Shown here: positions 1 through 55,844 of the stretch, in pieces
How positions within the stretch are numbered: position 1 is the stretch's first letter
Layout of the letters: each line of letters begins with the position of its first letter
Translations under genes and position numbers: made by a program
The notes under the pieces: generated by a model
Database searches by the model: none
The model's input: only the letters and a program-made list of their open reading frames with translations
Told to the model about the DNA's origin: nothing
DNA from: Asanoa hainanensis
GTDB taxonomy: Bacteria; Actinomycetota; Actinomycetes; Mycobacteriales; Micromonosporaceae
Length of the DNA stretch: 55,844 bases
Direction: 5' to 3'
Assembly: GCF_900188485.1 (NCBI RefSeq)
Contig: NZ_FZPH01000030.1
Coordinates: 1-55,844 of the forward strand

Positions 1-323
1 GGCCTGGCCGGCGTCACCCCATCGACCCGCCAATCAGGACAGGTCCGCGTGGTCACGTTCCGCTGGGCGGTCGACAAACAACTCCGCGGCGCGGTCTGCG
101 ACTTCGCCGCCGACTCCCGCCACACCAACCCCTGGGCCGCGCACCTCTACAACCACGCCCGCGCCCGCGCCCGCGGCCACCGCCACCCCCACGCCGTCAG
201 AATCCTCGCCCGCGCCTGGCTCGCCGTGATCTGGAAATGTGGACCACCAACACCCCCTACGACCCGAACCGACACCGCGCCCTCCAAACCCTCCTCCACC
301 AAGATCAACAACCCGAGGGTTGA
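1..323 (+). mobile_element. 3' end of IS110-family transposase, frameshifted
   Basis: The left edge carries the C-terminal part of an IS110/IS116/IS902-type transposase (Transposase_20 region): it reads GLAGVTPSTR, then FRWAVDKQLRGAVCDFAADS, then HAVRILARAWLAVIWKC, all characteristic of this family. The 5' part lies outside the window. At about 238-242 the reading frame breaks. The expected C-W-x-x-x-x-P-Y-D-P continuation is found one base back (frame starting at 240), ending at TGA 321-323, so one base appears to be missing. Either the element is dead or this is a sequence error. IS110 enzymes are RuvC-like DEDD recombinases; the catalytic residues are not in this fragment. Typical terminal inverted repeats are not expected for this family and none were seen. 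Confidence 0.8.
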
Positions 324-386
324 CACAGGACACTCCCGCCAGAGTCCGCTCCGCTGCGCTCCGCTTCGGCGTCCGCGCCGGGTCGC

Positions 387-962
387 TCAGGAGAACCGTA
401 AAGATCCCGGCTTCGCGTTGTGGTCGCCGCTCAGGCGGGTGTCCAGCGCGTCCAGGGCCAGGTGCCAGGGGAAGACGTCGACTAAGTCTCCGCCGGTGCC
501 CGGGGGGTGTAGGGGTAGGACCTCGTCGCCGAAGAGGACTGTGATGCCCCAGCCGCGGAGGCGGTCCATCGACTCGCGGAATGCTGGGTGGGCGCCCATC
601 GCCACGTTCGTGAACGGCATCGCCACGATCGGGAGGCCCTTGCCCTGGCCTTCGACGACCAGGCCGAGCGCGAGCGTGTCGGCGATGCCGACCGCCCACT
701 TGTTGACCGTGTTGACCGTGGCCGGCGCCACCACGATGGCGTCGGCCGCGGGTAGCACGTCGGGGTCGCCGGGGTTCTTGTAGAACGACCGCACCGGGTG
801 GCCGGTCAGCCCGGCCAGGGCCGCGACGTCGACGAACTTGCGGCCGTCGGGCGTGGTGACGACGCAGACGTCCCAACCGCGCTGTTTCGCGAGGTCGACC
901 AGCCGGCCGACGCCGCGGGAGACGGGCGAGCCGCAGCAGATCGCGTAGAGGACCCCTCTCAT
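387..962 (-). CDS. flavoprotein of the HFCD / PPC-decarboxylase-like family
   Basis: The 191-residue product resembles the homo-oligomeric flavin-containing Cys decarboxylase (flavoprotein) fold: an N-terminal beta strand with a Ser/Gly loop (CCGSPVSRGVGRL), a mid-protein PATVNTVNKWAVGIADTLA segment typical of FMN-binding members, and a C-terminal PFTNVAMG-type loop. It probably binds FMN; the substrate is unknown. The ATG at 962 is only 7 bp after the stop of the upstream XRE regulator gene, so the two form a two-gene operon, a pairing that recurs in actinomycetes. The gene is shorter than Dfp/CoaBC and has no synthetase domain, so it is not coenzyme A biosynthesis CoaBC. Confidence 0.75.
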   Translation of the reverse strand: MRGVLYAICCGSPVSRGVGRLVDLAKQRGWDVCVVTTPDGRKFVDVAALAGLTGHPVRSFYKNPGDPDVLPAADAIVVAPATVNTVNKWAVGIADTLALGLVVEGQGKGLPIVAMPFTNVAMGAHPAFRESMDRLRGWGITVLFGDEVLPLHPPGTGGDLVDVFPWHLALDALDTRLSGDHNAKPGSLRFS

Positions 963-969
963 ACCACCA

Positions 970-2199
970 CTAAACTCCGACGCCCATATGCTCCGCCAGT
1001 TCGGCGACCGCCGGCGGTGGCGTGCCCCGGGTGCGGCGCAGGACGTCGGACATGACCTCGTGGGCGATCGGGCGGCAGCGGATCTCCGACGGGGCGAGCC
1101 GGTCGCCTTCGAGCAGCATCTCGCTGGCCTTCTCGACGTCACCCATCTGTGCGAAGCCCCGGGCGATGTCGAGCATGTGGTGGGCCCGGCGCTCGGGCAG
1201 CAGGCTGTTGAACCCCGCCGGGTCGATGTTCTCGTGGACCTCGACCGCTGCGCGGCCCTCGCCGAGCTCTACGGCGGCGGCCGCCCGGTGCAGCTTGACG
1301 TTGGTCGGGCCGAAGCAGGTCCAGTAGTGGTTGTGGTCGGCGCCGACCTCGGCGGCGGCCTCCTCGGCCCCGTTGAGCAGGTCGCGCACGGTGGCACCGT
1401 CGCCGATCCGGGCGGACGCCATGGCGCCCTGGAGCAGCAGCATGCCGTACACCGAGAGCCGGGCCGGGGTGCTCTCGTTGCCGCCACCGGGCGCGAGCCG
1501 GTTGGCGATGTTGACGTTGACCTCGAGGGCCGGGCGGGCGCGGCCGAGCGCGAGCAGCGCGTTGCCCACCCGCACGGTGGCGATCCCGGCGAGCAACGGG
1601 TCGCCGGCGCGTTGGGACACCGCGATCGAGCGGTCGGCGGCGAGCCAAGCCAGCTCGTGCTCCCCCAGCTTGCGCAGGGACGACGAGGCGATCTGGTAGA
1701 CCTGCCCGAGCAGGTTCGCCGCGTCGTGCGCGGTGTCGCTGCCCGCGTAGGCCGTGTCGGCCGCCTGGGCGTCGCGCAGCAACTTGGGCAGGGCCCGGGC
1801 GAGCACGCCGTACTTCGCGTGCTGGAAGGTCAGCCAGGCGTGGCTGACCGCCTTCTTCATCTCGGTCAGCGGCTGCGGGTTGGGCGTCGTGTCGAAGAAC
1901 GCGCTGATCGAGTCGTAGCGCTCGAGCGCCGCGCGGATCTCCTCGACCTCGACCTGGTCGATGCAGTTGATCGCGTCGGGCCGCCGCTCCGGGTCCTTGC
2001 CCAGCAGGAGCTGCACGTCCAGCTGCAGGACGTCGGCGATCTCGTAGACCACCGAGAACTTGTCTAGCCGGCGGACACCTCGCTCGACCTTGTCGACCCA
2101 GCTCTTCGACTTGCCCAGCCGGTCGGCGAAAACCTGCTGTGACATGCGGCGGCGTGCGCGCCAATAAGCGACGCGGCGGCCGATGGGAAGCTCATCCAT
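970..2199 (-). CDS. XRE-family HTH regulator with TPR-like C-terminal domain
   Basis: The 409-residue protein has an N-terminal Cro/C1-type helix-turn-helix (about residues 5-60: LPIGRRVAYWRARRRMSQQ, then SKSWVDKVERG), followed by a long alpha-helical region resembling the TPR-like sensor domains of Streptomyces-type XRE regulators. The start at 2199 is preceded by a strong GGGGGGAGG ribosome-binding site. A longer upstream reading is possible but unlikely. It probably regulates its own operon with the downstream flavoprotein gene, and perhaps the divergent gene at 2445. A TGCAA-G-TTGCA palindrome lies in the shared upstream region. The ligand is not predictable. Confidence 0.8.
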   Translation of the reverse strand: MDELPIGRRVAYWRARRRMSQQVFADRLGKSKSWVDKVERGVRRLDKFSVVYEIADVLQLDVQLLLGKDPERRPDAINCIDQVEVEEIRAALERYDSISAFFDTTPNPQPLTEMKKAVSHAWLTFQHAKYGVLARALPKLLRDAQAADTAYAGSDTAHDAANLLGQVYQIASSSLRKLGEHELAWLAADRSIAVSQRAGDPLLAGIATVRVGNALLALGRARPALEVNVNIANRLAPGGGNESTPARLSVYGMLLLQGAMASARIGDGATVRDLLNGAEEAAAEVGADHNHYWTCFGPTNVKLHRAAAAVELGEGRAAVEVHENIDPAGFNSLLPERRAHHMLDIARGFAQMGDVEKASEMLLEGDRLAPSEIRCRPIAHEVMSDVLRRTRGTPPPAVAELAEHMGVGV

Positions 2200-2333
2200 G
2201 TCCGTCCTCCCCCCTCGCTCGTTCAGGGGCTGTCTGATTCGGGGCTTGCTGGGCGGTGATGCGGATATCACCCGTTTGTGCCGATCGCACATCGAGTGCG
2301 TTCCCCGTCACAGCTGCACTCGTAGTTTTCGAT

Positions 2334-2344
2334 TGCAAGTTGCA
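2334..2344. promoter_or_regulatory. 11-bp palindrome, candidate operator
   Basis: TGCAA-G-TTGCA is a perfect inverted repeat with a 1-bp centre, in an AT-richer patch between the divergent XRE regulator (start 2199) and the primase-like gene (start 2445). Its position fits an XRE operator. No binding evidence is available. Confidence 0.35.
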
Positions 2345-2444
2345 TTCAGCTATCTGTCAAACGCAACGACCGCGTGTTGATCCGAGATACGGCGCCGGTC
2401 GCCTGCTAAGGCGAACCGACCCCACACGTAGGGAGTTTCTGACC

Positions 2445-3107
2445 ATGCGGTGGAATATCCGACCACCATTCGCCCGAGTCGCACTGCGCCGATCGGCCGT
2501 GCGATACGCCGATCATCACTGGGACGTGGTGCCCGGCGCGTGGCTCGACGGCGGCCGGTTCGCGTGCGAGCGGCCGGGCTGCCCGACGTCGAGCTGCCAC
2601 CCGGCGGTCGAGGGCTGGGAGCGCCGGGCCAGCGCCGATCCGTCCAAGGTGGAGCAGTGGTGGAGCCAGCGGGCCCACGCGGTGCTGCTGGCCACCGGCC
2701 GGGCCTTCGACGTGCTCGAGGTGCCCAACACGCTGGGCGGCCGGGTGCTGGCCGCGGCCCGGCTGCACGCCGGCGTGCTCGGCCCCGGGCGCCTCCAGGT
2801 GCGCGGGCCCGTCGCCGCCACCCCACTCGGCCGCTGGATGTTCCTGGTGCGTCCGGGTGACCCGCTGCGGCCGGAGCTCGAGACCTCGCTCGACGTCGTG
2901 CGACACGGCCACGGCTCGTGGATCCCCGCCCCGCCGACCCGGCTGCCCGAGGGCGCCGTGCGCTGGGTGATCGCTCCCGAAGAGGTCGCCTGGAGCCTGC
3001 CCGACTCGTACGCCGTGCAGCGGATGATCGTGGACTCGTTGTTCACGCGACTCGGCCCGATGCCACACCTGCCCCGCCAACTGTCGACCGCGCGCCGCGC
3101 GGCTTGA
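2445..3107 (+). CDS. short bifunctional primase/polymerase (prim-pol) N-domain protein
   Basis: The 220-residue product matches the short actinobacterial proteins annotated as bifunctional DNA primase/polymerase N-terminal domain: an ACERPGC-like Cys segment (FACERPGCPTSSCHPA), then WSQRAHAVLLATGRAFDVLE, then RWMFLVRPGD near the middle, and a C-terminal WVIAPEEVAW. It lacks the helicase part of phage or plasmid replication primases, so it may be a domesticated stand-alone version. The start at 2445 follows AGGGAG at 7 bp spacing. It is divergent from the XRE/flavoprotein operon and is followed by a strong hairpin. Its cellular role is unknown. Confidence 0.65.
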   Translation: MRWNIRPPFARVALRRSAVRYADHHWDVVPGAWLDGGRFACERPGCPTSSCHPAVEGWERRASADPSKVEQWWSQRAHAVLLATGRAFDVLEVPNTLGGRVLAAARLHAGVLGPGRLQVRGPVAATPLGRWMFLVRPGDPLRPELETSLDVVRHGHGSWIPAPPTRLPEGAVRWVIAPEEVAWSLPDSYAVQRMIVDSLFTRLGPMPHLPRQLSTARRAA

Positions 3108-3117
3108 CGGAGTTCCC

Positions 3118-3140
3118 GGGATCCGCGAATCGCGGATCCC
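3118..3140. terminator. 10-bp perfect hairpin after the prim-pol gene
   Basis: The sequence reads GGGATCCGCG-AAT-CGCGGATCCC: a perfect 10-bp stem with a 3-nt loop, 11 bp past the stop at 3107. There is no U-tract, which is usual for high-GC actinobacterial terminators. Confidence 0.6.
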
Positions 3141-3258
3141 GTCGGCGAGACCGGCGATGATCCCGTCAACAGGACGCGCGAACCCGCACGTCCGGTCTGC
3201 CGACCGGTCGTTGATGCAGGTGGCGGCCCACATGGGGGCGCGGCGGGGAGGGGCGTAC

Positions 3259-3423
3259 ATGCTAGGTGACAAGGTAACGGTGGTGTCCGCCGAGGTCGAC
3301 CCCCTGAACGGCGGAAGTCGATGGCAACGGTGGGCCGGCACACGGCCGTCCGGGTCGCGGCCGAGCGGATCCCGCCCGAACGGGTCACGACCCGCGGGCA
3401 CCCACCGTCCAATCAGGCGCTGA
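3259..3423 (+). CDS. possible small hypothetical ORF with GSRPx repeats
   Basis: The 344-bp gap between the prim-pol gene (3107) and apbE (3452) holds the hairpin at 3118-3140 and this possible 54-codon ORF. It has an ATG after GGGGAGGGG and a C-terminal run of 15-bp degenerate repeats coding GSRPS/GSRPN/GSRPA. Neither homology nor function is recognised. The repeats are also open on the other strand, so this may be non-coding repetitive DNA between two transcription units. Confidence 0.2.
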   Translation: MLGDKVTVVSAEVDPLNGGSRWQRWAGTRPSGSRPSGSRPNGSRPAGTHRPIRR

Positions 3424-3451
3424 CCGTACACGAGTTACCATGGTAGTCGTC

Positions 3452-4189
3452 TTAACCTACCGACGATAGGGCGGAAGAACTGAGCTTGCGTCCCTCGTCG
3501 GTGACGACAACACAGGCATAACCGGCGATCCCGCCCAGCCAGCGCACCCCGGCCGGGCCCATCGCGAGCGCGGCGGTGGCGTACGCGTCGGCGGTGCCCA
3601 GGTCCGGACCGACCACAGTGACCGATCGCAGGCCGACCGCCGGGCGTCCGGTGTGCGGGTCGACGACGTGGTGGCCCCGCTCGTAGACGCCGGACGTGGC
3701 GATGGCCAGGTCCGTCCCGGAGACCACGTGGCACGACGCGGAGGCGTTCCACGGATGCCGGATGCCGACCCGCCACGGCCGCCCGGCCGGCGACTGGCCG
3801 CGCACCCGCACGTCACCACCGGCGTTGACACAGTGGTCGACCGCGCCCGCGGCGAGCAACCGGTCCGACGCGACCTGCACGGACCAGCCCTTCACGAAGC
3901 CCGAGGGGTCCAGCCGGCCGCCGGCGTACCCGTCGAAGTAGCCGTCCGTCTCCCGCCACAGGTCGGCGCAGCGGTCGAGCACCGTGCGCAGGTCGGCGGA
4001 GGCGTCCGGCAGCGCGAGCTCGCCCCGGTCGAACCGGCACACCTCGCTGTCGGGCTTGAACGTGCTGAACCGCGCGTCGACCTCGTCGAACCAGGCGAAC
4101 ACCTCGTCGAGCAGCGCGGGCGAACCGCCGGACGCGAGCTCGACGCTGATCACCGTGCCCATGCACTCCCGGACGCGGAACTCAGTCAC
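3452..4189 (-). CDS. apbE: FAD:protein FMN transferase (ApbE family)
   Basis: The 245-residue protein transfers FMN from FAD to a Thr/Ser of partner proteins, leaving AMP. Family signatures in order are MGTVISVEL near the N-terminus, the FVKGW segment (DPSGFVKGW), NAGGDVRV (cf. NxGGD), VVDPHTGRPA (cf. IxDPxTGxP) and the metal-binding TADAYATAA near the C-terminus. It has no signal peptide or lipobox, so it is a short cytoplasmic-looking or leaderless form; where flavinylation occurs is open. The start overlaps the upstream FMN-binding gene by 8 bp (4182-4189), implying translational coupling with its probable substrate, whose D-T-V-S-G-A-T site fits the ApbE target consensus. Confidence 0.93.
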   Translation of the reverse strand: MTEFRVRECMGTVISVELASGGSPALLDEVFAWFDEVDARFSTFKPDSEVCRFDRGELALPDASADLRTVLDRCADLWRETDGYFDGYAGGRLDPSGFVKGWSVQVASDRLLAAGAVDHCVNAGGDVRVRGQSPAGRPWRVGIRHPWNASASCHVVSGTDLAIATSGVYERGHHVVDPHTGRPAVGLRSVTVVGPDLGTADAYATAALAMGPAGVRWLGGIAGYACVVVTDEGRKLSSSALSSVG

Positions 4190-4733
4190 GCTCGCCCTTC
4201 TTCATCCGGTCGATGGCCTTCCGCAGCGACTCCATGTAGGCCTCGCTGGTCTCCGTCGCACCCGACACCGTGTCGAGGTCGGCGCCCTGCTCCCGCACCG
4301 CCTCGTCGCCCAGCTGCTGCTCGACCTGCGCGCTGAGCTGGTCGGAGCGCGCCTCCGCGTCGGGCATCTCCAGCGTGCGCACGTTGACGATCCGGTTGCC
4401 GTCGAGCTCGAGGACGACCTGGACGGCGCCGTACGGGTTCTCCACCCGCGGCCCGACCACTTTGTTGGACTTCGGCGCCACCGGAGGCGGCGCGGCGGCC
4501 GTGTTGGTGTTCTTGCCCGACTTCGGCTTGGCGGTGGTCTTCTTGGCGTCCGGCGCCTTGCTGGCCGGCGCGGACGGGTCGGGCGAGGCATCCGGGTCGG
4601 CGGTCGACGACGGCGTCGGCCCGGCGTTGGCCGCCGCCACCGTGTCGGGCGCGGCACCGCCACCGCCCTTGACCACGACCAGCAGGGAGGTGCCGGCGGC
4701 AAGACCGGCGACCGCCAGCACGGCACGGCGCAC
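4182..4733 (-). CDS. membrane-anchored FMN-binding domain protein (ApbE substrate)
   Basis: The 183-residue product has an N-terminal hydrophobic anchor or signal (residues 3-22), a 70-residue Ala/Pro/Ser/Thr-Lys linker, and a C-terminal FMN-binding domain (about 98-180). The flavinylation motif D154-T-V-S-G-A-T160 matches Dxx[S/T]GAT; T160 is the expected phosphoester-FMN acceptor. The domain is probably outside the membrane and carries a covalent FMN that takes electrons from the adjacent ferric-reductase-like protein. The gene lies 9 bp after that protein's stop and overlaps apbE. Domain and motif are direct observations; electron flow is inferred. Confidence 0.9.
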   Translation of the reverse strand: MRRAVLAVAGLAAGTSLLVVVKGGGGAAPDTVAAANAGPTPSSTADPDASPDPSAPASKAPDAKKTTAKPKSGKNTNTAAAPPPVAPKSNKVVGPRVENPYGAVQVVLELDGNRIVNVRTLEMPDAEARSDQLSAQVEQQLGDEAVREQGADLDTVSGATETSEAYMESLRKAIDRMKKGERD

Positions 4734-4742
4734 GAGTAGCTC

Positions 4743-6170
4743 CTAGAGTTCGAAGGCGGCGAGGTGGATCTTCTTGCGCGGCACGCCGGACCGCCGCACG
4801 ACCTTGTGCGCCGACTCGACGAAGCCCGGCGGTCCGCACAACCAGACGTCCCGGGCAGCCAGGTCGGGCACCAGCCGGCGCAGGCCGGTCGGGCTCATCA
4901 CCTGGCGCGGGCCGGGGTCCTTGCGGGAGCCGATCACGTACCAGACGTCGACGTCGCGGGCCCGGGCCAGCCAGTCGATCTCCCGCTGCAGCACCACGTC
5001 GGCCGGCGTGCTGGCCCGGTAGATCAGCGTCGCACCCGGCGGCAGCTCCTCCAGCATCGCCCGGATCGGGGTGATGCCGATGCCGCCGGCGATCAGCAGC
5101 GAGCGGTGCGCGGTGCGCTGCGCGGCGGTGAACGAGCCGCGCGGGCCGATCGCCCAGACCCGGGCGCCGGAGCTCAGCTCGCGCAGCTCGCGCGTGTAGG
5201 CGCCGACCACCTTGACGGTCAGCCGCAGCCACCGGCCGTTCTTGGCTGCGGAGACGGAGAACGGGTGCGACTGCCACCAGAGCCCGCGCGCCATGAACCG
5301 GAAGCGGAACCACTGTCCACCCAGGAGCTTGAGGCGGTCGAGCCGGCGGCCGGTCAGGTAGATGGAGACGGTGTCGGGTCCTTCGGGCACCACGTCGGCC
5401 ACCCGCAGGCCGTACCGCAGGTTGAAGAACAAGGGCGCGATCACCCGGCCGTACGCGAGGACGACCACGACACCGACGTACGCGGCCAGCCAGCCGGTGC
5501 GTACAAGGCCGGGCTTGAAAAGCTGGTTGCCCAGCGAGAACTGGTGCCCGAAGGACAGGTAGAGCACCAGGTACGTGGACATGTGCAGCCAGCGCCACAG
5601 CTCGTACGGCATGGCGTTGCGGACAGCCCGGATGGAGAACAGCCCGACGGCGGTGAGGATGGCGGCGGACAGGAACGCGGTCAGCATGTCCGGCACGTCC
5701 GTGATCAGCACCCGGGCCTCGACCAGCGGGTTGAACCCGTCGAGCGCGCCGTAGCCGACCAGGATCAGGGCCATGTGGGCGAGCACCGCGACGATCAGCG
5801 CACCGCCGATGTCCCGGTGCCAGCGGGTCATCAGCTCCTCGCCGGCCAGCCGGTCGAGCAGGCGCAGCCGGCTCATCAGCAGCACCTGGACGAGCATCAC
5901 GTAGCCGGCCACCAGGCCGACGATCCGGCCGGCGGCCAGCGTCACGGCGCCGGTGTCCGACAGCGAGCCGGCCGGGGTGTCCAGCCACCACGGCAAAACG
6001 GCGAGCACGAGGCCCGCCCAGAAGAACAGCACCAGCACGCGGCGGCCGGTGGCACCACGCCGCGCGGGAACGTTGTCGGGCACGGTCGCGGGACGACCGT
6101 CGGACCGGGGCGGGGGGTCCCCGGTCCGACGGCGGCCCGCTACTACGGCGCCCGAAGGGTAGTCACGCAA
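4743..6170 (-). CDS. ferric reductase-like transmembrane flavocytochrome (NOX/FRE-type)
   Basis: The 475-residue protein has an N-terminal membrane domain with about six helices (roughly 43-265). Paired histidines on two helices (H118 in TRWHRD, H132, H196 in RWLHM, H209 in SFGHQ), spaced 14 and 13, suit two stacked b hemes. A ferredoxin-reductase-like half follows: GGQWFRFRF and HPFSVS (FAD binding), GGIGITPIRAML (pyridine nucleotide) and CGPPGF near the end. It probably moves electrons from cytosolic NAD(P)H through FAD and heme across the membrane to the FMN protein encoded downstream. The 6170 start is TTG, overlapping the DUF1501 gene by 8 bp; a GTG at 6083 is an alternative start. Confidence 0.85.
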   Translation of the reverse strand: MRDYPSGAVVAGRRRTGDPPPRSDGRPATVPDNVPARRGATGRRVLVLFFWAGLVLAVLPWWLDTPAGSLSDTGAVTLAAGRIVGLVAGYVMLVQVLLMSRLRLLDRLAGEELMTRWHRDIGGALIVAVLAHMALILVGYGALDGFNPLVEARVLITDVPDMLTAFLSAAILTAVGLFSIRAVRNAMPYELWRWLHMSTYLVLYLSFGHQFSLGNQLFKPGLVRTGWLAAYVGVVVVLAYGRVIAPLFFNLRYGLRVADVVPEGPDTVSIYLTGRRLDRLKLLGGQWFRFRFMARGLWWQSHPFSVSAAKNGRWLRLTVKVVGAYTRELRELSSGARVWAIGPRGSFTAAQRTAHRSLLIAGGIGITPIRAMLEELPPGATLIYRASTPADVVLQREIDWLARARDVDVWYVIGSRKDPGPRQVMSPTGLRRLVPDLAARDVWLCGPPGFVESAHKVVRRSGVPRKKIHLAAFEL

Positions 6171-7530
6171 AGAGCTTCACCGGGGCGTACTTCTGTCGGG
6201 GGAAGATCTTGTCCACCTCGGCGTTGGTCAGACCGAAGCGGCCCTGCGCGACGGCACCGTAGACGTTGAACATGTTGTTGTACTCCGGAACGTTGCCTCC
6301 GTCCAGCTTCTCCAGACCGTCCCACCGGCCGAGCAGGTTGCCGGCCAGCTTCTTGCCGGACAGCACGCAGATCACGCCGCCGTGCCCGTGGTCGGTGCCG
6401 CTGCCGTTCTGGCTGACCCGGCGGCCGAACTCGCTGGACACCATCACGGTCACGTCGGCCGCCGCCGGGCCCAGGTCGTCGAAGAACGCGGCCATCGCGC
6501 TGGCCAGCTCGCCCATGTGGTTGAAGACGTAGCCGCCCTGGGTGCCCTGGTTCTCGTGGGTGTCCCAGCCACCCATGCCGATGGTGGCCACGCGGACGTT
6601 GGCGCCGCCCTTGATGAGCTGGGCGAGCTGCCGGAAGGCGTTGCCGATGCCCTGGTATTCCACGCCCGCCCGCGGCTCGTAGCCGTCCGCGGCCAGCTTC
6701 TGCGCCAGGGACAGCGCCGCGAGGCCCTCCTGCACCGACTCCTGCACCGGGTGGTTGATGCCGGTGAACAGCGTCTTGATCGCCTTGGCGGTGGCGTCCT
6801 TGAACCGCTGGTCGCCGTTGAGGTTGAAGGACCCGACGCTGTTCATCGCGATCGCGCCGTTGTTGCCGACGAGCGAGCGCGGCAGCGTGCTGCCGATGCC
6901 GACGCTGCGGAACGCGGTGCCGGGGCCGAGCGCGTCGACCAGGCTGTCCAGCCAACCGCGGCCGCCGGTCTCCCCCGGCAGGCCGCCGAGGTTGCAGGCG
7001 TCGGCGGCCTGGAAGTGGCTCAGCGACAGGCGGGGGTCGGTCACCGCCGGCACGAAGCCGAGCTGGCCGGCGTCCAGGTATTTCTTCAGCGGCGCGAACG
7101 AGCCGCTGAGCCGGAAACCGCGCTGCAGCGCGATGCCGCCCCGCTCAGCGATGAGCTGGTCCGGGCGGACCTTGGCCAGCACCGGGTCGTCGGCCGGCGC
7201 GATCATCGCCAGGCCGTCGAGCCCGCCGTAGAGGAAGACGTGGATCAGCGTGCCGGTCTTGGTCGCCGCGAACGACGCCCGGGTCGAGATGAACTGGGTC
7301 GTCGCGAGCGCCGTGGCGGTCGCCGCCGCGCCCGTCACGAACGTCCGCCGGGTCACCCCGCGGCCGTCCTGCTGGGCCTCCTCGAGCTCGTTGAGGTCCT
7401 GCAGCCGCGTGCGCTCGGCCGCGGACTCGGCGTCGACGGCCATCGCCTCGGCGCGCAGCGCGGCGTCGAACCGGTTGTCCGCGAGCCGCGCCAGGTCGGG
7501 GCAGTCGGGGTGGATGGGGAAAGTGGACAC
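6163..7530 (-). CDS. DUF1501 domain protein with Tat signal
   Basis: The 455-residue product begins at a GTG at 7530 behind TTGGAGAG. A 60-residue charged N-terminal extension precedes a twin-arginine signal (TRRTFVTGAAATATAL, RR at 61-62). The mature part is a DUF1501 domain (alkaline phosphatase/sulfatase-like superfamily): YGGLDGLAMI, LSHFQAAD, MGGWDTHENQ and SSEFGRRV with GTDHGHGG are the conserved metal-site-like blocks. It is probably exported folded with its cofactor. It is encoded 17 bp after the DUF1800 gene, the usual partner, and overlaps the flavocytochrome gene. Catalytic activity is not established for this family. Confidence 0.85.
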   Translation of the reverse strand: MSTFPIHPDCPDLARLADNRFDAALRAEAMAVDAESAAERTRLQDLNELEEAQQDGRGVTRRTFVTGAAATATALATTQFISTRASFAATKTGTLIHVFLYGGLDGLAMIAPADDPVLAKVRPDQLIAERGGIALQRGFRLSGSFAPLKKYLDAGQLGFVPAVTDPRLSLSHFQAADACNLGGLPGETGGRGWLDSLVDALGPGTAFRSVGIGSTLPRSLVGNNGAIAMNSVGSFNLNGDQRFKDATAKAIKTLFTGINHPVQESVQEGLAALSLAQKLAADGYEPRAGVEYQGIGNAFRQLAQLIKGGANVRVATIGMGGWDTHENQGTQGGYVFNHMGELASAMAAFFDDLGPAAADVTVMVSSEFGRRVSQNGSGTDHGHGGVICVLSGKKLAGNLLGRWDGLEKLDGGNVPEYNNMFNVYGAVAQGRFGLTNAEVDKIFPRQKYAPVKLFA

Positions 7531-7547
7531 GCTGCTCTCCAAGGGAA

Positions 7548-9536
7548 TCACCGGAGGTGGTGCTGCGGGGATGCGAGCAGCGCCCGCACGACGGACGTCA
7601 GCGCGCCGTTGAACGACGCGTCGACCTTGGTGGTGGCGGTGACGCCGGCGATGCCGAGGATCGCCGCCTTCTCCTTGGCGCTGAGCTTCTGGTGCACCAG
7701 TCGCTTGGACAGCGCGTCGACGTAGGCGCCGGCGGTGTCCGGCGGGGTGGCGCCGGCGAACCGCTCCGGCTTCAGGTACGAGAACATCCGGCGGTTGCCG
7801 TTGACGATGTCCAGCGCCTCGTTCCAGCCGTTGATCATCGTGCCGGCCGAGGTCCAGGCGACGAAGACATCGGGATAGCCGTTGGGCGTCGCCTGGCCGG
7901 TCGGGAACTGGCCGAGCTCGTCCATCTTGTTGCGGATCTGCCGCAGCCCCTCCGCGAACGGGGTGCGGTTCTTGTTGCCCTGCTGGAAGCCCGGGCTCGG
8001 GACGGGCGAGACACCCAGCGTCCGGTACGTGGCCACCAGGTACTCCATCGGCCGGCGCACCTTTTGGCCGACCGCGGCCCAGAACTCCGACGAGCTGAAC
8101 ATGGTCATCAGCACGGGCTTGATCGCGCCGCTGTGCGCCAGGTAGGTCTTGGCCAGCCGGTCGACCAGCGACTTCGGCGGCGCGTCGGAGACGAACCGGG
8201 TGGCCAGGTTCATGGCGACGTAGCGCGCGGTCGACGGGTGCAGGCCGAGGAAGCGGAAGTACTGGTCGCTGGCCGCCTCGCCGCCCTCGGCGGTCGCGTT
8301 CGGGTGGCTGAAGCCCATGATCTTGACCGGCCCGACGTGGTGCCGCTCGGGCTGGTACACGTACTGGTCCTCGCGGACGCCGCGGCCGGTCTGCAGCAGC
8401 GCGGCCTGCTTGACGTCCTTCTCCGTGTAGCCGCCGTCGACGCCGACCGAGTACAGCTCCAGGTTCTCCCGGGCCAGGTTCTCGTTGACGTTGTCCTTCG
8501 TGGACTGGTTCTGGTTGAGATAGATCAGCAGCGCCGGGTGGCGGTTGGCGGCGACCAGCATCTCCGGGTAGTTGCCGAGCGCGTGCTTGCGGATCACGTC
8601 CCGGTCGAAGCTCGAGCGCACCATGTCGGACCCGTCGAAGAACGGCCCGACGTGCAGGAAGTCGTTCCAGAAGTCGACCATCACCTCGAAGAGCTGCCGC
8701 TCCGAGAAGATCATCCGACCCACCGCGGCGTCGACGACCTCCTGGTCGGCCTGGCTGCCCTTCTGGTTGAGCGCCTCCCGGTTGGCCCGGAGCTGCGGGA
8801 TCGACATGGTCAGCGTGCTCAGGTCGGCGAGCTTGAGCTCGCCCGGGGTCGGCGCGATCTTCTCGGGCGCGAGCTGGGCCCGGAGCCACCCGTCGATGCC
8901 GAGCCGCCGGATGTCGCTCAGCACCTTGGGCGTGGGCCCGAACGTCGCCCGGCTGGCCAGGTGCCGGATCGGGTCCTTGGCCAGCACCGTCTTGACGGTC
9001 ACCTTCGTGTTGGCCGCGGCCTGGCTCGGCGAGGAGTACGCGCGCCCGGTCGCCGGAGCGTTCTTGCGGAGCTCGTTGCCGGCCCGCGAGCCCATGTAGG
9101 ACTCGTTCTGCTCGGTGTAGGTGCGCACCTGGCTCGGCTGCTGCTGGGCCGGCGAGTTCGAGATCGCGTTGTTGAGCTGCTCGGCCGTGGTGTCCACGCC
9201 ACCGTCGCCGAGCACCTTGTTCAGCAGGTCCCGGCCCTGCGACGTGAAGCTCAGCGCGGCACCGCCACCGGCCAGCGCGACGGCGCCGCCGAGGGCGAGC
9301 AGCGCCCGCCGCCGGCCCTTGTCGGGACCGGAATCGTCGTCCTCGTCGTCCTCGTAGATCTCCGGCAGACCGGCGACCGAGTCGATGTCGACACCGCCGT
9401 CCGGCCCCACCCAGCGCGGGCCACGCTGCTGCGTGATGGCGGGCCGCGACCGGTACCGGTCCGTGGTGGGGAGCGGCCGGCCGTCCCAACGGCCGTCGTC
9501 GCCCGGCCGGTCAGGCGGCGTGTTCCGGTTGGCCAT
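7548..9536 (-). CDS. DUF1800 domain protein, exported
   Basis: The 662-residue product has an N-terminal cytosolic-looking stretch of about 75 residues with an acidic run (EDDEDDD, 62-68). A Tat-like signal or anchor follows (GRRRALLALGGAVALAGGG). The large DUF1800 region includes HLASRATFGPTPKVL, LFEVMVDFWNDFLHV, ENLARENLELYSVG and FSSSEFWA. DUF1800 and DUF1501 are usually encoded side by side and are thought to form an exported pair of unknown activity. ATG 9536 was chosen; an upstream ATG at 9638 lacks a ribosome-binding site. It is the first gene of the five-gene minus-strand operon. Confidence 0.85.
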   Translation of the reverse strand: MANRNTPPDRPGDDGRWDGRPLPTTDRYRSRPAITQQRGPRWVGPDGGVDIDSVAGLPEIYEDDEDDDSGPDKGRRRALLALGGAVALAGGGAALSFTSQGRDLLNKVLGDGGVDTTAEQLNNAISNSPAQQQPSQVRTYTEQNESYMGSRAGNELRKNAPATGRAYSSPSQAAANTKVTVKTVLAKDPIRHLASRATFGPTPKVLSDIRRLGIDGWLRAQLAPEKIAPTPGELKLADLSTLTMSIPQLRANREALNQKGSQADQEVVDAAVGRMIFSERQLFEVMVDFWNDFLHVGPFFDGSDMVRSSFDRDVIRKHALGNYPEMLVAANRHPALLIYLNQNQSTKDNVNENLARENLELYSVGVDGGYTEKDVKQAALLQTGRGVREDQYVYQPERHHVGPVKIMGFSHPNATAEGGEAASDQYFRFLGLHPSTARYVAMNLATRFVSDAPPKSLVDRLAKTYLAHSGAIKPVLMTMFSSSEFWAAVGQKVRRPMEYLVATYRTLGVSPVPSPGFQQGNKNRTPFAEGLRQIRNKMDELGQFPTGQATPNGYPDVFVAWTSAGTMINGWNEALDIVNGNRRMFSYLKPERFAGATPPDTAGAYVDALSKRLVHQKLSAKEKAAILGIAGVTATTKVDASFNGALTSVVRALLASPQHHLR

Positions 9537-9955
9537 GTGCGGTTCCCGCTTCTCGCGAGTGCGCCACGGTCGTCCGCGGCGGCGGTTGGGTGTCGAAGGG
9601 TCGTCACGGAAGCTAAGGCACCCGGATGGCCTGCTCAAGGGCTGTTTCGCGGCCCACGGACCGGTGACTTAAGGCGGCCCCGACGCCGCCGGACCCCGCG
9701 GTCAGCGCAGCACGCTGCTTCGATGTCTGCCGGAGTCACCCACCGTGCCCGGCCGGACAACATGCCTGGCAGCGGCCCTAATCAACCGGCACAGGAAAAC
9801 TTAAGGACCGGCTAAGCCCAAATAATGTCCACCGGCAAGTAACTCTCCGCCGTCGATCCCCGTCTCCCAGATGGTGGACATCACCTTGACGCGGCCGACC
9901 CGCCTAACCCACTCTTCCTATCAATCAAGTAGGAAAGCTATGGATTGGACGGGCG
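9537..9955. other. 419-bp divergent intergenic region with a 9-bp inverted repeat
   Basis: This separates the DUF1800 operon (minus) from the sulfonate transporter operon (plus). It contains a perfect inverted repeat ATGTCCACC (9825-9833) and GGTGGACAT (9873-9881) with a 39-nt interval, which is long for an operator and more like an RNA stem. A TTGACG -35-like box lies at 9886-9891, and the CCTAT-N7-GTAGG motif at 9917-9933. No gene or known riboswitch was recognised. Confidence 0.5.
9917..9933. promoter_or_regulatory. CCTAT-N7-GTAGG operator-like motif upstream of sulfonate transporter
   Basis: CCTAT-CAATCAA-GTAGG lies 23 bp before the start at 9956. It extends to an inverted repeat TTCCTA...TAGGAA. 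The same spaced motif occurs at 17068-17084. Its symmetry and spacing resemble sites of Rrf2-type sulfur regulators (CymR-like), and an Rrf2 gene closes this operon. Confidence 0.55.
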
Positions 9956-11023
9956 ATGAGAAGTCTCCCCCTGCGCAGGATCGGCAACCTGGCCACCGTC
10001 GCGATCGTGGCCGCCGCGACGCTCGGGACCGCCGCCGCGTGCGGTGGCGACGACGAGAGCGGCGGCAGCGCCGCCGGCAAGCCGGTGACGCTGCGGCTCG
10101 GCTACTTCCCGAACATCACCCACGCACCGGCGATCGTCGGTGTCGAGAAGGGCATCTTCGCCGAGAAGCTCGGCCCGAACGTGACGCTGGAGCCCAAGAC
10201 CTTCAACGCCGGCCCCGAGGCGATCGAGGCCGTCTTCTCCGGCGCGCTCGACGCCACGTACATCGGTCCGAACCCGACCGTCAACGCGCACTCGAAGTCG
10301 GAGGGCGAGGCGGTCCGGGTGGTCTCCGGCGCCGCGTCCGGCGGCGTCGCGCTGGTGGTCAAGCCCGACATCACCTCGGTCGAGGGCCTGCGCGGCAAGA
10401 AGATCGCGACGCCGCAGCTCGGCAACACCCAGGACGTGGCGATCCGCTACTGGCTCAAGGAGAAGGGCCTGACCACGACCAAGGAGGGCGGCGGCGACGT
10501 CAGCATCGTGCCGCAGGCCAACTCACAGACGCTCGAGACGTTCCGCAGCGGCGCGATCGACGGCGCCTGGGTGCCGGAGCCGTTCGTCTCGCAGCTCGTC
10601 AACGCCGGCGGCAAGGTGCTGGTCGACGAGCGCGACCTGTGGCCGGGCGGCAAGTTCGTCATCACCAACCTGATCGTCAGCACGAAGTTCCTGAAGGCCC
10701 ACCCCGACGTCGTGCAGAACCTGGTGAACGGTCAGGTGGCCGCCAACGACTTCGTCAACAAGCAGCCGAACCAGGCGCAGCAGGCCATCTCCGACCACAT
10801 CGGCAAGATCACCGGCAAGCCGCTCGACCTCAAGCTGATCAAGCAGGCCTGGCCGACGCTGCAGTTCCTGGACGACCCGATCGCGTCGTCACTCAAGACC
10901 GGCCTCGACCACGCGGTGGCCGTCGGTCTCACCCAGCCGGTCGACCTGAACGGGCTGTACGACCTGAGCTTCCTCAACAAGGCGCTCAAGGAGCAGGGCG
11001 AGACCGAGGTCCCGCTCCCGTGA
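9956..11023 (+). CDS. sulfonate/taurine-type ABC transporter substrate-binding lipoprotein
   Basis: The 355-residue protein has an N-terminal signal ending in a lipobox-like TAAACGGDD (Cys about 29) and an SsuA/TauA/NMT1-type periplasmic-binding fold: TLRLGYFPNITHAPAIVGVE, ALDATYIGPNPTVNA, GLRGKKIATPQLGNTQDVA and GAIDGAWVPEPF. It probably captures alkanesulfonates, taurine or a related organosulfur compound at the outer membrane face; nitrate or pyrimidine-precursor binding proteins share the fold. The gene ends in a GTGA overlap with the ATPase gene. A motif shared with the SBP56 promoter precedes it, supporting sulfur control. Confidence 0.85.
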   Translation: MRSLPLRRIGNLATVAIVAAATLGTAAACGGDDESGGSAAGKPVTLRLGYFPNITHAPAIVGVEKGIFAEKLGPNVTLEPKTFNAGPEAIEAVFSGALDATYIGPNPTVNAHSKSEGEAVRVVSGAASGGVALVVKPDITSVEGLRGKKIATPQLGNTQDVAIRYWLKEKGLTTTKEGGGDVSIVPQANSQTLETFRSGAIDGAWVPEPFVSQLVNAGGKVLVDERDLWPGGKFVITNLIVSTKFLKAHPDVVQNLVNGQVAANDFVNKQPNQAQQAISDHIGKITGKPLDLKLIKQAWPTLQFLDDPIASSLKTGLDHAVAVGLTQPVDLNGLYDLSFLNKALKEQGETEVPLP

Positions 11024-11814
11024 GCACCACGACCACCACCCCCGGGAGCGCGTCCGCCGCGGTCGCGCTCTCGGCCGTGACCAAGGTGTACGGACGGGGC
11101 GCGGACGCCGTCGTCGCGCTGGACCGGGTTTCCCTCGACGTCGCGCCCGGCGAGTTCGTCTGTCTCGTCGGCGCCTCCGGGTGCGGCAAGAGCACCCTGC
11201 TCAACCTGGTCGCGGGGCTGGACACCGTCAGCGGCGGCGGGATCCAGGTCGGCGACGACGCGCGGCCCGGCCTGATGTTCCAGGAACCGGCGCTGTTCCC
11301 CTGGCTGACCGTCGGCGCCAACGTCGAGGTGCCGCTCAAGCTGCGCGGGCTGCCCGCCGCCGACCGCAAGGCCCGGGTCGCCGAGCTGCTCGACACCGTG
11401 CACCTGGGCGACTTCGCCCGGCGCCGGCCGCACGAGCTCTCGGGCGGCATGCGGCAGCGGGTGGCGCTGGCCCGCACGCTCGCGCTCGACACGCCGGTGC
11501 TGCTGATGGACGAGCCGTTCGGCGCGCTGGACGCGATGACCCGCGACAGCCTGCACGACGAGCTCGAACGGCTGTGGACCGGCCGCAACGCCGCCGGAAC
11601 CCCGTTGACCGTGCTGTTCGTGACGCACAACGTACGCGAGGCGGCCCGGCTCGCCGACCGTATCGTGCTGCTCTCCAGCCGGCCCGGCCGGGTGATCTAC
11701 GAGACGCGGGTCGACGTGAGCCGCCCGCGCCGGATCGACTCCCCCGAGGTGGCCGCGGTGGCCGCCGACGTCACCGACCGGCTCCGCGCGGAGGTGGGAC
11801 GCCATGGCCACTGA
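11020..11814 (+). CDS. ABC transporter ATP-binding protein (SsuB/TauB-like)
   Basis: The 264-residue ATPase has Walker A GASGCGKST, Q-loop FQEPALFPW, signature LSGGMRQR, Walker B VLLMDEPFGALD and the switch histidine in FVTHNVREA. These match the nitrate/sulfonate/taurine importer subfamily. The start is the GTG at 11020, overlapping the preceding stop by 4 bp; its 3' end overlaps the permease gene by 11 bp. It energises the permease encoded next. Substrate class is inferred from the neighbouring binding protein. Confidence 0.92.
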   Translation: MSTTTTTPGSASAAVALSAVTKVYGRGADAVVALDRVSLDVAPGEFVCLVGASGCGKSTLLNLVAGLDTVSGGGIQVGDDARPGLMFQEPALFPWLTVGANVEVPLKLRGLPAADRKARVAELLDTVHLGDFARRRPHELSGGMRQRVALARTLALDTPVLLMDEPFGALDAMTRDSLHDELERLWTGRNAAGTPLTVLFVTHNVREAARLADRIVLLSSRPGRVIYETRVDVSRPRRIDSPEVAAVAADVTDRLRAEVGRHGH

Positions 11815-12667
11815 CCAACTCGCCGCGGACACGATCTCCGGCCTCGACGCCCTGGAGATCGCCAGCCAGCAGAAGGTGCCCGGCCGCGGGTCCCGGATCT
11901 GGGCGGCGACCTGGCCCAAGCTCACCGCGCTGGCGCTGGCCCTGCTCGCCTGGCAGGTCGTGGTCTGGAGCGGCTGGAAGCCGGAGTACGCACTGCCCGG
12001 CCCGGTCACCGTCGCGAAGGACCTGCGGGCGTACGCGACCAGCGGTGCCCTGTGGGACGGCCTGCTGACCACCGGCCAGCGGGCAGCGATCGGCTTCGGC
12101 GCGGCGGTCGCGGTCGGCCTGCTGCTCGGCCTCGCGGTGGCCCGGGTCAAGGTGCTCCGGGCCGCGCTCGGCTCGATGATCACCGCGCTGCAGACCATGC
12201 CGTCGATCGCCTGGTTCCCGCTGGCCATCCTGCTCTTCCAGCTCAGCGAGCAGGCGATCTTCTTCGTCGTCGTGCTCGGCGCCGCGCCGTCGATCGCCAA
12301 CGGCGTGATCCACGGTGTGGACTACGTGCCGCCGCTGCTGCTGCGCGCCGGCCGCAACCTGGGCGCCCGGGGGCTCAACCTCTACCGCTACGTGATCGCG
12401 CCGGCCGCGCTGCCGGCGATCGTGGCCGGGCTCAAGCAGGGCTGGGCGTTCGCCTGGCGCAGCCTGATGGCCGGCGAGCTGCTCGTGGTCATCGCCAAGT
12501 CGACCTCGATCGGCGTGCAGCTCACCTACGCGCGCGAGCTGTCCGACGCCCCGCGGGTGATCAGCGTGATGATCGTGATCCTCGTGCTCGGCCTCCTCGT
12601 CGACCTGCTGTTCACCAAGGCCGACCGGGCGATCCGCCGGCGCTGGGGCCTGCTGGACCGGGGCTGA
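11804..12667 (+). CDS. ABC transporter permease (SsuC/TauC-like)
   Basis: The 287-residue inner-membrane protein is of the BPD_transp_1 type with about six helices. The EAA-like loop that contacts the ATPase is GRNLGARGLNLYRYVIAPAA. The PSIAWFPLAILLF block is typical of sulfonate/nitrate permeases. An N-terminal cytosolic stretch of about 40 residues precedes the first helix. It overlaps the ATPase gene and is followed after 6 bp by the Rrf2 regulator gene, so the four genes form one operon. Confidence 0.92.
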   Translation: MATDQLAADTISGLDALEIASQQKVPGRGSRIWAATWPKLTALALALLAWQVVVWSGWKPEYALPGPVTVAKDLRAYATSGALWDGLLTTGQRAAIGFGAAVAVGLLLGLAVARVKVLRAALGSMITALQTMPSIAWFPLAILLFQLSEQAIFFVVVLGAAPSIANGVIHGVDYVPPLLLRAGRNLGARGLNLYRYVIAPAALPAIVAGLKQGWAFAWRSLMAGELLVVIAKSTSIGVQLTYARELSDAPRVISVMIVILVLGLLVDLLFTKADRAIRRRWGLLDRG

Positions 12668-12673
12668 GCCGGG

Positions 12674-13087
12674 ATGCAGGTCTCGGCACGCACCGACTAC
12701 GCGCTGCGGGCGATGCTCGCGGTCGCGGACGCGCCCGGCCGGGTCACCGCGGCGGCGCTGGCCCGGTCGCAGCAGATGCCGCCGGCGTTCCTGCAGGGGA
12801 TCCTCGGCGACCTGCGCCGGGCCGGGCTGCTGCACGGCCAGCGCGGCGGCGAGGGCGGCTACACGCTGACCCGCCCCGCCGCCGAGATCACGATCGGCGA
12901 CGTGGTGCGGGCGGTGAACGGCGCCCTGACCACCGTGCGCGGGCTGCCGACCGAGAGCGCGGCCTATCCCCCGACCGCCGCCGGGCTGCGCGAGGTCTGG
13001 CTGGCGGTGCACGACCGGATCGCCGACATCGTCGAGCGGACCACCCTCGCCGACCTGCTCCCGCCGGCCACGGCGAAACGCGTGTAG
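12674..13087 (+). CDS. Rrf2-family transcriptional regulator without cysteines
   Basis: The 137-residue winged-helix regulator begins SARTDYALRAMLAVA and has the wing GEGGYTLTRPA, both diagnostic for Rrf2. It contains no cysteine, so it cannot bind an iron-sulfur cluster as IscR or NsrR do; the CymR-type branch, which responds through partner proteins or metabolites, is the better comparison. It lies at the end of the sulfonate transporter operon and is the natural candidate to bind the CCTAT-N7-GTAGG motifs at 9917 and 17068. That assignment is inference. Confidence 0.88.
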   Translation: MQVSARTDYALRAMLAVADAPGRVTAAALARSQQMPPAFLQGILGDLRRAGLLHGQRGGEGGYTLTRPAAEITIGDVVRAVNGALTTVRGLPTESAAYPPTAAGLREVWLAVHDRIADIVERTTLADLLPPATAKRV

Positions 13088-13153
13088 AAGTCGCCTGACC
13101 GCTTGTGGACGCGGGGCGCCGCTGAGAGCGTCTGTCCGGTCAGGAGGTTGTGG

Positions 13154-13669
13154 ATGACGTTCGAGGAGTACGTCGGTGTGCGGGGTCCCGCGCTTGTGCG
13201 GCTCGCCCGGCTGCTGACGGGCGACCGCGACCGGGCCGACGACCTGGTGCAGGAGGTGTTGGGCCAGGCGTTCGTGCGGTGGCGGTCGATCAGCCGGATG
13301 GAACGGCCCGAGGTCTACCTGCGGCGCATGCTGGTCAACGCGAACGCCTCGTGGTGGCGCAGGAGCGCGAACCACGAGCGGCCGACCCCGCACGAGACGA
13401 TCGCCGACGCCGTCGACCGGCGCGGAGCGGTCCACGACGTCGGCACCGCGGTCGCCGAATGGGACACCCTGTGGCGGCTGCTGCGGGAGCTCCCCCGCCA
13501 GCAACGCGCGGTGCTGGCGCTGCGTTACTACGAGGACCTCGACGACGCGACCATCGCGACGATCCTGGGCTGCTCGGCGTCGACGGTGCGCACCCACGCG
13601 CTGCGCGCCACCCAGACACTGCGGGCCGCCCTCGTGGGTGACACCGCCGAAGTGAGGGCCGATGTCTGA
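13154..13669 (+). CDS. SigE-family ECF RNA polymerase sigma factor
   Basis: The 171-residue ECF sigma factor has region 2 (LARLLTGDRDRADDLVQEVL, then YLRRMLVNANASWWRR) and region 4 (LPRQQRAVLALRYYEDL, then LGCSASTVRTHALRA). It belongs to the actinobacterial SigE family often encoded with a membrane partner. The start is set by AGGAGG at 13142-13147. Its stop overlaps the next gene by 8 bp, indicating coupling with the probable anti-sigma factor. No convincing autoregulated ECF promoter was found in the 66-bp upstream gap. Confidence 0.92.
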   Translation: MTFEEYVGVRGPALVRLARLLTGDRDRADDLVQEVLGQAFVRWRSISRMERPEVYLRRMLVNANASWWRRSANHERPTPHETIADAVDRRGAVHDVGTAVAEWDTLWRLLRELPRQQRAVLALRYYEDLDDATIATILGCSASTVRTHALRATQTLRAALVGDTAEVRADV

Positions 13670-14606
13670 GCTGGACGAGCTGATCAGGACCACCCTCGAC
13701 CGGCAGGCGGCCGGTGAGGTCGACCGCGTCAGCCTGGTCTCCGGAGCGCTCGCCCGCGGCCGGGTCAAGCGACGCCGGCACCGTGCTCTGGTCTGGGGCG
13801 CGGCGGCACTCGCGCTGGTGGTCGGCGCCGGCGCCACGGTCGCGCTGCTGGAGCGCGGCGGCGGTGCCGTCGTCCTGCCCGCCGCGGGCGCGCCCGGCGC
13901 CGCGGCCGATCCGGCCTCGGTCGGCACCGATCCGCGCGTCGTGCACTTCGCCGCACCCGCGATCGAGGCCGCCGCCCGCTTCCACACCTGGACCAGCACG
14001 GAGGGCTACGAGCAGCTCGAGGCCGAGGTCGACGGCGGCCTGGTCTCCGTCACCATCGGGCGCGAGCGGGCCGCCGTCGAGGGCGCACAGCGGGCCGACG
14101 GCGTCGGCGTCGTCCTGCGGTCCCAGCCGGTGCCCGGGCTCTGGCTGCGCGTCCAGGGCGCCGACGACGCCCGCGCGACGAGGGCCCTGGCCGCCGTCGA
14201 CCTGGATCGCGCGCAGCGGGTCGTGCTGCCGTTCCAGCTCGGCAGCCGGCCGGCGGGCAGCACGCCGGTGACCGCCTACGTCGGGTTCGTCGATGGCACC
14301 TACGCGCAGGGCGGTGTCATCCTGCGCGGCACCGACGGCGCGCGGATGGAGGTGCAGGCGCAGTACTCGCGCGGCCGCACCGACGACAGCGGAAACCACA
14401 CGGTCGGTGGGCGACCCGCGTTCCTCTATCCCGGGCACGACGAGGTGGCGTTGCGCGGCGTGCCGCACCTGGAGGTCAGCGTCCGGATCGGCAAGGCCTA
14501 CCAGGGTTACGAGGTGGCCGATGCCGACGCGGTGCTCGCCGCCCTCACGGTGACCGACCGGGTGGAGCGCATCAGCACCTGGCCGGCGAGCATCACGAAC
14601 GACTGA
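13662..14606 (+). CDS. probable membrane-anchored anti-sigma / sigma-associated protein
   Basis: The 314-residue protein has a short basic cytosolic N-terminus (DRQAAGEVDRVSLVSGALAR, then KRRRHR), one transmembrane helix (about 43-63) and an extracytoplasmic domain of about 250 residues with no recognised family. Its 8-bp overlap with the ECF sigma gene and its topology suit an anti-sigma factor, but there is no zinc-binding HxxxCxxC motif. The role is inferred from position only. Confidence 0.65.
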   Translation: MSELDELIRTTLDRQAAGEVDRVSLVSGALARGRVKRRRHRALVWGAAALALVVGAGATVALLERGGGAVVLPAAGAPGAAADPASVGTDPRVVHFAAPAIEAAARFHTWTSTEGYEQLEAEVDGGLVSVTIGRERAAVEGAQRADGVGVVLRSQPVPGLWLRVQGADDARATRALAAVDLDRAQRVVLPFQLGSRPAGSTPVTAYVGFVDGTYAQGGVILRGTDGARMEVQAQYSRGRTDDSGNHTVGGRPAFLYPGHDEVALRGVPHLEVSVRIGKAYQGYEVADADAVLAALTVTDRVERISTWPASITND

Positions 14607-14610
14607 CCGG

Positions 14611-15205
14611 TCAGACGGTGAAGTCGGCGAACAGCAGCGCGGCCAGGGCGAGGGCGAGGCCGATGTTGACCACGGTCGCGCTGGCGAACACCGCGATCGG
14701 CCGCCAGCCCGCCTCGCGCAGCGCGGTGAGCCGGAACTCCAGGCCGATGCTGACGAACGCCAGGATCAGGAACCAGGTGCGGAAGTTGGTCGCGACAGCC
14801 TGGGCCGCGCTGTTGTCCGCCGCGCTGACCGAGTTGGCGAACCAGGTGCCGAGCACCGACGCGGCGACGAAGCCGAGCACGAACTTCGGGAACCGCCGCC
14901 AGAGCTCACCCGCCCCGGGCCGCGCGGAGTCGGCCGTGCGCTCCACCTTGAACGCGAACCACGCCGTCAGCGCGACCGCCACGATGCCGATCAGCGCGTT
15001 CTGGGTGACCTTCACGATCGTGGCGATCTTCAGCGCGTCCTCGCCGGCCAGCGTGCCGGTCGCGGACACCGGTCGCGGTCAGCACCGCGTTGCCGAGCAG
15101 GCCGATCACGATCGCGTAGACGGGGTACTCGGGTGAGCCAGGCGAGGGCGAGCACCAGCACGAGGCCGGCGCCCACCCACGCCCAGTCGACCTTCCGCTC
15201 GGCCT
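14611..15205 (-). pseudogene. decayed YeiH-type putative sulfate exporter (UPF0324)
   Basis: Three pieces of one membrane transporter lie in order but in different frames. An N-terminal piece (VDWAWVGAGLVLVLALAWLT, about 15205-15131) is followed by a second (EYPVYAIVIGLLGNAVLTA, about 15130-15065) and a C-terminal piece (LAGEDALKIATIVKVTQNAL to the stop, about 15069-14611). Two frame breaks (about 15130 and 15068) separate them. Compared with the family as I remember it, well over 100 residues of the central membrane core are missing. No start codon with a ribosome-binding site is seen. It sits by the sulfonate operon, so an organosulfur locus has probably lost its sulfate/sulfite export function, unless the assembly is wrong. 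Confidence 0.75.
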
Positions 15206-15226
15206 GCTATCCGCGCGGGCAATCCC

Positions 15227-15766
15227 TCAGCAGTACGGGGATGCCTGGGTGTTGTACGCGACCGCCCAGACCAGGCCGCCGCCGTCCAGGAAGGTTTCGT
15301 AGTAGCCGTTGCCCAGGCGGCGGAAGCCGAGCACCTGGACCTGGTTGGGCGAGTTGTAGCCGACGCGCAGGAAGCCCGGGGTCTGGCCGTCGTTGACCAG
15401 GTAGTTGTCGGCCTTCGCCCACGTGTTCGGCCCGACGATGCCGTCCGCCGACAGCCCGTACCGGCGCTGGAAGCTCTTGGTCGCCGCCTCGGTCGCCGGA
15501 CCGAACTGGCAGTCGATGTCGCTCTGCTCGAGGAACCCCTCGGCCGTGAGGACGGTCTGCCACAGCGCGACCGCAGTGCTGTTCCGGAACGGGCCGGTGC
15601 GGCTCAACGTCGCCTCGTCGGCGAAGTCGTCGGTCACCGCACCCGAGCCCGAGATGACACCCTGCGCGGCCGACGCGTGCGCCGGAGCGGGAGCCATCAG
15701 GCCGGCCGCCAGCAGCGCGACCACACTCGCACCCGCGACCAACGCCCGGCGATGGAGCAATCTCAT
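15227..15766 (-). CDS. secreted peptidoglycan-binding-domain protein
   Basis: The 179-residue product has a signal peptide (MRLLHRRALVAG, cleavage near APAHASA, about 32) and a PG_binding_1 fold: ALWQTVLTAEGF, DCQFGPATEAATKSFQRRYG and ADGIVGPNTWAKA. The last 50 residues, ending in ASPYC, are unassigned. The start at 15766 follows GGAGAAAGGG; an ATG at 15790 is less likely. It probably binds cell-wall glycan outside the cell. It lies between the decayed exporter gene and the FAD-binding gene, with no evident functional tie. Confidence 0.8.
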   Translation of the reverse strand: MRLLHRRALVAGASVVALLAAGLMAPAPAHASAAQGVISGSGAVTDDFADEATLSRTGPFRNSTAVALWQTVLTAEGFLEQSDIDCQFGPATEAATKSFQRRYGLSADGIVGPNTWAKADNYLVNDGQTPGFLRVGYNSPNQVQVLGFRRLGNGYYETFLDGGGLVWAVAYNTQASPYC

Positions 15767-15800
15767 CTGAACCCTTTCTCCGTACGGCAAAGTGCTCGCA

Positions 15801-17045
15801 CTATACAGAGATCTTTAGATGCCTCGATGCGACGGCGTACGCCTGTGCGCGGATCTCGGGAATCGCCGTGGTCTCCCACCAGCGGCCGCGGCGCAGGCTG
15901 CCGAGCACGTGCAGGCCCTCGGTCGGCCGGCCGTCCCGGCCGATCGGGCGGCCGGTGTCGTCGACGTCGATGCCCAGCGCGAGCGGGTCCGCGCGGGCCA
16001 GCCCGTCGGCGACCAGCGAGCGCACCAGCGGGATGCCCGCCGGGTGACCGGGCCCGGTGCAGTTGACGACCGCGTCGAAGGTCCGCGGCCCCGGCATGGT
16101 CACCGCGAAACCGCGCGGCGCGGTGCGGATCGACGTCACCCGGGCCGCGAGCACCTCCAAGGCGCCGTCCGTGCGGGCTCCCTCAACTGCGGCCGCCACC
16201 TCCGGCGCGCAGCGATGCCGGTGCACCTCCCAGTAGCGTGCCAGGTGGCGCAGGAACCGCTGTTGCTCATCGAGGCTGAGCCCGGACCAGACCTGGTCGA
16301 CCTGCGGTCGCAGCGCGTCCACACTGGCCCGCCAGTCCGGGCTGCCCCGCAGCGCCCGCAGCAGCTCGCGCAGCCCGCCCACGTCGACGCGGGCGGGCCG
16401 TGCCGGCAGTTCGGTGTGCGCCTTGGGCAGCAGGCCGTGCCGGGAGACGGCGACGATCTGGCCCCGGTGACCGCGGGCGAGCAGCGTCAGCACCGCGTCG
16501 ACGGCGGTCAGGCCGGTGCCGAGCAGCAGCACCCGGTCGGTCGCCGCGAGGCCGTCCAGCGCGCCCGGCGACCAGGGCACCGCGACGTACCCGGGCGCCC
16601 GCCGGACCGCGACCGACGCCGCGGCCGGGAAGACCGGTGGCGGCGGACCGACCGCCAGGACGACGTCGGAAGCCGACACGGTCGTGCCGTCGCTGAGCTC
16701 GACCGCCCAGCCGCCCGGAGCGGCCCGGACCCGCAGCGCGCGCCGCGCGAGGTGCGGCACCGCGCCGATCCGCTCGGCGAGATAAGCGCCGTAGATCCCG
16801 CGGGGCAGGAACTCGTCCGGGCGACATCGGGCCCACGCGGCGAAGTCGCCCGGGTCGTCCGGATCGACCGACATCGTCCCGGCCCGTGAATTGAGCAGAT
16901 GCCGCGGCTCGCGGGTGGCATACGCTGAGCCCGGTCCCACTTTAGGAGCCGGGTCGACGACGGTCACCGCGCGTCCACTGTGTCGAGCGACGGCCAACGC
17001 GGCCAGTGCCCCGGCGGGGCCACCACCGATGATCAGGGTTTCCAT
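15801..17045 (-). CDS. FAD/NAD(P)-binding protein (NAD_binding_9 type)
   Basis: The 414-residue protein has an N-terminal dinucleotide fold (LIIGGGPAGALAAL) and the hallmark of the FAD-NAD(P)-binding family (RHLLNSRAGTMSVDP with DDPGDFAAW). A second Rossmann-like motif follows (LLLGTGLTAVDAVLTL), and it ends with TGPGHPAG and a GSLRRGRWWETTAIPEIR tail. Proteins of this type are often encoded near sulfate/sulfonate assimilation genes, but the reaction is not known. It is transcribed divergently from the SBP56 gene across a 71-bp promoter region holding the CCTAT-N7-GTAGG motif, so both genes are probably co-regulated with the transporter operon. Confidence 0.82.
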   Translation of the reverse strand: METLIIGGGPAGALAALAVARHSGRAVTVVDPAPKVGPGSAYATREPRHLLNSRAGTMSVDPDDPGDFAAWARCRPDEFLPRGIYGAYLAERIGAVPHLARRALRVRAAPGGWAVELSDGTTVSASDVVLAVGPPPPVFPAAASVAVRRAPGYVAVPWSPGALDGLAATDRVLLLGTGLTAVDAVLTLLARGHRGQIVAVSRHGLLPKAHTELPARPARVDVGGLRELLRALRGSPDWRASVDALRPQVDQVWSGLSLDEQQRFLRHLARYWEVHRHRCAPEVAAAVEGARTDGALEVLAARVTSIRTAPRGFAVTMPGPRTFDAVVNCTGPGHPAGIPLVRSLVADGLARADPLALGIDVDDTGRPIGRDGRPTEGLHVLGSLRRGRWWETTAIPEIRAQAYAVASRHLKISV

Positions 17046-17067
17046 GCGCCACCGCCGCCCCTTAAAT

Positions 17068-17084
17068 CCTATAGGTATTGTAGG
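17068..17084. promoter_or_regulatory. CCTAT-N7-GTAGG operator-like motif in divergent promoter
   Basis: CCTAT-AGGTATT-GTAGG is a second copy of the spaced motif seen at 9917-9933, with the same 7-bp gap and different central bases. It lies between the FAD-binding gene (start 17045) and the SBP56 gene (start 17117). Confidence 0.55.
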
Positions 17085-17116
17085 TTACCGTCGGAATCAG
17101 GCAAAGGAGTGCCGCG

Positions 17117-18523
17117 ATGCCGTTGTGGAAGCCGGACCCGACCTTCTATCCCTCCCCGCGCCAGGCGGTGTCCGCGCCCGCCGAGAAGCTGGCCTACGTC
17201 GCCGCGTTCGACCGGGCCGCCGAGCAGCCCGACGCGATCGCCGTGCTCGACGTCGACGAGACCTCCGACAGCTACGGCCGCGTGGTCGGCTGGACCGACC
17301 TGCCGCACCGCGGCGACGAGCTCCATCACTTCGGCTGGAACGCGTGCAGCAGCGCGCTCTGCCCGTCGTCGCCGCACCCGCACGTCGAGCGTCGCTACCT
17401 GATCGTGCCGGGGCTGCGCTCGTCGCGGATCTACGTGCTCGACACCAAGGACAACCCGAAGGCGCCGAAGATCGTCCGTACCATCGAGCCCGCGGAGCTG
17501 GCCAAGGCGGGCTACTCCCGGCCGCACACCGTGCACTGTGGTCCGGAGGGGATCTACGTCTCCAACCTGGGCGGCGCCGACGGCGCGGACGGGCCCGGCG
17601 GCATCGCGCTGCTCGACCACGACTCGTTCGACGTGCTCGGCGCCTGGGAGATCGACCGCGGGCCGCAATACTTCGGCTACGACTTCTGGTGGCACCTGAC
17701 CCGCGACGTGGTGGTGACCAGCGAGTGGGGCACGCCGTCGATGATCGAGGACGGGTTGGTCGGCGAGTTGCTGCTCGGCCGGAAATACGGGCACTCGATC
17801 CACTTCTTCGACCTGCGCAAGCGCCGCCACCTGCAGACGCTGGATCTCGGCGACCAGCACCAGATGGCGCTCGAACTGCGGCCCGCGCACGACCCCACCA
17901 AGGAATACGGCTTCGTCGGCGTCGTGGCCAGCGTCGAGGACCTGTCGGCGTCGGTCTGGCTCTGGCACCGGGCCGAGTCCGGCGACTTCGCTATCCGCAA
18001 GGTGATCGAGATTCCCGCCGAGCCGGCGGACGCGGCCGACCTGCCGCCGATCCTCCAGCCGTTCGGCGCCGTGCCGCCGCTGGTCACCGACATCGACCTG
18101 TCGGTCGACGACCGCTACCTCTACGTCTCCGCGTGGGGCATCGGCAAGCTCCTGCAATACGACGTGTCCGACCCGTTCGCTCCCCGGCTGACCGGCGAGG
18201 TGCGGCTCGGCGGCATCGTCACGCGGGCCGCCCACCCGGCCGCACCCGACCTGGCCCTGGCCGGCGGCCCGCAGATGGTCGAGGTGTCCCGCGACGGCCG
18301 CCGGGTCTACATCACGAACTCCCTCTACGGCGCGTGGGACGACCAGTTCTATCCCGACGGTGTCGGCGCCTGGGCGGCCCGGCTCGACGTCGACCTCGAC
18401 AACGGCGGCCTGTCCCCCGATCCCCGCTTCTTCCCGCACGGCGACGAGTTCCGCGGGCGCCGCGTTCACCAGACAAGACTGCAGGGCGGTGACGCCTCCT
18501 CGGACTCATACTGCTTCCCGTGA
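17117..18523 (+). CDS. SBP56-family protein, probable methanethiol oxidase
   Basis: The 468-residue protein matches the selenium-binding-protein/methanethiol oxidase family: the FGWNACSSALC motif carrying the conserved Cys77, SRPHTVHCGPEG, GPQYFGYDFWWHL, SEWGTPSMI, LEVRPAHDP-like LELRPAHDP and the late TNSLYGAWDDQFYPDG. Family members oxidise methanethiol to formaldehyde, H2O2 and H2S using copper, with a beta-propeller fold. It could thus recycle sulfur released from organosulfur uptake. The start at 17117 follows AAAGGAG. Its stop overlaps the membrane-protein gene by a GTGA. It has no signal peptide, so it is likely cytosolic, unlike some periplasmic bacterial MtoX proteins. Confidence 0.9.
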   Translation: MPLWKPDPTFYPSPRQAVSAPAEKLAYVAAFDRAAEQPDAIAVLDVDETSDSYGRVVGWTDLPHRGDELHHFGWNACSSALCPSSPHPHVERRYLIVPGLRSSRIYVLDTKDNPKAPKIVRTIEPAELAKAGYSRPHTVHCGPEGIYVSNLGGADGADGPGGIALLDHDSFDVLGAWEIDRGPQYFGYDFWWHLTRDVVVTSEWGTPSMIEDGLVGELLLGRKYGHSIHFFDLRKRRHLQTLDLGDQHQMALELRPAHDPTKEYGFVGVVASVEDLSASVWLWHRAESGDFAIRKVIEIPAEPADAADLPPILQPFGAVPPLVTDIDLSVDDRYLYVSAWGIGKLLQYDVSDPFAPRLTGEVRLGGIVTRAAHPAAPDLALAGGPQMVEVSRDGRRVYITNSLYGAWDDQFYPDGVGAWAARLDVDLDNGGLSPDPRFFPHGDEFRGRRVHQTRLQGGDASSDSYCFP

Positions 18524-19164
18524 GTTGGCTGGAGATCCTTACCCTCGCCGGGCTCGGCGCGTTCCACGGCCTCAACCCCGGCATGGGGTGGCTGTTCGCC
18601 GTCGCCATCGGGCTGCAGGAACGGTCGGCGCTGGCGGTGCTCCGCTCGCTGGTGCCGATCGCGGCCGGGCACGCGCTGTCGGTGTTCGCCGTCGCCGCGC
18701 TCGTCGAGGGTCTGCGGTCGGTGCTGGCGACCCGGGTGGTCGCCATCGCCGGCGGCCTCGTCATGGTCGGCTTCGGACTGTGGCGCGCGCTGTCCCGCCG
18801 CCACTTCGCCTGGGCCGGCATGCGCCTGACGCCCTGGCAGCTCACCGGGTGGTCGTTCCTGATGTCGTCGGTGCACGGCGCCGGGCTGATGCTGGTGCCG
18901 GTGCTGGTGGCCAACCCGCCGCCCGGCGTGCACCAGGACCACGCCCTGCACGCGCCGTCGGACCCGAGCGCCCTGCTCTGGCAGGGCCTCGCGGCGACCA
19001 CCGTCCACACCGTCGCGATGGTGACCGTGGCCGGCGTGATCGGCCTGCTGGTCTACCGGGTGCTCGGGCTCGAGGTGCTGCGCCGGGCCTGGGTCAACCT
19101 CGACCTCGTCTGGGCGGTCGCCCTGATCGGCTCCGGCGCGGCGGCGGTCGCCCTCACCCTTTGA
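18520..19164 (+). CDS. polytopic membrane protein coupled to SBP56
   Basis: The 214-residue protein has about six hydrophobic helices. Histidines near membrane edges stand out (AFHGLNPGMGW in helix 1, AAGHALSVF in helix 2, SSVHGAGLM, then TTVHTVAMV). The pattern recalls nickel/cobalt transporter-like or TauE/SafE/CcdA-like proteins, but no family is clear. The GTG start overlaps the SBP56 stop by 4 bp, so it is co-translated; metal supply to the copper-type oxidase or export of a sulfur product are guesses. Confidence 0.7.
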   Translation: MSWLEILTLAGLGAFHGLNPGMGWLFAVAIGLQERSALAVLRSLVPIAAGHALSVFAVAALVEGLRSVLATRVVAIAGGLVMVGFGLWRALSRRHFAWAGMRLTPWQLTGWSFLMSSVHGAGLMLVPVLVANPPPGVHQDHALHAPSDPSALLWQGLAATTVHTVAMVTVAGVIGLLVYRVLGLEVLRRAWVNLDLVWAVALIGSGAAAVALTL

Positions 19165-19648
19165 GCGAGCCCGTGCGCTTGGTCGTCGGGTCGGTGGCCA
19201 CGCAGGTGACCCCGCGGTCGCCGGCCGTCCAGGAGAGCTCGGTCGGGTGCAGGTAGAACAGCTCGACCTTGTCGTCGGCGACCGACGACGGCGCGTAGTC
19301 CTCGAACTGGGCGAGGCACTCCTGCTGCGCCTGCAGGCCCAGCTTGTCGACACCCGGGTACGGCCCGGCCGGCAGCTCGACGATCGCGAACACCTCGCCC
19401 TCGTGCGGCTGCTCGCACGGCAACACCGGCAGCGCGGCGACGTCGTCGCTCTCCCGCAGCCCGTCGACGCAGTGGCCGACCGCCAGCTTGCCCGCCGACA
19501 CCTCGCCGCCGGACGAGGACGCGTCCGCACCGCGCAGGGCGACCGCGGCGCCGACCACCGCCGCCACGACGATGACGACCGCGAACAGCACGCCGAACAC
19601 GAGCAGGCCCCGCGCCGGCTGTCTCGAGGGTGCCTCTGCCGACGTCAC
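19154..19648 (-). CDS. septum formation domain membrane protein
   Basis: The 164-residue protein has one N-terminal transmembrane helix (about 14-38) and an extracytoplasmic Septum_form-type domain: VGHCVDGL, LPVLPCEQPHEGEVFAI, QQECLAQFEDY and a final TCVATDP, giving four conserved cysteines that could form two disulfides. The start is GTG at 19648. It is convergent with the preceding gene, with an 11-bp overlap of the 3' ends. A specific role in division is unproven. Confidence 0.78.
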   Translation of the reverse strand: MTSAEAPSRQPARGLLVFGVLFAVVIVVAAVVGAAVALRGADASSSGGEVSAGKLAVGHCVDGLRESDDVAALPVLPCEQPHEGEVFAIVELPAGPYPGVDKLGLQAQQECLAQFEDYAPSSVADDKVELFYLHPTELSWTAGDRGVTCVATDPTTKRTGSLKG

Positions 19649-19707
19649 GCGCGGGAAACTAGCACCGTGAGCAGGCCACGGGCGAGTCCTGTGACACGAT
19701 CGCGGCC

Positions 19708-20481
19708 ATGTTGCGCAGTGTCCACGACCGTGCCGAGCTTGCCGCGTTGCTCCGCAAGGACCCTGCTCTGCACGCGTACCAGCTCGGCGATCTCGACGAC
19801 TTCTTCTGGCCGTTCACGACCTGGTACGCGCACGGCGAGACGGTGGCCCTGATCTACCACGGGCAGCCGACGCCGACCCTGCTCGCGTTCGGCGCGGACG
19901 AGCCGCTGCGCGACCTGCTGACCCGGCTCGTCCCGCTGCTGCCCCGCACGGTCTACGCCCACCTCTCCCCCGGCGCCGGTGTCGCGCTGGCCCCGGCGTA
20001 CACCCGGACGCACGACGGCGGCCCGCACCACAAGATGGCCCTGGCCGGCGCGCCCGTGGGTCCCGCGGAGGGCGAGCCGTTGGGCCCCGCCGACCTCGGC
20101 GAGCTCGAGGACCTCTACGCGGCGGCGTACCCCGGCAACTGGTTCGACCGCCGGATGCTGGAGACCGGCCAGTACGTCGGCCTGCGCCGCGCGGGCCGGC
20201 TCGTCGCGGTGGCCGGCGTGCACGTCTGGTCGCCGGTCTACCGGGTCAGCGCGATCGGCAACGTCACCACCGATCCGGCCCACCGTGGCCAGGGGCTCGC
20301 CCAGCGGGTCACCGCCGCGCTCTGCCACCGGCTGCGCGAGACGACCGACGTCGTCACCCTCAACGTCAAGGCCGACAACGCACCCGCCGTCGCCGCGTAC
20401 ACGCGGATCGGTTTCCGGATCATCGGCGGGTACGAGGAGGCCGCCTACGTTTCGGCCGGGGCCGAAAGGTCCCGCGCCTAG
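19708..20481 (+). CDS. GNAT-family N-acetyltransferase
   Basis: The 257-residue protein has an atypical N-terminal half (LRKDPALHAYQLGDLDDFFW) and a C-terminal GNAT domain. Its acetyl-CoA loop is TTDPAHRGQGLAQRVTAALC, and NVKADNAPAVAAYTRIGF is the usual final helix-strand. The N-terminal arrangement resembles GNAT proteins with a double-GNAT fold. The substrate cannot be told. Next gene starts 10 bp downstream. Confidence 0.85.
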   Translation: MLRSVHDRAELAALLRKDPALHAYQLGDLDDFFWPFTTWYAHGETVALIYHGQPTPTLLAFGADEPLRDLLTRLVPLLPRTVYAHLSPGAGVALAPAYTRTHDGGPHHKMALAGAPVGPAEGEPLGPADLGELEDLYAAAYPGNWFDRRMLETGQYVGLRRAGRLVAVAGVHVWSPVYRVSAIGNVTTDPAHRGQGLAQRVTAALCHRLRETTDVVTLNVKADNAPAVAAYTRIGFRIIGGYEEAAYVSAGAERSRA

Positions 20482-20490
20482 CGTGACGGC

Positions 20491-21384
20491 GTGAAAATCG
20501 CTGCCGCCATCTCCACCACCGTCCTCCTCTGGGCCTCGGCGTTCGTCGCCATCCGGCACCTCGGCGCCGACGTGCGGCCCGGCGCGCTCGCGCTCGGCCG
20601 GCTGCTGGTCGCCGCCGTCCTGCTCGGTGCGCTGGTCGCGGTCCGCCGACCGCGCTGGCCGGCCAGAAGCGCCTGGCCGCGCCTGCTGGTCTGCGGTGTC
20701 GCCTGGCTCGGCGTCTACAACGTGGCCCTGAACGCCGCCGAGCGCCGGGTCGACGCCGGCACCGCCGCGATGGTGGTCAACCTGGGGCCGGTGCTGATCG
20801 CCGTCCTGGCCGGGCTGTTCCTCCGGGAGGGCTTCCCGCGCACGCTGCTGCTCGGGCTGGGCATCGCGTTCGCGGGCACCGTCCTGATCGGCGTAGCGGC
20901 CGCCGGCGACACCCGGGCCGACCCGTGGGGCGTCGTGCTCTGCCTGGTCGCCGCGGTCGGCTACGCGGTCGGGGTGGTCGCGCAGAAGCCGCTGCTGGCC
21001 GGCTCCGACCCGCTCGCCGTCACCTTCCTCGCCACGGTGGTCGGCGCCGTCGCCTGCCTGCCGTTCGCCGGCGAGCTCGTCGCCGACGCGACCACACCCG
21101 CGACCATCGGCTGGCTCGTCTACCTGGGGGCCGGGCCGACCGCGCTGGCGTTCACCACGTGGGCGTACGCGCTGGCCCACACCGGCGCCGGCAAGCTCGG
21201 TGCCACCACGTACCTCGTACCCCCGCTGGTGGTGATCATGGCCTGGGCCCTGCTCGGCGAGGTGCCGGCGGCGCTCGCGCTCGGCGGCGGCCTGCTCTGC
21301 CTGGCCGGGGTCGCGGCGACCCGGGCGAGAAACTTGACCCTCACGCGACGGCAGGGTGTTTCGTGGGGAGTCGAGAGGGGGTGA
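20491..21384 (+). CDS. DMT-superfamily (EamA) transporter
   Basis: The 297-residue protein has ten predicted helices in two EamA repeats (5+5): LLWASAFVAIRHLGADVRPG in the first, AGPTALAFTTWAYAL and LGATTYLVPPLVVIMAWALL in the second. It probably exports a metabolite or amino acid. The start is GTG at 20491. Its last 17 codons run through what looks like the promoter/operator of the MerR gene downstream, so the C-terminal tail is probably not under strong constraint. Confidence 0.88.
   Translation: MKIAAAISTTVLLWASAFVAIRHLGADVRPGALALGRLLVAAVLLGALVAVRRPRWPARSAWPRLLVCGVAWLGVYNVALNAAERRVDAGTAAMVVNLGPVLIAVLAGLFLREGFPRTLLLGLGIAFAGTVLIGVAAAGDTRADPWGVVLCLVAAVGYAVGVVAQKPLLAGSDPLAVTFLATVVGAVACLPFAGELVADATTPATIGWLVYLGAGPTALAFTTWAYALAHTGAGKLGATTYLVPPLVVIMAWALLGEVPAALALGGGLLCLAGVAATRARNLTLTRRQGVSWGVERG
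21334..21365 (+). promoter_or_regulatory. MerR/TipA-type promoter inside end of EamA gene
   Basis: TTGACC (21334-21339) is followed by the imperfect inverted repeat ACCCT-CACGCGACGGC-AGGGT (21338-21358). MerR-family promoters place a dyad in an over-long -35/-10 spacer, as tipA does. It lies 33 bp before the MerR start, suggesting autoregulation. The -10 box is not clear. Confidence 0.4.
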
Positions 21385-21390
21385 GCCCGG

Positions 21391-22143
21391 ATGGGTTACG
21401 CGGTGAGTCGGGTGGCGGCGTTGGCCGGTGTCACGGTGCGCACGCTGCACCACTACGACGACATCGGGCTGCTGGTGCCCGGCGAGCGGACCTCGGCGGG
21501 CTACCGCGTCTACACCGACGCCGACCTGGAGCGGCTGCAACAGATCCGGTTCTACCGCGAGCTGGGCTTCGGCCTCGACGAGATCGCGGTGCTGCTGGAC
21601 ACGGCCGACCCGCGGGAGCACTTCCGCCGCCAGCACCGGCTGCTACTGGAGCGGATCACGAAACTGACGGAGATGGCGACCGCCATCGAGTTCGCGATGG
21701 AGGCACAGAAGGTGGGTGTGAACCTGACCCCGGAGGAGCGCTTCGAGGTGTTCGGCGACTTCGAGCCGGAGCGCTACGCCGACGAGGCCGAGGAACGGTG
21801 GGGTGGCACGGACGCGTACGCCGAGTCGCACCGGCGGACGAGCCGCTACAGCAAGGACGACTGGCTGCGGTTCCGCACCGAGAGCGAGGACTGGGGCCGC
21901 CGGTTGGCCGCGGTGATGGACAGCGGGCAGCCGGCCGAGGGCCAGGCGGCGATGGACCTCGCCGAGGAGCACCGGCAGCAGATCAGCCAGTGGTTCTACG
22001 AGTGCTCGTACGAGCTCCACACGGGGCTGGCCGACATGTACGTCGCGGATCCCCGGTTCACGGCGTTCTACGAGAAGCTGAAGCCGGGAATGGCCCAGTT
22101 CCTCAACGAGGCGATCCACGCCAACGCGGTGGCAAGGTCATAA
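21391..22143 (+). CDS. TipA-like MerR regulator with TipAS domain
   Basis: The 250-residue protein has an N-terminal MerR HTH (VSRVAALAGVTVRTLHHYDD, then GYRVYTDADLERL) and coiled coil. A C-terminal TipAS-type domain follows: EERWGGTDAYAESHRRTSRY, HRQQISQWFYECSYELHTGL and MYVADPRFTAFYEK. In TipAL a cysteine in this domain captures thiopeptides covalently; here a Cys is kept in WFYECSYE. It probably senses hydrophobic or thiopeptide-like drugs and activates its own promoter. The ribosome-binding site is GAGAGGGGG. Confidence 0.88.
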   Translation: MGYAVSRVAALAGVTVRTLHHYDDIGLLVPGERTSAGYRVYTDADLERLQQIRFYRELGFGLDEIAVLLDTADPREHFRRQHRLLLERITKLTEMATAIEFAMEAQKVGVNLTPEERFEVFGDFEPERYADEAEERWGGTDAYAESHRRTSRYSKDDWLRFRTESEDWGRRLAAVMDSGQPAEGQAAMDLAEEHRQQISQWFYECSYELHTGLADMYVADPRFTAFYEKLKPGMAQFLNEAIHANAVARS

Positions 22144-22153
22144 CCTTGGCCAC

Positions 22154-22615
22154 ATGAGTGGTCGCGCGGTCGAAGCGCTCGAAAATGCCGGAGTGGCGCA
22201 CCGGGTCGTCAACCACGGCCCGGTGCGCAGCCTCGCCGAGGCCGCCGCCGCCCGTGGCGTGGAGATCCCGGACGTCGTGAAGACGATCGTGGTCCGGCGC
22301 GGCGAGGGCGACTACCTGTTCGTGCTGGTGCCCGGCGACCGGGTGATCTCCTGGCCCAAGCTGCGCACGCTGCTCGGGGTCAGCCGGCTGTCCATGCCCG
22401 ACGCGGCGACCGCGTTCGACGCGACCGGCTACGAGCGCGGCACCATCACCCCGTTCGGGTCGCTGGTGCCGTGGCCGGTGGTCGCCGACGAGCGGATGGC
22501 CGGTCGGGAGATCACGCTGGGGGCCGGCGAGCACGGTGTCGCGGTGGCCGTCGATGCCGACACCGCCGTCCGCGCGCTCGGCGCGACGGTCGCCGACGTC
22601 TCCGACCCGGAGTAA
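22154..22615 (+). CDS. YbaK/EbsC-type aminoacyl-tRNA deacylase
   Basis: The 153-residue protein belongs to the YbaK/ProX trans-editing family, which hydrolyses mischarged aminoacyl-tRNA (for example Cys- or Ala-tRNAPro). Seen are the early VVNHGPVRSLAEAAAARG, the conserved lysine in DVVKTIVVR, DRVISWPKLRTLLG, and a TPFGSLVPWPVVAD loop. It is encoded 10 bp after the MerR gene. Cognate specificity cannot be assigned. Confidence 0.82.
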   Translation: MSGRAVEALENAGVAHRVVNHGPVRSLAEAAAARGVEIPDVVKTIVVRRGEGDYLFVLVPGDRVISWPKLRTLLGVSRLSMPDAATAFDATGYERGTITPFGSLVPWPVVADERMAGREITLGAGEHGVAVAVDADTAVRALGATVADVSDPE

Positions 22616-22787
22616 ACCGGGCGATAACCCGCCGTTTCCGGCGAGTTCCGGCGGAAGCGATACGGTCGTAAGAGGCGTCCGTCCCACATCGGCGCGCGCC
22701 GCTCCGATTGGGGCGCGAGGGCCGGTAGCGTTCTGCGGGGCGCCAACGGCGGCGATGCCCGACGACCGCGCGACACGAGGGGTACGC

Positions 22788-24317
22788 ATGAACGGCGACC
22801 TTGGCCCGGCCAACGAGATCCGGATCAACGGGGACGGCGGCGACGACCGCAAGGCCCCGCCCGGCGTCGTGGTGATCTTCGGTGCGTCCGGCGACCTGAC
22901 CGAGCGCAAGCTGATGCCGGCGCTGGCCAGGCTCGCGCAATACAAACGCCTGCCCGACGAGTTCCGGCTGGTCGGCGTGGCCCGCAGCCACCTGTCCGAC
23001 GACGAGTTCCGCCAGCGCTTCCCCGCCGGCCCCGCCGCCGAGGCGCCGGGCCTGGTCGAGACCATGCGCTACGTCAGCGGCGCCTACGACGACCCGCAGA
23101 CGTACGCGCACCTGCGCGAGCTGCTCGACGGCTTCGACCGCGACACCGGCACCGCCGGCAACCGGCTGTTCTACCTGGCCACGCCGCCGCAGGCGTTCGT
23201 GCCGATCATCGAGAACCTGGCCGCCGCGGGGCTCAACCAGCCCGGCGCGCCGGGCGGCTCCGCCCGCCTCGTGATCGAGAAGCCGTACGGCCACGACGAG
23301 GCCAGCGCCCGCGACCTCGACCGCCGCATCCACGCCGGGTTCGAGGAGGACCAGGTCTTCCGGATCGACCACTACCTCGGCAAGGACACCGTGCAGAACG
23401 TGATGGCGCTGCGCTTCGCCAACACGATCTTCCAGCCCATCTGGAACCGCACGTGGATCGACCAGGTGCAGATCACGGTGGCCGAGACGCTGGGCGTCGG
23501 CACCCGCGGCGGGTTCTACGAGCACGCCGGCGCGATGCGCGACATCGTGCAGAACCACGTGCTCCAGGTGCTCGCGCTGGCGCTGATGGAGCCGCCGGCG
23601 TCGTTCGCGCCCGAGGCGTTGCGCAACGAGAAGGTCAAGCTGCTCCAGTCGATCCGGCACCCGGCCGACGGCGACATCGACCAGATCGCGGTGCGCGGGC
23701 AGTACACGCGCGGCGGCACGAGCGGCGACCTCATGCCCGGCTACCGCGACGAGCAGGGCGTCGACCCGCTGTCCCGCACCGAGACGTACGCCGCGATGCG
23801 CCTGAACGTCGACAACTGGCGCTGGGCCGGCGTGCCGTTCTACGTGCGCACCGGCAAGCGACTGCCACGCCGCGTCACCGAGGTGGTCCTCCAGTTCACC
23901 CGCCCGCCGCACCTGCCGATCAGCGCCGCCCAGGTGACCGGGCTGCAGCCCGACGCGCTGATCCTGCGCATCCAGCCCGACGAGGGCATCACGCTGCGCT
24001 TCGGCGCGAAGGTGCCGGGCCACTCGTTCCGCGTGCGCACGGCGACCATGGAGTTCTCCTACGAGTCGACGTTCCGCGAGGAGTCGCCGGAGGCCTACGA
24101 GCGGCTGCTGCTCGACGCGCTGATCGGCGACCCGACGCTGTTCATCCGCTCCGACGAGGTGCTGCAGAGCTGGCGGATCGTCGATCCGATCATCGAGCAC
24201 TGGGCCAACAGCAAGGGCCGGATCCCGTTGTACGAGGCCGCGTCCTGGGGTCCCGACGAGGCCGACCAGCTCCTGGCCCGCGACGGCCGCTCGTGGCACA
24301 ACCCCGGCGGCCGCTGA
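22788..24317 (+). CDS. zwf: glucose-6-phosphate 1-dehydrogenase
   Basis: The 509-residue enzyme catalyses the first step of the oxidative pentose phosphate pathway (glucose-6-P to 6-phosphogluconolactone with NADP+). Seen are the coenzyme motif FGASGDLTERKLMPAL (31-46), VIEKPYGHD, the active-site RIDHYLGKDTVQN and the C-terminal WGPDEADQLL. The start at 22788 after GAGGGG gives the usual family length; longer upstream readings have no support. The stop shares a base with the aroQ start (TGATG). No transaldolase, transketolase, opcA or pgl lies next to it here, unlike the usual actinobacterial tal-zwf-opcA-pgl order, so this may be a second zwf copy. Confidence 0.95.
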   Translation: MNGDLGPANEIRINGDGGDDRKAPPGVVVIFGASGDLTERKLMPALARLAQYKRLPDEFRLVGVARSHLSDDEFRQRFPAGPAAEAPGLVETMRYVSGAYDDPQTYAHLRELLDGFDRDTGTAGNRLFYLATPPQAFVPIIENLAAAGLNQPGAPGGSARLVIEKPYGHDEASARDLDRRIHAGFEEDQVFRIDHYLGKDTVQNVMALRFANTIFQPIWNRTWIDQVQITVAETLGVGTRGGFYEHAGAMRDIVQNHVLQVLALALMEPPASFAPEALRNEKVKLLQSIRHPADGDIDQIAVRGQYTRGGTSGDLMPGYRDEQGVDPLSRTETYAAMRLNVDNWRWAGVPFYVRTGKRLPRRVTEVVLQFTRPPHLPISAAQVTGLQPDALILRIQPDEGITLRFGAKVPGHSFRVRTATMEFSYESTFREESPEAYERLLLDALIGDPTLFIRSDEVLQSWRIVDPIIEHWANSKGRIPLYEAASWGPDEADQLLARDGRSWHNPGGR

Positions 24318-24766
24318 TGACCTCGGTCTACGTGATCAACGGGCCCAACCTCAACCTGCTGGGCACCCGGCGTCCCGAGGTCTACGGCAGCACCACGCTC
24401 GCCGACGTCGAGGAGCTGTGCCGCCAGGAGGCCGGCAAGCTCGGGCTGGAGCTCGAGTTCCTCCAGTCCAACCACGAGGGCCAGCTCGTCGACTGGGTGC
24501 AGGAGGCGGGCGCCCGGGTGGCGGCCGGCGAGTGCATCGGCGCGGTGCTCAACGCGGGCGCCTACACGCACACCTCGATCGCCCTGCACGACGCGATCGA
24601 GGGCGCCAGCCTGCCGGTGATCGAGGTGCACATCTCGAACGTGCACGCCCGCGAGGAGTTCCGGCACCGCTCGTTCGTCTCACCGGTGGCCCGCGGCATC
24701 GTGGTCGGCTTCGGCGTGCACGGCTACGTGCTGGCCCTGCAGGGGCTGCACCAGCTCAGCCGCTAG
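24317..24766 (+). CDS. aroQ: type II 3-dehydroquinate dehydratase
   Basis: The 149-residue enzyme converts 3-dehydroquinate to 3-dehydroshikimate in the shikimate pathway. Seen are INGPNLNLLGTRRPEVYGS with the catalytic Tyr23, the substrate loop FLQSNHEGQLVDW, NAGAYTHTSIALHDAI and VEVHISNVHAREEFRHRS. The start overlaps the zwf stop by one base, so the two are translationally coupled, linking pentose phosphate flux (erythrose-4-P) to aromatic biosynthesis. The 3' end overlaps the convergent CoA-transferase gene by 11 bp. Confidence 0.96.
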   Translation: MTSVYVINGPNLNLLGTRRPEVYGSTTLADVEELCRQEAGKLGLELEFLQSNHEGQLVDWVQEAGARVAAGECIGAVLNAGAYTHTSIALHDAIEGASLPVIEVHISNVHAREEFRHRSFVSPVARGIVVGFGVHGYVLALQGLHQLSR

Positions 24767-25922
24767 CCACGACACCGGCGCCGAACAGGTCCACCGTCTC
24801 GTCCTCGGACACGCCCAGCTCGGCGAGGATCTCCGCGGTGTGCTCCCCCGGCTGCGGCGCCGGTCTCGGCAGCGGCGGTGCGGTCGGGTCCACTCCCGGG
24901 TCGGTGGTGAAGCGCGGCGTCGGTGTCACCTGTACCGCGCCGTTGTGTCCGGCCACGGGCGCGTAGAGGTCGCGGGCCGCGGCCTGGGGTGCTGTCGCGG
25001 CCTCGGCCAGCTCCAGCACCGGTGTCACGCACGCGTCGCGGCCGGCGAACCGCTCCGCCCACTCGTCGCGGGTCGCCCCGGCGAATGCGGTCGTCAGCGT
25101 GGAACGGAGCGCCGGCCACCGCGACGGGTCGCGGTGCGCGGCCACCAGGTCGGCGTCGTCCGCCAGCCCGAGCCCGGTCAGCAGGTTGACGAAGAACCGG
25201 CGCTCGATCGCGCCGACCGCCACGTACCCGCCGTCGGCGCAGCGGTAGACGTCGTAGTACGGGCAGCCGGTGTCGATCAGGTTGGTGCCCCGCCGGTCGG
25301 ACCAGAGCCCGGCCGCGCGGAACCCCTGCACCATCGCGAGCAGCGAGGTGGTGCCGTCGTGCACGTTGGCGTCGACCACCCGGCCGCCGCCGGCCCACAG
25401 GGCGCACATGATCCCGTAGACCAGGAAGAGCGCGCCGCCACCGAAGTCGCCGACCAGGTTCATCGGCGGCTGCGGTGGCCCACCGGCCCGGCCGAGCGCG
25501 GCCAGCGCGCCCGTCAGGCTGATGTAGTTGATGTCGTGCCCGGCGGCGTCGGCCAAGGGCCCCGTTTGCCCCCACCCGCTCATCCGGGCGTAGACCAGCC
25601 CGGGCCGCACCGCGAGACACGGCACCGGACCGATGCCGAGCCGCTCGGCGACACCCGGCCGGTAGCTCTCCACCAGCACGTCGGCCCGGGCGACCAGGCG
25701 CATGAACAGCTCGACACCCTCGGGCGCCTTCAGGTCGAGCGCGATCGACCGGCGACCCCGGTCGAGCACCGGGTTGGGCGGGTACTCGGGGGCGGGCCCG
25801 TCGGGCCGGTCGACCCGGACCACGTCGGCGCCCATGTCGGCGAGCAGCATGGCGGCGTACGGCGCCGGACCGATGCCGGCGAGTTCGACGACACTCAGGC
25901 CGGATAGCGGACCACTGGACAT
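24756..25922 (-). CDS. CaiB/BaiF family, alpha-methylacyl-CoA racemase-like
   Basis: The 388-residue protein is a class III CoA-transferase-family member closest in motifs to alpha-methylacyl-CoA racemase: LSVVELAGIGPAPYAAMLLADMGADV at the start, SYRPGVAERLGIGP, GHDINYISLTGAL with the catalytic-type His, NLVGDFGGGAL with the Asp, and VAVGAIERRFF carrying a Glu. It would epimerise the 2-methyl centre of branched acyl-CoAs before beta-oxidation. True formyl-CoA-type transferases usually carry a different Asp loop. It is single, with no beta-oxidation genes beside it. Confidence 0.85.
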   Translation of the reverse strand: MSSGPLSGLSVVELAGIGPAPYAAMLLADMGADVVRVDRPDGPAPEYPPNPVLDRGRRSIALDLKAPEGVELFMRLVARADVLVESYRPGVAERLGIGPVPCLAVRPGLVYARMSGWGQTGPLADAAGHDINYISLTGALAALGRAGGPPQPPMNLVGDFGGGALFLVYGIMCALWAGGGRVVDANVHDGTTSLLAMVQGFRAAGLWSDRRGTNLIDTGCPYYDVYRCADGGYVAVGAIERRFFVNLLTGLGLADDADLVAAHRDPSRWPALRSTLTTAFAGATRDEWAERFAGRDACVTPVLELAEAATAPQAAARDLYAPVAGHNGAVQVTPTPRFTTDPGVDPTAPPLPRPAPQPGEHTAEILAELGVSEDETVDLFGAGVVASG

Positions 25923-25934
25923 GTGCGGTTGGCC

Positions 25935-26636
25935 TTAAGCTGAAGGGACTGGGGCCGGGCGTCGGGACGGGCGTCCGGCCCCAGGCCTACGTGGGCGGGT
26001 CAGTCGCAGGCAGCGCACGCCCAGATAGAGCAGCAGGCCATAGCCCGGCAGGGTGGGCAGACCGCCGACCAGCGCGCCCCACAGCGAGGTGCCCGCGCCG
26101 GGTGCGCCCATCGTGAGGAAGACGCCGCTGCCCATCATCGCCAGCACGGTGACCAGCGCGGCGCCGCCGACGGCCCGCACCAACGCGACCGGCGACGTGG
26201 CGCGCCGGGCCAGCAGGCGCAGCGCCAGCAGCGCGACCGCGAAGCTGACGCTCGCGGCGACCAGGAACAGGTCGGTGGCCCGCGCCACGTCGAGGTAGGC
26301 CGGGCCGGGCTCGATGCTGGTGCCGCCGCCCCGCCACATCAGCGTGGTCACGGCCATCACCAGCGGCAGCGCGATCGCGAACACCCAGGCGGTGCGCCAG
26401 GCCTGCGCGACGGCCAACTCGGTCTGGAACTCCGGCGCCAACGCCGGCACCGGCCCGAACTCCTCGACGGCCTGGCGCTCGGCCTCGGCCGGGCCGACCT
26501 CCGGCGAGTCGGCCAGCACCGCGTCGGCCGCGTCGCGCAGCCCGTCACGTACCTCGACGATCAGGTCGGCCTTGCGCCGGCGCGGACCGTGCAGCCGGCG
26601 GTCGAGCTCGCGGACGTAGCTGTCGATCGCGGTCAC
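25935..26636 (-). CDS. membrane protein with permease-prefix N-terminal domain
   Basis: The 233-residue product begins with an amphipathic ~75-residue domain (IDSYVRELDRRLHGPRRRKA, then EAERQAVEEFGPV) like the permease prefix domain 1 / HAAS-type region. About four transmembrane helices follow, and the tail is Pro/Arg-rich. The start is GTG at 26636. The gene lies 25 bp after a methyltransferase gene on the same strand. Such proteins often pair with PadR regulators; none is here. Function unknown. Confidence 0.6.
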   Translation of the reverse strand: MTAIDSYVRELDRRLHGPRRRKADLIVEVRDGLRDAADAVLADSPEVGPAEAERQAVEEFGPVPALAPEFQTELAVAQAWRTAWVFAIALPLVMAVTTLMWRGGGTSIEPGPAYLDVARATDLFLVAASVSFAVALLALRLLARRATSPVALVRAVGGAALVTVLAMMGSGVFLTMGAPGAGTSLWGALVGGLPTLPGYGLLLYLGVRCLRLTRPRRPGAGRPSRRPAPVPSA

Positions 26637-26661
26637 GTGTCCATTGTGCCGGCCGGGCCGG

Positions 26662-27396
26662 TCAACGGGTACGTGCTTGGTAGAGCTCCGTGTCGACGGC
26701 GACCCGGACCTCGTTGTCGAGCCGCCGGAGGATGTCGGCGAACAGCGTCGAGCGGGTCTCGGGCTCCAGCGTCGTGTAGGCCGACCGGGTGGCGAGCGTG
26801 GCGACGAAGTCCACCGTGGGCATCGTGACCTGCCAGCGGTAGACGTGCGAGTCGCGGTGGGCCAGGCCGTGGATGCCGGGCCACGGCGGCGGGTCCGGCA
26901 GCATCTCCCGGTCGAACGGGATCCGCGGCGCGTACACCTGGTGCGCGGCCCTGATCTCGTCGTTGACCGCCCGGTCGGCGGGACGCTCGCGGTTCCAGAA
27001 GAGCGCGACCACGCCGCCCGGGGTGACCGCCTCGGCCGCCTTGCGCCACCGCACCGCGGGATCGACCCGGTGCCAGGCCTGCGCGCTGAACAGCAGCCCG
27101 AACCGGCGGTCCGGCACGTAGTCCTCGAAGGTGCTGACGGCCACCGTGACCGGCGCACCCGCCACGCGCCGGGTGAGGACGGCCGCGAGGCGCGCGTTCG
27201 GCTCGACGGCAGTGATCTTGATGCCGCGGGCGACGAACTTCATCGTCGCCCGACCGCTGCCGGCACCCACCTCCAGTGCCGGCTGACCGTCCAGGCGGGC
27301 GTACGCCAGGACGTCGGCGACGAGCTCGTCGGGGTAACCGAGCCGTAGCCGGTCGCGCGAGCCGGTGCGGCGGAGCCGCTCTGGCACTTCTGTCAC
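26662..27396 (-). CDS. class I SAM-dependent methyltransferase
   Basis: The 244-residue protein has motif I ALEVGAGSGRATMKF, motif II ITAVEPNARL, and LLFSAQAWHRVDPAVRWRKA followed by TPGGVVALFWNR, as in the Methyltransf_11 group of small-molecule methyltransferases (trans-aconitate-methyltransferase-like). The start is GTG at 27396. It is divergent from the TRM11-like gene at 27483. Substrate unknown. Confidence 0.85.
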   Translation of the reverse strand: MTEVPERLRRTGSRDRLRLGYPDELVADVLAYARLDGQPALEVGAGSGRATMKFVARGIKITAVEPNARLAAVLTRRVAGAPVTVAVSTFEDYVPDRRFGLLFSAQAWHRVDPAVRWRKAAEAVTPGGVVALFWNRERPADRAVNDEIRAAHQVYAPRIPFDREMLPDPPPWPGIHGLAHRDSHVYRWQVTMPTVDFVATLATRSAYTTLEPETRSTLFADILRRLDNEVRVAVDTELYQARTR

Positions 27397-27482
27397 CCGT
27401 CGTACCTATCATCCCGACCGCCCGGCGCGCACCCCGGCATCCGACAGCTGAGCCATTCGGCACTGCCTAAAATCAGCGCACC

Positions 27483-28520
27483 ATGCGATACGCGATGCTG
27501 ATCCTGCCGTCCGCCAACCGGGTCTACGCCGAGTCCTCCGTCGGGCTGACCGGCGCCGAGCTGGAGATCTTCGCCGACGCGGTGCTCGGCGGTGACCTCG
27601 GCGACATCACGTCCGACGAGCTCGCCGGTGTGCCGTACGTGACGTTCGAGTCGCGGGAGCTCGACGAGCGCGCGATCCGGTACCTGGCCAACCTGTCGTC
27701 CATCTACGCGCTGTTCGCGATCGAGGGCGGCGGGCTGCTGCGGCCGGTGCCGCTGGTCCGGCTCGACCGGTTCGACGACGACCTCATCACCATTCCGAAG
27801 TACGCCGGCAAGACCAACGAGCAGTTCACCAAGCTGCTGCTCAACGCGACCGTGATGGGCTCGGCGTTCGCCGGCGCGATGCTCGACCGGCGGCTGACGG
27901 TGCTCGACCCGCTCGCCGGCCGCGGCACGACACTGCACCAGGCGATGATGTACGGCTACGACGCGTACGGCGTGGACCGCGACCAGAAGGACTACGAGGC
28001 GTACAGCGGTTTCATCCAGCGCTGGCTCAAGGAGAAGCGGATCAAGCACCGCACCGAGAGCGGGCCGGTGCGGCGCAACGGGAAGGTGGTCGGCCGGCGG
28101 CTGCAGATCACGCTGGCCGCCACGAAAGAGGCGCACAAGGCCGGCGACACACAGCGGATCGACATGATCAACGCGGACACCACCCGGACGCTCGAGTTCT
28201 GGAAGCCGCGCTCCGTCGACCTGGTGGTGGCGGACGCGCCCTACGGCGTGCAGCACGGCAGCCGCACCGCCGACCGCGGCCTGACCCGCGACCCGCTGGA
28301 CCTGCTGCGGGCCGCGGCGCCGGTCTGGGCCGGGGTGCTGCGCCCCGGCGGCGCGCTCGGCCTGTCCTGGAACACGAACGTGGCCGACCGCGCCGACGCC
28401 GCGGAAGCGCTGGAAGACGCGGGCCTGCGGGTGGTGGACTCGGACGCCCACCGCCGGCTGGTGCACCGCGTCGACCAGGCCATCCGCCGGGACATTTTGA
28501 TCGCGAGGAAGCCCGACTAG
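27483..28520 (+). CDS. TRM11-like / UPF0020 RNA or DNA methyltransferase
   Basis: The 345-residue protein has a ~110-residue N-terminal region and a C-terminal N-type methyltransferase fold: motif I DPLAGRGTTLHQAMMYGYDA, the catalytic DAPYGVQ (cf. [DN]PPY), and a C-terminal PGGALGLSWNT. This resembles TRM11/THUMP-associated guanine-N2 tRNA methyltransferases, but a clear THUMP domain is not visible. It is convergent with the LLM gene, the stops sharing a CTAG tetranucleotide. Confidence 0.8.
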   Translation: MRYAMLILPSANRVYAESSVGLTGAELEIFADAVLGGDLGDITSDELAGVPYVTFESRELDERAIRYLANLSSIYALFAIEGGGLLRPVPLVRLDRFDDDLITIPKYAGKTNEQFTKLLLNATVMGSAFAGAMLDRRLTVLDPLAGRGTTLHQAMMYGYDAYGVDRDQKDYEAYSGFIQRWLKEKRIKHRTESGPVRRNGKVVGRRLQITLAATKEAHKAGDTQRIDMINADTTRTLEFWKPRSVDLVVADAPYGVQHGSRTADRGLTRDPLDLLRAAAPVWAGVLRPGGALGLSWNTNVADRADAAEALEDAGLRVVDSDAHRRLVHRVDQAIRRDILIARKPD

Positions 28521-29389
28521 CCGATCTCGGCCAGGCGGGGCACCACCTTCTCGCAGAACGTCGTCGTCCAGCCCACCGGGTCGCTGCCGCGCGGCACCAT
28601 CTCGACGAGCTCGACGCCGAGCTTGGCGTACCCCTCCATGTCGAACAGGAACTGGTCCGGCGCGTTGATCGGGTCACCGTGGCCGATGATCGTCTTCTGG
28701 ATCTCCAGCGGGTCGCGGCCGACCGCGGCGCAGTGGTCGGCCAGCACGCGCAGCTTGTGCGCCACCTGGTCGTGGTTCTCGGCGAACAGGTTGCACGCGT
28801 CGGCGTACTGGGCGACCAGCCGCAGCGTCTTCTTCTCGCCCATGCCGCCGACCAGCACCCGTGGCCGCGGCTCGGAGACGGGCTGCGGCTCGCAGATCGT
28901 CTCGGCCAGCCGGTAGTGCTTGCCCTCGAACGGCCCGTCCTCCGGCGACCACATCTGGCGACAGATCCGCAGGGTCTCCTCGAGCCGCTCGAACCGCTCG
29001 CTGACCGGCGGGAACGGCACGCCCATCGCGTGGTGCTCGCGCTCGTACCAGGCGGCGCCGAGGCCCAAGGTCGCGCGTCCGCCGGAGAGCACGTCGAGCG
29101 TGCTGACCGTCTTGGCCAGCAGGCCTGGGTGGCGATAGGTCACGCCGGTGACCATCAGCCCGAGGTTGATCCGGCTGGTGCGGCCGGCGAGGAAGCCGAG
29201 CGCGGTGTAGCCCTCGAGCATCGGGTCGCGCGCGTCGGCGACGTGCTCCATCTGGAACCAGTGGTCCATCAGCGTGAACGTCGCGCAGCTTCCGTCCTCG
29301 GCGGCCCGGGCCGTGGCGGTAAGTGTCGGGGCGATCGCGGCGGCTCCGCCGGGCAGGGTGAAGTTGATGAAATGGACTCCAGCGAGCAT
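28517..29389 (-). CDS. LLM-class (F420-dependent type) oxidoreductase
   Basis: The 290-residue luciferase-like TIM-barrel protein shows LGLMVTGVTYRHPGLLAKTV, LDVLSGGRATLGLGAAWYE, PRVLVGGMGEKKTLRLVAQY and ADACNLFAE. In actinobacteria such proteins usually use F420H2 or FMNH2. The start at 29389 is set by AGGAGG with 11-bp spacing; a further upstream ATG (29446) is less likely. It is divergent from the YCII-like gene at 29479. Substrate unknown. Confidence 0.85.
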   Translation of the reverse strand: MLAGVHFINFTLPGGAAAIAPTLTATARAAEDGSCATFTLMDHWFQMEHVADARDPMLEGYTALGFLAGRTSRINLGLMVTGVTYRHPGLLAKTVSTLDVLSGGRATLGLGAAWYEREHHAMGVPFPPVSERFERLEETLRICRQMWSPEDGPFEGKHYRLAETICEPQPVSEPRPRVLVGGMGEKKTLRLVAQYADACNLFAENHDQVAHKLRVLADHCAAVGRDPLEIQKTIIGHGDPINAPDQFLFDMEGYAKLGVELVEMVPRGSDPVGWTTTFCEKVVPRLAEIG

Positions 29390-29478
29390 TGGGGGATCAT
29401 CCTCCTGGGGGGTCGGTAAACCGACGCTATCCCCCTTATGGACCACTCCGCGAGGCCTGGCGTCTATCGTTGGCGCCC

Positions 29479-29817
29479 GTGAAGTACATGCTGCTGATCT
29501 ACAACAACCCGGCCGCCATCGACGCGCTGTCCGAGCAGGAGCGCACCCGACTGTTCGGCGAGGTCGACACGATCATGGCGGAGCTGACCGCGTCGGGCGA
29601 GCTGATCCGGGGCGAGGCCCTGGCCGGCGCGGCCAAGACAGTCCGCCTGCGCGAAGGTTCCCCGGTCACCACAGACGGCCCGTTCATCGAGGCCAAGGAG
29701 CAGTTCGCGGGCTACATCGCGGTCGACGTCGCCACCGAGGAGCGGGCGATCGAGATCGCGGCCCGCTGGCCCGATTCGGAGTGGGGCGCGATGGAGGTCC
29801 GGCAGATCCTGGGCTGA
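29479..29817 (+). CDS. YCII/DGPF-domain protein
   Basis: The 112-residue protein has KYMLLIYNN at the N-terminus and the hallmark TTDGPFIEAKEQFAGY, as in PhnB-like/YCII-related ferredoxin-fold proteins, which are commonly encoded near ECF sigma or hydrolase genes. The start is GTG at 29479. It is followed after 39 bp by an alpha/beta hydrolase gene on the same strand. Biochemical role unknown. Confidence 0.85.
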   Translation: MKYMLLIYNNPAAIDALSEQERTRLFGEVDTIMAELTASGELIRGEALAGAAKTVRLREGSPVTTDGPFIEAKEQFAGYIAVDVATEERAIEIAARWPDSEWGAMEVRQILG

Positions 29818-29856
29818 CCCGTGTCGAAGCGGCCGGGCCGGCTCCGACGTATCGGC

Positions 29857-30693
29857 ATGACGACGCTGAAGGTTCCCGGTGCCACGCTCCACCACGAGGT
29901 GCGCGGCACCGGACCCACCCTGCTGCTGGTGTGCGGCGGTGTCTACGACGCCGCCGGCTACGCCGGGCTGGCCCGTGCACTGAGCGACCGCTACACGGTG
30001 GTCACCTACGACCGGCGCGGCAACTCGCGCAGCCCGCTGGACGGCCCGCCCGGGCCGCAGTCGCTGCCGGAACACGCCGACGACGCGGCCGCGCTGCTCG
30101 ACGCGGTCGGCGGCGGCCCGGCCCACGTGTTCGGCAACAGCTCCGGCGCGATCATCGGGCTCGACCTGGCCGCCCGGTATCCGGACCGGGTGCGCACGCT
30201 GGTCGCGCACGAGCCGCCCCTGTTCGACCTGCTGCCGGAACGCGACCATTTCCGGTCCGTGATCGACGAGGTCGAGAAGACGTTCGCCGCAGACGGGCCC
30301 GAGGCCGCCAACGCCGTGCTGGGCCGCGGCCTCGACATGGGCCCGGCCGAGGAGGACGACCGGGCACCGGGCGGCGGCCCCGCCGAGGCCCCCGATCCGG
30401 AGACCCTCGAGATGTTCGGCCGCTTAGAGAAGAACTTCGCCTTCTTCATCGGGTACGAGGTCCCGCCCTTCGCGCGCTACACCCCGGACTACGCGACCCT
30501 GCGCGGCGGCCCGGTCCGGATCGTGCCGGCGGCGGGCGAGGCGTCCGTGGGCCAGCCGCCGTTCCGGGCCGCGTACGCGCTCGGCGAGCGCCTGGCCGCA
30601 CCGACGGTCCCGATGCCCGGCGACCACGGCGGCTTCGGCCAGCGGGTGCCGGAGTTCGCGGCCCGGCTCGACGCCCTGCTACGGCCGCAGTAG
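29857..30693 (+). CDS. alpha/beta hydrolase
   Basis: The 278-residue protein has the fold's order of motifs: LLLVCGGVYDAAGY (oxyanion side), VVTYDRRGNSRSP, the nucleophile elbow HVFGNSSGAII, and a C-terminal MPGDHGGF carrying the catalytic His. The second G of the usual GxSxG is an Asn-Ser pair in this frame (G-N-S-S-G), which still places Ser at the elbow. A GTG at 29821 would add 12 residues; ATG 29857 fits homologue length better, though its ribosome-binding site is weak. Substrate unknown. Confidence 0.82.
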   Translation: MTTLKVPGATLHHEVRGTGPTLLLVCGGVYDAAGYAGLARALSDRYTVVTYDRRGNSRSPLDGPPGPQSLPEHADDAAALLDAVGGGPAHVFGNSSGAIIGLDLAARYPDRVRTLVAHEPPLFDLLPERDHFRSVIDEVEKTFAADGPEAANAVLGRGLDMGPAEEDDRAPGGGPAEAPDPETLEMFGRLEKNFAFFIGYEVPPFARYTPDYATLRGGPVRIVPAAGEASVGQPPFRAAYALGERLAAPTVPMPGDHGGFGQRVPEFAARLDALLRPQ

Positions 30694-30767
30694 GCCCGTT
30701 TTATCGCGGCTGATGTAAGGCTGCATTGGCTCTTGGTCTTCCGGATGACCCGATGTTACGGTCACCG

Positions 30768-30781
30768 ACCGAACGCTTGGT
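30768..30781. promoter_or_regulatory. ACCGAACGCTTGGT palindrome upstream of aminotransferase operon
   Basis: An imperfect 14-bp dyad of the pattern ACCRARCGYTYGGT lies 15 bp before the GTG at 30797. Such dyads are typical of TetR-type operators in acyl-CoA and amino-acid catabolism genes. The nearest regulator is Lrp-type (33167-33721), so the binder is uncertain. Confidence 0.4.
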
Positions 30782-30796
30782 TCATCGGAGGCCGCC

Positions 30797-31978
30797 GTGA
30801 GCAACCTTGACCTGCGCCTCGCCCGCCGGGCGGCCGGCAGCGGCGACGAGTTGAGCGCGATCCTCTCGCTCGTCAACGCCCCGGGGCTGATCACCTTCTC
30901 CGGCGGCTTTCCGGCGCACGAGATCTTCCCGGTCGAGTTCGTCCGCGAGGTCGCCGACAAAGAGCTCGGCGGGGCGGCCCCCGTGGCGCTGCAGTACACG
31001 CCCACCGAAGGGCTCGCCTCGTTCCGGGACGCGCTCGCCTCGTGGATCACCTCGTCGCAGGGCGTCGCGCCGGACGGGTTGATGGTGACCAGCGGCGGCA
31101 TCGAGGCGCTCCAGCTGATCTGCCGGACGCTGCTCGACCCAGGCGACCGGGTGCTGGTCGAGTCGCCCACCTACCTCGGCGCGATCACCGCGTTCAGCGG
31201 CTTCGAGGCAAAGGTTGACTCAGTCCGGGCGGACCGCGACGGGCTCGACCCGGCGTCGCTCGAGGAGGCCCTGGCCACGGGTCCGGCGCCCAAGCTGCTG
31301 TACGTGATTCCCGACTTCCAGAACCCGACCGGTGCCTGGCTGTCGACGCAGCGCCGGCACGAGATCGTCGCGCTGGCGCGGCGGCACGGGTTGCTGGTGG
31401 TGGAGGACGTCGCGTACCGGGAGCTCGGTTTCACCGGCGAGCACCGCCCGTCGCTCTGGTCGCTGGCCCCCGACGTGGTGGTCCAGGTCGGCACGTTCTC
31501 GAAGATCCTGTTCCCGGGCGTCCGGCTCGGCTGGGCGGCCGGGTCGGCGACGCTGATCCCGCACCTGGTGCGCGCCAAGCAGAACTCCGACCAGTGCGCC
31601 GGCGGCTTCGGCCAGTGGCTGGCCGAGTCGTTCCTGCGCGCCGGCCGGCTCGACGCCCAGCTCGACCGGGCCCGGGCGGCCTACGCCGAGCGGTGGGCCG
31701 CGATGTCGGCCGGCCTGACCAAGCACCTGGGTCCGGAGTTCTCGTGGAGCGAGCCGGGCGGCGGCTTCTTCACGTGGCTGACCGGCCCGGCCGACCTGGA
31801 CACCGCTGCCCTGCTCCCCCGGGCCCGCGAGGTCGGCATCGCCTACGTGCCCGGCGCCCCGTTCCACCCCCGCCGCGACACGCACAACAGGTTGCGGCTG
31901 GCGTTCAGCGCGACCACCCCCGACGAGATCGCCGAAGGTACCCGGCGGCTCGGCCTTCTGTTAGGAGCAGGCGCATGA
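30797..31978 (+). CDS. PLP-dependent aminotransferase (LysN/MocR-domain type I fold)
   Basis: The 393-residue class I/II aminotransferase shows FSGGFPAHEIFP, QYTPTEGLASFRDALASWI, TSGGIEALQLI, PDFQNPTGAWLS, VVEDVAYRELGF (PLP contacts) and GTFSKILFPGVRLGW with the Schiff-base Lys. It resembles 2-aminoadipate or aromatic/valine-pyruvate-type transaminases. The start is GTG behind GGAGG. It is the first gene of an operon with a cupin (ATGA overlap) and an SDR-fold protein (GTGA overlap). Substrate unknown; the Lrp-type regulator beside it suggests an amino acid. Confidence 0.88.
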   Translation: MSNLDLRLARRAAGSGDELSAILSLVNAPGLITFSGGFPAHEIFPVEFVREVADKELGGAAPVALQYTPTEGLASFRDALASWITSSQGVAPDGLMVTSGGIEALQLICRTLLDPGDRVLVESPTYLGAITAFSGFEAKVDSVRADRDGLDPASLEEALATGPAPKLLYVIPDFQNPTGAWLSTQRRHEIVALARRHGLLVVEDVAYRELGFTGEHRPSLWSLAPDVVVQVGTFSKILFPGVRLGWAAGSATLIPHLVRAKQNSDQCAGGFGQWLAESFLRAGRLDAQLDRARAAYAERWAAMSAGLTKHLGPEFSWSEPGGGFFTWLTGPADLDTAALLPRAREVGIAYVPGAPFHPRRDTHNRLRLAFSATTPDEIAEGTRRLGLLLGAGA

Positions 31979-32388
31979 CCAACGCGGACTCGCACTTCGG
32001 CAGCACCGGCGGCACGCCGACCACGCCCGGCCGGTTCGTCGACCGCACGAAGATCGACCCGCACGAGATCCTGCCGGGGCTGAACTTCCAGCCGGTGCTG
32101 GGCGAGCGGAGCCTGCTCAACTTCGTGCAGTTCGAGGCGCACGCCGAGGCACCGCTGCACACGCACGAGGAGGAGCAGGTCGTGCTGGTCCTCGAGGGCG
32201 AGATCGAGTTCGAGGTCGACGGCGACGTCCGGGTGCTCAAGCCCGGCGACGTCGCGGTGATCCCGCCGTGGGTGCCGCACGGCGCGCGTACCACCGGCAC
32301 GCCCTGCCTGGAGGTCGACTTCTTCACGCCGCCGCGGGCCACGCTGCTCGACCAGGCGCGTGCGGCCCTGGAAAAGGGCGACGCGTGA
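31975..32388 (+). CDS. cupin-fold protein
   Basis: The 137-residue single-domain cupin has the metal motif APLHTHEEEQVVLVLEGEIE and the second motif KPGDVAVIPPWVPHGA, giving His/His/Glu/His ligands for Fe, Mn or Ni. It could be a dioxygenase, isomerase or sensor. It is co-translated with the aminotransferase (ATGA) and the SDR-like gene (GTGA), with a TTAGGAG ribosome-binding site inside the preceding gene. Substrate unknown. Confidence 0.85.
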   Translation: MTNADSHFGSTGGTPTTPGRFVDRTKIDPHEILPGLNFQPVLGERSLLNFVQFEAHAEAPLHTHEEEQVVLVLEGEIEFEVDGDVRVLKPGDVAVIPPWVPHGARTTGTPCLEVDFFTPPRATLLDQARAALEKGDA

Positions 32389-33170
32389 AGCTCGGGCTGA
32401 CCGGCCGGCACGCCCTGGTCACCGGGGGCAGCAAGGGCATCGGGTACGCCATCGCCGCCGAACTCCTGGCCGAGGGCGCCTCGGTTGCCATCTGCGCGCG
32501 TACGCCGGACGAGGTGGCCGCGGCCGTCAAGTCGCTGTCCGAAGTGGATGGCTCTCCGGTGTCCGGGCACGTCTGCGACGTGACCTCCGCCGACGCGGTG
32601 GAAGCGCTGGTCGCGGCGGTAGCGGCCGAGCACGGTGGCATCGACGTGCTGGTCAACAACGCCGGCGGCGCCCACCCGGGCGGCTTCGAGGACCTGACCG
32701 ACGAGGACTGGAAGGCCGACCTCGACGTCAAGCTGTTCTCGCAGATCCGGTGCACCCGGGCGGCACTGCCCCACCTGCGTCGCAGCGCCGCGCCGCGGGT
32801 CATCAACGTCAACGCGGTGTACGCCCGCTATCCCGACCCCACGTTCTTCGCGACCTCGGTCAACCGCGCCGCGTGCCACAACCTGACCAAGGTGCTGGCC
32901 CAGCAGTACGGGCCGGAGGGCATCCTGGTCAACAGCGTGAACATCGGGTTCGTGGTGACGCCGCAGTGGGCGAACATCCGGGCCCGGCGGGCGCCGGAGC
33001 TCAGCGAGGAGGCGTTCTTCGCCAAGCTCGCCGCGCAGGAGGTGCCGCTGGGCCGGTTCGGCACGGTCGACGAGGTCTCTGGCCTCGTGGCGTTCCTGGC
33101 CGGCGACCGGGCGAGCTACATCACCGGCGCCTCGATCGACGTGGCGGGCGGGATGGGCAAGTTCTCCTAG
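32385..33170 (+). CDS. SDR-fold protein lacking the classical catalytic tetrad
   Basis: The 261-residue protein keeps the SDR cofactor motifs TGGSKGIG (13-20) and NNAG (91-94), and the late FLAGDRASYITGASIDVAGG. Aligning it by eye with ordinary SDRs, all four catalytic positions differ: Asn to Lys116 (DVKLF), Ser to Asn143/Ala144 (INVNAV), Tyr to Thr157 and Lys to Arg161 (TSVNRAACHNLTK). It is thus probably not a usual alcohol dehydrogenase or ketoreductase. It may do different chemistry or serve as a binding protein. It is the last gene of the aminotransferase-cupin operon and convergent with the Lrp gene. Confidence 0.88.
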   Translation: MKLGLTGRHALVTGGSKGIGYAIAAELLAEGASVAICARTPDEVAAAVKSLSEVDGSPVSGHVCDVTSADAVEALVAAVAAEHGGIDVLVNNAGGAHPGGFEDLTDEDWKADLDVKLFSQIRCTRAALPHLRRSAAPRVINVNAVYARYPDPTFFATSVNRAACHNLTKVLAQQYGPEGILVNSVNIGFVVTPQWANIRARRAPELSEEAFFAKLAAQEVPLGRFGTVDEVSGLVAFLAGDRASYITGASIDVAGGMGKFS

Positions 33171-33721
33171 CCCGCACGCTCTTCGCGGAGCTCCGCGATC
33201 AGGCCGTGCACGAAGTCCTTGCGCGGTGTCTCCGCGAGGCTCAGCAACGTCTCGGTGCGGGAGACACCGGGAATCTGCCAGATGCCCTCGAGCAGGATGG
33301 CGCGCAGGTGCGCCTGGTCGCGTACGCGGAGTCTGGCCAGCAGGTCGATCGAACCGGTGACGACGCTGACTTCCTCGACCTCCGGGATGGCGTGCAGCGC
33401 GCGGATAATCGACGCCTGGTCGGTGGCGGCGATAACCGACAGGAAAACCTGCATCGGAAAGCCCAAGGCGGCCCAGTCGATGTCCGCGCGATAACCGCGA
33501 ATGACGCCGAGCCGTTCCAACCGCGCGATCCGGTCGCCGACCGCGGGCGGCGACATCTGCAGTTCGCGGGCGAGCCCGCGTTGGCTGGTCCGGGCATCCT
33601 GGACGAGCAACTCGAGTAGGCGGAGGTCGATCGCGTCGAGTGCGGCGGTCGCCACCGGCGTGCTCACGACATCTGCGATCGCCGCCAGCGGGCTGCGCTT
33701 TTTCGGCACGTCTTCCGTCAC
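33167..33721 (-). CDS. Lrp/AsnC-family transcriptional regulator
   Basis: The 184-residue protein has a ~28-residue leader, an AsnC-type HTH (LDAIDLRLLELLVQDART, then GLARELQMSPPAVGDRIARLE) and a C-terminal RAM ligand domain (VVTGSIDLLARLRVRDQAHL). It starts at GTG 33721 and ends sharing a CTAG with the SDR stop, so it faces the aminotransferase operon tail to tail and may control it in response to an amino acid. The 261-bp region upstream holds palindromes that may be its own operators. Confidence 0.9.
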   Translation of the reverse strand: MTEDVPKKRSPLAAIADVVSTPVATAALDAIDLRLLELLVQDARTSQRGLARELQMSPPAVGDRIARLERLGVIRGYRADIDWAALGFPMQVFLSVIAATDQASIIRALHAIPEVEEVSVVTGSIDLLARLRVRDQAHLRAILLEGIWQIPGVSRTETLLSLAETPRKDFVHGLIAELREERAG

Positions 33722-33783
33722 GCGGGAACTATAACGGTGCGGGCTATCCGGCCAAACTGACCGTAAGGGGTCGGGCCCTAATC

Positions 33784-33849
33784 CCGCATGCCCGACTTAT
33801 GCGGCTCATCTGCTCACGCCTGCCGCCGGACGACGGTGACTTGGCAAGT
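33784..33849. promoter_or_regulatory. two dyads in Lrp/LVIVD divergent promoter region
   Basis: CCGCAT-N9-ATGCGG (33784-33804) and the perfect palindrome ACTTG-G-CAAGT (33839-33849) lie between the Lrp gene (33721) and the LVIVD gene (33983). Either could be an Lrp operator. No -35/-10 pair is clear. Confidence 0.35.
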
Positions 33850-33982
33850 GATCGTGCGAACCCGCCCACGAAAAGTTGGCCGTAAGGCATTATCTGATGT
33901 CCACTGTTCGATATAACGTGTGCGGTGCGAGGCGGTCGTTACCCGACCGCACTTTCGGTCCCCCTGCCCCGAGAGGCACCGC

Positions 33983-35968
33983 ATGGCCATCACCCTCAGA
34001 AAGGGCTTCGCCGCTACCGCGGCGGCGCTCCTCGTCCTGGCGTTCACCCCGGGTGCCGCCGCCGCAGACCCGGATCCGCGGATCGGGCTCACCGGTGGCT
34101 GGCTCGACGCGCAAGAGGCCGCCAGCAACATCGAGCGCCTGGCGCACGTCGACAAGCCGGCCGGATCGTTCGACCCGGCCAACCCGTCGAACTTCTCCTA
34201 CGTCGCCTCCGACCTCGCCTTCAAGGGCAACGTCGCGTTCATGGGCGGCTACAACGGCTTCACCGTCTTCGACGTGGCGAACCCGTCCGCACCGTCCATT
34301 CTGACCACCGTGGTCTGCCCCGGCGGTCAGGGCGACGTCTCCGTCTTCGGCAACCTGCTCTTCATGTCGGTCGAGGAGACCCGCGGCCGCGTCGACTGTG
34401 GCACGAACCCCGCCGTGGGCACCCGGTTCCAGGGCGTCCGCGTCTTCGACATCAGCAACGTGACCGACCCGCAGCAGGTGGCGGCGGTCCAGCTCTGCCG
34501 CGGTTCGCACACGCACTCGCTGGTGACCAAGCCGGGCGACACCGACAACGTGTACGTCTACGTGTCGGGCACCGCCGGCGTCCGCACCGACGGCCTGGCC
34601 GGCTGCAACAACAACCCGGCGTCCGGCGTCGACCCGTCCCGTTGGCGGATCGACGTCATCAAGGTCCCGGTCGCGGCACCTTCGGAGGCGGCGGTCGTCA
34701 ACAACCCGCGGCTGTTCGCCGACGAGACGACCGGGGCGGTCGACGGCCTGCAGAACGCGCCGCAGACCCCGCGCCACCCGTCGGGCACCAACTGGAGCCC
34801 GTCGCCGGTCACCGACGCCTGCCACGACATCACGTCGTACCCGGCGATCGGGCTGGCCGCCGGCGCCTGTGAGGGCAACGGCATCCTGATCGACATCTCC
34901 GACCCGGCCAACCCGAAGCGGCTCGACGAGGTCGCCGACCCGAACTTCGCGTACTGGCACTCGGCGACGATCAACAACGACGGCACCAAGGTCATCTTCA
35001 CGGACGAGTGGGGCGGTGGCACCGGTGCCCGGTGCCGCGACACCGACCTGCCGTCGTGGGGCGCCAACGCCATCTTCGACATCGTCGACGGCAAGATGCA
35101 GTTCCGCAGCTACTACAAGCTGCCGGTGCCGCAGACCGTCGTCGAGAACTGCGTGGCCCACAACGGCTCACTGCTCCCCGTGCCCGGCCGCGACATCATG
35201 GTCCAGGCCTGGTACCAGGGCGGCCTGTCGGTGCTGGACTTCACCGACTCGGCCAACCCGAAGGAGATCGCCTTCTTCGACCGCGGCCCGGTCAACCCGA
35301 ACGCCCTGTCCCTCGGTGGCTTCTGGTCGGCCTACTGGCACAACGGCCAGGTCTACGGCAGTGAGATCGCGCGCGGCTTCGACACCTTCGGGCTCAAGCC
35401 GAGCGAGTTCCTCTCCGCCGCCGAGATCGCGGCCGCCCGCGAGGTCCAGGTGCCGCAGACCAACCCGCAGCACCAGCAGAAGTTCACGTGGACGCCGAGC
35501 CTGGCGAACACGCGGGCGCGGTTCGACCAGCTCGTCCGCACCTGCACCACGACGATCACGGGCAACCGCAACGGCATCGTGGTGGCCGACGGCGTGACCT
35601 GCCTCGACGGTGCCACCGTCCGGGGTGCGATCACGGTGCGGCCGGGAGCCTCGCTGCTGGCGATCAACTCGACGATCAACGGCGCCGTGGCGTCGTCGTC
35701 GGCGTCCGCGGTGCACCTGTACGACAGCACGATCAACGGCGCCATGGCGGTCAGCGGCACGACCGGCAGCCTGGCGGTCGTCGACTCGACGATCCGGGGC
35801 GCGGTGTCGTTCAGCGGCGCCCGCACGCCGGGCATCGCGTCGGTCATCGCCGGCAACGACGTGTTCGGCGTGCTGTCCTGCACCGGCAACAACCCGACGC
35901 CGATCAACGTCGGCTCGAAGAACAAGGTGCGCGGACTGGCCGTCGGCCAGTGCGCCGCGCTGGACTGA
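33983..35968 (+). CDS. secreted LVIVD-repeat protein with beta-helix-like tail
   Basis: The 661-residue product has a signal peptide (cleavage near GAAAADP, about 28). An LVIVD-repeat beta-propeller-like region follows (about 60-490: GYNGFTVFDVANPSAP, GVRVFDISNVTDPQQV, GILIDISDPANPKRL and GLSVLDFTDSANPKEI). The C-terminal part has short Ser/Thr/Asn repeats around INSTINGAV, DSTINGAMAV and DSTIRGAVSF that look like a right-handed beta-helix or polymer-forming segment. It is exported, probably to the cell surface. Two strong hairpins separate it from the DUF305 gene, its frequent partner in actinobacteria. Function unknown. Confidence 0.88.
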   Translation: MAITLRKGFAATAAALLVLAFTPGAAAADPDPRIGLTGGWLDAQEAASNIERLAHVDKPAGSFDPANPSNFSYVASDLAFKGNVAFMGGYNGFTVFDVANPSAPSILTTVVCPGGQGDVSVFGNLLFMSVEETRGRVDCGTNPAVGTRFQGVRVFDISNVTDPQQVAAVQLCRGSHTHSLVTKPGDTDNVYVYVSGTAGVRTDGLAGCNNNPASGVDPSRWRIDVIKVPVAAPSEAAVVNNPRLFADETTGAVDGLQNAPQTPRHPSGTNWSPSPVTDACHDITSYPAIGLAAGACEGNGILIDISDPANPKRLDEVADPNFAYWHSATINNDGTKVIFTDEWGGGTGARCRDTDLPSWGANAIFDIVDGKMQFRSYYKLPVPQTVVENCVAHNGSLLPVPGRDIMVQAWYQGGLSVLDFTDSANPKEIAFFDRGPVNPNALSLGGFWSAYWHNGQVYGSEIARGFDTFGLKPSEFLSAAEIAAAREVQVPQTNPQHQQKFTWTPSLANTRARFDQLVRTCTTTITGNRNGIVVADGVTCLDGATVRGAITVRPGASLLAINSTINGAVASSSASAVHLYDSTINGAMAVSGTTGSLAVVDSTIRGAVSFSGARTPGIASVIAGNDVFGVLSCTGNNPTPINVGSKNKVRGLAVGQCAALD

Positions 35969-36032
35969 CGCCGCATGTGGCGCCCGCCTCAGCTCCCCCC
36001 GCTGACCGGGCGCCACGCCGGTGGCGCGTAAA

Positions 36033-36114
36033 GGTGGCCGGTCCGCCCGGCCACCTGATCGCGTGCCAACTCAGGGCGCTCATCCCTGCTCCCCCCGCAG
36101 GGGTGGGCGCCCTG
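36033..36114 (+). terminator. two tandem strong hairpins after the LVIVD gene
   Basis: The first stem is GGTGGCCGG/CCGGCCACC (36033-36055, 5-nt loop). The second is a long stem, CAGGGCGC/GCGCCCTG, extended inward by CATCCCTGC/GCAGGGGTG (36072-36114). Both follow the stop at 35968 and precede the DUF305 gene at 36168. Confidence 0.75.
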
Positions 36115-36167
36115 TCATTCCAGCCTTTGCTCTGCTTCCATATGCGCATCGGAGATGACGAAGGTCC

Positions 36168-36854
36168 ATGCAGGTCAACCGCCGTGCTGTAGTCGTGTCG
36201 CTGGTCGCCGCCGCGCTGATCGCGGGTGCTGTCGGGATCTCGGTCGCGGCCAACCGCGACGAGTCCAGCGCTACCCGCACCCCGCCCTCGCCGGGCCGGG
36301 TGGTGCAGCCCGGCGCGCCCGGTCAGGACTCCCGCACCCTCTCCCCCGAGGAGCTCACGCGCTTGTCGGCACCGCCGCACGCGCCGGCTGACGCCGACTT
36401 CATGCGCAAGATGGTCACGCACCACCTGCAGGCGCTGGAGCTGACCGCGCTGGTCGCCGGCCGCAGCCCGAGCACGGACATCCCGCAGCTCGCCAAGCGG
36501 ATCGAGGTGTCGCAGAAGGACGAGATCGCCCAGCTCCAGCAGTGGCTGGTCGACCGCGGCGAGCCGTTGCCCGAGCCGCACGCGGACCACGTCGGCCACG
36601 GCGGCCTGATGCCGGGCATGCTCGACGCCACCGATCTGTCGGCGCTCGCGGCGGCCAGCGGGCCCGCCTTCGACAAGCTGTTCCTCGAGCTGATGATCCG
36701 CCACCACGAGGGCGCGATCACGATGGTCGGGCAGCTCTACCGCGACGGCGGCGGCGTCGAGTCCGCGGCCGACCGGGTCGCCCGCGAGGTCAACGCGGAC
36801 CAGTCCATCGAGGTGCGCCGGATGCGCGACATGCTGGCCGCGCGCGCCGGCTGA
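36168..36854 (+). CDS. DUF305 domain protein, membrane-anchored or secreted
   Basis: The 228-residue protein has an N-terminal hydrophobic segment (about 6-27) and two DUF305 four-helix units marked by histidine pairs: FMRKMVTHHLQALELT and LMIRHHEGAITMVGQ, plus HADHVGHGG between them. His/Met-rich DUF305 proteins have been linked to copper. With the LVIVD protein it forms a common exported pair. A copper role is inference. Confidence 0.88.
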   Translation: MQVNRRAVVVSLVAAALIAGAVGISVAANRDESSATRTPPSPGRVVQPGAPGQDSRTLSPEELTRLSAPPHAPADADFMRKMVTHHLQALELTALVAGRSPSTDIPQLAKRIEVSQKDEIAQLQQWLVDRGEPLPEPHADHVGHGGLMPGMLDATDLSALAAASGPAFDKLFLELMIRHHEGAITMVGQLYRDGGGVESAADRVAREVNADQSIEVRRMRDMLAARAG

Positions 36855-36956
36855 AACGCCCCACTTCCGCATCACTTCGTCGCTTTGGGTAGCGATATAG
36901 GCACTCAACGTGATAGGAGTAGGTCGATTCTTCGATGCGGAAGGGGCACGGGGGCC

Positions 36957-37691
36957 ATGCGGGTCGAGATGCTCTCCGACCACACCGCGCCGCGCGAGCC
37001 CTGGCTGGCCAGCACCTCGACGGCGGCGCGGCAGCTGTGGGCCCGCGTCCGGCGGTGGCGACGGCTCGACGCACCGCTGGCCCGCGACCCGGTCCTGCGT
37101 GCCCGCGTGAGCTGGCAGGAGGTCCTGCTGACCCACGATCGGGCCCCGCGGCGTACGACCGGCGTGCTGGGCGAGGATCCCCTGACCGCCGCCCTCGGCG
37201 TGCTGCCCGACGAGTGGGTGATGCTGCGCGGCTACCGCAACCGCCGGGGCGGCACCGACCACGTGCTGGTCGGCCCGCACGGCATCTGGGCGGTGGAGGT
37301 CGAGCGACGCCGGATCCGCCTGCACGCGGTCGGCGACCAGTGGTGGTGGGAGAAGCTCGACGCCCGCGGGCACAGCGTGGAGACCGGGCGGGCGGTCGAC
37401 CCGGCGGGGCGGGCCCTGCCGCGCCGCGTCAACGACATCGCCGACGACCTGGCGGCCTGGCTGCGCCGCAACCGGCACGACGTCCCGGTGCGCACGGCCG
37501 TCGTGCTCACCCACGAACAGGCCCGGCTGGGCCATTGCCAGGACCCGACGGTCAGCCTCGTCGGCACCCACCCGCACCACCTGCTCGACGCGCTGGCCCG
37601 CTACGCGGCGCCGCTGGCCGCCGGCGAGGTCGCCGACCTGGTCCGCCGAGACCATCTGTTCCACCAACGCCGCCGCCACCGCCGGGCCTGA
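36957..37691 (+). CDS. NERD-domain (nuclease-related) protein
   Basis: The 244-residue protein carries a NERD-type domain at about 90-210: LRGYRNRRGGTDHVLVGPHG, then IWAVEVERRRI (cf. the D-x-V-V-x-G-P-x-G...E-V-K core of PD-(D/E)XK-like nucleases) and VRTAVVLTHEQARL. The catalytic-type Lys after E-V is replaced (VEVER), so nuclease activity is uncertain. The C-terminus is His/Arg-rich (FHQRRRHRR), and a degenerate copy of its coding sequence follows the stop. Confidence 0.7.
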   Translation: MRVEMLSDHTAPREPWLASTSTAARQLWARVRRWRRLDAPLARDPVLRARVSWQEVLLTHDRAPRRTTGVLGEDPLTAALGVLPDEWVMLRGYRNRRGGTDHVLVGPHGIWAVEVERRRIRLHAVGDQWWWEKLDARGHSVETGRAVDPAGRALPRRVNDIADDLAAWLRRNRHDVPVRTAVVLTHEQARLGHCQDPTVSLVGTHPHHLLDALARYAAPLAAGEVADLVRRDHLFHQRRRHRRA

Positions 37692-37740
37692 CCCCGACGT
37701 CGTGCGCCACGGCCGCCTGTTCCACCAGCGGCGCCGACAC
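37644..37740 (+). repeat. imperfect 36-bp duplication of the NERD gene 3' end
   Basis: Positions 37644-37679 (inside the gene, coding LFHQRRRH) and 37705-37740 (after the stop) match at 28 of 36 bases by eye. The offset is 61 bp, so the second copy is out of frame; it reads RLFHQRRRH in another frame. A former longer C-terminus lost by frameshift, or a local duplication, could explain it. Confidence 0.6.
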
Positions 37741-37744
37741 ACGG

Positions 37745-37781
37745 CGGTGCTCCCCGGTGGCCGAACCACCGAGGAGCACCG
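37745..37781. terminator. bidirectional hairpin between convergent genes
   Basis: CGGTGCTCC-C-CGGTGG, loop CCGAA, CCACCG-A-GGAGCACCG: a 15-bp stem with a single C/A mismatch between the NERD gene and the convergent GH87 gene. Confidence 0.8.
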
Positions 37782-37793
37782 TGCTCCTTCGTT

Positions 37794-40700
37794 CTACTGC
37801 TGTGTGATGACGAACTGGGTGCCCGGCTGCCGGACGATGTCGCCGTCCGCCGAGTTGGTGATCGTCACGTTGGACAGCGTCGCGCTGCCCTGCGCGCCGC
37901 TCATCGCGAGGATGCCCGCGCCGTTGTTGGACCTGTCGATGCGTACGTTGCTGATCGTGGCCGTGACCCGGCCGCCGCCGGTCTTGAACTGGATGCCGTC
38001 GTAGGTCGAGTCGACGATCTCCGAGTCCCGGATGACCACGCCGGGGATGGGCTGGCCCGGTGCGAACAGCGTGATCGCGCCGAACTCCTGCTGCTCACCC
38101 CAGAACACCCCGCCACACCGGTAGAGGCCGTTGTTGGCGATCAGCGTCGTACCGCTGAACGGCTGCGGCGAGTGGTCGGTCGCCAGCATGATCCCGGGGT
38201 AGTTCATCGTGTCGTACACCAGGTTGTTCTCGATGGTGTTGCCGTAGCCGCCGTAGATCGCGATGCCGTTCGCCCGCCACGGCAAGGCGATCGTGTTGTT
38301 GGTGAAGTGGTTGTCGTGCCCGATGTCGGTCGCCTGGTCCTTGACGTAGGTGCTCGACCAGACGGCCAGCGAGTCGTCGCCCGTGGTGCGGAACGACGAG
38401 TTGAACACCGTCGAGTTGCGGGTGCTGTTGGCGAAGTTGATGCCGTCGGCGTACGTGTCGCGGATCCGCATCCCGGAGAACTGCAGCCCGTCGCCCGGGT
38501 TCCAGTAGGCGGGCGTGTCCGAGTAGTCCCGGCCGACCCAGGCACCGACGTTGAGGTGCTCGATCCAGACGTTGCTGATCCTCGTGTTCTTGCCCAGCCG
38601 GCCGTTGATGCCGTGGCCCCGGTTGGCCCGGTTGGTGGTCATGCCGAAGATGGCCAGGTCGGAGATCTGCGTGTTGTCGTCGATGTCGAAGCCGACGTTG
38701 CCCTCGTGCGGGTGGTTGATGTTGCCCTGCACGTTCTGCGGCTCGGTGTTCGTGTAGAGCTTCGTGTGCCACATGCCGGCGCCGCGGATCACGACGTTGC
38801 GGATGCCCTTCTGGTTGTACGTGCCGCGGGTCGGGTCCGGCGAGAGAATCTTCTGCTCCTGGCGCCACTGCCCGGCCGGGATCCACACGCAGGAGATGAC
38901 GCCGTTCTCGTCGTCGGTGACCGCGCGCTGGATCGCGCCCGAGTCGTCGACGTTGTCGTTCGGCACCGCGCCGTACGACGTGATCGAGGTGCAGCCCGCC
39001 GGCTGGCTCAGCGCCGGCGCGACCTGCTCGAGGTCGATCAGGTCGAGGTAGTAGAACGCGGCGTCGTCACCGGCGTCGCGCTGGAGCTTGAACCGCGTGC
39101 CCGCCGGGTACGAGGACGGCAACAGCGCCTGCGACTCGTCGAAGAGCCGGCGGGCGTTGGCCTGCGGGCTGTTCGACAGACTCTCGGTGTCGTCGGTCGT
39201 GCCGTAGAGCCAGCTGTTGCGCGACGACAGGGTCAGCTTCTGCACGAACTGGTCGTTGGCGTAGAGGCTGATCGTCGCCGTGGTGCCGCCACCGCTCGCG
39301 GAGTCCGGGATCGAGTTGCGCACCACGATCGAGTTCGTCTGCACGGTCGAGGTGAACTGCACGTACTGGCCCTGGCTGGTCAACCGCACCGACTTGCGGC
39401 CCGACGACTCGGTGCCGAAGTTGGTGTGCCCGAACGTCCGCAGCGCGTCGGCCTCGACCAGCGTGCCGGTGTACTGGCCGTTCTCGGCCTCGTACGACGT
39501 GAACGGGGTGGCGGCACCCCGACCGACCACGATGGCCTGGGTACGGGTGTTGTTGGTCTCGTTGGTCTCCGCCACCACGTTGGTCGCGTCGGCCGTGGCC
39601 GTGATGGTCGCGCCGCCGCTGGTCGCCGTCCAGGTGCCGCTGACGGCCACCGTCGCGGTGGCACCGGCGGCGATCGTGCCGGTGTTGGTGTTGAGCGTCG
39701 TCGAGCCAACGGTCAGGCGGGTCACGGACGCGGCCGCGGCGGTCGTGCCGCGGTTGTTGACACTGACGGTGAAGGAGACTGCCGCGCCGACCGCCGGGTT
39801 CGACGGGTTGTTGGTGATGCCCGTGACCTGCAGGTCCGGCCCCGGCGCCTGGGCGACGACGAGCTGCGCCGACGCCGTGGCGCTGTTGTTGGTGTCGTTC
39901 TGCTCGATGACCGTGTTGGTCGGGTCGACCACCGCGCTCACCGCGTAGCTGCCCTGCGAGCGGGTGCCCGCGTTGAAGGTGACGGTCTGGGACGCACCCG
40001 CCGCGAGCCCGCCGACGTTCGCCGAGCCGACGACCAGGCCGCCGAGGCTGAAGTTGACGGTGGTCGCGCCGGCCGCCGCGGTGCCCGCGTTGCGCACGGT
40101 CGCCGACAGCGTGATCGCGCTGCTCTCGTTCGGGGAGGCCGGGCTCCAGCTCACCGAGTCGACCACCAGGTCCGGGTTGGGTGCCGGGGTGCCGCAGACC
40201 TCGAGCTCCGCGACCTGACCGCCCGGGGCGCCGGTGTTGGAGGTGAACCGCAGCCGCACGTCCGCGGCCGTCGCCGAGACCGGGATCGCCACGACGTTGT
40301 TGCCCTGGACGAACTGGTACGCGGTCGCCGCCACCAGGCTGGTGAAGGTCGAGCCGGCCTGGTCACGACCGAGGACCTGGATCGTCTGGGTACGGGTGCC
40401 CCACGCGCCGTCCGGGTTCAGCTTGACGTTGACGCCGGTGATGCCGTGGTTGGCGCCGAGGGCAACGGTCAGGTCCTGCGGGTAGCCGCCACCGCCCTCC
40501 CAGTAGGTGCCGAGCTGACCGTCGTTGGCCTTCTCCGGCGTGAAGGTGAAGGTCGAGCCGGTCGCGCTCATGGTCTTGCCGGCGGCCACGTTGGTGCAGC
40601 CCGGCGGCTGAGTGCCGGTGCGGGTGACGGTGTTGCTGTTGCCGGACAGGTTGCCGGCGCCGTCGCGGGCCCGCACGTAGTAGGACACGGTCGCCGTCGC

Positions 40701-42101
40701 CGGCTGAGTGTCCTGGTAGGACGTCGCGGTGCCGGCGGTCGCGATCTGCGTGCCGTTGCGGTAGACGTTGTAGCCGGCCAGGCCGCTGCCGCCGGTGTCG
40801 GTGGACGCGCCCCAGCTCAGCGTGATCGTGGTCCCGTTGGTGCTGTGGCTGAGCGTGCCGGGCGTGCTCGGCGGCGTGGTGTCACCGGGCTGGGTGCCGG
40901 TGCGGGTGACCGTGTTGCTGTTGCCCGACAGGTTGCCGGCGTTGTCCCGCGCCCGCACGTAGTAGGACACGGTCGCCGTCGCCGGCTGGCTGTCCTGGTA
41001 GGACGTCCCGGTGCCGGCCGTCGCGATCTGCGTGCCGTCGCGGTAGACGTTGTAGCCGGCCAGGCCGCTGCCGCCGGTGTCGGTGGACGCGCCCCAGCTC
41101 AGCGTGATGGTCGTCCCTGACACCGTGTACGAGAGCGTGCCGGGCACGCTCGGCGGGGTGGTGTCCGGCGTGGTGCCGCCCGGGCCGTAGACCTCGACCT
41201 CGGAGAGCTGCCCCGCCGGCCACGCGCTGTTGGCGGTGACGTTGATCCGCACGTACCGCGTGGTGGCCTGGTTGAACGTGATGGTCACCGAGTTGCCGGC
41301 CACGGCCGGGTTGAACGTGTAGGTCTGCGAGCCGGCCAGGTCCGTGAACGACGTGCCGTTGGTGCTGCCCTGCACGCTCAACGTCTGGGTGCGGGTGCCC
41401 CAGCCGCTGGTCGGGAGCTTCAGCACGACCCGGTTGACGGTCTGGGCGGAGCCGAGGTCGACCTGCACCCACTCGGGGAACGAGTTGTTGGTGCTCTCCC
41501 AGTAGGTGCCCTGGTTGCCGTCGACGACGTTGCCGGAGCCGTAGACGTCGGCGTGCCCGCTCTCGGCGGTCGCCTTGCCCTGCGCGAGGTTGCCCGTGCC
41601 GCCGGTGCCGGCGCCGTAGACCTCCAGCTCGGACAGCTGCGCCGCACCCCAGCCGGTGTTGGCGGAGATGCTCGCACGCACGTACCGGGTGCTGGTCGCG
41701 GTGAAGTTGATCGTCACGGTGTTGCCGCTGCCCGGGTTGAAGGCCTGGCTCGTCGGGCCGCTCAGCGTGCTGAACGACGTGCCGTTGGTGCTGCCCTGGA
41801 GCGTGACGGTCTGGTTGCGGGCGCCCCAGCCGGCGGGCAGCTTGAGCACCACCTGGTCGATGCTGGTGCTGGCGCCGAGGTCGATCTGGGCCCATTGCGG
41901 CAACGCGCCGGAGCTCTCCCAGTAGCTGCCCGCGTTGCCGTCGTTGACGTTGCCGGCGCCGAAGCCGCCGTTGGTCGAGCTGGCCGAGGCGGTCTTGCCG
42001 AGCGCGAGGTTGGGACCACCGGCCGCGGAGGCCGGCACCTGCCAACCCACGGTGACCAGGGCCGCCGCGAGGGCGACGGCCAGAATCCGGGTACGTCTCA
42101 T
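37794..42101 (-). CDS. secreted modular GH87 mycodextranase-like alpha-1,3-glucanase
   Basis: The 1435-residue exoenzyme reads in order: signal peptide (1-27); two F5/8-type discoidin CBMs (about 30-165 and 170-310); two fibronectin III modules (about 318-500); a third discoidin-like module (503-640); two CARDB modules (645-870); a CBM35/6-like module starting SYEAENGQYTG (about 883-1040); and a right-handed beta-helix of the GH87 type. In the helix YADGINFANS and TTGDDSLAVW supply three Asp residues matching the GH87 catalytic set. It should cleave alpha-1,3-glucan (fungal wall, biofilm or mutan). The ribosome-binding site is AAGGAC. The gene stands alone, convergent with the NERD gene. Confidence 0.87.
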   Translation of the reverse strand: MRRTRILAVALAAALVTVGWQVPASAAGGPNLALGKTASASSTNGGFGAGNVNDGNAGSYWESSGALPQWAQIDLGASTSIDQVVLKLPAGWGARNQTVTLQGSTNGTSFSTLSGPTSQAFNPGSGNTVTINFTATSTRYVRASISANTGWGAAQLSELEVYGAGTGGTGNLAQGKATAESGHADVYGSGNVVDGNQGTYWESTNNSFPEWVQVDLGSAQTVNRVVLKLPTSGWGTRTQTLSVQGSTNGTSFTDLAGSQTYTFNPAVAGNSVTITFNQATTRYVRINVTANSAWPAGQLSEVEVYGPGGTTPDTTPPSVPGTLSYTVSGTTITLSWGASTDTGGSGLAGYNVYRDGTQIATAGTGTSYQDSQPATATVSYYVRARDNAGNLSGNSNTVTRTGTQPGDTTPPSTPGTLSHSTNGTTITLSWGASTDTGGSGLAGYNVYRNGTQIATAGTATSYQDTQPATATVSYYVRARDGAGNLSGNSNTVTRTGTQPPGCTNVAAGKTMSATGSTFTFTPEKANDGQLGTYWEGGGGYPQDLTVALGANHGITGVNVKLNPDGAWGTRTQTIQVLGRDQAGSTFTSLVAATAYQFVQGNNVVAIPVSATAADVRLRFTSNTGAPGGQVAELEVCGTPAPNPDLVVDSVSWSPASPNESSAITLSATVRNAGTAAAGATTVNFSLGGLVVGSANVGGLAAGASQTVTFNAGTRSQGSYAVSAVVDPTNTVIEQNDTNNSATASAQLVVAQAPGPDLQVTGITNNPSNPAVGAAVSFTVSVNNRGTTAAAASVTRLTVGSTTLNTNTGTIAAGATATVAVSGTWTATSGGATITATADATNVVAETNETNNTRTQAIVVGRGAATPFTSYEAENGQYTGTLVEADALRTFGHTNFGTESSGRKSVRLTSQGQYVQFTSTVQTNSIVVRNSIPDSASGGGTTATISLYANDQFVQKLTLSSRNSWLYGTTDDTESLSNSPQANARRLFDESQALLPSSYPAGTRFKLQRDAGDDAAFYYLDLIDLEQVAPALSQPAGCTSITSYGAVPNDNVDDSGAIQRAVTDDENGVISCVWIPAGQWRQEQKILSPDPTRGTYNQKGIRNVVIRGAGMWHTKLYTNTEPQNVQGNINHPHEGNVGFDIDDNTQISDLAIFGMTTNRANRGHGINGRLGKNTRISNVWIEHLNVGAWVGRDYSDTPAYWNPGDGLQFSGMRIRDTYADGINFANSTRNSTVFNSSFRTTGDDSLAVWSSTYVKDQATDIGHDNHFTNNTIALPWRANGIAIYGGYGNTIENNLVYDTMNYPGIMLATDHSPQPFSGTTLIANNGLYRCGGVFWGEQQEFGAITLFAPGQPIPGVVIRDSEIVDSTYDGIQFKTGGGRVTATISNVRIDRSNNGAGILAMSGAQGSATLSNVTITNSADGDIVRQPGTQFVITQQ
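40612..41157 (-). repeat. tandem 282-bp repeats encoding paired FN3 modules
   Basis: Two copies, about 40612-40875 and 40894-41157, are offset by 282 bp (94 codons) and nearly identical at the DNA level, including third-codon positions (shared runs such as GGCCGCTGCCGCCGGTGTCG). This points to a recent duplication or ongoing gene conversion, with room for copy-number change. Confidence 0.85.
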
Positions 42102-42433
42102 CGCTGTCCTTTTCGCAGAGGGGGACGGGGATGCGCTGCGCGAAAATTCCAGAGGTGCACGACAGAGTTTTCATGACTCTGTCGCAATCTTGCGGCAAGT
42201 TGGGCGTCAGGTTACCGACGTGCTACGGAAACCGTCAACACGTGGACGCCAATCGATGCTTCGCCTGGGGAAAGACTCGGGGCGGCACTCACGCGGACCG
42301 CCCCCGTGTGGGCGTTCCTGACCGGCGACGCCGGCCTCCCCGGTCGCCCCGGTCCGCGCGGGCCGCTCTGGTGTGGACGATGTCCACCCGAGCAATGTTG
42401 ACACCGTACACCAGAGTCGTGGACCCTTCCAGG
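42102..42433. other. 332-bp divergent region with two dyads
   Basis: This separates the GH87 gene (minus) from the TetR gene (plus). It contains GACAGAG-N9-CTCTGTC (42161-42183) and the palindrome CTTGC-G-GCAAG (42189-42199), both suitably placed to control the GH87 gene. A TTGACA -35 box at 42401 with repeated ACACC (ACACCGTACACC) lies just before the TetR gene. No gene is seen here. Confidence 0.45.
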
Positions 42434-43027
42434 GTGTCGTACCACCACGGTGGCCTACGGGCCGCGCTGATCGCGGAGGGCCTCCGGGTGGCGCGCACCG
42501 GTGGCGCCGCGGCCTTGGGGATGCGCGAGCTGACCCGCGCGGTCGGTGTCTCCCCCAACGCCGCGTACCGGCACTTCGCCGACCGCCAGGCGTTGGTGCT
42601 GGCGGTCGCCCTGGAGGCGCAGGACCTGCTGGCGGACGCGATGCGCGCCCGGATCGCGCCGTCGGCGTCGCCCTTGGACCGGCTACGCGCGGTCGGTCTC
42701 GGCTACATCCACTTCGCGCGTACGGAACGCGGCTGGTTCGAGCTCGCCATCCTGACCCGCGACGACGGCCCGCCCGGGACGAACGGCCCGTTCCCCGCTC
42801 CGTTCCAGCTCCTGCTCGACGCGCTCGACGGGCTGGTGGCGTCGGGCGGGCTGCCGGCTGCTCGGCGCGCGCACGCCGAGTGGGCGTGCTGGTCGACGGT
42901 GCACGGCTTCGCCGACCTGACCACCCGCGGTCCGCTCCGCCGCCAGGACCCGGCCACGCTGGACGCGCTGGCGTCCTATGTGGTCGACACCGTCATCGAA
43001 GGCCTGACCTCTGGAGGATCCACATGA
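42434..43027 (+). CDS. TetR-family regulator (TetR_C_13/WHG-like domain)
   Basis: The 197-residue regulator starts SYHHGGLRAALIAEGLRVAR, a common opening for this TetR subgroup. The HTH is LGMRELTRAVGVSPNAAYRHFADRQ, and the C-terminal ligand domain contains AEWACWSTVHGFADL, typical of the WHG group. The GTG at 42434 was chosen because homologues begin there. A TTGACA box 28 bp upstream would put the transcript start at or near this GTG, suggesting a leaderless mRNA; ATG 42398 is an alternative. It overlaps the DUF1905 gene by 4 bp. Confidence 0.85.
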   Translation: MSYHHGGLRAALIAEGLRVARTGGAAALGMRELTRAVGVSPNAAYRHFADRQALVLAVALEAQDLLADAMRARIAPSASPLDRLRAVGLGYIHFARTERGWFELAILTRDDGPPGTNGPFPAPFQLLLDALDGLVASGGLPAARRAHAEWACWSTVHGFADLTTRGPLRRQDPATLDALASYVVDTVIEGLTSGGST

Positions 43028-43293
43028 CCGACCAGCTCGACGCCACCTTCACGGCCCCGATCCGGGTGGACGGCGCGTTCCCGACCTACATCGAACTGCC
43101 GGGCTCCCACGAACTCCTCGGCACCCGCAAACCGGTCAAGGTCAGCGGCACGATCGACGGCCACCCGTTCGAGTCGACCCTGATGCCGTCGGGCCAGGGC
43201 CCACACTGGCTCCCGGTGCGCGCGGCGCTGAAGAAGACGGTGGGCAAGGAAGCCGGAGCGGAGGTCACCGTGCACCTGACAGCGCGCCGGTGA
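43024..43293 (+). CDS. DUF1905 domain protein
   Basis: The 89-residue beta-barrel-like protein has the DUF1905 pattern: an early FTAPI, VSGTIDGHPFESTLMPSG and PHWLPVRAALKKTVGKEAG. These small proteins are often co-encoded with TetR regulators. The start overlaps the TetR stop (ATGA), after GGAGGATC. Function unknown. Confidence 0.82.
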   Translation: MTDQLDATFTAPIRVDGAFPTYIELPGSHELLGTRKPVKVSGTIDGHPFESTLMPSGQGPHWLPVRAALKKTVGKEAGAEVTVHLTARR

Positions 43294-43306
43294 CCTCCGC
43301 TCGGGG

Positions 43307-45484
43307 TCAGCGGTGACCGGCCCCCACCGGCTCGCGGACCTCGGGCTCGACGAGCTCCGCGCGGAGCTTCTCGCCCTCGATGTCGACGTTGGGCAGCGCC
43401 CGGTCGAGCCAGCGCGGCAGCCACCAAGCGGCCCGACCAAGCAGCGACATCACGGCCGGGACGATGGTCATCCGGACGACGAACGCGTCGATCGCGACGC
43501 CGAGCGCCAACGCGAACCCGATCGACTTGATGATCGGGTCGTCGATCAGCACGAACCCCGCGAACACGCTGATCATGATCAGGGCCGCAGCCGTCACCAC
43601 CCTTGCTCCGTGACCCATGCCCGAGATCGTGGCGTGCTGGGCGTCGGCTCCGTGCACGTGGTCCTCGCGCATCCGGGACACGAGGAAGACCTCGTAGTCC
43701 ATCGCGAGTCCGAACAGGATGCCCACCAGCAGGATCGGCAGGAAGCTGATCAGCGGCCCGGGCGTACCGATGCCGAGCAGGTCGGCCAGATGCCCCTCCT
43801 GGAAGATCCAGACGGTGATGCCGAACGTGGCGCCGACGGTCAGCAGGAAACCGAGCGCGGCCTTGACCGGCACCAGGATCGACCGGAAGACCAGCATCAG
43901 CAGCAGCACCGACAGCCCGACGACGATCAGCAGATAGATCGGAAGCGCGTCGGCGAGCTTCTCCGAGACGTCGACACCCACGGCCGTCTGCCCGGTCACC
44001 GAGACGTCCGCGCCGCCGAGGCCGTGCGTCTTGGCCCGCACGTCGTGCACCAGCGTCTCGGTGGTCTCGGCGGTCGGCCCTTCCTTGGGGATGATGCCGA
44101 GCAGCGCGGTCCGCTGGTCGCCGCTCATCGTGGGCGGGGTGACCGCGACGAGGTTGGGCGTGCCATCCAGCGCCGGACCGACCTTGGCCAGCGCCGCGGC
44201 CGTCGTGTCGGCCGAGTCGCTGGAGACGACGAGCGTGATCCGGCCGTTGAAGCCGGGCCCGAAGCCCTCCGAGACCAGGTCGGCGGCGATGCGGGCGGGC
44301 GTGCCCTCCGGGCCGGCGCCGGCGTCCGGCAGCGCGAGCCGCATGTCGGCGGCGGGCAGCGCCAGGGCGCCGAGGCCGAGGATGCCGACCAGGATCACCG
44401 GGATGCGGCCGCGCCGCACCAGCCTCGCCCACCGGAAGCCGAAGCCCTCTTTGTGCTGCTGCGGTGCCGTGCCCCGCTGCTTCCGCGGCAGGATCTTGAG
44501 CCCGGCGAACCCGAGCAACGCGGGCAGCAGCGTGATCGCGACCAGCACGGCGACAGCCACGGTGCCGGCCGCGGCCAGACCCATCGCGCTGAGGAACGGG
44601 ATCCCCACGATGGCCAGACCGGCCAGCGCGATGACGACGGTGATGCCCGCGAAGACGACGGCCGAGCCGGCGGTGCCGACCGCACGGGCCGCCGCCTCCT
44701 CTGGGTCGACGCCCTCACCCAGGTTCTGGCGGTGCCTCGACGTGATGAACAGCGAATAGTCGATGCCGACCGCGAGACCGAGCATCAGCGCGAGGACCGG
44801 GGTCACGCTGGTGAGCTCGACGACGCTGCTGAGCGCGTACAGCCCGGCCATGCCCGCCGCGACGCCGATGAGCGCGTTGAGCATCGTCATACCGGCGGCC
44901 ACGAGCGAGCCGAAGGTCACCAACAGCACGACGAGCGCGATGGCGACGCCGATCGCCTCGGTGCCACCGACCTCGGGCGGAGAGTTCATCACCTCGCCGG
45001 CGTGCCCGACCCGCAGCCCGGCCTTCACGGCGGCGGCACCGGTCTCCTCGTACGCGGTGCGCTGCGCCTCAGTGAGCTCGTCGGCGCGTTCGGCGAACTG
45101 GACCTGGATCAGCGCGTACCGCGTGTCCTGGGAAATGGCCTTGCTCTGGAAGGGGTCAACCGCGCCGACGACGCCGGGCAGCTGCTTGGCCTCCTCCACC
45201 ACCTCGTGAACGGCCTGGGTAAGCGGCCCGTCGGTCAACGTGCGCCCCTCGGGCGCGGCGACAACGATGAGCCCGACGGCCCCGGCCCCTTCCGGAAACT
45301 CCTGCCGCAACGAGTCGATAGCCCGCTGCGACTCGGTCCCGGGCATGGTGAAGTTGCTGGACGTCGGCCCCTTGAAGGCAAGCGCCGCACCCCCGAGCGC
45401 GACAAGCAAAACCAGCCAGAGCAGGACAACCAGCCTGCGGCGACGGTACGAGGCGCGGCCGAGCCGATAGAGCAAGGTAGCCAT
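43307..45484 (-). CDS. MMPL-family RND transporter
   Basis: The 725-residue protein has twelve predicted helices in two MMPL halves. Each carries the conserved proton-relay motif: GLAVGIDYSLFITSRHRQ in the first half and FGLAMDYEVFLVSRMRED in the second. Two extracytoplasmic domains follow TM1 and TM7. It probably exports lipids, drugs or a secondary metabolite. It starts 2 bp after the TetR stop, so it is the target of that regulator. No biosynthetic gene for a specific cargo adjoins it. Confidence 0.92.
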   Translation of the reverse strand: MATLLYRLGRASYRRRRLVVLLWLVLLVALGGAALAFKGPTSSNFTMPGTESQRAIDSLRQEFPEGAGAVGLIVVAAPEGRTLTDGPLTQAVHEVVEEAKQLPGVVGAVDPFQSKAISQDTRYALIQVQFAERADELTEAQRTAYEETGAAAVKAGLRVGHAGEVMNSPPEVGGTEAIGVAIALVVLLVTFGSLVAAGMTMLNALIGVAAGMAGLYALSSVVELTSVTPVLALMLGLAVGIDYSLFITSRHRQNLGEGVDPEEAAARAVGTAGSAVVFAGITVVIALAGLAIVGIPFLSAMGLAAAGTVAVAVLVAITLLPALLGFAGLKILPRKQRGTAPQQHKEGFGFRWARLVRRGRIPVILVGILGLGALALPAADMRLALPDAGAGPEGTPARIAADLVSEGFGPGFNGRITLVVSSDSADTTAAALAKVGPALDGTPNLVAVTPPTMSGDQRTALLGIIPKEGPTAETTETLVHDVRAKTHGLGGADVSVTGQTAVGVDVSEKLADALPIYLLIVVGLSVLLLMLVFRSILVPVKAALGFLLTVGATFGITVWIFQEGHLADLLGIGTPGPLISFLPILLVGILFGLAMDYEVFLVSRMREDHVHGADAQHATISGMGHGARVVTAAALIMISVFAGFVLIDDPIIKSIGFALALGVAIDAFVVRMTIVPAVMSLLGRAAWWLPRWLDRALPNVDIEGEKLRAELVEPEVREPVGAGHR

Positions 45485-45486
45485 TG

Positions 45487-46026
45487 TCAGTCCTTCCCGG
45501 GGATAAGAGCGCGACGAGCAACGGCAACGAGCGCGGGCCGCAGCTCCACCTCGTCGCGCTTGTCGTCGATGACCACAGCGGCGATGCCGGCCAGCAAAAC
45601 CTTGGCCGCGGTCTGGTCGTTGGGATCGGCCGAACGCCCGGCAAACCCAGCCACGAGCGCGTCGGTCAGTTCACGCACGCGCACGAACGCAGGCTCCTGA
45701 AGAAACTGCGGAGTGACGTCGTAGATGAGCGCAACCTCGCGCCGATAACGAAGAACAAGGTCGATGAACCCCCCGATGGCAGCGTCTCGGACCCCTTTGT
45801 CATCGACGCCGGCGAGGCGAGCGACAAGGTCGATCAGCGACTGCCTGGCGGGCTCGACGAGGGCAAGCAGGATCGCGTCCTTGTGGGCGAAGTGGTAGAG
45901 CAGGGTGGCCTTGGAACACCCCACCTCAGCAGCGATGTCATGCAGCGAGGTGCCCTTGAAGCCGTACCGGGTGAACAGCTCCCCGGCGACCCGCAAGATC
46001 TCGTCACGCGTCCGGATGCGAACCAC
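45487..46026 (-). CDS. TetR-family regulator of the MMPL exporter
   Basis: The 179-residue protein has the TetR HTH (TRDEILRVAGELFTRYGF, then SLHDIAAEVGCSKATLLYHFAHKD) and a helical ligand domain. Two adjacent GTG codons (46032 and 46026) are candidate starts; 46026 has better spacing to GGGAG. Two palindromic operators lie 15 bp upstream, so it should repress its own operon with the MMPL gene and perhaps the divergent gene at 46163. Confidence 0.88.
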   Translation of the reverse strand: MVRIRTRDEILRVAGELFTRYGFKGTSLHDIAAEVGCSKATLLYHFAHKDAILLALVEPARQSLIDLVARLAGVDDKGVRDAAIGGFIDLVLRYRREVALIYDVTPQFLQEPAFVRVRELTDALVAGFAGRSADPNDQTAAKVLLAGIAAVVIDDKRDEVELRPALVAVARRALIPGKD

Positions 46027-46040
46027 CCACACATTCTCCC

Positions 46041-46073
46041 TGACCGCTCGGTCAGAACCTGACCGAGCGGTCA
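46041..46073. promoter_or_regulatory. pair of 14-bp TetR operators
   Basis: TGACCG-CT-CGGTCA (46041-46054) and TGACCG-AG-CGGTCA (46060-46073) are reverse complements of each other and each nearly self-symmetric. Centres are 19 bp apart, so two dimers could bind with close helical phasing. They lie between the TetR start and the divergent gene at 46163. Confidence 0.8.
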
Positions 46074-46162
46074 GTTCGGTGGCCCAGGTCACACGTGTGA
46101 GTGACACCCATCGCTGATCAACATCTATCGCCGTCAACACGCTGGGCGGCGATAATCACTGG

Positions 46163-46702
46163 ATGACGGCGGTCGCGCACCCCGAGTCCGGGCTCCAAAA
46201 GGCCACGTTGACGTCCGACGACCTGGCGGAAACGCCGTGGGACTACTGCCGAATCCACGCGCTAGCCATCACCGACGACGAGGGCCCACCCGACGACCTA
46301 ACCCCTGAAGAGTTCCAGGAACAGAACGACCTAGACCCAGAGGCCCCGTCGGCCCTAGAACTCCACCTGGACCTGGACTACATCGTGAGCCGCTTCGACC
46401 CAGGCCCGATGCGAGACATCCGCTACTGGGTAGCCCCGGCAACCCTGACCTTCAGCAACGTCTGGAACATCTCCGGCGACCTACGGTCGGTATGCCTGCC
46501 GCTGGAGCTAAAGAGCCTGCGCCGAGAGCCCGCCTCACCCGACGGCGAGCCCCGCTGGCATCTCGAGGGCCGCGACGCGGACCTACGCTTCCAGGCGTCG
46601 CGCTACACCCTGCACCTGCGCAAACCCCCGCGCTACGGCAACAGGGTGCTTCGAATGGCCGAACGCGGCGGCATCAGCTTCGCCCCACACCCGTTCATCT
46701 GA
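46163..46702 (+). CDS. conserved-looking hypothetical protein
   Basis: The 179-residue acidic protein shows no recognised domain. It has tryptophan-rich spots (TPWDYCRIHAL, RYWVAPATLTF, NVWNISGDL) and a basic C-terminus. There is no signal peptide or membrane segment. It is transcribed away from the TetR-MMPL operon and could share the paired operators. CTA codons and A/T third bases are commoner than in neighbours. Function unknown. Confidence 0.6.
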   Translation: MTAVAHPESGLQKATLTSDDLAETPWDYCRIHALAITDDEGPPDDLTPEEFQEQNDLDPEAPSALELHLDLDYIVSRFDPGPMRDIRYWVAPATLTFSNVWNISGDLRSVCLPLELKSLRREPASPDGEPRWHLEGRDADLRFQASRYTLHLRKPPRYGNRVLRMAERGGISFAPHPFI

Positions 46703-46719
46703 CGGTCCGCGCCAGTTTC

Positions 46720-46733
46720 TGACCGACTGGTCA
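46720..46733. promoter_or_regulatory. third TGACC-N4-GGTCA dyad
   Basis: TGACCGACTGGTCA matches the operator at 46060 at 12 of 14 positions. It lies just after the stop of the hypothetical gene and 3' of the PPC gene, not in an obvious promoter. Confidence 0.45.
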
Positions 46734-46916
46734 GCTCCCCATAATCTCGTCGATCTCCGCCAAGCCCGACCCAGCGCGTTGTAGGTGCTCAGGCCCGGCA
46801 GCGCACAGCTATCCGTTCACCCCCGGACCTTCAGGTGAGTCGCGTCCGCTCATCGCCCATGAAAGTCCATCTAGCTGCGCCGGCTCGGTACATCGGGATC
46901 CGCTCAGGTGCTGGGC

Positions 46917-47249
46917 CTACATGGGTATGACGTAGGCGTTGACGAAGAAGTTGTTTACGTTGCCCCAGTGGAGGTGACCGGCCCTCGCTTCGTCGCCTTG
47001 TCGGCCCAGTACGACGTGGATGTGGACGGCTCCGTCGCGGACCTCACCGGTTCCGGTCAGTTCCATGGGCTCGGTGTACTCGGTGACGATGTCCTTTGCG
47101 TAGTCGTCTGCCGCCATGGTGGAGATCGCGCACCCCTCGAGGGCTCCGATCATTGACACGATGGCGCCGTTGCGGACGCCTTGCTTGGCGAGCTCGTCCG
47201 TCAGGGTCCGGATGACTTCTTGGCCGGCTCCGACCTCTATCAGGATCAT
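46917..47249 (-). CDS. PPC-domain (DUF296) DNA-binding-type protein
   Basis: The 110-residue protein has the PPC/DUF296 fold: an early EVGAGQEVIRTLTDELAKQG, AIVSMIGALEGCAIS, and HIHVVLGRQGDEARAGHLHW. In bacteria this domain occurs alone and may bind metal via its histidines (HIH, HLH). It starts in a 4-bp overlap with the XRE regulator gene, so both are co-translated. It may modulate the regulator. A 214-bp gap downstream holds no gene. Confidence 0.82.
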   Translation of the reverse strand: MILIEVGAGQEVIRTLTDELAKQGVRNGAIVSMIGALEGCAISTMAADDYAKDIVTEYTEPMELTGTGEVRDGAVHIHVVLGRQGDEARAGHLHWGNVNNFFVNAYVIPM

Positions 47250-48292
47250 CGGCGTCTCTCGTTCGTCGTGGTGATCGGGTTGGAGCCTGCTAGGAGGGCG
47301 GCCATGGTTCGGAGATTCTCGCGGGACGCCTCTGCTCGGAGGGCGTCCGCGACCGCCGCCTTCACGGGTTCGGCGGCTGCTCCGCCGGTCTGGTGGAGCA
47401 GCACCGCTGAGCACCACCGCGCGGCCGCGTCACGCGGATTGCGTAACTCGCCGGCAAGCCGGACTGCCGAGTCGTGAGGCGGCGCTTCCGTCCCACCGGC
47501 GAGCTTCGCGGCGGCATCCCAAGGGATGGCCAGGACTCGACTTGCGACGGCGGTCACGTAGAGCGTGCGCGCTGCGGAGTCGACCCGCAGGGCCGCGATT
47601 ACCCGGTCTGCGATTTCAGGAGCCGCGACCTTCGCCAGAATGCCGGCCGCGTTGACCCGAAGGACATCGGTACCGCCGTCGGTCATCCACCGGTTGAGGG
47701 CGGCGACGGCTCGTGGGTCGTGTTCGACGAATTCGCGGATCACGAGGTCGGTCGCGTGGGTTGTCTGGGCCGTTTCGAGGGTGGCGGAAGATCCCGAGGC
47801 GACGCCGGCGAAGACGCGCCGCCCGATGTGGAAGTCGATGAGCCCGGGATGCGGGAACCGAATGAGCCCGTCCGCGGTCCGCACGACCCTGCGGCGGCGT
47901 ACGATCAGTGATACGCCCGGCCGCCGGTCCGGCGGGATCTCCGTCTCGTGCAGGTCGCGCCCGGCCGTCCAGGTCTCCCAGGCGAGCCAGTCCGCGCACT
48001 CGTCCGCGTCTACGGCTGTCGCCGGGCCGGCTGCGACCGCGCCGGCCACTGTAGCGCCGGCGAGGGCCAGAAAGTCTTTACGCCTCACGGCGCTAAAGGT
48101 AGGCGATGCGCCCTCGCCCAGGGCCTCGTTCACCGCTCGTTGGTAGAGCGCGACCGTGGCCGGTGTGACGGCACGCTCGCCGTTTTCGATCCGGGACAGA
48201 TGGCTCGCGGACACCTCACCAATGGCCCCCACCTGGGAAAGCGTGAGATTCGCTGCCCGGCGTGCGTGCCTCAGCTGCTGGCCGTTGTCCAT
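47246..48292 (-). CDS. XRE-family regulator with hydrophobic linker and HEAT-like repeats
   Basis: The 348-residue protein has an N-terminal HTH (QLRHARRAANLTLSQVGAIG, then SASHLSRIENGE). A short hydrophobic stretch follows an Arg pair (RRKDFLALAGATVAGAVAAG, about 70-90), as seen in many actinomycete XRE regulators. The C-terminal half has helical repeats (ALNRWMTDGGTDVLRVNAAG, KVAAPEIADRVIAALR) like HEAT repeats. The start is ATG 48292 after GGAAGG. It is divergent from the lanthipeptide precursor gene and the best candidate cluster regulator. Confidence 0.82.
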   Translation of the reverse strand: MDNGQQLRHARRAANLTLSQVGAIGEVSASHLSRIENGERAVTPATVALYQRAVNEALGEGASPTFSAVRRKDFLALAGATVAGAVAAGPATAVDADECADWLAWETWTAGRDLHETEIPPDRRPGVSLIVRRRRVVRTADGLIRFPHPGLIDFHIGRRVFAGVASGSSATLETAQTTHATDLVIREFVEHDPRAVAALNRWMTDGGTDVLRVNAAGILAKVAAPEIADRVIAALRVDSAARTLYVTAVASRVLAIPWDAAAKLAGGTEAPPHDSAVRLAGELRNPRDAAARWCSAVLLHQTGGAAAEPVKAAVADALRAEASRENLRTMAALLAGSNPITTTNERRR

Positions 48293-48879
48293 GCCTTCCG
48301 TCCCCTTGCGGCAACTTTCTTGCGGCACACGTTGCTGCTGACTGCGGGTGACGCAAACGTCACCCTCGAAGGTAGGACCACGGGGCGGGCGCTATGCAGC
48401 GTCGCAGGGTGAGTTGATCGAGACGTGCGGCGCCACGGCCCCGTCTCGTGGTCTGTCCAGCTCACACGGTAGGCCAGTGCCCGGGACGTGTCGATACGCC
48501 CCGCGTGCGCCATCAGACCCGGGGAGACGGAAATGGCGGTTTGTCTAGTGCGTCGCGGACCACGCATTGTTGCGGCCAGGTGCAGCTGGAGCCAGGGACG
48601 CCCCGCTGCCACGTCCGCGTCGTTCGAATGTCGTGGTTGAGCTCGGATGCCGGCCCGAATCGTCAGGACGCTGGCCATGCGATGGGCAGGTGCGCGTGCG
48701 GATCAGGTGTGGCTGTCTCGAGTGATAGCAGGAATCCAAGCCAGTTCGTGCCTATGGCAGACGCCGACAAGACCCCTTCGCTCGATTCGTTTCGCGTCTT
48801 GGTCGCGGCACATCGTCATCGCGCCGGTAGCTGCGGGGGCTACCCGCCCGTCACCTGGAATCCCCTTTGGAGGGAAGGC
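48293..48879. other. 587-bp regulatory region before the lanthipeptide precursor
   Basis: This lies between the XRE gene and the precursor gene. It holds direct repeats of CTTGCGGCA at 48305-48313 and 48319-48327 (14-bp period) just upstream of the XRE start, a likely operator or promoter. An open frame runs into the precursor gene from about 48448, but it has no good start, whereas 48880 has a strong ribosome-binding site. No other gene is supported. GC content looks lower here than in the flanks. Confidence 0.5.
48305..48327. promoter_or_regulatory. direct repeat CTTGCGGCA x2 upstream of XRE gene
   Basis: Two copies 14 bp apart, 12-35 bp upstream of the ATG at 48292. The 10-mer CTTGCGGCAA also occurs at 42189 before the GH87 gene. 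Repeated half-sites suit an XRE or other dimeric regulator. No test is possible here. Confidence 0.35.
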
Positions 48880-49014
48880 ATGAACGACTACCTCGACGAC
48901 GTCAGTGACCCGTTCGAGCTCGACGTGCAGATCGTCACGGAAGGTCCTGCGACGGCAGCGTTGCTGTCCAGCACGGACGACGGCTGCGACACGGTGAAGG
49001 GCAGCGACTGCTAG
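48880..49014 (+). CDS. FxLD-family lanthipeptide precursor peptide
   Basis: The 44-residue peptide has a leader of about 22 residues carrying the FxLD motif (F12-E-L-D15 in DPFELDVQIV). The probable core from about residue 23 is ATAALLSSTDDGCDTVKGSD with a final Cys. The core offers Ser30, Ser31, Thr32, Thr38 and Ser42 for dehydration and Cys36 and Cys44 for two (methyl)lanthionine rings. Asp33/Asp34 beside Gly, Asp37 and Asp43 are possible targets of the isoaspartate-type methyltransferase encoded downstream. GGAGGGAAGG gives a very strong ribosome-binding site. It is encoded 89 bp before the LanB gene. Confidence 0.9.
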   Translation: MNDYLDDVSDPFELDVQIVTEGPATAALLSSTDDGCDTVKGSDC

Positions 49015-49103
49015 TCCCACCTACGTGCCGGCCCGCTCGGCGACCCGAACCCGATCGGGCCGGCACATGCCCCGAACGCCGACGATTAGGGAGGTGCCCG
49101 ACT

Positions 49104-52100
49104 ATGAGCGCCACCGCATTTCGAAGGGTCGATGCCGCGACGATCCGCATCTCCGCTCATCGATGGCCAACTTCTCTTCCGGTCGCTTGGCCGCCAAGCG
49201 GTGATGCCACAGCGATCCTCAGCTGGCTTCGGGCGACGTGGTCGACGGTCGGGCTGGCCGATGCCGTCTGGACCGCCAGCCCGCAGTTCGCCGCCCGGGT
49301 GGAGGCGGTTTGCTCGGGCGCGGAGCAGGACACAGATCGCATCTGGCGGGTCGTGTTGACGTTGGCCCGATACGTCGTGCGAGCTCAGCGTCGGGCGACA
49401 CCGTTCGGACTGTTCTCCGGCGTATCTGCCGTACGTTTCGGCACGGCCGCGGTAGTCGCGTCCGCGGGGGTGGCGGCTACGCGGGTACGCCCGGACGCAG
49501 CCTGGCTCGCATCGCTGGTTCACCAACTTGAGGCCGATCCGGAGGGTCGCCGCCGCCTGCGAGTTCAGTCGAACAACCTGGCCGTTGTGCAGGGATCTCG
49601 CGTCATCGTGCAACGACGGCCGCACGCGTCGGTGCGGGGAGAGGGGACCTGCTCGATTAGGTACACGCCAGCGGTGCGGTTTGCGCTTTCTTCGGCCGCA
49701 GCGCCGATGCTGTGGTCGGAGCTGGTCGACACGATCGCCGCAGCCTTTCCCGAGTCTCCCCATGAGTCCGCGCAGACGCTGGTCTCCGATCTCGTCGACC
49801 AGGGCGTGTTGGTCTCCGCACTGCGACCGCCGTCGACCTGTACGGACCCCATCGGTCATGTCCTCGGCCACCTCGACAGCTTTCAGACCGGTGACGGCAA
49901 CAGCCAGCGGCCAGTCCTGCTGAGATCGCGCGCCGCGCATGGCGAGGCAGGGGCCGCGCGGCCGGCCGAGCTGCGTGCCCTTGCCGCGCAGATGCGCGGC
50001 TTGGCAAGAGCTGACCAACCTCTTGCGGTCGATCTGCGGCTCCCCGATCGCGTCACGCTTCCCGAACAGGTAGCCGCCGACATCGTGGTGGCAACAGAGA
50101 TCCTGCGACGGTTGACGCCGGACCCGACAGGTCGGCCGCAGTGGCGCGCCTACCGCGCCCGGTTCGTCGACCGCTACGGGACGGCCGCTGTCGTCCCCCT
50201 CGCGGAGGTGGTCGATCCCGTCACCGGTCTGGGGTTCCCGACGCACTTTCATTCACCGACCGACCAGGCCGTGCCATTGGTGTCGGCTCGAGACGAGCGG
50301 TTGTTGGCGCTGGCACAGCAGGCGTCGATCGACGGCGTACGTGAGGTCGTACTCGATGACGCGGCCGTGCTGGCACTGGCCGGCTCCGACCACCTCGGTC
50401 ACCGCGTCAGCTCACACGTTGATGTCTCGGCCGAGATACGGGCGGTCTCGTTAGGCGACCTCTCAGCCGGGCGTTACACCGTCGCGGTGACCGGGATGGG
50501 CCGGTCGGCGCTGGCGACGTCAGGGCGGTTTCTTGATCTGCTGCCTTCGGTGGACCAGGAAAGGATGAGCCGGGAGTTCGCCGCCCTGCCGGTGGCCGTC
50601 GAGGGAGCAATGCCAGCGCAGGTGAGCTTTCCTCCGCACAACCTCCACTCGCAGAACGTTCTGCGTGCCAGGCAGGTACTCCCGTGGCTGATCTCGCTCG
50701 GCGAATATCGCCCTCCGGCGGTGAACGCGATCGACCTCGACGATCTCGGGGTCGCGGCCGGCTGCGATCGGCTCGTTCTGGTGTCGATGTCACGCCGGCG
50801 GGTGGTCGAACCCACCGTGGCTCATGCCGCCGCGGTGCACACGATGCCCTTGATCGCCCGGCTTCTTGTCGAGCTGCCACGGGCCACTGATGCGCGGCTC
50901 GTCCCGTTCGCCTGGGGAACAGCGACGTGCTTGCCGTTTCTGCCCGCGTTGCGGTACGGACGAGTCCTGCTCGCCGCTGCGCGATGGCTCGTCGATCCGG
51001 CCGTCCTGCCAAACGTCAAGGTCGCAGACGCCGAATGGTCGGCTGCGTTCGATGCGCTACGCCACAGGCTCGGCCTGCCGGGGTGGGTTCAGGTCGGTCA
51101 CGGCGATCAGCGGCTTCGACTCAACCTGGATCACGCGATGGACCGGGCACTCCTGCGCGCCCACCTGCACAACAGCCCGGCAGCCGTCACGATCACGGAG
51201 GCGGCAGGCCGGGACGACTTCGGCTGGCTGTCCGGCCGGGCACACGAGATCGTGCTGCCTGTCGCCTCCACCGCCGCGCCCGTCCCAGCGCCAGCCGCAG
51301 TGATCGCACGGTCGACGTGGCCGCCGCCTATGCCGGCCCAGCCGATCATGCCAGGATCTTGCGGCTTGGTGTCGGCGTCACTCGCCTGCGATCCCGCCAC
51401 GATGGACACGGTGCTGATACGAGGGGTGCCGGCACTGCTCGCCGAGTGGGTCGAGCCGCCATCGTGGTGGATCGTGCGTCTGCGACATCCAGTCCCGCAT
51501 CTGCGGCTTCGCCTGCACACCGACGACTACGGTGACACCGCTCGCAAGCTCGGTCGGTGGGCCGCCGTGCTTCGACAGCAGGGGCTTGTCGGAGACCTCA
51601 CGCTGGACACCTATCAACCGGAGTCCGGACGGTACGGCGACGAGCCGGCGCTGACGGCCGCCCACGAGTTGTTCGCCGCCGACTCCCGCGCGGCCCTGGC
51701 TCAGCTGAGCACTACGGTCGACCGCCGCGTCGACAGGCAGGCGCTGACCGCCGTCAGCATGGTCGACCTGGCCTCCGCGATGCTCGGGAGCTGCGACAGC
51801 GGCTACGAATGGCTGGTCGCTGAACGAGAGCAGCCAGGACTGCCGCCCATGGACAGAGCGGTCCTGCGCCAGGTCATCAACCTCCATCGAGGCGCCGTGC
51901 CACCGCCAGTCCGCCAAGCGTGGCAGGAACGGGCCGCGGCGGCCGCCCGCTACGCGGACGCGCTCGCCGCCTCCGGCGGGGCTGTTTCCGCGGACTCGGT
52001 GCTCGCCTCGCTGCTCCACCTGCACCACATCCGTGTTTTCGGCCCGACCGGCCCCGCCGAGCAGTCGACCCACCGGCTCGCGCGCCAGGTCGCGTTGGCT

Positions 52101-52142
52101 GCATCGCGCTCACGCCGCGCAGCTGAGGCGGCGTTCGGATGA
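49104..52142 (+). CDS. full-length class I lanthipeptide dehydratase (LanB)
   Basis: The 1012-residue protein has an N-terminal glutamylation domain (about 30-700; YVVRAQRRATPFGLFSGVSA at 90-109, then VQRRPH and RFVDRYG-like YRARFVDRYGTAAVVPLAEV). A C-terminal elimination domain (about 768-1010) contains WIVRLRHPVPHLRLRLH, LDTYQPESGRYG and AHELFAADSRAAL. LanB uses glutamyl-tRNA to glutamylate core Ser/Thr, then removes glutamate to leave dehydro residues. It overlaps the LanC gene by 4 bp. Third-base GC looks lower than in neighbours, hinting at transfer. Confidence 0.93.
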   Translation: MSATAFRRVDAATIRISAHRWPTSLPVAWPPSGDATAILSWLRATWSTVGLADAVWTASPQFAARVEAVCSGAEQDTDRIWRVVLTLARYVVRAQRRATPFGLFSGVSAVRFGTAAVVASAGVAATRVRPDAAWLASLVHQLEADPEGRRRLRVQSNNLAVVQGSRVIVQRRPHASVRGEGTCSIRYTPAVRFALSSAAAPMLWSELVDTIAAAFPESPHESAQTLVSDLVDQGVLVSALRPPSTCTDPIGHVLGHLDSFQTGDGNSQRPVLLRSRAAHGEAGAARPAELRALAAQMRGLARADQPLAVDLRLPDRVTLPEQVAADIVVATEILRRLTPDPTGRPQWRAYRARFVDRYGTAAVVPLAEVVDPVTGLGFPTHFHSPTDQAVPLVSARDERLLALAQQASIDGVREVVLDDAAVLALAGSDHLGHRVSSHVDVSAEIRAVSLGDLSAGRYTVAVTGMGRSALATSGRFLDLLPSVDQERMSREFAALPVAVEGAMPAQVSFPPHNLHSQNVLRARQVLPWLISLGEYRPPAVNAIDLDDLGVAAGCDRLVLVSMSRRRVVEPTVAHAAAVHTMPLIARLLVELPRATDARLVPFAWGTATCLPFLPALRYGRVLLAAARWLVDPAVLPNVKVADAEWSAAFDALRHRLGLPGWVQVGHGDQRLRLNLDHAMDRALLRAHLHNSPAAVTITEAAGRDDFGWLSGRAHEIVLPVASTAAPVPAPAAVIARSTWPPPMPAQPIMPGSCGLVSASLACDPATMDTVLIRGVPALLAEWVEPPSWWIVRLRHPVPHLRLRLHTDDYGDTARKLGRWAAVLRQQGLVGDLTLDTYQPESGRYGDEPALTAAHELFAADSRAALAQLSTTVDRRVDRQALTAVSMVDLASAMLGSCDSGYEWLVAEREQPGLPPMDRAVLRQVINLHRGAVPPPVRQAWQERAAAAARYADALAASGGAVSADSVLASLLHLHHIRVFGPTGPAEQSTHRLARQVALAASRSRRAAEAAFG

Positions 52143-53407
52143 CCAACGCGCTATCTGATCCCGCACTCGATCGTGCGGCCGGCAGCCTGGCCGCCCGCAT
52201 CGCGGACGAGTTGGCCCAGCCGCCCGTACCGGACTTCAGGCCGGATGACTACGGCCCACGAAGTAGTCGCTGGTATGCCCAATCACTGTCCAAAGGGGCC
52301 GCCGGGGTCGCCATTCTGCACGGCGTACGCGCACAGACGGGCCTCGGAGAATGGAAGCCGGTCCACCAGTGGCTGCGACAAGCCACGGCCGACCAGCTGA
52401 ACAACACCGGCGGAGCCGGGCTCTGGTTTGGTGTCCCCGCCGTCGCCCACGCTTTGACGATCGCCATGCCGCACGCCCACCCGCGCACTCTCGACATCCT
52501 TGACCACGCCGTCGCCGACCTGGTGCAGCGCCGGCTCAAGGACGCCGCGGTTCGTCTCGAGCAACAGGCACGGCCGTCGCTGGCGGAGTTCGACCTCGTA
52601 CGCGGGCTGACCGGGCTGGGTGCCCACCTGCTGCGCCGCAACCGCGACGGACACCTCTTGCGCCAGGTGCTGACCTACCTTGTGAGACTCGCCGAACCCG
52701 TCGCTGCCGCCGACGAAACTGGCGCAGCCGCCCCCGGCTGGTGGACCACCGACCCAGCCGACCGCGAAGCCGCTGTGCCCGGCGGGCACGCCAACCTCGG
52801 GATGGCACACGGCATCGCCGGCCCTCTGGCGTTGCTGGCCCTCACAGCGCGCCAGAACATCACCGTCCCTGGACACCTCGACGCGATCGGCCGCATCTGT
52901 ACCTGGCTGGACACCTGGCGGCAGGTCGGCCCGACTGGACCATGGTGGCCAGAGAAGCTCACCGCCGCTGAACTTCACGCCGGACAACCAGCCGCGCCCG
53001 GACCGAACCGACCCTCCTGGTGCTACGGGACCCCGGGCCTGGCCCGCGCCCAGCAGCTCGCCGCGATCGCCCTCGACGACCACCACCGGCAACGGGCGGC
53101 AGAGGACGCCCTCATCCACTCTCTGAACGACCCCGAGCAAACCGGCCGCGTCATCGATCCGTCGCTGTGCCACGGCTGGGCAGGGATCGCGGCCACGACC
53201 TGGTACGCCGCCGCCGACGCCCGCTCCACCGGCCTCGCCAGCGCCCTGCCACTGATCGTGCGGCGGCTGATCCAGCACGCCGACACCACCGCCCCGGCGC
53301 GATCCGGCCTCATCGAAGGAAACGCGGGAGCGGCCCTCACCCTCCACACCATCGCCACCGGCACCGGCACCGACATCCGCTGGGCCACCAGCCTACTGAT
53401 CAACTAG
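52139..53407 (+). CDS. LanC-type lanthionine cyclase
   Basis: The 422-residue cyclase has the alpha-toroid repeats (LSKGAAGVAILHGV, FDLVRGLTGLGAHLL, NLGMAHGIAGPLALL, WCYGTPGLARAQQLA) and all three zinc ligands: Cys295 in SWCYGTPG, Cys344 and His345 in SLCHGWAG. It adds core cysteines to dehydro residues to form the rings. ATGA overlap with LanB, and a 9-bp gap to the methyltransferase gene. Confidence 0.93.
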   Translation: MTNALSDPALDRAAGSLAARIADELAQPPVPDFRPDDYGPRSSRWYAQSLSKGAAGVAILHGVRAQTGLGEWKPVHQWLRQATADQLNNTGGAGLWFGVPAVAHALTIAMPHAHPRTLDILDHAVADLVQRRLKDAAVRLEQQARPSLAEFDLVRGLTGLGAHLLRRNRDGHLLRQVLTYLVRLAEPVAAADETGAAAPGWWTTDPADREAAVPGGHANLGMAHGIAGPLALLALTARQNITVPGHLDAIGRICTWLDTWRQVGPTGPWWPEKLTAAELHAGQPAAPGPNRPSWCYGTPGLARAQQLAAIALDDHHRQRAAEDALIHSLNDPEQTGRVIDPSLCHGWAGIAATTWYAAADARSTGLASALPLIVRRLIQHADTTAPARSGLIEGNAGAALTLHTIATGTGTDIRWATSLLIN

Positions 53408-53416
53408 GAGACCGCC

Positions 53417-55531
53417 GTGGACACCGACCACGAGCCCGACATCGAGCAACCACCTGACCCGCAGCCGACCAGCCGGTGGCGTCAGATCAACCTCACCTTC
53501 GCCGACTGGCAGACCGCCGAGCACTACGGGACGACACGACTGGCCCCGACCCTGTCAGCGGCCGAAGACACCGGCGCCGTCGTCGCGTACTGGTTCATCC
53601 GCAAAAACAACACGTGGCGGCTGCGATTGCTACCCGGCGATCGGCTCGGAACCATCTATGCCGTCCTGGCCGCGATCATGAACGACGAACGCATCTGTCG
53701 CGTCGCCGAACCCCTCTACCGGCCCGAGATCCACGCCTTCGGCGGCACCGAGGCCATGACCGTCGCCCACACCCTCTTCCACGCCGACAGCCGCCACCTG
53801 CTCCACCACCTCGCGACCGCCGGCGGCAGCCACCGCCGCGAACTCAGCATCCTGCTCGCCACCGGCCTCATGCGCGCCGCCGGACTCGACTTCTACGAAC
53901 AGGGCGACGTCTGGCACCACGTCGCCATACACCGTCGACCGCCGAAGGCAGCCCAGCCGTCACTCCGCCTCATTGCCGCCGTCAAGCGACTGATCACCGC
54001 CACCGACCACGCACCCCATAGCCCGCTGAGCACAAACCCTGACTGGCCGAACGCGTACCAGCACGCGGGCCACGAGCTGGCGCACCTTGACCGCCACAGC
54101 GCCCTGACCCGCGATCTGCGCGGTGTCCTCACCCAGCACACGCTGTTTCTGCACAACCGACTCGGTATCAACGCTGCTCATACCGGTCTGCTCGCCGCAG
54201 CGGCCGCGAACGTCATCTTCGAGCAACGCCACCCGGCAGCAGAGCGCCGCGCCATCGACGACCTGGCGAGCACCGACAGTAGGGTAGAAGCGATGAAAAC
54301 GGTCAACACAACCCCGGAAGCGTCCGCTCCCGCTGAGCTCCGCGAACGCCTGATCACGACACTCAAACAAGCCGGCCACCTCGGCTTGCCGGCCGTCGAA
54401 GACGCATTCCGCACCGTGCCTCGCGAGCAGTTCCTCCCTGGGGTCGAGCTGGAAACCGTCTACACCCGGCGCCAGATCGTGACCAAGCGAGACGCCACGG
54501 GAGCGGCGCTGTCATCTGCGTCGAGCCCCAGCCTCGTCGCGGACATGCTCGAACAACTCGCCCCACGCCCCGGTGACCGCATCCTCGAAATCGGCGCCGC
54601 CACCGGCATCAACGCCGCCCTCCTCGCCCACCTGACCGGCCCGAACGGCACGGTCGTCACCATCGAACTCGACCAGGACCTCGCCGACGGGGCCGCCGCA
54701 GGCCTGGACCGTGCCGGCTACTCCACCGTCGAGGTGGTGTGCGGAGACGGCGCCCTCGGCCACCCGGAACACGCGCCCTACGACCGGATCATCGTCACCG
54801 CCGGAGCCTGGGACATCAGCGCCGAATGGTGGAACCAGCTCACACCCAGCGGCCGCATCGTCGTACCCCTGCGCCTGCACGAAAGCGGACTGACCCGCTG
54901 CATCGCCTTCGACCGCAAGGGCACCGACCAACTCTTCAGCGCTACATCACCGCTGGTCTGCGGATTCGTCCCCATGCGCGGCACCACCGAGCACGCTGAT
55001 CATCACGTTCGGCTCGACACCGAGGTAGTCCTCAAACTCGACGCCGCCGACAAACCCGATCGCGAAGCCCTCGGCCAGGCGCTCACGCATCCGCCACACA
55101 AGCGCTGGTCCGGCATCACCGTCACGGACGCCGACTCCATCCACCACCTCGACTTGTGGCTACTCGTCCACACCACCACAGCATTCGGCCGCCTCGGCGT
55201 GAGTGACAACGCCCGATCCAGCGGCCTGGTCACCCCCGCCTACAGGTGGGCCGGTGCCGCTCTATATCAGGGGGGCACCATCGCTTACCCAGCCTTCAAC
55301 ACCACGAACAACGACCACCACGAACTCGGCGTAATCGCCCACGGACCCGACGCCGAGCCACTCGCCGCCTACCTGACCGAACTGCTCGAGCGATGGGACG
55401 CACAAGGGCGACCCGACCAGCCCACTATCACCGCCCATCGAACCGCGATGGCACCCACCCAAACCGCCCACACTGGCACCCGACGGCACACCATCAGCCG
55501 TCCGGACACCACACTCACGGTCGTCTTCTGA
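53417..55531 (+). CDS. FxLD-system methyltransferase fused to LanB-C-like domain
   Basis: The 704-residue fusion has an N-terminal thiopeptide-type/SpaB-C-like domain (about 18-285: WRQINLTFADWQTAEHYG, VVAYWFIRKNNTWRLRL, HTLFHADSRHLLHHL). This is the same type as the C-terminal domain of the neighbouring LanB. A protein-L-isoaspartate O-methyltransferase-like domain follows (about 312-700: FRTVPREQFLPG, then DRILEIGAATGINAALLAHL as SAM motif I at about 387, PYDRIIVTAGAWDI). Related lanthipeptide methyltransferases methylate Asp in the cyclised peptide, giving succinimide then isoaspartate. The start is GTG 53417 after AGGAGA. Confidence 0.92.
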   Translation: MDTDHEPDIEQPPDPQPTSRWRQINLTFADWQTAEHYGTTRLAPTLSAAEDTGAVVAYWFIRKNNTWRLRLLPGDRLGTIYAVLAAIMNDERICRVAEPLYRPEIHAFGGTEAMTVAHTLFHADSRHLLHHLATAGGSHRRELSILLATGLMRAAGLDFYEQGDVWHHVAIHRRPPKAAQPSLRLIAAVKRLITATDHAPHSPLSTNPDWPNAYQHAGHELAHLDRHSALTRDLRGVLTQHTLFLHNRLGINAAHTGLLAAAAANVIFEQRHPAAERRAIDDLASTDSRVEAMKTVNTTPEASAPAELRERLITTLKQAGHLGLPAVEDAFRTVPREQFLPGVELETVYTRRQIVTKRDATGAALSSASSPSLVADMLEQLAPRPGDRILEIGAATGINAALLAHLTGPNGTVVTIELDQDLADGAAAGLDRAGYSTVEVVCGDGALGHPEHAPYDRIIVTAGAWDISAEWWNQLTPSGRIVVPLRLHESGLTRCIAFDRKGTDQLFSATSPLVCGFVPMRGTTEHADHHVRLDTEVVLKLDAADKPDREALGQALTHPPHKRWSGITVTDADSIHHLDLWLLVHTTTAFGRLGVSDNARSSGLVTPAYRWAGAALYQGGTIAYPAFNTTNNDHHELGVIAHGPDAEPLAAYLTELLERWDAQGRPDQPTITAHRTAMAPTQTAHTGTRRHTISRPDTTLTVVF

Positions 55532-55576
55532 CTCGATGCCCGGGAGCGAGCGCTTGGGCCGCTGAGCACCCGCGAA

Positions 55577-55844
55577 GTGGCGTAGTTTTCGCCTGGCTCG
55601 ATGGCTGGGCGCGGCCAACAGCCTGGCTGCCAACGACGTTCGCCCATTGGATGTTGCGATCCTCGCCTGACGCGATGGCCGGGCGCAGCGATTCGTTGTT
55701 CGTGGCGTCGATGACCTGGTTGCGATCCTCGCCCGACCCGATGGCCGTGCGCAGCTCGGTGACGGTGCCGGTGAGAGCGACGTCCAGGCCGTCGTTGCGA
55801 TCCTCGCCCGGCTCGGCGGCCGGGCGCAGCGGTACCCCGTTCGG
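55577..55844 (-). CRISPR. degenerate repeat-spacer array, probable CRISPR trailer end (runs off window)
   Basis: Three 37-bp units (55653-55689, 55719-55755, 55794-55830) begin GTTGCGATCCTCGCC and end GGCGCAGC. A more degenerate unit is at 55577-55615, with a relic near 55531-55552. Spacers are 37, 29 and 38 bp and unrelated. Read on the minus strand the repeat ends GAGGATCGCAAC, like the 3' ends of many CRISPR repeats, and its middle is palindromic (CGCCCGGC/GCCGGGCG in the best copy). Decay increases to the left, as at a trailer end. No cas gene is in view. The units also lie in one open minus frame (GEDRN repeats), so a repetitive coding region is the alternative. Confidence 0.5.

Follow-up and report, generated by a model that had tools for sequence, protein, structure and literature searches.

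An FxLD class I lanthipeptide cluster of Asanoa hainanensis with a two-cysteine precursor and a putative aspartate-editing methyltransferase

Actinobacterial class I lanthipeptide clusters that encode a methyltransferase of the isoaspartate type (PIMT) are known from several accounts, of which the passages cited here bear on the present locus. Walker 2020 (PMC7268733) described families I 1-4, in which an Asp of the core is conserved and a PF01135 methyltransferase is encoded, reported that elimination-domain proteins are often fused to PF01135 methyltransferases and placed clusters having such methyltransferases among the commonest actinobacterial class I clusters. Lee 2023 (PMC10787088) counted 1305 such lanthipeptide clusters and found the TxDGC motif, which is also given in a 2026 review (PMC13001092), in most of them. 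Marsh 2010 (PMC3091789) listed clusters of LanA, LanB and LanC genes from Micromonospora and Salinispora and stated that actinobacterial clusters typically encode a methyltransferase as well. In the Streptomyces olivaceus system (OlvA, OlvB, OlvC and OlvSA, the "lanthimiditide" system), as described in the review, OlvSA acts only on peptide already cyclized by LanB and LanC and converts an Asp in the loop of a methyllanthionine (MeLan) ring to an aspartimide and then to 70-80% isoaspartate (isoAsp). The modified OlvA core was solved by NMR and its mature form is given as unknown (PMC7268733, PMC13001092). According to the review, whether and in what way aspartimide formation in such peptides serves a biological function is still to be discovered (PMC13001092). 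The lanthipeptide recognition motif is named FxLD in PMC12710340, and the FxLD family is represented by the curated models TIGR04363 (precursor) and TIGR04364 (methyltransferase).

The window (the whole stretch of A. hainanensis DNA analyzed, 55,844 nucleotides) contains an intact four-gene cluster of this known and widespread actinobacterial family. Given the accounts of Walker 2020, the 2026 review, Lee 2023 and Marsh 2010, we regard the cluster as a new instance of a known system: the methyltransferase, its fusion and the Asp-to-isoAsp chemistry are published, and as a kind the cluster is ordinary. A single cluster of this sort is unsurprising and its interest is modest, arising from comparison with relatives. 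With its four genes the system is compact and complete, and natural variants exist at the supposed editing site; the natural Asp/Asn swaps, an apparently dead domain and a lineage-dependent fifth gene provide comparisons bearing on the edited residue and the roles of the parts. The precursor region contains the following features.

48869-48874, + strand: Shine-Dalgarno-like GGAGGG of the precursor gene (direct sequence reading)
48880-49014, + strand: FxLD precursor LanA, 44 aa plus stop; TIGR04363 48.5 bits
48913-48924, + strand: FELD leader motif (residues 12-15), the presumed binding site of the LanB leader-recognition domain

The initial annotation had described a 44-residue precursor with an F-E-L-D motif and a core of two Cys, four Asp and five Ser/Thr. 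This description was accurate (residues 28-44 contain 2 Cys, 4 Asp, 3 Ser and 2 Thr), and the search of the peptide against FxLD family models that it had proposed gave 48.5 bits to TIGR04363 against a cut-off of 30. In the whole 8.6-Mb genome 48880-49014 was the only TIGR04363 match above cut-off. None of 14 control genomes gave a match above cut-off; below it (E up to 10) weak matches were seen in 8 of the 14. A search of solved structures with the precursor as query returned no matches. Another Shine-Dalgarno-like stretch, GGGAGGT, is read at 49089-49095. Elsewhere in this genome (G000) there are two further LanB-like open frames of 874 aa, on contigs C12 (about 106-108 kb) and C27 (about 118-120 kb).

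The genes that follow the precursor encode the modification enzymes.

49104-52142, + strand: LanB dehydratase, 1012 aa, with glutamylation and elimination domains; PF04738 (Lant_dehydr_N) 629 bits, PF14028 125 bits
52139-53407, + strand: LanC cyclase, 422 aa; PF05147 (LANC_like) 121 bits
53417-55531, + strand: fusion protein of a second elimination-like domain and an FxLD methyltransferase, 704 aa
53477-54214, + strand: second SpaB_C/thiopep_ocin-like domain, fusion residues 21-266; TIGR03891 164 bits
54332-55522, + strand: isoaspartate-type O-methyltransferase part with C-terminal extension, residues 306-702; TIGR04364 483 bits

All four genes are open and on the + strand, the LanC start and LanB stop overlap by 4 nt, and active-site residues are conserved. 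In alignments of 17 sequences LanB residues H799, R801, R803, E840, R843, H972 and H974 were invariant, as were LanC residues H224, C295 and C344, whereas LanC H345 was present in at least 90%; LanC was also aligned to NisC. A two-domain LanB, a separate LanC and an adjoining LanA make this a class I lanthipeptide cluster, and the third enzyme exceeds the curated cut-off for FxLD system methyltransferases (483 versus 320 bits). Both the FxLD class I assignment and the single-strand arrangement of LanB, LanC and an isoaspartate-type methyltransferase, with an overlap or short gaps, had thus been called correctly; the methyltransferase type was also right, and its fusion to a second elimination-like domain had been missed. 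The TDDGC core together with a PCMT domain (137.5 bits) places the cluster by gene and core content with the PIMT-modified lanthipeptides (lanthimiditides). With the Olv system it shares the class I enzymes and a PIMT-type methyltransferase, which there acts on a MeLan-loop Asp, and with Walker families I 1-4 the actinobacterial origin, core Asp and PF01135 methyltransferase; both systems were compared by their published descriptions. An AlphaFold2 model of the fusion protein (mean pLDDT 80.9, pTM 0.57) matched PIMT 1dl5 in Foldseek (E 4e-20). An Rfam scan of 44000-55844 gave no family at gathering score, and a tRNA search of the window found none.

Very probably the cluster is an intact FxLD class I cluster whose product has two MeLan rings and is edited at Asp34. 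LanB would bind the FELD leader, glutamylate T32 and T38 (perhaps S30, S31 or S42) and eliminate glutamate, and LanC would then form two MeLan rings, joining T32 to C36 and T38 to C44. Asp34 in ring A would next be methylated by the fused methyltransferase, and the methyl ester would give an aspartimide and, by hydrolysis, mainly isoaspartate. The second elimination-like domain, dead for glutamate elimination, would probably hold the substrate, and leader removal and export would fall to genes outside the cluster. The product should be a small peptide that has two rings and a single rearranged aspartate; the initial annotation had likewise proposed a two-ring peptide with Asp backbone editing, and this is still the best reading. 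The computed monoisotopic mass of the full 44-mer is 4621.02 unmodified; two dehydrations would lower it to 4585.00, and the doubly dehydrated peptide would have 4599.01 as methyl ester and 4566.99 with an aspartimide, a value equal to that for three dehydrations. The predicted features of the core are as follows.

48973-48987, + strand: predicted MeLan ring A, T32-D33-D34-G35-C36 (TxDGC motif reported for such cores; T32, D33 and C36 are forced by our search pattern, given below)
48979-48981, + strand: predicted edited Asp34, within predicted ring A (TxDGC motif)
48991-49011, + strand: predicted MeLan ring B, T38 to C44 (T38 in 34 of 34 precursor ends, at a position left free by the pattern)

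The proposal is supported by the FxLD cut-offs passed, the conserved LanB and LanC sites, the OlvSA precedent and the TxDGC motif, and further by the constant T38, by the methyltransferase found in 21 of 21 D34 loci and by the NisB Arg precedent for a dead domain. Counted against it are the occurrence of Asn34 in 10 of the 34 precursor ends, with the methyltransferase kept in 8 of 8 of those having LanB, by which Asp33 may be the target instead, an unremarkable core pN/pS, the Arg kept in 3 of 72 second domains, the decay of locus L073 and the failure to find the fifth gene in the genus.

Across all loci collected, 34 distinct precursor ends fit the pattern TD(D/N)(G/N)C-x7-C-stop, which fixes T32, D33, C36 and C44, restricts positions 34 and 35 and leaves positions 37-43 unconstrained. 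Several of the two-Cys members were found by profiles built from earlier members, which biases the set towards likeness. These ends form, by sequence comparison, a recurrent two-Cys subclass of FxLD precursors. The window precursor shares with the FxLD family both curated models and an adjoining LanB and LanC; it differs from the other FxLD precursors compared, which have mostly three or four Cys, in having two, the second of which is the last residue. As 33 other distinct ends share its pattern, the core is not the unusual combination that the initial annotation took it to be, although its reading of the family and enzymes was sound. The string DDGCDT was absent from the open-licence full texts searched (text, not figures).

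Residue 34 was Asp in 24 ends and Asn in 10. In a table of 31 two-Cys loci, which leaves out the decayed locus L073, the methyltransferase was present in 21/21 D34 loci with LanB and in 8/8 N34 loci with LanB; at L215, near a contig end, it was partial and LanC was not found. At two N34 loci, L201 (G513) and L218 (G544), the approximately 12 kb examined showed none of the three enzyme genes (LanB, LanC, methyltransferase); in L201 this stretch contains runs of N. TDNGC two-Cys FxLD precursors were recorded at L183-L186, L205, L208-L211 and L213, with LanB and methyltransferase nearby in 8 of the 10.

Asn at residue 34 in relatives that retain the methyltransferase makes Asp33 a second candidate for the edited residue. 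The alternative in which the cluster works as proposed and the residue edited in the two-Cys subclass is Asp33 seems to us doubtful, but it survives better than any other. In addition to the Asn34 precursors and their methyltransferases, it is favored by the 2026 review, which in the passage cited reports a conserved Asp followed by Asn or Asp at n+1 in some precursors (PMC13001092). However, the multi-Cys precursors compared vary at position 33 (TSDGC, TEDGC, TNDGC, TGDTC and others) and have Asp at 34, a result partly forced by the Ser/Thr-x-Asp-x-Cys-type search, and the presence of D33 in 34 of 34 ends is forced by the two-Cys pattern. Moreover, Asn34-Gly35 itself can yield a succinimide, so Asn34 need not shift the target. 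For the N34 loci, either the target would be Asp33 or deamidation at Asn34-Gly35 would give the same succinimide, with the methyltransferase recycling isoAsp. The latter route is chemically natural because canonical PIMTs act on isoAsp derived from Asn deamidation (PMC13001092, in the part cited). Asp34 remains our preferred target in the window.

In a LanB tree the N34 and D34 sequences lie largely apart. Three changes at residue 34 are needed, of which well-supported branches force only one, and the idea of repeated independent Asn34 origins was therefore dropped. A special selective constraint on the core was also dropped, as pN/pS was alike in core (0.52) and leader (0.50). No account of the Asn34 variants or of the fifth gene described next was found in the open-licence literature searched, where coverage was partial and of text rather than figures.

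A gene encoding a TPR-like protein lies directly downstream of the fused methyltransferase in 59 of the 64 loci for which 1 kb or more of the downstream region was available (L074, L075, L078, L080, L098, L102 and others), and the same gene follows an unfused methyltransferase in 5/36 loci. The loci had been selected for similarity to the fusion protein of the window and are a non-random sample from which the overlapping stretches L093-L097 were dropped; the window itself was excluded, as only 313 nt follow its methyltransferase gene. Same-species records obtained by two routes (e.g. L091 and L099) were left uncollapsed in this count and in that of the second domains given below. The fifth protein (about 340-390 aa in three examined) matched no Pfam or NCBIfam family above cut-off, and was confidently modeled as a helical repeat (pLDDT 94.6) with weak TPR-type PDB matches, the best at E 0.007. 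A profile of 38 fifth proteins found none in the six genomes of the window's genus and one match in each of two control genomes. Judged by gene content, the four-gene form of the window is a reduced version of the cluster found in most of the relatives examined.

The FxLD system is common in the window's taxonomic family: among 200 sampled genomes, 98 had a TIGR04364 methyltransferase and 68 a TIGR04363 precursor above cut-off. Within the genus, the two-Cys precursor profile matched in three of the six genomes (the window, L072 and L073). L072 has the same four genes, whose proteins are 75-79% identical to those of the window. L073 (G018:C51:26000-37000), from a sister species, has an intact precursor and a LanB shortened to about 832 codons, which would end inside the elimination domain; LanC and methyltransferase were not found in the 11 kb, and the best TIGR04364 match in that genome had E 3.9e-43 versus 2.8e-145 for the window. 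The FxLD trait thus decays in this genus, L073 being left with the precursor and a truncated LanB. A BTAD/NB-ARC regulator gene adjoins the L073 locus on the same strand.

These genus data could be taken to mean that the cluster is intact in sequence and no product is made any longer in the window's genus, given that the fifth gene was found in none of the six genomes, the precursor is present in only half of them and L073 has decayed. We consider this unlikely: the four window genes are open and retain their active-site residues, L072 preserves all four, and L217 and L219 are likewise without the fifth gene in the stretches examined. A functional cluster giving the edited two-ring product is the reading we retain.

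The second elimination-like domain of the fusion protein resembles the LanB C-terminal domain in profile comparison (E 7e-10). Foldseek of the fusion model also matched MadB 9g05 (E 4e-9), MibB and NisB and, more weakly, the [4+2] aza-cyclase 8ejy (E 7e-6); these matches were assigned by us to the first domain of the fusion, as the match table gave no residue ranges. The fold is thus shared with the NisB, MibB and MadB elimination domains. The R-x-R pair is kept (R68, R70), and R70, P103 and E104 were invariant among 17 aligned sequences. Unlike those elimination domains, however, the second domain has Ala at the Arg of the E-x-x-R motif: in the profile alignment LanB R843 corresponds to Ala107, and H972 and H974 to Leu243 and Leu245. 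The position matching R843 was Ala in 66, Arg in 3, Thr in 2 and Val in 1 of the 72 second domains scored (81 were collected with near-duplicates kept and L093-L097 dropped, and nine were unscored by the motif). LanB had Arg there in all 38 proteins scored with a looser motif, which left 44 of 82 unscored; the conservation of LanB catalytic residues given above rests on the 17 aligned sequences rather than on this scoring. At L200, L202 and L219 separate open frames encode the elimination-like domain and the methyltransferase.

From the E-x-x-R motif we take LanB R843 to be the putative counterpart of NisB R826, and H972 or H974 presumably that of NisB H961. The NisB substitutions R786A, R826A and H961A gave glutamate transfer with elimination absent (PMC4979651, in the part cited). 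By these residues (NisB R786, R826 and H961) the second domain does not qualify as an active LanB elimination domain. Given the NisB Arg mutant data and the Ala at the matching position, it is predicted to be dead for glutamate elimination, and it probably serves as a substrate holder. That it instead catalyzes another reaction, as do the related [4+2] cyclases, we think rather improbable, and slightly more so than loss of the product. The 8ejy match and the invariant R70, P103 and E104 speak for such an activity, and Walker 2020, in the part cited, raises a possible further modification (PMC7268733). However, no more than five dehydroamino acids could form in the core, and the four genes show no sign of azole enzymes. 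Substrate holding remains the role we favor.

At the unconstrained core positions of the 34 precursor ends, T38 was present in all, D37 and D43 each in 33, and position 42 was Ser in 17 (including the window), Gly in 16 and Thr in one. As T38 is constant and Ser42 dispensable, ring B is most likely T38-C44. A second ring S42-C44, or a free C44, would accord with Ser42 in half of the ends but is the least probable of the alternatives given Gly or Thr at position 42 in the other 17 and the constant T38.

The comparisons also admit a broader proposal that we offer tentatively, giving it no more credence than editing at Asp33. The two-Cys FxLD peptides may be a distinct conserved product line selected for a succinimide or isoAsp at residue 34, which would arise by Asp34 methylation in the window. 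In 10 relatives (8 with the enzymes in view) Asn34-Gly35 would instead deamidate spontaneously, and the methyltransferase would be kept to recycle isoAsp. The dead second domain would act as substrate holder, and the TPR-like fifth protein would have been lost from the window's genus.

The gap between lanA and lanB contains an inverted repeat.

49025-49066, + strand: stem-loop in the lanA-lanB gap, 11-bp perfect arms 49025-49035 and 49056-49066

This 89-nt gap folds with a z-score of -3.29, and none of 200 shuffles (made for the window gap only) folds as well. In 12 of the 14 loci tested the lanA-lanB gap contains perfectly matched inverted arms of at least 10 bp, whereas in L077 and L078 no perfect inverted repeat there reaches 8 bp. 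Stem-loops of other lantibiotic operons provide an analogy for control of the precursor/enzyme ratio. By this analogy the element is likely an attenuator or mRNA stabilizer that would set the ratio of precursor to enzymes.

At the other end of the cluster, a CRISPR-like array begins about 120 bp past the methyltransferase gene, occupies 55653-55844 and continues in L092 (contig positions 55700-59545), a stretch containing runs of N. Its repeats are about 37 bp (GTTGCGATCCTCGCCCGG...GGCCGGGCGCAG) with a spacing mostly of 72-79 bp, and those closest to the lanthipeptide cluster are degenerate.
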